Source: a virus. From it: DNA of 20,457 nt. The stretch is from positions 1 to 20,457 of the IMG/VR virus record IMGVR_UViG_3300031758_000710; one strand, given 5' to 3'. The translations under genes were made by a program, and so were the position numbers. Under the pieces are notes generated by a model. It saw only the letters and a program-made list of their open reading frames with translations, did not search any database and was not told where the DNA came from. Of the stretch, positions 1 through 20,457 are shown piece by piece (position 1 is the stretch's first letter; every line of letters begins with the position of its first letter).

Positions 1-166
1 AATTCGCCTCAGGCAGACCTGTCTCGGGGTTGACCGTAAGCTCCCCTCCATGCGCACGAGCAATAGCGGCAAGACCGGCTACTTCGCCGGGAGTCATATG
101 CACAAGGGTGGAGTCCCCGTGACGGCCTTTATGGGCGATTTCCTGAGCAAGATTCGCAAGGCTCAT
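1..166 (-). CDS. Phage virion-associated protein, N-terminal fragment (partial)
   Basis: The gene starts with ATG at 166 and runs off the left edge, so only about 55 residues are seen. A GAGGT ribosome-binding site lies just upstream, and the upstream gene stops at 174, leaving a 7-base gap. The fragment has the segments LVHMTPGEVAGLAAIARAHG and NPETGLPEA. From memory, this 'HMTPxEVxGL...NPxTGLPEA' start is common in large proteins at the end of structural modules of uncultured tailed phages, where the full protein is often a long virion or DNA-ejection protein. That role is an inference from position and resemblance; the fragment shows no catalytic motif. The ORF is certain, the function is not. 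Confidence 0.75.
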   Translation of the reverse strand, partial: MSLANLAQEIAHKGRHGDSTLVHMTPGEVAGLAAIARAHGGELTVNPETGLPEAN

Positions 167-173
167 GCGTACC

Positions 174-782
174 TCAATTGTCCGCCGGATAGGCGTAGGT
201 AGCCGTCATGATGACGGACGGAATGGCGGGGATGGGCGCTGCCGCAGGCTCTGCGAGTATTCTAGCGCCGGAATCGGGAGAACTCCACACAAGTTCAAAG
301 TAGTCACCCGCGCTCAAAGACACGAGGTAGTTCCATGCCGCTACCACTTCATCAGTTGCTCCGGCCAAGACCATCTTGGTAGCGCTGTCGGGCACGTCAG
401 TGCCGTTTATCCTAAACCAGAAGTAGAACGCCGCTTTACCGCCGCCTGTGTGGTCTAGCTGCGCAGAGAACTGAAAGTTGTAAACGCCGGCCATCGTTAC
501 CTCAAGCCTCGACGGGTTGATTGCGTCTACACTTACCCCGAATGCCTCTGCAGTAGTGTCATACGTCACAAGGTTTACTGCGGACGTTACCGGGTTCGTC
601 TGCGTGGTGGTGCTGTAGAAAGTACCGTAGTTGTTAAAACCCCTGAGCAGCTGCGTAAGCGCGCTGTCAAGCTGCCGGAAGTACAGTCGCAGCGCATTTG
701 TGAGCTTTTCTTGGTGCCCCGAGTCGTATTCTTTTGGCGCTAGTGGTAGGTTAGGGGCGCGGGGCGGGATCAGCTGCGCCAT
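174..782 (-). CDS. Beta-rich phage structural protein, jelly-roll (C1q/TNF-like) type
   Basis: This encodes 202 residues from ATG at 782, overlapping the upstream stop (TAATG). Residues 1-50 look helical and polar (an N-terminal anchor containing RLYFRQLDSALTQLL). From about 60 the protein becomes a run of beta strands: GVYNFQFSAQLD, FWFRINGTDVP, WNYLVSLSAGDYFELVW. The last strand pattern and the closing VIMTATY resemble the jelly-roll head domains seen in phage head fibres and small tail appendages. It lies between the gp10-like hub and another virion protein, so a surface fibre or decoration role is likely. There is no enzyme motif. The fold is inferred from strand pattern alone. Confidence 0.72.
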   Translation of the reverse strand: MAQLIPPRAPNLPLAPKEYDSGHQEKLTNALRLYFRQLDSALTQLLRGFNNYGTFYSTTTQTNPVTSAVNLVTYDTTAEAFGVSVDAINPSRLEVTMAGVYNFQFSAQLDHTGGGKAAFYFWFRINGTDVPDSATKMVLAGATDEVVAAWNYLVSLSAGDYFELVWSSPDSGARILAEPAAAPIPAIPSVIMTATYAYPADN

Positions 783-2905
783 TACTTTCTCCCATCCGGT
801 CTAATGTCGAGACGCGGCGCGCCTAACTGCCAAGTTGTGCCCACTTGTGCGCTAGATACTTTAAGTGCTATCTGCCTGCCACGCACGCGCGTGTACACTT
901 GGCCTGTAAACGCCTCTACCGGTACGGTTGCCGTACGCACCACGTTCGCGCTGTTTGTCCCACCCTGCGAAGCCGGCGTTGTGTAGCCAGAGCCTGCGTT
1001 TTTCAACGTCAACAGCGTGAAGTTAGCAGTCGGCGCAGCCGACGAAGAGCCCCTAAAAGTTATATCAGGCAGCACCCGCCAGATGTAGCCGAAATTGTGT
1101 CCGTCGCCGATGTCGAACTCAGAGGACTGGATGTAGGATTCGATTGCTGCTGGCGTCCCGGTGGCGTTATCGTCCGTGCCCGATTCATGCGCCACAAGGT
1201 TGTTCAGATACGTCGCGGCTTGCGGGTTATTGCGCAGCGCGGAATCGATCCACGCCGTGCGTGCCATCGAGCCGTAGTACCACACGTCTTCGCCGTAGTT
1301 ATAAACGACGTAGCGATCTACCGTTGTGCTGTTGGCTGTGCAGTAGAACCACCACACCTCGTTAAAGCCTTCGTTTGTGCTGGAAAAAACTTGGGAAGCT
1401 TGTCCCAAGTTGATATCATTGTAGATGAACTGCCGAAGGTCGCAGCGTAGCGTTTGCACGCGGCCATCGTACATGTAGAACTTGTCAACACCCATCCAGT
1501 AGACTACGCCGGAGGCTAGCGACGCCGCGCGTGTGCTGATGATGGAGATGTTGGCCGACAGCGGCTGGCTTGTCCAAACGTACGGAGGGCCGACATACTG
1601 AAACGAGTACAGCGCAGAGTCAGTAAAGACGACGATCTCTTGGCGAGTTTGCACAGCAGCTACAAACGTCGAGCCGCTTGATAGCCGCGTAAAGCCCGCC
1701 TGTGTGACCGCAGAAGGGGTCCAGTTAGCGGCGTCTTCTTGGTCAGACCACCGCACCAGCATCGGGTCAATAGCGGTGGAACCGATTTCGTTCGTGCCGA
1801 ACGCAAACACAAAACGGCTTGTGTCGGAAACAAGCGCGTAGTTGGCGTACAGCGGAGTGTCTGAAGCGCCGGGCATAGTCGACAAAGGAACGCCTCGTGC
1901 CGACAACGAGTGCGTGCCAGACTGCGTTCCTGAGGTATTGATGGCCGGCCCGTTATACGTTAGCGACAGCTGCGCTGTAAAAGCAAATACGTTGACGACA
2001 TAGTAGTACGCCCCCACTGCCAGCCCTGTAGGCAGCGCGCCGGTAGTCGTGAAAGACACCACCATGCCTTCGACAGGCGCAAACGTGAAAGTAACCACTG
2101 CCGGAGAAGCAATAGTTACGAAGATCGTAGAAGAGGTAACCCCCTTGGAAGCGTCCCAATAGTATAACGCGCCCCCGTTAGGACCGTATATCAGGTCTTC
2201 CCCGAAGTTCTGCTGATTCCATATGCGCAGTAGCGGAACAGTGGGATTGATGGGTAGCGGCGGGCTACCGCCCCAAGGCGCTGCGCCCCACCCTCCTGAA
2301 CCCCAGCCAAGCAGAGGATTGGCGGCAGTTTCACCTGAGTTGACTTGGTACTGCGTAATGACGGAACCGCCCCCGGGAGAACCTGCAGCGTCTGTTGCAT
2401 TCGCCGTCGCTCCTACGGTGATGGAGTAGGAGTTGGTGTTAATGACGGTGATGACGAATTCGCCGGTCAGTACGCTGGCAGTTATATTGCCGCCAAGCCC
2501 TGTAATACCCGCCCCCATGTACGTCACATAGTCGCCAGTCAGTGCGCCATGGTCCGTGTGCGTGACGTTGATTACAGCAGAGCCGTTCGTAGCAGTGAAA
2601 GGGTTTGTCAGCGTAACCGTGCTACGAATCGGCGTAACGTCGTTGTACGCTCCGCCAAGCTCGATGTAGAACTTGCGGTTTGTGCCTACACCCATAAGGT
2701 TCTGTGCTGACAGCGTAATCCAGTTCCAGAGGGAGCGACAGATACCTATGAACGTGTTTGCTGAAATGCGCACCCACCCGCCAATTTGCTCTGGCGTGCC
2801 TTGCCGAAAACGGATTTTGTCGCAGTCGTACCAGCCGCCTTCAGTGGTATACCGCGTGTTTTCGCGATTGACGCCGGCTTTGAAAACGGCTTTGAACAAG
2901 GACAC
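782..2905 (-). CDS. P22 gp10-like tail hub / DNA-stabilisation protein
   Basis: This is a 707-residue protein with a GTG start at 2905, supported by an AAGGAG Shine-Dalgarno about 6 bases upstream inside the last codons of the lysozyme gene. The N-terminus has the block RYTTEGGWYDCDKIRFRQG followed by a GGW motif. I associate this with the phage stabilisation family related to P22 gp10, which closes the DNA-filled head and forms part of the short-tail hub. The rest is beta-rich with many aromatic repeats (for example NYALVSDTSRFVFAFG and DQEDAANWTP), fitting a propeller-like fold. A Gly/Trp-rich linker (WGSGGWGAAPWGG) lies near residue 205. The family call is from remembered motifs; a generic hub or tail protein is the alternative. 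Confidence 0.72.
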   Translation of the reverse strand: MSLFKAVFKAGVNRENTRYTTEGGWYDCDKIRFRQGTPEQIGGWVRISANTFIGICRSLWNWITLSAQNLMGVGTNRKFYIELGGAYNDVTPIRSTVTLTNPFTATNGSAVINVTHTDHGALTGDYVTYMGAGITGLGGNITASVLTGEFVITVINTNSYSITVGATANATDAAGSPGGGSVITQYQVNSGETAANPLLGWGSGGWGAAPWGGSPPLPINPTVPLLRIWNQQNFGEDLIYGPNGGALYYWDASKGVTSSTIFVTIASPAVVTFTFAPVEGMVVSFTTTGALPTGLAVGAYYYVVNVFAFTAQLSLTYNGPAINTSGTQSGTHSLSARGVPLSTMPGASDTPLYANYALVSDTSRFVFAFGTNEIGSTAIDPMLVRWSDQEDAANWTPSAVTQAGFTRLSSGSTFVAAVQTRQEIVVFTDSALYSFQYVGPPYVWTSQPLSANISIISTRAASLASGVVYWMGVDKFYMYDGRVQTLRCDLRQFIYNDINLGQASQVFSSTNEGFNEVWWFYCTANSTTVDRYVVYNYGEDVWYYGSMARTAWIDSALRNNPQAATYLNNLVAHESGTDDNATGTPAAIESYIQSSEFDIGDGHNFGYIWRVLPDITFRGSSSAAPTANFTLLTLKNAGSGYTTPASQGGTNSANVVRTATVPVEAFTGQVYTRVRGRQIALKVSSAQVGTTWQLGAPRLDIRPDGRK

Positions 2906-2907
2906 GG

Positions 2908-3378
2908 CTACTCCTTCAGGAAGAGCGCACGCTCAGCAGCGCGGCGGCGCACAAGTCCCGGCAATTTTACCCCTTGTGCATAGACCCAGCGTGGGAATTG
3001 ATCGGCTGCGCCTTCGTAGTCGCCAGCCAGCAGGCGGCGGCGCAGTGTGCTGATCTCAAGGTTTCCCGGCCCGGCGTTGAAACTGAAGTCCACCAGCGCG
3101 GCGAACATCCCCGGCGTCATCTCCACCGGGCACAGGGACCACACCGCTCGCGCGTGCTTGGCGAGATCCTCGTTGCACCATTCGTCCGCCTCGGCCCGCG
3201 TGATGGGGTGATAGCGGCTCAGGGACTCCCACTTGTTGCGACTCAGCAGCCTGCCCCAGCCCTGTGTCGGAAAACCTACAGGGTCGTGGTACGGGTAGAT
3301 CAGGCCATCCTGACCCACCCGGTGCAGCCCCTCGAACTCATGCGCGAGGTCGCGGGCAAGATGCAACCAGCGGCCCAA
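2908..3378 (-). CDS. Phage lysozyme (glycoside hydrolase family 24 endolysin)
   Basis: This endolysin would cleave the glycan strands of peptidoglycan for host lysis. It has about 156 residues, the usual GH24 length. The T4-lysozyme triad can be placed as Glu16 (HEFEG), Asp32 (YPYHD) and Thr38 (GFPTQGWG). The Glu-Asp spacing is longer than in T4, as in a subgroup of phage lysozymes. A second hallmark is VDFSFNAG near residue 93. There is no signal peptide or SAR segment, so it needs a holin; a holin-like gene lies immediately upstream. No ATG is available: the frame is closed upstream by the TGA of the holin-like gene, so translation must begin at TTG 3378 or TTG 3366. Coupling to the previous gene is likely. 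Confidence 0.93.
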   Translation of the reverse strand: MGRWLHLARDLAHEFEGLHRVGQDGLIYPYHDPVGFPTQGWGRLLSRNKWESLSRYHPITRAEADEWCNEDLAKHARAVWSLCPVEMTPGMFAALVDFSFNAGPGNLEISTLRRRLLAGDYEGAADQFPRWVYAQGVKLPGLVRRRAAERALFLKE

Positions 3379-3381
3379 GGA

Positions 3382-3939
3382 TCACCCCGCACGCTTGTCA
3401 TTCTGGGTGCTGCCGCCGAACGCCGCCCGCATCGTGCGCTGGCCGAAGTAGTAGCCCAACACCAGCAGGAGCACTGCCCAGTCCTGATCGGACCATGTGG
3501 CGAGAATCGCGGCTTCCTTGGTGGTGTTGGCGGCGAGCGACTCAAACAAAGTCCACTTGTAGACCATGTAGAACCCGAACGCGGCATAGGTGATGACGGG
3601 CCGCACCATGCCGAGGATGAAGTCCAACAGCGCGAACAGATAAAACACCGGCACGATCACCACCGCGCCCCAGCGAGTGTCCGTCACCCATTCCTTCGCC
3701 GCGTCCAGCAGTTGCACCCCGAACGATTGCTGCGGCGTGCGCAGCGTCTTCATCTCGGCAATGTCTGCTGTCGCGCTGATCTGCTCCATGCGCCACAGGT
3801 GCTCCTGCGCACCCTGCTCAAGCCGCAACTTCATCAGGGCAAGCTCGTGCGCGTACTCCTGCTTGCGCTCGAACCACTTGAACACTTGCGGAACGAGCGG
3901 CCCGAGGAAGCCCGTGATGAAGGAGAGGATCTCAAGCAT
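3382..3939 (-). CDS. Holin-like multi-pass membrane protein
   Basis: This is a 185-residue protein from ATG at 3939, three bases after the upstream TAA. It has a hydrophobic stretch at about residues 3-20, a charged helical segment at 22-66 that could form a coiled coil, then hydrophobic segments at roughly 91-112, 114-133 and 153-165, and a basic tail. The layout resembles the three-helix holin-type proteins of phages and gene transfer agents. It sits directly before the lysozyme gene, so a membrane-permeabilising role in lysis is the best guess. Interestingly, its TGA stop lies in the same reading frame as the lysozyme, only one codon before that gene's TTG start. It could instead be another inner-membrane phage protein. 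Confidence 0.72.
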   Translation of the reverse strand: MLEILSFITGFLGPLVPQVFKWFERKQEYAHELALMKLRLEQGAQEHLWRMEQISATADIAEMKTLRTPQQSFGVQLLDAAKEWVTDTRWGAVVIVPVFYLFALLDFILGMVRPVITYAAFGFYMVYKWTLFESLAANTTKEAAILATWSDQDWAVLLLVLGYYFGQRTMRAAFGGSTQNDKRAG

Positions 3940-3942
3940 GGA

Positions 3943-4614
3943 TTACTCCACAGGGGCTAGGCGCTTGATGAACGCTTGGATGTCACCGTAGAACTTCTTG
4001 GTGCCGATGTGCGCGCAGGTCATACGCGGGTCGAGCCAGCAGTCGAACCCAAGCTCCGCGAGCTTCTTGAAGAGCACGGTGTCCTCAGAATACAGCACGC
4101 CGTCCACGATCTGGACATCACACACCATGCGCCGCACGCGCCCTTCGTTGGCGTATTCCGGGCTTGCCTCCCAAAGCGCAGTAAATGCCTTGCGGCTAAG
4201 GCGTACGAACCCGGTGCCCAGCGCGTCGACCTTGATCAGGCCGTTCTCGTGCACCGTCAGGTCGCGGGTCTTGGTGACATAGATCTCGGCATCGTCGGTC
4301 TTCTTGCGCGCTGTGCCACCCACGACATCCTCTGGGCGGGCGAGCAGTTCCATGACCCAGTGCGGGTTCCACTCCATGTCGGAGTCGATGAAGATCATGT
4401 CGTCGTACTCGCCCTCGACGGCAATACCGAAGAGGTCGTTGCGCGCCCGCTGGATCAGCGCGTCGTAAGACATGAACACCGGATGCACGAAGATGTTGCT
4501 TGCCTGCGCGATGCGCACGGTGTTGATGAGCGAGTTCGTGTACCAGACATCCAGCCGACCATCGTAGGCCGGCGTGGCGATCAGGACGTTGCGCTGGGGG
4601 AGTTCCTCAGACAT
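3943..4614 (-). CDS. Phage GT-A family glycosyltransferase
   Basis: This is a 223-residue protein and a probable nucleotide-sugar-dependent glycosyltransferase. The N-terminus NVLIATPAYDGRLD opens a Rossmann-like GT-A fold. FIDSDMEW (Asp77, Asp79) gives the DxD metal/nucleotide site, ALGTGFVRLSR (131-141) matches the mid-domain substrate loop, and SEDTVLFKKLAELGFDCWLD followed by CAHIG (His202) matches the C-terminal acidic and His elements. I chose ATG at 4614, overlapping the upstream gene by 8 bases; a longer TTG start at 4632 has poorer support. It lies between the fibre genes and the lysis genes, so it may modify a virion protein or a host surface polysaccharide. Donor and acceptor cannot be read from the sequence. 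Confidence 0.85.
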   Translation of the reverse strand: MSEELPQRNVLIATPAYDGRLDVWYTNSLINTVRIAQASNIFVHPVFMSYDALIQRARNDLFGIAVEGEYDDMIFIDSDMEWNPHWVMELLARPEDVVGGTARKKTDDAEIYVTKTRDLTVHENGLIKVDALGTGFVRLSRKAFTALWEASPEYANEGRVRRMVCDVQIVDGVLYSEDTVLFKKLAELGFDCWLDPRMTCAHIGTKKFYGDIQAFIKRLAPVE

Positions 4615-4846
4615 ACGCCTTGCCTGCGGCAATCGCGGCGTCCACGGCAGTCATGTCTTCATCGGTCCAGTATTCCTTGACACGCATCAGTTCGAGGTGC
4701 GCGACGTTGCGACCGACTGCATCCTTCTTTTCCTGCTCGCTTGCCCCCTTCATCTGCTGGCCCGCGATGATCGCGTTGATGAGCCAGACGCTGTCGCCCA
4801 GCGCGCTGTACTGCTGAGCGATTTCTTCGGGGGTAGGGGTATCCAT
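4607..4846 (-). CDS. Small phage protein next to tail fibre
   Basis: This is a 79-residue protein starting MDTPTPEEIAQQY, with ATG at 4846 overlapping the fibre stop codon (ATGA). The open frame extends further upstream, but that part lies wholly inside the fibre gene and has out-of-frame composition, so the ATGA start is preferred. The protein is acidic, helical and ends TDEDMTAVDAAIAAGKAYV. It has no membrane segment and no enzyme motif. Small acidic genes are often found after phage fibre genes, where some act as fibre assembly factors; that is only a positional hint here. I do not recognise the family with certainty. Confidence 0.78.
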   Translation of the reverse strand: MDTPTPEEIAQQYSALGDSVWLINAIIAGQQMKGASEQEKKDAVGRNVAHLELMRVKEYWTDEDMTAVDAAIAAGKAYV

Positions 4847-7251
4847 CACTTTGCTCCTTGAAGTTGCGCGACTTGCGCTTGGAGAGATTGAACTTGTGCC
4901 GAGAGATCTTGAATCGCTTTCACCAGCACGGGCAGCAGTTTGCCATAGCCGGCTTCCAGCTTGTCGGGGTTGCTTGCGTACACAAGACCGGGGATCTCGG
5001 TCTCGGTGGCTTCCTGCACCTCCTGCAGATCCTGCGCGATGAATCCGGTATCGGGCACGCCGACCTTGCCGCCGTCGCGCATGGCCCATTCAAAAGCCAC
5101 AGGACGCAGTGCGTTGACGAAATCCAACCCCGCCGGCAGGGGGCGCACATTGCGCTTGTCCCGTGCATCCGAGAGCGCGGTGATCGTGGTGACCTGCGCG
5201 CGGATGGTCGCGATACTGCTGTTGCCGAGCGTGATCTCGTTGGAGACCGTGGCGCTGGACGATGCAGCGTTGTAGCCGATGATGGTGTTGTTGGAGCCGG
5301 TGGTCAGGTTGTTGGTGCCAGAATTGCCGGCGTTAGCGCCAAGAAGGGTGTTTTGCGTACCAGTAGTAATCGCAGAGCCGGCGAAACATCCAACTGCAGC
5401 GTTATTATTACCAGTAGTAGCTTGCGACAAAGCCGAGCGTCCAACGGCAACATTCTCAATTCCGGTTGAGTTGACGCTAAGCGCCAAATAGCCTACAGCC
5501 GTGTTTGAGTAGCCCGTGGTGTTAGCTGCTAACGCGCGACCCAACGCGGTGTTTTCGTACCCAGTCGTATTGGCCCCTAGAGCGGTAAAGCCGACGGCTG
5601 TGTTTGAGTATCCGGTAGTATTGGCGTCAAGGGCCGTCGCTCCCACAGCTACGTTATCAACGCCGGTGGTGTTTGCTTCAAGTGCACGGCGCCCAACTGC
5701 GACGTTATTAGTGCCTATTGTGTTAGCGGCAAGCGAGCCTGCGCCAAAAGCAGTATTATCATTGCCGGTAGTATTGGAATCCAATGCTTGATAGCCAAAA
5801 GCTACATTTTGCGATCCGGTCGTGTTGGCGTAAAGCGCCTGATGCCCTACGGCAGCGTTATTGCTGCCAAAAGTGTTCGTTCGCAGTGCCTCGTTGCCTA
5901 CGGCAGTATTATAATTGCCTGTAGTGTTTGAGAACAGCGCTTCATTGCCGGTCGCCGTGTTGTAGTCGCCAGTAGAAGATGTAAGTGCGGCGCGCCCTAC
6001 AGCCGTGTTTCTACTTCCGGTGGTATTTGCACCAAGAGCTTCGCTGCCCAGCGCGGTGTTGTACACGCCGGTTGTATTGGCATCCAGCGCTTGGTACCCA
6101 AGCGCTGCGTTATCTTGGCCTGACGTATTCGCCTTGCCCGCCTGATACCCGATGAACGTGTTATTCACCCCGGTAGTCGAGTTCCCCGCCTCAAAGCCCA
6201 GCGAGGTCTCAAACGGCGTGGCCGAGTCGGTGTCGCCCAGCAGCGAAGCGCCAGCAGCCGCAGAAGTCCAAGTCGTGCCGTTGCTCGTGAGCACGTTGCC
6301 CGACGCGCCGGGGGCTACGAAGAGCGGAGCGGAAGTGCCATTGCCGAGGATGACGTTGTTGGCCGTCAGCGTGGTTGCACCCGTGCCGCCGTTGGAAACG
6401 GGTAGCGTGCCAGAGACATGCGTGGTAAGGCCGATCTTGCCGTAGGAAGGTGCTACCCCTACACCGCCCGAAATAAGCGCGTTGCCCGTTGCGACATCGG
6501 CCAGCTTGGACAGTGCAGTGGTGGTCGAGGCGAACAGGAGGTCACCGACGGCATAAGAAGACTGCCCGGTTCCGCCGTTAGCGGCCACCAGCGTGCCTGC
6601 GACTGAGACCGCCCCGGAGGTCGCCGTAGCTGGAGTCAGGCCCGTGGTGCCGAACGTGATCGTCGTGACGCCCGTTGCCGAAGGCGTGGCCGAAGTCCAA
6701 GTCGTGCCGTTGCTGGTCAGAATGTTTCCGTTTGTGCCGGGAGCCACAAATTGCACAGGCGAGGCGCCATTGCCGAGGATCACGTTGTTGGCGGTCAGCG
6801 TGGTTGCGCCAGTGCCTCCCTGCGCCACCGTAATCGTGCTCAAAGGAAGCGTAGACGCCACCTTTGCAAAGTCGGAACCGTTCCACGCAACAACACAGCG
6901 CTCGCCAGCAACAACCGTTACACCCGTGGTCGGCCCCGCACCTCGCAGAACAATCGACTGTGTCCCGCCCGTGGAGTTGATAACCACATAGACTTTGGTT
7001 CTTGCCGGCGCAGTGATATTTCGCGTCAGCGTACCCGTAGCCGTCCACAAAATGACCGCTTGGCGTGCTTGATTGGTCGCACCTGTTGTGTCAGTAAGTG
7101 TTACGTCAGCATCCGTGCTGAGCGTAGTCGTTCCGGCTACAGCGGAATCCAGCAGCGTCGTGATAGCGTCATTTACCGTCTGCCCCCATGTGCCGGTAAG
7201 ATCGCCCGTGACCGGCAGCGCGAGTCCAAGATTTGCAGTGTATGTCGTCAT
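4846..7251 (-). CDS. Tail fibre with 17-residue repeats and C-terminal S74 self-cleaving chaperone
   Basis: This is an 801-residue protein, ATG at 7251 overlapping the previous stop (ATGA). Residues 1-135 form a fibre anchor domain starting MTTYTANLGLALPVTGDLTG. Residues 140-350 hold Gly/Thr-rich modules with the motif NGGTG(A/Q), one of them duplicated at DNA level. Residues 357-661 carry about 18 repeats of the pattern NTTGxxNTAVGxxALxA, like the left-handed beta-roll head repeats of YadA-type adhesins. The C-terminus is an intramolecular chaperone of the Peptidase_S74 family: it starts SDARDKRN, with Ser694 and Lys699 in the catalytic spacing, and ends in a coiled coil (IQDLSAQVQSLQAQVAQLQ). 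By family knowledge it trimerises the fibre and then cuts itself off before Ser694. Host receptor binding is the likely job. Confidence 0.93.
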   Translation of the reverse strand: MTTYTANLGLALPVTGDLTGTWGQTVNDAITTLLDSAVAGTTTLSTDADVTLTDTTGATNQARQAVILWTATGTLTRNITAPARTKVYVVINSTGGTQSIVLRGAGPTTGVTVVAGERCVVAWNGSDFAKVASTLPLSTITVAQGGTGATTLTANNVILGNGASPVQFVAPGTNGNILTSNGTTWTSATPSATGVTTITFGTTGLTPATATSGAVSVAGTLVAANGGTGQSSYAVGDLLFASTTTALSKLADVATGNALISGGVGVAPSYGKIGLTTHVSGTLPVSNGGTGATTLTANNVILGNGTSAPLFVAPGASGNVLTSNGTTWTSAAAGASLLGDTDSATPFETSLGFEAGNSTTGVNNTFIGYQAGKANTSGQDNAALGYQALDANTTGVYNTALGSEALGANTTGSRNTAVGRAALTSSTGDYNTATGNEALFSNTTGNYNTAVGNEALRTNTFGSNNAAVGHQALYANTTGSQNVAFGYQALDSNTTGNDNTAFGAGSLAANTIGTNNVAVGRRALEANTTGVDNVAVGATALDANTTGYSNTAVGFTALGANTTGYENTALGRALAANTTGYSNTAVGYLALSVNSTGIENVAVGRSALSQATTGNNNAAVGCFAGSAITTGTQNTLLGANAGNSGTNNLTTGSNNTIIGYNAASSSATVSNEITLGNSSIATIRAQVTTITALSDARDKRNVRPLPAGLDFVNALRPVAFEWAMRDGGKVGVPDTGFIAQDLQEVQEATETEIPGLVYASNPDKLEAGYGKLLPVLVKAIQDLSAQVQSLQAQVAQLQGAK
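5269..6183 (-). repeat. 51-bp tandem repeat array in the tail fibre gene
   Basis: About 18 diverged, in-frame copies of a 51-base unit encode the 17-residue pattern NTTGxxNTAVGxxALxA. At least two copies are one codon short: STGDYNTATGNEALFS and NTTGYENTALGRALAA, each 16 residues. By eye, the array uses more A/T at third positions than the rest of the gene. The copies differ in many silent positions, so it is an old or selected array and not a fresh expansion. Confidence 0.9.
6263..6820 (-). repeat. Duplicated 129-bp module in fibre gene (copies 6263-6391 and 6692-6820)
   Basis: Two direct copies lie 429 bases (143 codons) apart in the same frame. Both encode the pattern GGTGATTLTANNVILGNG followed by VAPG and LTSNGTTWTSA. 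Most differences are silent or confined to a short loop (ASPVQF versus TSAPLF). A third, weaker NGGTG unit lies between them. It is a within-gene duplication of a shaft module and can serve as a site of homologous recombination. Confidence 0.85.
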
Positions 7252-7676
7252 GGCAGTCGAATAAGCGCAGAAGTTGCTGTGGGGGCAGGCATTGCGACAA
7301 CAAAAGGTACGCTGGGGGTCGCTACCTTGTCAGCGCCGAAATCCAGCACCGCGATGCTTGGATTGGTTGTTCCGTTGTCCAGATAGATCAACGCCCCTCG
7401 CGCGACAAACGACGCACCTGTCCAAGTTGCATCGCTGAACCCGAAGAACGCGGTCGTGCCCGTTGAGGTTGGCGCAGTGGTGACCGTGATGATCGTTCCA
7501 CCTGCTGTATAGCCGGTACCCGTAATCTCGCCAGAAGCGGTGTACCCTGTGGTGCTTGCGCCGATATTCGCTGTGGCCGTGTACAAAGCCATCCGGTAAG
7601 TGCCGGCGTTGAAGTTGAACGATGCTGTAAGCAGTCCAACCTTGAACGACGTTGTGAGGGTTTGTGCGATGGGCAT
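7248..7676 (-). CDS. Small beta-rich phage structural protein
   Basis: This is a 142-residue protein with ATG at 7676, two bases before the upstream gene's stop region and with a GAGGTGAT ribosome-binding site. It has a strand-rich pattern, YRMALYTATANIG, EITGTGYTAGG, FVARGALIYLDN and IAVLDFGADK. In my recollection this is a recurrent architecture among small virion proteins placed next to fibre genes of uncultured phages. It has no signal peptide, membrane segment or catalytic motif. A role as a fibre partner or minor virion component is inferred from the overlap with the fibre start. Its molecular function is unknown. Confidence 0.75.
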   Translation of the reverse strand: MPIAQTLTTSFKVGLLTASFNFNAGTYRMALYTATANIGASTTGYTASGEITGTGYTAGGTIITVTTAPTSTGTTAFFGFSDATWTGASFVARGALIYLDNGTTNPSIAVLDFGADKVATPSVPFVVAMPAPTATSALIRLP

Positions 7677-7677
7677 A

Positions 7678-8334
7678 TCACCTCACCGGGGTTTTTTGGA
7701 AGCCTGACCGGTACTGGTCTTGCTTTTCTGCCCCATCGCCCAGCCTCTTGGCAAGCAACAGCGCTTCCTTGTACTTGTCGTCGTACAGCTTGATCAGATC
7801 TGCCTCGCCCTTGAGGAAAACGTAACATTCGACAAGCGCGCCGTAGAGCAGCACGGTGTCCATGTTGTCCCCGAGCCATGTGCGCCCACTTACCGCCGTC
7901 GTGATCGACTCGGGGTAGTGGTAGTACTCAAGCGGGAGACTGTAGGCGAGATCTGGCGTCGGTCCCAGAATGAACCGAAGCTCCTTGGCGTCAGACTGAT
8001 CTACGCCGTAGATGCCGTACACCTTAGGCAACCCCGTAGCCGCGACCGTCGGATACGTCTCTCGGATGAAGCTGGGGTCTTTGTTCAGCAGGTAGGTGTA
8101 CACGCCCGAAGCAGGAACGACTGCCAACGAGTGCGCTGAAAGGAAGTCCGAAGGGCAGGTGATGTACGGCGACCCGATGACCGCCGTAAGCGTCGTGGCT
8201 TTCCGAGATGCCGCAAAATTGACCGTCTGGTAGATGCGCTGCTCCGCCTGCTTGATGCAGGTGTTCACATCAACCGTATCGAAGGTGTTCTCTAGGAACC
8301 CCTGAATCGCTGCGACAAGCTCGGTATAGGTCAT
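7678..8334 (-). CDS. Head-tail adaptor-like protein (SU10-type)
   Basis: This is a 218-residue protein, ATG at 8334. The start TYTELVAAIQGFLENTFDTV and the helix IKQAEQRIYQTVN form a helical N-terminal region. The middle is beta-rich and carries the motifs SPYITCPSDFLSAHSLAVV and RFILGPTPDLAYSLPLEYY. The C-terminal part (LGDNMDTVLLYGALVECYVF, then YKEALLLAKRLGDG) is again helical. This helical bundle with a beta insertion fits the adaptor proteins that dock under the portal, and I associate the motifs with the family named after phage SU10. It follows two very short genes and precedes the fibre region. A second adaptor-like gene lies at 9056-9751, so which one contacts the portal is open. Confidence 0.78.
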   Translation of the reverse strand: MTYTELVAAIQGFLENTFDTVDVNTCIKQAEQRIYQTVNFAASRKATTLTAVIGSPYITCPSDFLSAHSLAVVPASGVYTYLLNKDPSFIRETYPTVAATGLPKVYGIYGVDQSDAKELRFILGPTPDLAYSLPLEYYHYPESITTAVSGRTWLGDNMDTVLLYGALVECYVFLKGEADLIKLYDDKYKEALLLAKRLGDGAEKQDQYRSGFQKTPVR

Positions 8335-8337
8335 ATC

Positions 8338-8502
8338 TTACGCCATCGGCCCACGCGCCATGGTGCCCTTGGTAGCGGCCCCGGTACCGCGAATCTTGAT
8401 GCCCGATGTCTTGATCTCAGGACACGGTTTGTTGGAGTACGCGCCAACGCTAACGCGCATGTTCTGCAGCGTGGGTTCTGCCGGCTGTTTGGTCTTGGCC
8501 AT
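8338..8502 (-). CDS. 54-residue conserved phage peptide (GTGAATKG motif)
   Basis: This is a very short gene, ATG at 8502 and TAA at 8338-8340, with no gap from its neighbours: its start overlaps the previous stop as TAATG. The translation begins MAKTKQPAEPTLQNMRVSVG and ends GIKIRGTGAATKGTMARGPM plus Ala. The glycine-rich, basic C-terminus resembles the RGKTKG-type endings of two other proteins in this window. There is no membrane segment or metal site. Its placement between adaptor genes and the tight overlaps make it a real gene; I cannot assign a function. A structural minor protein or assembly peptide is possible. Confidence 0.8.
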   Translation of the reverse strand: MAKTKQPAEPTLQNMRVSVGAYSNKPCPEIKTSGIKIRGTGAATKGTMARGPMA

Positions 8503-8654
8503 TATTTTCCCACCTTGCCTTGGTTCTTGACACGAGCCATGTTACGGCCCATTTGCTGTGCCATCGCGGACGTGACACCGCCCTTTGCCATCTTGTGCAT
8601 CCGCTGCTCGTGCTTCTTGACTTCGGCCGATGCGACCTTTTTCATCTTATCCAT
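8502..8654 (-). CDS. 50-residue Lys/Met-rich phage peptide
   Basis: ATG at 8654 is preceded by a strong GGAGGT site with a short spacer, and the stop TAA overlaps the next ATG. The peptide begins MDKMKKVASAEVKKHEQRMH and continues with KMAKGGVTSAMAQQMGRNMA, ending RVKNQGKVGK. It is strongly basic and predicted helical, with seven Met and eleven Lys among 50 residues. Such 'KHEKRMH...KGG...GRNMAR' peptides recur in uncultured phage structural regions by my recollection. Function is unknown; binding of nucleic acid or an acidic virion surface would fit the charge, but nothing proves it. Confidence 0.8.
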   Translation of the reverse strand: MDKMKKVASAEVKKHEQRMHKMAKGGVTSAMAQQMGRNMARVKNQGKVGK

Positions 8655-8668
8655 GTGGACCTCCGTGA

Positions 8669-9052
8669 CTACGATATCGTTACTGTACCGAGTTCTGCGC
8701 GGCTCACCAAGTAGTTTGGCGTCAGCCCGTCATCGTTGGCTCTAGGGCCCCCTACCGGCGCCCATCCCCACTGCGTGATGCGGCTCCCGTCGCCGGGGTT
8801 GCCGAGCACGTTGAGCCCCGAAGAGACGTAGCTTCGATCCGGGCGGGGGTTGCGCACGGCTTGAGGGTCTTCAATCGGGAAGGTGCCCAGAAGCAGCTGA
8901 GGGTGACTGGCCTCCCAGCACTCCCGACACACCATGATGTTCACTTGCGTGAACTTGATTGTCAGTTGCTTAAGTTGGCGCAGCTTAAAGCGAAACCCAC
9001 ACCTGTCACACTCCGCAATAGAGTGTCTGGCTGATGCGAACGGCTGGGGCAT
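8669..9052 (-). CDS. Phage protein with two CxxC pairs (zinc-ribbon-like)
   Basis: This is a 127-residue protein, ATG at 9052, three bases after the upstream TGA. Cys15-xx-Cys18 (CDRCGFRF) and Cys42-xx-Cys45 (VCRECWE) form a classic zinc-ribbon arrangement spaced by 23 residues with a basic strand between (LRQLKQLTIKFTQVNIM). Downstream is FPIEDPQAVRNPRPD, then a Gly-rich tail (SRITQWGWAPVGGP). The gene is wedged between connector-type genes, so a structural zinc site in a virion protein is as likely as DNA binding. I recall the family as common in aquatic phage genomes but without a known role. Confidence 0.8.
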   Translation of the reverse strand: MPQPFASARHSIAECDRCGFRFKLRQLKQLTIKFTQVNIMVCRECWEASHPQLLLGTFPIEDPQAVRNPRPDRSYVSSGLNVLGNPGDGSRITQWGWAPVGGPRANDDGLTPNYLVSRAELGTVTIS

Positions 9053-9055
9053 ACA

Positions 9056-9751
9056 TCATCTCCCCAACGGCGAAAAGCGCGGGATAAATCGCACCGACGC
9101 CTTCTCCCGGTCCTCGTCAGACGCAAGCTGCCACGCTTCGTCGTACTGCGCCTTAAGCATCTGGACGCGATCCATGCTCTCGGGCCGCTTGATTGCAAGG
9201 TAGTACGCCAGCCCCGCCACCATGCAGGGAATGAAGCGGAAAGGCACGTCCATCGTGTTGGTGCCGTTGCCTGCGTCTTGAATGCGGCGAAGCCGCCAGT
9301 AGACCAGCGTGTAAGTCTGTGACGTGTCTGGCACCGGCCACAAAGTGACCGTGGGGACATCCACACCCCGCTTGACGAAATACTGAAGAGGGCGCGCTTG
9401 CTGCAGCTTGTTTGGCAGCGTCGAGTAGGTCGAAACGCTGATGCGAGAGATGGCGATATCTGTCTGGTTGGAGACGGAACCTGCGTTGGTACGAATCACC
9501 GCCTCCATGATGTCCACGGTATCCGCCGGCAGCGGGTATGCTGCCGTTCCGGGCGTGAGCACTTGTGACAGTTGCTCAAACGTGAACATGTTGAGCCCGC
9601 GATTGGCCCAATCTGCAAACAAAAGGTTGAGACTTCGACGGGCGGAGCGCATGTCATAGCCCGTGCGAATCTCGAAGCCAGCACGCTCCCCTGCCTCTTC
9701 GACTAGCTCAACAAGGTCTAAGTCAAATAGGGTGGTGCCGGATGTAGTCAT
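9056..9751 (-). CDS. Head-tail connector / adaptor-like protein
   Basis: This is a 231-residue protein starting MTTSGTTLFDLDLVELVEEA, with ATG at 9751. The open frame extends further upstream but runs into the previous gene, so this start is preferred. An N-terminal helical part (AFERxG-like ERAGFEIRTGYDMRSARRSL, LNLLFADWANRGLNMFT) is followed by a beta-rich core (AAYPLPADTVDIMEAVIRT, PTVTLWPVPDTSQTYTLVYW) and a C-terminal helical part (FIPCMVAGLAYYLAIKRPE, DEDREKASVRFIPR). The shape matches adaptor proteins that form the ring under the portal, such as P22 gp4 functional analogues. The assignment rests on architecture, gene context and remembered family resemblance. The protein probably works with the 7678-8334 product. 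Confidence 0.76.
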   Translation of the reverse strand: MTTSGTTLFDLDLVELVEEAGERAGFEIRTGYDMRSARRSLNLLFADWANRGLNMFTFEQLSQVLTPGTAAYPLPADTVDIMEAVIRTNAGSVSNQTDIAISRISVSTYSTLPNKLQQARPLQYFVKRGVDVPTVTLWPVPDTSQTYTLVYWRLRRIQDAGNGTNTMDVPFRFIPCMVAGLAYYLAIKRPESMDRVQMLKAQYDEAWQLASDEDREKASVRFIPRFSPLGR

Positions 9752-9752
9752 G

Positions 9753-9989
9753 CTATCTCTTCGCAGTCTTTGCCGACTGCACGAACGCTTGTGCCGTCGG
9801 CGCACCGGGGGCGCCGGGCTTGCGCATCTTTTCGCCGCTACCGGCAGCGATACGCTTACGCTTGGCGTGAATGTTCTCGTACAAGCCGCCTTTGGCCAAC
9901 ATCTTGACAGGCTCAGTGCCGTCACGCTTGACCACTGTACGCGGGCGCTTAGCCGGGGCAATCGCGCCCATGCCACGGCTCGGCCGCAT
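9753..9989 (-). CDS. Small basic phage protein (AKRKRIAAGSGEKMRKPG motif)
   Basis: This is a 78-residue, Lys/Arg-rich protein with ATG at 9989 overlapping the upstream TGA (ATGA). A central motif, GGLYENIHAKRKRIAAGSGE, is followed by MRKPGAPGAPTAQAFVQSAK and a basic end. It has no membrane segment. I recall this LYxNIHAKRKRI motif as very common in uncultured phages, always in the structural region, with no assigned role. A DNA- or capsid-interacting minor protein would fit the charge and position, as an inference only. Confidence 0.82.
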   Translation of the reverse strand: MRPSRGMGAIAPAKRPRTVVKRDGTEPVKMLAKGGLYENIHAKRKRIAAGSGEKMRKPGAPGAPTAQAFVQSAKTAKR

Positions 9990-10756
9990 CAGATGTACCT
10001 GCCTTTCGTCTTGCCCCGCGAAGCAATCCCATCCGCCGAGCGGACATAGCCGCCCTTCTTGAACGCACCCCCATCGTCGGACATCCGCATCTCGTCGTCA
10101 TCGCGCGGGGGCTTACGCTTAGGCGGCTCCGCGCGAAGTTTGCCACCCTTGCCACCGGGTCCACGAGAAGGCGTAGCGCGCATCGACGCACGCGGCCCTT
10201 CAAGCTGCGCAGCGGCGCCACCAGACCCCGGGCGTGGGGTCGGAGACGGCAGCAGCCGCGAAGGCGCGGGTTCCGCAGGAGGCGGCAAACGCCGCCCTGC
10301 AGGCCCTGCAAGCTCAGGCGCCATACGCGTAGGCTCGCCGCGCCCAAGGAACCGCGCTACCGGGGCCGTGTTTGCCAGCGCACGCCCCGTAGAAGCCCCT
10401 GCAGCCGCTCCACGCAGTGCGCGGAGGGGCGGCATCATCGCCTCAGGCTCCACGCGCTCCAGCGCCTGCGCACGCTCCATGCGTTGCATACGTTCAAGGT
10501 CTTTGCCCGATGCGGCGGGAGTCTCAGGCGTGCTACGCCGGCTCAGCCGTGCAGTCTCATCGCCCGTATCAGTAGGCGCAGCGGCACGACGACCGGCAGG
10601 ACGGCTGGCAGGACGAGCCTGTTTTTCGCCAAACTGCTCATCGATCTGCGCTCGCATAACCGCATCGCGCGCCCGTCGGTAGATGTCCGGGTCGCTCTGA
10701 GCGAAGCGACCCCCTTCAGGTACATCCCCGCCTTCTTGGTACCGCTTCGCTTTCAT
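9989..10756 (-). CDS. Low-complexity Pro/Ala/Arg-rich protein with C-terminal GGYVR..ADG tag
   Basis: This is a 255-residue protein, ATG at 10756, with a GAGGTGA ribosome-binding site. The first 40 residues are helical (FAQSDPDIYRRARDAVMRAQ). The middle 170 are low-complexity, rich in Ala, Pro, Arg and Gly, and likely disordered. The last 25 form a compact motif, KKGGYVRSADGIASRGKTKG plus RYI, which is nearly repeated at the end of the next upstream gene product. A long antisense frame exists here because of GC-rich codons, but the minus frame has the ribosome site, the ATGA junction and the conserved tail. Function is unknown; the layout suggests a flexible linker carrying a recognition tail. 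Confidence 0.78.
   Translation of the reverse strand: MKAKRYQEGGDVPEGGRFAQSDPDIYRRARDAVMRAQIDEQFGEKQARPASRPAGRRAAAPTDTGDETARLSRRSTPETPAASGKDLERMQRMERAQALERVEPEAMMPPLRALRGAAAGASTGRALANTAPVARFLGRGEPTRMAPELAGPAGRRLPPPAEPAPSRLLPSPTPRPGSGGAAAQLEGPRASMRATPSRGPGGKGGKLRAEPPKRKPPRDDDEMRMSDDGGAFKKGGYVRSADGIASRGKTKGRYI
10001..10057 (-). other. C-terminal peptide motif, copy 1 (GGYVRxADGxAxxGKTK)
   Basis: Nineteen codons encode KGGYVRSADGIASRGKTKG. The copy at 10804-10860 shares 13 of 19 residues, but 8 of those 13 shared residues use a different synonymous codon. That pattern indicates selection on the peptide and not a recent DNA copy. Confidence 0.8.
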
Positions 10757-10764
10757 GGTTCACC

Positions 10765-11121
10765 TCAGCAGGTTTTGCCGCCGCCAGCCATCTTGACTTG
10801 TTTGGCCTTGGTCTTGCCCTTCTGAGCAACACCGTCAGCAGCACGAACGTAGCCGCCATTGGCAAAAGGCTTACCCTTGGCCTCCGCCATCTCGTGCCTG
10901 ATCATCGATTTCGGAGCGCCCTTCTTCTTCATGAAGGCCACTTCCTTCTTCATCATCGCGGGAGATTCTTTCATCTCAGACTCCTTAGCGGCACCGCCGC
11001 CAGCTTTGTGTTCAGCAAACTTCCTACCCACCGACTGGGGGATACCCACTTTCTTGGCGAACGCGGGGTTGTGCGCCACGCCTTGCATCAGTCGCTTCTG
11101 CTTCTCGCTTGCGTACGGCAT
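10765..11121 (-). CDS. Small basic phage protein with C-terminal GGYVR..ADG tag
   Basis: This is a 118-residue protein; ATG at 11121 overlaps the previous stop (ATGA), while a GTG one codon earlier is less likely. The N-terminus PYASEKQKRLMQGVAHNPAF continues AKKVGIPQSVGRKFAEHKAG, a motif I recall from many phage small proteins. A Met/Lys-rich helix follows (MMKKEVAFMKKKGAPKSMIR). The end holds FANGGYVRAADGVAQKGKTK, matching the tail of the downstream neighbour, then a short Gly/Lys extension ending in Cys. No catalytic site is seen. Its role is unknown; shared tails on adjacent proteins suggest a common partner or location. Confidence 0.83.
   Translation of the reverse strand: MPYASEKQKRLMQGVAHNPAFAKKVGIPQSVGRKFAEHKAGGGAAKESEMKESPAMMKKEVAFMKKKGAPKSMIRHEMAEAKGKPFANGGYVRAADGVAQKGKTKAKQVKMAGGGKTC
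10804..10860 (-). other. C-terminal peptide motif, copy 2 (GGYVRxADGxAxxGKTK)
   Basis: Nineteen codons encode NGGYVRAADGVAQKGKTKA. This is the partner of the motif at 10001-10057; the host proteins are otherwise unrelated by eye. Unlike copy 1, it is followed by 12 more residues before the stop. Confidence 0.8.
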
Positions 11122-11300
11122 CACTCACGCCCCGTAAGTTTGCGCACAGTGTCCGTCTCCCAGATGCGCAGTCCGGTCCAGACGATTGTGAAAAGCGCTG
11201 CAACGGAAGGCAGAATGTCCACAAGTGCTCCAATCACTGTTGCGACTGACAGCACATCGAGAATCTGCTTCCCTACTTCGTGATCGCTCGCCGTGTTCAT
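11121..11300 (-). CDS. Small single-span membrane protein (holin-like candidate)
   Basis: This is a 59-residue protein from ATG at 11300, which lies one base after the previous stop codon; an upstream in-frame extension would overlap the previous gene and is disfavoured. The order is a short polar N-terminus (MNTASDHEVGKQILDVLSVA), a hydrophobic span at about residues 16-43 (VATVIGALVDILPSVAALFT), then IVWTGLRIWETDTVRKL and a charged end. The length and layout fit a small phage membrane protein; I recall close patterns in aquatic phages between capsid and tail genes. A holin or antiholin role is possible, but it lies 8 kb from the lysozyme, where a second holin-like gene exists. Confidence 0.78.
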   Translation of the reverse strand: MNTASDHEVGKQILDVLSVATVIGALVDILPSVAALFTIVWTGLRIWETDTVRKLTGRE

Positions 11301-11301
11301 G

Positions 11302-11547
11302 TCAGCAGTTCCACGCCCGCAACGATTTGTTGATCCTGCTATTGGGGTCACTTGCCGTCTTAGCAGAAGTCAACTTTCGTTTCATACCTTTCATTCTGGC
11401 ACAGAACGAGTCGCGGCGTGAGCCCCCTTCAGGCTGAGGGGGCTTCAAGTTCATGCCCTGCGCTTTCGCAGAAGCACGCCCTTTGGCGTTCAGCCCGCCT
11501 TTAGGGTTCTGGCCTTCCTTGCGCTGCCATGCTGGCGTCTTTGCCAC
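11302..11547 (-). CDS. DUF6321-like small phage protein
   Basis: This is an 81-residue protein. The start is most likely GTG at 11547, just after the previous TGA and 6 bases from a GGGAG site; a TTG at 11577 would add ten residues with no ribosome site. The translation starts VAKTPAWQRKEGQNPKGGLN (Val read as Met), then GRASAKAQGMNLKPPQPEGG, SFCARMKGMKRKLTSAKT and DPNSRINKSLRAWNC. These blocks match the family I recall as DUF6321, widely found in phages and without a known role. It is basic, with Cys at the end and in SFCARM. Its neighbours are all small structural-region genes. Confidence 0.85.
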   Translation of the reverse strand: MAKTPAWQRKEGQNPKGGLNAKGRASAKAQGMNLKPPQPEGGSRRDSFCARMKGMKRKLTSAKTASDPNSRINKSLRAWNC

Positions 11548-11548
11548 A

Positions 11549-11716
11549 TCAGGCTCCCATGCCTTGAAGTTGGGCAATCGTGGTCTGCGTGTCGCCGATC
11601 TCTACATCAAGTCGGGCAATAGCATCAGCATCGCCGATAGCCACCGCATCCGCCCGCTGCCCATTTAGGTAAGCAAGCCTAGACTGCGCCAGCTTGAGTA
11701 GATCACTGAGTGTCAT
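11549..11716 (-). CDS. 55-residue helical phage peptide
   Basis: ATG at 11716 follows the 535-residue gene's stop by two bases, and the TGA at 11549-11551 is one base before the next GTG start. The translation starts MTLSDLLKLAQSRLAYLNGQ and continues with DADAIARLDVEIGDTQTTIA, with leucine spacing of a short coiled coil. It falls under common length cutoffs, but its tight spacing and familiar pattern (a helical hairpin peptide seen in many phages) support it. Function is unknown; a small assembly or linker protein is plausible. Confidence 0.8.
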   Translation of the reverse strand: MTLSDLLKLAQSRLAYLNGQRADAVAIGDADAIARLDVEIGDTQTTIAQLQGMGA

Positions 11717-11718
11717 CA

Positions 11719-13326
11719 CTACACCAGCGCGATAAGTTCTTGCGAGATAGTGGACAGATGCGCTTGCAGCAAGATCACATCGTACTTGTCAGTACCGTCG
11801 ATGGCGGCGTATGCGGCCATACGAGACCCAAGTGTCGCTGTGCCTGATTGCAGAAAATCTGTTGGTGTGTGCGGACTAAGCACGCGGTTCTTCACATCGA
11901 AGCGATACAACTGATTAACCGCCGATGCCACATAGACGTTCATGTAGCAGAACCGCCCCTCGCCGCCGTAAGGCGCATACGCACCGGTTGTGCCCGCGCC
12001 TGTGGTCAATGCGCCGTCGTAAACAATCGCACCGCTCCAAGCCCCGGTAGTGCCACCGGCAATGTCGAGCACATCCAGCGCAGATCCGCCACGGAAGAAG
12101 TAGCAGAAGCTGTGCCGCGCATTTCGCGCGGGATCAGGCTGGATACCGAAGCTAGGCGTCCACAAACACCCCGCTGCGTTAGCGCCGGGGCCAACCCCAA
12201 AGTACGTCGTGGACCACGCATTGGCTGCGATGTTGTTTGTGCCGTTGTTGATTGTTGCGTCGGTGTAGTTGTAGGTGTAGACGGTTGTCGTCGCAGACGA
12301 CCGCAACAGCAGCAGGTTTGGTAGCTCGATGACGTACTTGGCGCTGCTGCTTGGCTGAAAAGTCCACGCAGTGCCAAGGGTGTACACAGGGCTTGGGCCC
12401 GCCGTGTGGCTTGCGATAATGCGCCGCTGCCCAACCGCTGCAGGCGTCACCGTGTCCTGAACGATACGGATCTGAAAGTTCCGATATTCGTTTGCCAACA
12501 CAACCGCGTCGCCAAGAGAAGCTTGGCCCGTCAGCGTAGAAGCACCGGAGGCGGTGGCCGTCAGGGCTTTACGTGTGGTGATGTTGGTGTCGTACGTAAA
12601 CCCACCCAACACCATACCTTCGCCGGGGTTCATGTCATATGGCGTGTACTGCTCATCCAACGCCAACATGTTGGAATCAGTGCTGATCGTGGCAGGAAGG
12701 TTCGTGTTAGTAAGCGACGTAAGGGTGTTCGTCGCTACTTCGAAAGAGCGGAAAATCGTAGCCGCCAGCGCACCCGCCGACAGCATCATCACACGTCCAG
12801 ACAACAGTTCGTAGCGTGAACCAATTGCTGGGGTGAACGTCAGCGGGTTGTCCAGCGTGAGGGTGGGTGTTGACGATGCGGTATTGCCGACAATAAACCG
12901 CTCTTCCGTTTTGCCAACGCTCGTATCAATGACGCGGAGCTTGAAGCCGTAGTCGCCGCTGCCGCCCCGATTAGCCAGCATGTTGAGGCCCACCGCCGTC
13001 GGGAGTGCAGTGGTCAGCGGCACCGAAGTCGTTGTAGCGCCGGCAGCAATCGTGCCAACCGCTGCAAAAGACGGCACGAACACAGACGCTGCGCCCGCAC
13101 CAAAGGTGCCGCCGAGACCGGGGTTAACCGCTAGCGTCCACGCTTTGGTGATGATGTTGTAGCGATTGAGAATCGCCGCGCTGATCAGGTTGTAGGCAAA
13201 CGGGTTGCGGCTCAAGTCGCTGCGCATGTCTGCGCACATGCTCGTTGCCGCCGCATGCGCATTAGGCGAAGGTGCGACCTGCGCCCAAATAAGCCTATCG
13301 ATGACTTTTTTGAAATTGTTAGCCAT
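11719..13326 (-). CDS. Large beta-rich phage virion protein, unassigned
   Basis: This is a 535-residue protein with ATG at 13326. After a helical start (FKKVIDRLIWAQVAPSPNAH), it is beta-rich with many Thr/Ala/Gly turns. It includes repeated strand-turn units of the type RRIIASHTAGPSPVYTLGTA and FQIRIVQDTVTPAAVG, and aromatic blades near the end (ARHSFCYFFRGGSALDVLDI, GGEGRFCYMNVYVASAVNQL, YRFDVKNRVLSPHTPTDFLQ). The last third, with its alternation of short strands, could be propeller-like. Size and position between capsid and connector genes make a head or tail surface protein likely. I do not recognise a named family. Confidence 0.78.
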   Translation of the reverse strand: MANNFKKVIDRLIWAQVAPSPNAHAAATSMCADMRSDLSRNPFAYNLISAAILNRYNIITKAWTLAVNPGLGGTFGAGAASVFVPSFAAVGTIAAGATTTSVPLTTALPTAVGLNMLANRGGSGDYGFKLRVIDTSVGKTEERFIVGNTASSTPTLTLDNPLTFTPAIGSRYELLSGRVMMLSAGALAATIFRSFEVATNTLTSLTNTNLPATISTDSNMLALDEQYTPYDMNPGEGMVLGGFTYDTNITTRKALTATASGASTLTGQASLGDAVVLANEYRNFQIRIVQDTVTPAAVGQRRIIASHTAGPSPVYTLGTAWTFQPSSSAKYVIELPNLLLLRSSATTTVYTYNYTDATINNGTNNIAANAWSTTYFGVGPGANAAGCLWTPSFGIQPDPARNARHSFCYFFRGGSALDVLDIAGGTTGAWSGAIVYDGALTTGAGTTGAYAPYGGEGRFCYMNVYVASAVNQLYRFDVKNRVLSPHTPTDFLQSGTATLGSRMAAYAAIDGTDKYDVILLQAHLSTISQELIALV

Positions 13327-13335
13327 CGCGTACGC

Positions 13336-13890
13336 CTAAGAAATTCGCGCCCTTACGCAGTTAGCCCACGCATCCAGATTTGTCTGGTTGATTAGCATGG
13401 CCCCGTTACGTCCATCGATATTGGTCAAGCCCGTCACCGTCGTCACCGTCGTCACCGTCGTCACCGTTGTTACGGTCGTCACAGTGCCAGATTCAATAGC
13501 CGCTGTTACGCGCTGACGTTGCGATGCACGGTCGTACCCTTGCGGGGCAGAAAGCGCGTTGATGATGCGGGAAAGCTGAAGGTGCGCATCTTCGTCATGC
13601 ACCGGCACAACAACATCTGTGGAAGTCCCCGAGATCTTTACAGGGGATACCGTTACATCACCCGTGGGCGTGTAAGAAGTCCACGCAGGGATAGCAAAAG
13701 CACCGGGAGTGCCCGACCCCGTATCACGGTAGACGAACAGTTGCCCGGTGCTGTCGACGAAGACAGTATCTGACAGTGACCCGCCACCTCCACCACCCCC
13801 ACCCCCCGTAGTAGGCAACGGATTACCCGAATTGATCGGGTTACCGTCCTCATCGAGGAGGGCTGTGCGGAAGTCTACGATGCCCGTCAT
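13336..13890 (-). CDS. Phage protein with polyglycine hinge and Val-Thr-Thr repeat
   Basis: This is a 184-residue protein, ATG at 13890 overlapping the previous TGA (ATGA). Residues 1-28 (FRTALLDEDGNPINSGNPLP) are followed by nine consecutive Gly at 29-37, then a beta-rich segment. A helical part (HLQLSRIINALSAPQGYDRA) precedes six VTT-type triplets at 136-153, and the end is GLTNIDGRNGAMLINQTNLD plus a short tail. A flexible hinge plus a rigid beta strand repeat suggests a small fibre or spike. I recall the closing block from many phage structural regions, but the function is not established. Confidence 0.8.
   Translation of the reverse strand: MTGIVDFRTALLDEDGNPINSGNPLPTTGGGGGGGGGSLSDTVFVDSTGQLFVYRDTGSGTPGAFAIPAWTSYTPTGDVTVSPVKISGTSTDVVVPVHDEDAHLQLSRIINALSAPQGYDRASQRQRVTAAIESGTVTTVTTVTTVTTVTTVTGLTNIDGRNGAMLINQTNLDAWANCVRARIS
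13432..13485 (-). repeat. 9-bp tandem repeat, six units
   Basis: Six units of nine bases read CGTCACCGT on the plus strand: four perfect copies, then two diverged ones (TGTTACGGT and CGTCACAGT). On the minus strand they encode ThrValThr triplets. Copy-number change by whole units would keep the frame. Confidence 0.92.
13780..13806 (-). repeat. Polyglycine codon tract (nine GGN codons)
   Basis: The plus strand here is a C-rich run broken by A, T and G, giving nine Gly codons in a row on the minus strand. It contains runs of five and six C, which are prone to slippage; a one-base change would shift the frame of this gene. Confidence 0.85.
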
Positions 13891-14453
13891 TGCGATAGCT
13901 CAGCAATGTGCTGCTTGTGCAGCGCAATAAGACGATCACGTTCTGCCGCCAGAGCTTTCTTCTGCTCCGCCAGCGTGGCCGCTGCGCGATCCAGTTCAGC
14001 CGCACGAACATCAAACGCCGCTACCCGCGCGGCCAACTCATCTGCCGCTTGATTGAGCGCCTGCTCTCGTTTGGCAACTGCCGCGACCTGCTCTGCTGCG
14101 TCCGCTTCCAGCTTCTGCGCAGCGGTGGTCATCTGCGCAGCTTTCACTTTTGCAGTGTCCACGACATCTTTGGCAGCGGCCTTAGCTTCTTGCTTGGTCT
14201 TCGCAGCGTCTTGCTTGGCTTCCGCCAACTCCTTGGCAGCGGCGGCGCGATCCGCGTCAACCTGCTCGCGCAGGGTAAGGATCTCAGTTGCCGGCCCTAC
14301 GAGTGCCAAGACCTTGTTGTACTCGTCAGTTGCCTGCTGCAGCGCAGCCATCTTGTCAGCGTAGGCCGTCGGGTCCGCCAACAAAGACAACATCTTGAAG
14401 GTCTTGGCAACGTCGTTGTCGGGCGCTGCTCCGCTAATTCCCGTGGCGATCAT
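13887..14453 (-). CDS. Ala/Lys-rich coiled-coil phage protein
   Basis: This is a 188-residue protein, ATG at 14453 overlapping the preceding TGA (ATGA). From about residue 62 to the end it is a nearly unbroken helix with heptad spacing, rich in Ala, Lys, Glu and Gln (for example TLREQVDADRAAAAKELAEA and KREQALNQAADELAARVAAF). The first 55 residues hold KTFKMLSLLADPTAYADKMA, a small helical head. No membrane span or enzyme motif is present. Its place after the capsid gene suggests a minor virion rod or an assembly factor. It is not the main scaffold, which is found upstream at 17692-18621. Confidence 0.82.
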   Translation of the reverse strand: MIATGISGAAPDNDVAKTFKMLSLLADPTAYADKMAALQQATDEYNKVLALVGPATEILTLREQVDADRAAAAKELAEAKQDAAKTKQEAKAAAKDVVDTAKVKAAQMTTAAQKLEADAAEQVAAVAKREQALNQAADELAARVAAFDVRAAELDRAAATLAEQKKALAAERDRLIALHKQHIAELSQ

Positions 14454-14779
14454 ACCCCCGGACCTCCGGCCTGAATGATGGTCAGCCGCGTTGTGCCGGT
14501 ACCAGAGTTCATCACCAAACGCACCCCTCGAACAGGGTACGCGATGTTGGAATCCAGACTACCAGCTTGCGAGGTAAGGCTAGGGTGATTAACCCAGTTA
14601 CCGCTTGCGGGATCGTAGCCGGGAGCGAACACATCGTCAAAGGTGTACTGCACGGTGTAGTTCACCGTGCCCGTGACCGTGACACCCAGCGCGATGTTGA
14701 ACGGCGACATGTAGTGGTCCAGCGGACACACGCTGGACGTACTAGCTGCACCGCTGAGCGTGAAAACTACTGGACGCAT
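14450..14779 (-). CDS. Small beta-rich phage structural protein
   Basis: This is a 109-residue protein, ATG at 14779, with a strong GAGGAGG ribosome site just after a hairpin (14792-14809). The start MRPVVFTLSGAASTSSVCPL leads into strands (NIALGVTVTGTVNYTVQYTF) and closes with VRGVRLVMNSGTGTTRLTII. This beta-sandwich-like pattern is common in small virion proteins that decorate heads or plug tails. No motif fixes the role. The strong ribosome site suggests high expression, consistent with a structural protein. Confidence 0.78.
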   Translation of the reverse strand: MRPVVFTLSGAASTSSVCPLDHYMSPFNIALGVTVTGTVNYTVQYTFDDVFAPGYDPASGNWVNHPSLTSQAGSLDSNIAYPVRGVRLVMNSGTGTTRLTIIQAGGPGV

Positions 14780-14791
14780 TGTGCCTCCTCA

Positions 14792-14809
14792 ATCGTGCCT
14801 AAGCACGAT
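14792..14809 (-). promoter_or_regulatory. Hairpin next to the ribosome-binding site of the 14450-14779 gene
   Basis: A perfect 7-bp stem (ATCGTGC / GCACGAT) with a 4-base loop overlaps the stop codon of the preceding gene and ends a base before the GAGGAGG ribosome site on the minus strand. There is no U-run, so it is not an intrinsic terminator. It could protect the mRNA end or affect translation start; this is an inference from structure only. Confidence 0.55.
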
Positions 14810-15315
14810 CAGTAGCTGCTCGGGGCGGGGACTTGTGCGCCGTTGTCAAGACGCTGCTGATAGACCACCGTGATCGCGATCTGGCCTGCCGTCGGGTTAC
14901 CCGTGGTGGCAGTGAAGGTGGCCTGCACCGGAACATCGACCGTTCCGATGTTGTCGAGCGCCGCGACTTTGCCCGAGATGGCCGTGTCGACTGTGGCCTG
15001 CGTCACACGCGCCACCGCAGTGCCGGTGTTGAACGACGCCGCGAATTCAGCAGCAGACCCCGACTTGCCGATCTGCACGCCGACCTGCGTCACACCACCG
15101 CCCGAAATGGTGGTCAGCACTTCAGGGATGAAGTTCAGGATCTTGGAACCGGCCGGGAGGGTGAAAAGCGTCTGTGCGACCGGGGCGGCGGTCAGCGCAA
15201 CACCAGAGACGTTGACGTACGCCGTGCGCGACAGGGTGACGAGGCCGGTGTTCTCACCGGGTGCGTAGCGGACGGTGCCGGCACGAACCGGCCCGGAAAT
15301 GGTGGCGAAGCCCAT
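14809..15315 (-). CDS. Beta-rich phage virion protein, possible head decoration
   Basis: This is a 168-residue protein, ATG at 15315, with GAGGA as ribosome site. It is the first gene after the terminator that follows the capsid gene. The sequence is almost all short strands: VALTAAPVAQTLFTLPAGSK, ILNFIPEVLTTISGGGVTQV, VPVQATFTATTGNPTAGQIA and a closing ITVVYQQRL. It has no Cys and few charges in the core. The pattern and location fit a capsid-surface or tail-tip protein of jelly-roll or Ig-like type. I do not recognise a named family. Confidence 0.76.
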   Translation of the reverse strand: MGFATISGPVRAGTVRYAPGENTGLVTLSRTAYVNVSGVALTAAPVAQTLFTLPAGSKILNFIPEVLTTISGGGVTQVGVQIGKSGSAAEFAASFNTGTAVARVTQATVDTAISGKVAALDNIGTVDVPVQATFTATTGNPTAGQIAITVVYQQRLDNGAQVPAPSSY

Positions 15316-15411
15316 GGCTTGTCCTCAGTCTGCGCCCGCCGTCTTGAGGAAAATCTGCCGAGTCAGTCGACGGGCTGTGATAGGTCTCGGTTAAACCAAG
15401 GCTAGCATAAA
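15316..15411. other. Non-coding spacer between terminator and next gene
   Basis: With the terminator, this is the longest gene-free stretch in the window (143 bases between the two genes). I see the ribosome site of the 14809-15315 gene and a SalI-type palindrome, but no convincing -35/-10 pair on the minus strand. A promoter here would make sense after the terminator, but only a weak TTGGTT without a matching -10 can be found. Confidence 0.5.
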
Positions 15412-15413
15412 AG

Positions 15414-15438
15414 AAACGGCCCCACAAGGGGGCCGTTT
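15414..15438 (-). terminator. Intrinsic terminator after the major capsid gene
   Basis: A perfect 10-bp stem (AAACGGCCCC / GGGGCCGTTT) with a 5-base loop starts 21 bases past the capsid stop on the minus strand. It is followed by a T-rich run (TTTCTTTTA). GC-rich base, short loop and T-run fit a rho-independent terminator for minus-strand transcription. The opposite strand has an A-rich flank, but no gene is supported on it here. Confidence 0.88.
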
Positions 15439-15458
15439 GTGCTGCTACTTCGTGTTGC

Positions 15459-16370
15459 TTAGCTCGAACCGGGCGAGCCGTAGATGCCCAGCGGATCGCT
15501 GACGCCGAAGCTGTAACGCTCACGGGCCTTGTAGCGAACATTGCCGGTATCGAAATCGCCGTCCATGCTGGTAGACAGCTTGGTGCGGACGAAGTGCTTC
15601 ATACCGTTAGGCACGTCCGTGGTGAGGAACCACGCATTGCTGTCGGTCAGGAAGTGGTTGACCGTGTAGCCGCCGGGGATCGACCCGTTGTTCTTCAGCG
15701 CGTTGATGTCGTTGTCCGTGGTGCCGACGCGCAGGTTGGTTTCCAGCAGTCGGGTGGCGACGAACATCAGGGCCGGCGGGATGATCAGCTTCTTCGGCTT
15801 GGCAGCGATCAGCAGACCCTTCTCGTCCGTCCACGCCGCGATCTGAATGACTGCCGCTTCGAGCGAAGTCTCGTTCAGGTCCGCCGCCGTAGCAGGACGA
15901 TTGCTGTTGACGCCACCGGACACGAGCGGGTGGGCCGTGCTGAACAGGCTGACACCATCGCCGTAGACCACGGTAGACGAGAAGCCTTGGTTCAGCAGAT
16001 TGGCCGCTTTGACCTGCTTGGTGTAGGCCATACCACGGGCCAGCGCCTTGGTGTACCGGGCACTGAGGCTGTCGTAGAGGTTGTCCTCCACAGCTTCCTC
16101 GGTGATCGAGAAACCGAGCGCGATGGTCTCGTGGTTGTAGCGAGCAGTCCACGCTTCCTGCGCGTTGTCGTACTGGATCGCGGAGCCTTCGGCCTTGACC
16201 GGCGCTGCACCGAAACCGGCCAGCTTGGTCTCTTCCTCGAAGCTACGTTCCGAAGACTCGGTTTCGTAGATCTCCTTGTGCTCCTCGCCGTAGCGAGCGT
16301 ACTCCAGACCGAACAGCGCGTTAAGCCCCGGCAGGAGTTCCTTCAGCAGTTGGGCACGGGTAATTGCCAT
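15459..16370 (-). CDS. Major capsid protein (HK97 fold, Mu gpT-like group)
   Basis: This is a 303-residue protein from ATG at 16370, with a GAGGAG ribosome site. It is the shell protein of the head. Features typical of this capsid group are the N-arm and E-loop region (YETESSERSFEEETKLAGFG), then TARYNHETIALGFSITEEAV where Mu-gpT-like proteins have the same segment. Further along are LLNQGFSSTVVYGDGVSLFS, the P-domain stretch KPKKLIIPPALMFVATRLLE, and the closing RYKARERYSFGVSDPLGIYG. No protease gene or propeptide is visible; a scaffold gene lies two genes upstream. The terminator directly downstream suggests that this gene sits at the end of a highly expressed transcript. Confidence 0.93.
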   Translation of the reverse strand: MAITRAQLLKELLPGLNALFGLEYARYGEEHKEIYETESSERSFEEETKLAGFGAAPVKAEGSAIQYDNAQEAWTARYNHETIALGFSITEEAVEDNLYDSLSARYTKALARGMAYTKQVKAANLLNQGFSSTVVYGDGVSLFSTAHPLVSGGVNSNRPATAADLNETSLEAAVIQIAAWTDEKGLLIAAKPKKLIIPPALMFVATRLLETNLRVGTTDNDINALKNNGSIPGGYTVNHFLTDSNAWFLTTDVPNGMKHFVRTKLSTSMDGDFDTGNVRYKARERYSFGVSDPLGIYGSPGSS

Positions 16371-16382
16371 GATGAATTCTCC

Positions 16383-17243
16383 TCAGATGCCGGTTGCGAA
16401 CTCGTAGGAGTGGTAACCGGAGTTCCACTTCACGAGGACTTCGGGGTAGCCGACGAAAGTCAGCGTGGTCGCGGTAGCGATGGTCACCGACTTGGAGATC
16501 GTCACCGTCGTGCCGTTCACGTTGGTCACGGTGCAGTAGTCGCCCGGACGCGCATTGGTCACGTTGGGAACGATCAGCTGCATACCCGCCTGCAGGCCGG
16601 CGATGGCCGAAGACAGAGTGACCGTGGTGGTCGAGGACGTACCGGAACCGACGAGGGTTACCGCCGTCTCAGGCACCACACCGACGATACGGAACGGACG
16701 CGCCGCCGCTTGACGCACGTTACCCGTGCCATTGGTCGGCTGATCGCCCGAGACGCCCATCACCGAGTTGCCGGTGAGCGTGTTGCCCGTGCCGCCCGTG
16801 ACGCAGTAGACGTTGGTGCCGACGAAGTTCTGGTTGACGTAGCCGACCGTCGTCGCCGTGTTGGACAGACCAGCCGAAGGCTGACCAATCGCAACCGACT
16901 TGAAGACGGCGTACGGGTCGTCCACCACGAAGGCCATCGCATCATTCGCGAGCGTGCCAGAAGGCCAGTACTGCGCGAAGAGCTTCTGACCCGTCGAGGG
17001 GTTGGTGTAGGAACAGCCCACGAACACACCGACCTGACCGGCGCGCGCCGTGGTGGTGGTCGAGGTGGTCATGCCGGTGACAGTGACAACGCCAGCCGCA
17101 AGTTCAACGAGATCGCCGTTGAAGATGTTGGCAGCGTAGCCGTAGCCAATCGGCACTTGGCGGATTGCGCCAGCGTACGGGTACCCCGAAAGCTGATTGA
17201 CGGGGTTGAAACCGTACGGAGCGTCAACAAGGGGATATGCCAT
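16383..17243 (-). CDS. Probable capsid decoration / accessory head protein
   Basis: This is a 286-residue protein, ATG at 17243, immediately before the capsid gene with 12 bases between. The start AYPLVDAPYGFNPVNQLSGY and the block GYGYAANIFNGDLVELAAG open a beta-rich protein with repeated Thr-rich strands (TVTLSSAIAGLQAGMQLIVP and GDYCTVTNVNGTTVTISKSV). It ends VLVKWNSGYHSYEFATGI. Proteins of this type just upstream of the capsid gene are a recurring feature of uncultured phages by my recollection, and are usually read as cement or decoration proteins. No enzyme motif is present. A minor head protein is the alternative. Confidence 0.78.
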   Translation of the reverse strand: MAYPLVDAPYGFNPVNQLSGYPYAGAIRQVPIGYGYAANIFNGDLVELAAGVVTVTGMTTSTTTTARAGQVGVFVGCSYTNPSTGQKLFAQYWPSGTLANDAMAFVVDDPYAVFKSVAIGQPSAGLSNTATTVGYVNQNFVGTNVYCVTGGTGNTLTGNSVMGVSGDQPTNGTGNVRQAAARPFRIVGVVPETAVTLVGSGTSSTTTVTLSSAIAGLQAGMQLIVPNVTNARPGDYCTVTNVNGTTVTISKSVTIATATTLTFVGYPEVLVKWNSGYHSYEFATGI

Positions 17244-17258
17244 GTTTGACTCCTGTGT

Positions 17259-17699
17259 TTAAGAACCGCGTCCGAACGACACTTCCGTCTTACGCTGCGC
17301 AAACAGCGGCATCCGTGCATCATTCTCGCGCATGAAGTTTCGGTCCACCGACTCCGTCTGGTCTGCCGTCTGACGAGCATAGTACTCGTCTCGGGCCCGG
17401 GCGATTTCGGCAGAAATCTTGCACAACACCAGTCCCCCGATTTCGATGTTCCCGCTCGCGTTGACCGCACCGGGGACCGCAATCTCGGGATGATCCTCGG
17501 CTTTGACCGGAACCCAGCCTTCACGGAACTTCTGCGAAGTGTTGCGGGGGTCCGCCGTGCCAAGAACGTGGGTTGCTACCCACCGAAACGCCCAGCCGGC
17601 CTGCGGGGCAGGATCAGGCAGCGTCGACGGGGGCTTGTACTCGAATCGTTGGGTCTTTTCGCGGGACACCAGATCCCGGGGGGTGCGCTGATCAGCCAT
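17259..17699 (-). CDS. Conserved phage head-region protein, unknown function
   Basis: This is a 146-residue protein, ATG at 17699, overlapping the scaffold stop by 8 bases. It is polar with an N-terminal segment (TPRDLVSREKTQRFEYKPPS), a central block (FREGWVPVKAEDHPEIAVPG, then GNIEIGGLVLCKISAEIARA) and an end of MRENDARMPLFAQRKTEVSF. I recall this block order in phage genomes between scaffold and capsid genes. No catalytic or metal site is visible. A co-scaffold or minor head role is inferred from place and overlap. Confidence 0.8.
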   Translation of the reverse strand: MADQRTPRDLVSREKTQRFEYKPPSTLPDPAPQAGWAFRWVATHVLGTADPRNTSQKFREGWVPVKAEDHPEIAVPGAVNASGNIEIGGLVLCKISAEIARARDEYYARQTADQTESVDRNFMRENDARMPLFAQRKTEVSFGRGS

Positions 17700-18621
17700 T
17701 GGCTCGCTCCAGTTTGAGAACTTCCGCTGCGTATTGCTGCGGAGTCAGGTTGTACTTCCTTGCCAGCGCAAGCTGCGTCGGCGTCAACTGAATTCTCTTG
17801 CTGCCCGTACTCCGGGCACTGGGGGCGACCACGCTTGCCGGCCTACTGTCCGGTTTGTCAGCGGCGTTGTTGCGAGACTTGCCGAAGAATTTCGGGAAGG
17901 TCTCACGAAGGCGAGCATCAACTTGCTCGAAGTACTGCTCAGTGCGAGGGTCGAGCCCTTCCCGCACCAGCCGCTTGTGCAGCCCGAGTGCGTAGAGAGT
18001 CATGTCCTCGTGTTCTGCGTCACCAAACCACTGGTTCTGTGCTTGCCAGCGCAAGGTCCGCTCATCGAGCTGGGGCTTGGGTTCAGCAGGTTGTTGCTGT
18101 TGTACCACAGGCTGTTCGCGCTGTAAAGCGGGCTGGCGCTTTTGGAGTATCCGCGCCTGCTGCTGCCGCAGTTTGGCGTCGGCCAGCGCCTCCTGCGCTG
18201 CCACAATGGCGTCCGTGTCGAACGCGTCGTGGGCGGCTTTGAGACGCTGCTTGGCTTTTTCCACGTCGGCGTCAGCGGCATTGACTGCTGTCGTCGCGAG
18301 CTTGCTGGCGCCAAGCGTGTTCTGCAGACGCAGTCGCTTGTTCTCCTCCACCATCGCGGCGGCGATGCGCTCAAGCTCCTGCTTCTCTCGTGCGAGCGCT
18401 TCCTTGGCACGACGCTCGTCGTGGCGGGCGTGTGTAAGCTCTTTGATGCGCTTCTGCACGCCTTCCGAGTAGCTTGATAGCTCGTCGTCCGTAGGCTCTT
18501 CTACGGGCTTATCGAGCGGCTTGCGGCCTCGATCTGCCTCAGGGGTGTCATCCACCACCTCGATTTCGATCTCGTCGTTGGCCGAAGTTACTTCCACTTC
18601 GTTCTGGTTCTCGGTACTCAC
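17692..18621 (-). CDS. Capsid scaffolding protein (coiled coil)
   Basis: This is a 309-residue protein. The start is GTG at 18621, 6 bases from a GAGGAG ribosome site; an ATG at 18669 would overlap the previous gene by 38 bases. The N-terminal 50 residues are very acidic (NDEIEIEVVDDTPEADRGRK). A long coiled coil follows (residues about 55-175, for example HARHDERRAKEALAREKQEL), then a Gln-rich stretch (VVQQQQPAEPKPQLDERTLR), a helical block (WFGDAEHEDMTLYALGLHKR, YFEQVDARLRETFPKFFGKS) and a basic C-terminus (KRIQLTPTQLALARKYNLTP). Acidic N-terminus, coiled coil and basic tail, between portal and capsid genes, match phage scaffolds that line the procapsid and bind the capsid through the basic end. 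Confidence 0.88.
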   Translation of the reverse strand: MSTENQNEVEVTSANDEIEIEVVDDTPEADRGRKPLDKPVEEPTDDELSSYSEGVQKRIKELTHARHDERRAKEALAREKQELERIAAAMVEENKRLRLQNTLGASKLATTAVNAADADVEKAKQRLKAAHDAFDTDAIVAAQEALADAKLRQQQARILQKRQPALQREQPVVQQQQPAEPKPQLDERTLRWQAQNQWFGDAEHEDMTLYALGLHKRLVREGLDPRTEQYFEQVDARLRETFPKFFGKSRNNAADKPDSRPASVVAPSARSTGSKRIQLTPTQLALARKYNLTPQQYAAEVLKLERANG

Positions 18622-18631
18622 CGTTAGCTCC

Positions 18632-19066
18632 TCAAGCAGCGCGTGTGATGCCACGCGGATCTTCAACAACTGCGTCGATCTGGTCGTCGTTCAAGAGTCT
18701 GAACTCTTTGCCGTAGATCTTGAAACGCGTACCTGAGTAGGTACGGACCAGTATGAAATCACCCTTTTTGCACCACGGACCTGACGGAAACTTGGTGGTG
18801 TCCTTGTACGCCTCAGGCCCGACTTCAACGACGAACAGCACGGTAGTGGCGTGCTCTTCCATCTTCATGAAGCTGTCGGCCTTGACGATGCGCGAGTTCT
18901 CGAACGTATCTGCTACGTCAGGGACCATGCACAAGATTTTCCAGCCAGTTGGCTTGGGCAGCTGCTTGCCTTTAGCCTCGTCAGATGCGCCTTCAGGCGG
19001 GGCGTCGAACGGCTGGATAGGCTCCGGCATCTCCATGCCGGGCAGGGTGAGTTGTTCAGTCATCAT
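18632..19066 (-). CDS. GroES-like phage co-chaperonin
   Basis: This is a 144-residue protein with two adjacent ATG candidates (19066, 19063), overlapping the previous stop. Residues 1-39 are an acidic Pro-rich extension. Residues 40-137 follow the Cpn10/GroES strand order: GWKILCMVPDV (start strand), a flexible segment at about 54-75 where the GroEL-binding mobile loop would be (FENSRIVKADSFMKMEEHAT), TVLFVVEVGPEAYKD (like GEVLAVGNG), KKGDFILVRTYSGTRFKIYG (like VGDIVIF...) and a final FRLLNDDQIDAVVED (like VLIMSESDILAIV). Family knowledge: T4 gp31 replaces host GroES so that GroEL can fold the capsid protein. Here the gene sits between portal and scaffold, which fits such a role. Homology is inferred by eye. 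Confidence 0.82.
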   Translation of the reverse strand: MMTEQLTLPGMEMPEPIQPFDAPPEGASDEAKGKQLPKPTGWKILCMVPDVADTFENSRIVKADSFMKMEEHATTVLFVVEVGPEAYKDTTKFPSGPWCKKGDFILVRTYSGTRFKIYGKEFRLLNDDQIDAVVEDPRGITRAA

Positions 19067-19253
19067 CGGAGCGTTGAACCTTTTCTAGCAGGGACAGTAG
19101 GTGAGCCTCTGCGTACGCCAGTCCCTGAATAACGCCGCAAAGGTGTTTGTAGTCTTCGTATGAACGACAGGCCCCGTTGGCCATGTCGTCCGCGTAGTTA
19201 TTCATGTCCTTGCGCAGCTGAGCGCGCAGAGCTTCTGCAAAGGACTGTATCAC
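19056..19253 (-). CDS. Small conserved phage protein after portal
   Basis: This is a 65-residue protein with a GTG start at 19253 that overlaps the portal's TGA (GTGA) and has an AAAGGA site with a 6-base spacer. The sequence is helical: FAEALRAQLRKDMNNYADDM, then ANGACRSYEDYKHLCGVIQG and LAYAEAHLLSLLEKVQRSDD. I recall this pattern (DDMAxGxCxSYExYKxLxGxIxGLAxAExxLL) from many phages between portal and scaffold. Two Cys are not arranged as a metal site. Function is unknown; a portal or assembly accessory is possible. Confidence 0.82.
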   Translation of the reverse strand: MIQSFAEALRAQLRKDMNNYADDMANGACRSYEDYKHLCGVIQGLAYAEAHLLSLLEKVQRSDDD

Positions 19254-20457
19254 GTCCTATCCTTTCGCGTTTGCTGCTTTGACTTGGCAATGTCAATACC
19301 CATCCTGACACCTTCGCGCTCTTGATCTGCTGCCAACTTCGTTTGCTTGGCACGAATGTCGGCACCCAGCTTGGTAGCTTCAAGCTGCAGTCGGCCGGAG
19401 ACCTCTTCACGCTTAAGATCGATTTCGTCTGCTTTGGCCGCAGCATCAGCAGCAAGCTTCTGTGCTTTAAGCTGAAGCTCCTGCATCTTAAGCTGCAGTT
19501 CTTGCATCTGGATCTGGATAAGCGGGTCTTGGGCTTGCTGCTGTGCTTGTTGCTGCGCCGCGATGGACTGACTGTTCGCCAGCACCTGTTGTGCCGCCTG
19601 CGCGAGCATGGGTGCCAGCGCTTTCTCCGCTTCGGGCGAGAAGTTCTCCTCGGGGTCTGGCAGCGTGTACCCAAGACGCTCCTCGACTTTGACGCGGTAA
19701 GCGTACCCAAGGTGCTCGGCGATGTGGGCGTGCAGTGCGCCGGAGATGATCTGCGCCTGCGGGTTCTGCCCGAGCGTCTGTGCCAGCAAGGGGTCGTTGA
19801 GCATTGACAGGTGCACCGAGAGGTGCGCTTCGTGGTCCTGTTGCAGGAAAGCCTTCGTGGGCTTGCCCTTGAGCACGTTCATGTTCTCGGTGACCGGGTC
19901 GGTCGGCTTCATGTCGTCGGGCAACGGCACGAGCTTCTCGGCGTTCTTGATCCCCAGCACCTCCAGCATGCCCCGGTGCAGCTGCGGAAGGTCGTAGATC
20001 TGCGGAGCCATCTGCGCAAGCTGGATGGCCGACTGGTACTGCACGACCCGCTGAGCCAGCGTGGCCGCGTTGGGGTCGCTGACCGGGATGACCTCCACCA
20101 TGCTGAAGTCCCGCTTGCGAGCGCGGGGGCGGTCGTCGGTGGGGTCAGTCTCGTAGTCGTACTCCTCGCTCGCGTCGTCGCGGATGATGTCGCGAATCAG
20201 GCTCAGTTCCTGTTTGAGCGAGTCGTGCACACGCGCCTGCACGGCGGTCATGACCTTCAGCTGGCGCTCCAGCAGGGCCAGCATGGTGCCCACAGGCGCC
20301 TGCGCGGACATGTCCGACACTTTCATGTCGGCGGTCGAGGCGAAGCGTCGTGCCTCCTCCACGATGCCGTTGAGCAGGTTGAACAGCGTGGCGCTGGGCT
20401 CTTTGTACGGCAGCGGCAGGATGCTGTCGCGCAGGGGGCCCGAGCCTACGTCGGCGT
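19250..20457 (-). CDS. Portal protein, C-terminal 400 residues (partial, P22-type)
   Basis: The frame is open through the right edge, so the start lies beyond the window; the visible part is about 401 residues. The upstream block LPLPYKEPSATLFNLLNGIV followed by EEARRFASTADMKVSDM is a portal hallmark near the crown/wing helices. VGTMLALLERQLKVMTAVQA and LKQELSLIRDIIRDDASEEY follow. The C-terminus is long, helical and Gln/Ala-rich (QALQMQELQL-type repeats, residues about 290-340 of the visible part), like the barrel/coiled-coil end of P22-type portals. The portal is the dodecamer that DNA passes through. The terminase genes are expected just past the right edge. Confidence 0.92.
   Translation of the reverse strand, partial: ADVGSGPLRDSILPLPYKEPSATLFNLLNGIVEEARRFASTADMKVSDMSAQAPVGTMLALLERQLKVMTAVQARVHDSLKQELSLIRDIIRDDASEEYDYETDPTDDRPRARKRDFSMVEVIPVSDPNAATLAQRVVQYQSAIQLAQMAPQIYDLPQLHRGMLEVLGIKNAEKLVPLPDDMKPTDPVTENMNVLKGKPTKAFLQQDHEAHLSVHLSMLNDPLLAQTLGQNPQAQIISGALHAHIAEHLGYAYRVKVEERLGYTLPDPEENFSPEAEKALAPMLAQAAQQVLANSQSIAAQQQAQQQAQDPLIQIQMQELQLKMQELQLKAQKLAADAAAKADEIDLKREEVSGRLQLEATKLGADIRAKQTKLAADQEREGVRMGIDIAKSKQQTRKDRT

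Follow-up and report, generated by a model that had tools for sequence, protein, structure and literature searches.

The window, i.e., the whole stretch of DNA analysed here, comprises the 20,457 bases of a record from an uncultured aquatic phage, in which two adjacent genes encode the proteins P1 and P2 (Table 1). For P1 no Pfam or PHROG match was obtained in profile searches. Both proteins share a C-terminal peptide, in the following called the tag, and in P2 this stretch reads ANGGYVRAADGVAQKGKTKAKQVKMAGGGKTC, followed by the stop. Alignment of the two tags gives 13 identical residues out of 19, with different codons at eight of the 13 identical positions, and these counts, already given in the preliminary description, were exactly reproduced on recomputation. 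Independent codon choice with the codon usage of this phage predicts 7.5 differing codons, which is close to the eight observed, and the codons of the two tags therefore look unlinked. The match score of 53 was reached by none of 300 composition-preserving shuffles, the highest of which scored 31. In BLASTP, residues 232-255 of P1 align with residues 87-110 of P2 (E = 3e-8) and no other region aligns. Homology of P1 and P2 along their whole length, which the preliminary description had named as speaking against a shared tag, was therefore rejected, as the proteins have only the C-terminal stretch in common. In P1 the motif lies at the extreme C-terminus with four residues after GKTK, in P2 it is followed by 13 further residues, and both layouts represent common classes among other phages.

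The adaptor protein and both tag sequences of the window recur unchanged in the longer IMG/VR record L128 (IMGVR_UViG_3300027816_000247; 34,819 bases), which is apparently a longer assembly of the same or of a nearly identical phage. A further gene of the window (4846-7251, minus strand) encodes a protein of 801 aa with many repeats of the type TGxxNTAxGxxAL; by eye its C-terminus looks like a peptidase S74 intramolecular chaperone, and it is likely a tail fibre.

Table 1. Coordinates of the features of the window.
Feature	Position	Strand	Remarks
SU10-type adaptor protein	7678-8334	-	PF24175, E = 1.5e-21; downstream border of the interval with tagged genes
Small phrog_16028-domain protein	9753-9989	-	Untagged in the window; KKTK tag present on the homologs of marine relatives
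P1	9989-10756	-	255 aa; Pro/Ala/Arg-rich, low-complexity; C-terminal tag; ends in KKGGYVRSADGIASRGKTKGRYI before the stop
P1 tag	9992-10054	-	GGYVRSADGIASRGKTKGRYI; extreme C-terminus, '+4' class
P2	10765-11124	-	119 aa from GTG (10765-11121 from ATG); Lys/Met-rich; N-terminal helical domain (phrog_16759) and C-terminal tag
P2 tag	10768-10857	-	GGYVRAADGVAQKGKTKAKQVKMAGGGKTC; '+13' class ending in Cys
DUF6321 protein	11302-11577	-	Untagged in the window; PF19846, E = 1.3e-18; homologs carry the tag directly after RINKSLRAWNC (alignment)
Major capsid protein	15459-16370	-	PF25209/Mu gpT-like; upstream border of the interval with tagged genes

Consensus of the tag and diversity of its carriers

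A degenerate DNA pattern for the tag core matched at least 120 stretches in IMG/VR, and in 84,980 bacterial and archaeal genomes it was found on five contigs, all from MAGs. The pattern-selected loci contain 236 ORF matches. In 142 of them the protein stops exactly four residues past GKT[KR], and in most others 11-29 residues follow, chiefly with a GGxxC ending. The tag is also present in loci that were picked regardless of it, via the adaptor protein or the capsid protein. In total, the IMG/VR loci encode 453 different tagged proteins, of which 247 end exactly four residues past the motif ('+4' class), and the consensus is GG..SASxR[AG]DG[IC]Ax[RK]GKT[KR]G[KR][MIF][VCI]-COOH. Every protein of the '+4' class has the G, G and T prescribed by the search pattern, D is conserved to 94%, and SAS upstream and G[KR] downstream are strongly preferred, the positions -6 to -1 and +10 to +13 being free in the adaptor- and capsid-selected loci. 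Variants at which the first regular expression failed include GIESKGKTKCKMR, RADGCVTKGHTKGKFV and GRT forms. In short ORFs of five loci (L038, L042, L109, L178, and L195) the usual placement is inverted, and the GKT motif lies close to the N-terminus (MAFTKSADGIASKGKTKGKNLGDSGP...).

A tblastn search with the bare tag, which is limited by low-complexity filtering and by the query length, gave no match in 50,697 phage records. Among cultured phages the tag was found in one genome only, deposited three times as Planktothrix phage Pag-Yong1 and two duplicates (72% capsid identity). It was spotted by reading and is present in the GRT form at the end of a single Pro/Ala-rich protein, UMO75986.1, in a position comparable to P1. 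Other cultured relatives by capsid similarity are DSL-LC04, 023Pt_psg01, HTVC023P, HTVC027P, CRP-901, and CRP-902, and the stretches read of DSL-LC04, 023Pt_psg01, HTVC023P, and CRP-902 contain no canonical GKT tag. In the cultured pelagiphage HTVC023P, the YPSAYAN-domain protein QGZ17680.1 (L209:17481-17864) ends in RGGGAAVRGMGFKGVF, which is similar to the tags in outline. The preliminary description had regarded rarity of the motif in other phages as an argument against a tag; it is nearly absent from cultured phages, but it was found in every adequately covered locus of the uncultured clade to which the window belongs. Neither the motif nor tags of this type turned up in the open-licence full texts searched.

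Without their tags, the carriers fall into 139 single-linkage families including 102 singletons, and in 141 of 196 loci the tagged proteins represent two or more families. The carriers have a median length of 132 aa and a median pI of 10.2 and are rich in disorder-promoting residues. The largest family, with 162 proteins, is that of P2. Its small helical N-terminal domain occurs alone as phiKZ gp165.1 and forms the start of CBB_322 in phage CBB; unlike P2, both lack the tag, and in CBB_322 the domain is followed by about 800 residues of unrelated sequence. In CBB virions, CBB_322 was identified by 30 unique peptides, counted for the whole protein (PMC5259590, Table 4), and this virion link of P2 runs via the N-terminal domain and not via the tag. 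DUF6321 proteins are found nearly identical with and without an extension of 23 residues, which is the tag, and on a quick tree, rough due to the short domain, its presence changes at least six times. Other families have C-termini of similar outline instead of the GKT tag, i.e., the GHT, RGWGxARGARxAK, and GQGRVIRSKKTRIC forms. In the T4-like cyanophage P-SSM4, PSSM4_160 (L416:4891-6276) has a DUF6321 domain fused to other small basic modules, which in podovirus-like phages occur as separate, sometimes tagged, proteins.

The number of carrier families, the presence of at least two of them in most loci and the tagged and untagged DUF6321 proteins strongly support the portable tag that had been proposed from the window alone, and they show the shared peptide to be a portable short linear motif.

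Location of the tagged genes and a second C-terminal tag

At least one tagged gene is present in each of the 86 loci that contain both the capsid and the adaptor gene, some of which originate from the same contigs so that the independent genomes are somewhat fewer. Of the 212 tagged genes in these loci, 211 are located in the interval between the two genes and have the orientation of the capsid gene, and the remaining one appears to be a spurious ORF. Each of 11 records of 40-65 kb has all its tags in one block of less than 2 kb, and a reversed control pattern gave no hits in these records. The co-occurrence of tagged proteins in one genome region, suggested in the preliminary description as a check, is thereby confirmed, and gene order shows the tagged genes to be restricted to one stretch of the head module. 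This restricted location suggests that the tag may dock accessory proteins into the virus particle.

Marine contigs encode another C-terminal peptide, ..I[AV][RK]GCGKVMxNRRKKTKxx-COOH, on unrelated small domains such as YPSAYAN, the SEKQR type, phrog_16028, DUF5824 and others, of which SEKQR and phrog_16028 are also present in the window. Like the GKT tag, this KKTK tag is C-terminal, portable among small domains, associated with the same capsid and adaptor families (in the pooled GKT and KKTK records PF25209 matches in 35/50 and PF24175 in 45/50) and mostly located in the same interval (22 of 26 genes). It differs from the GKT tag in sequence, in its single copy per genome (17/17 records), on carriers that change between genomes (L217-L336, e.g., L238:7996-8337), and in never being found beside a GKT tag (0/27 and 0/56 loci).

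The protein encoded upstream of the adaptor in the window (8338-8502, minus strand) ends in KTSGIKIRGTGAATKGTMARGPMA. Many relatives have this ending at the corresponding position, for the most part on one family and otherwise on about ten other carriers, and it is possibly a third C-terminal tag. Weak matches of this protein to Pseudomonas phages were regarded as chance, because the one inspected is antisense to an annotated gene.

Conservation of the peptide, proposed docking and rival explanations

The '+4' tags of unrelated proteins are more alike within a genome (9.77 of 13 positions) than between genomes (8.92 of 13; 0/300 permutations), which is what a shared local partner would produce. 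Gene conversion is the weaker alternative since the codons at identical tag residues agree in only 48% of cases within genomes, compared with 43% between genomes. Codons diverge while the peptide stays strongly conserved across 247 proteins, also at positions that the search pattern left free, which at the sequence level is purifying selection on the peptide. In two AlphaFold models the pLDDT of the tag is below 50, and the tag is probably disordered. Its distances correlate with those of the capsid protein (r = 0.32), the adaptor (0.36), and the cement protein (0.50), correlations that single out no partner and could arise from linkage or shared ancestry. Sequence searches of the PDB revealed no relatives of P2, the DUF6321 protein, the capsid protein or the tag, and fold searches with P2 and one tagged DUF6321 protein gave no significant match. 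The Walker A/P-loop pattern GxxxxGK[ST] fits the tag (GIAQRGKT, GVAQKGKT), yet this assignment was rejected given the disorder, the GHT and GRT variants, which lack the Lys required in a P-loop, and the absence of a Pfam NTPase match.

We give a probability of about 0.5 to the reading that the tag is a portable motif by which small basic proteins dock to the head or neck during assembly. The motif, attached to many different small, basic, largely disordered proteins and usually at their extreme C-terminus, would dock onto one conserved head or neck component, i.e., the capsid protein, the cement protein, the portal or the adaptor. By docking, each carrier would become part of the head during its assembly, either as cargo or as a neck or internal protein, and the motif would work like the encapsulin cargo-loading peptides or the capsid-targeting sequence of the T4 internal proteins. 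We infer a common partner and presence in the virion, both already considered in the preliminary description, and loading as the outcome. It speaks against this reading that the marine KKTK tag occurs once per genome and is therefore not common to several proteins there, and that a few short ORFs have the GKT motif near the N-terminus.

The main rival, which we regard as unlikely, is that the basic, Gly-rich motif could simply bind nucleic acid: it would be an RG/KGG-like DNA- or RNA-binding motif, and with it the basic proteins would cover or compact the packaged genome or bind RNA, with no protein partner involved. The strongly basic, disorder-rich carriers, the R/K/G-rich tag and the RGxGxA-like cores of the alternative C-termini are in line with this, but the invariant G, G and T (prescribed by the search pattern), the near-invariant D and the fixed C-terminal spacing (247/453) suggest a specific pocket, and the confinement of 211 of 212 genes between capsid and adaptor is unexpected for a generic binder.

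Two further explanations are improbable to about the same degree. As a degradation or regulation signal, the tag would be read by a host protease adaptor of the ClpX/Lon type, keeping the carriers low until assembly. Its extreme C-terminal position with basic, then hydrophobic residues (..G[KR][MIF][VCI]-COOH) would agree with this, and this end may resemble a MuA-type ClpX signal in outline. Against it stand a conserved core placed 4-20 residues before the end, the tolerance of 11-22 additional residues in the P2 class, the existence of N-terminal copies and the confinement of the tag to genes of the head module. The other holds that the tag has no common function and spread as a neutral C-terminal tail by repeated duplication or fusion within a phage lineage, as might be expected from carriers that all lie in a single block of genes, in which tails could be copied by recombination, and from tags slightly more alike within a genome. 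This is opposed by the low codon agreement given above for a strongly conserved peptide and by the presence of at least one tag in every adequately covered locus. Least probable is the protease site of the preliminary description, i.e., a site for a prohead protease maturing the carriers: head-assembly proteins are processed in many phages and the tagged genes sit in the head module, but usually only 1-4 residues follow the motif, so that cleavage would release almost nothing, and P1 and P2 have no common downstream sequence.

Returning to docking, a more far-reaching idea, which we put forward only tentatively and at less than even odds, is that of a peptide code for loading the virion, in which the terminal peptide and not the protein is the conserved unit. 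Lineage-specific flavours (GKT, GHT, KKTK, and RGWG) would match a cognate head or neck site, and small accessory or effector proteins could be swapped freely by attaching the peptide, in abundant, mostly uncultured aquatic podovirus-like phages. If the docking reading is right, sequence alone would suffice to recognise a whole class of small hypothetical phage proteins as virion cargo or head parts. The abundant HTVC023P-type pelagiphages are among the capsid relatives of this phage group. What these phages carry into the cell would become a directly testable question, and a short peptide would be on offer for loading foreign proteins into phage heads.

Comparison with known targeting peptides

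Encapsulin cargo-loading peptides are short and mostly C-terminal, and N-terminal copies also occur (PMC8346489). The tag shares with them that a short terminal peptide is found on unrelated proteins. Encapsulin cargo is encoded next to the gene of an HK97-fold shell protein, and the tagged genes lie beside a PF25209/Mu gpT-like capsid gene, assigned by sequence family, whose product would be the counterpart of this shell. The tag differs in that the TVGSL-type consensus is absent and the sequences are unrelated, and in its setting, the head module of phages whose clade has many small basic carriers. Encapsulin peptides bind the inner face of the shell, and for the tag binding to a shell is putative. 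The capsid targeting sequence of T4 (IPI-III, Alt) is likewise a short terminal peptide, of which about ten residues suffice for IPIII (PMC9026906). Here, the likeness lies in a short terminal peptide on several small proteins, which in T4 sends internal proteins into one head. The T4 signal, which the gp21 prohead protease removes, is however N-terminal and has no sequence similarity to the tag, which is usually C-terminal (most proteins end 1-22 residues past the motif) and whose carriers change between genomes. By analogy, the tag may work most like the encapsulin peptides and the T4 targeting sequence, but it belongs to neither system, since it lacks the consensus of encapsulin cargo and the T4 signal sits at the N-terminus.
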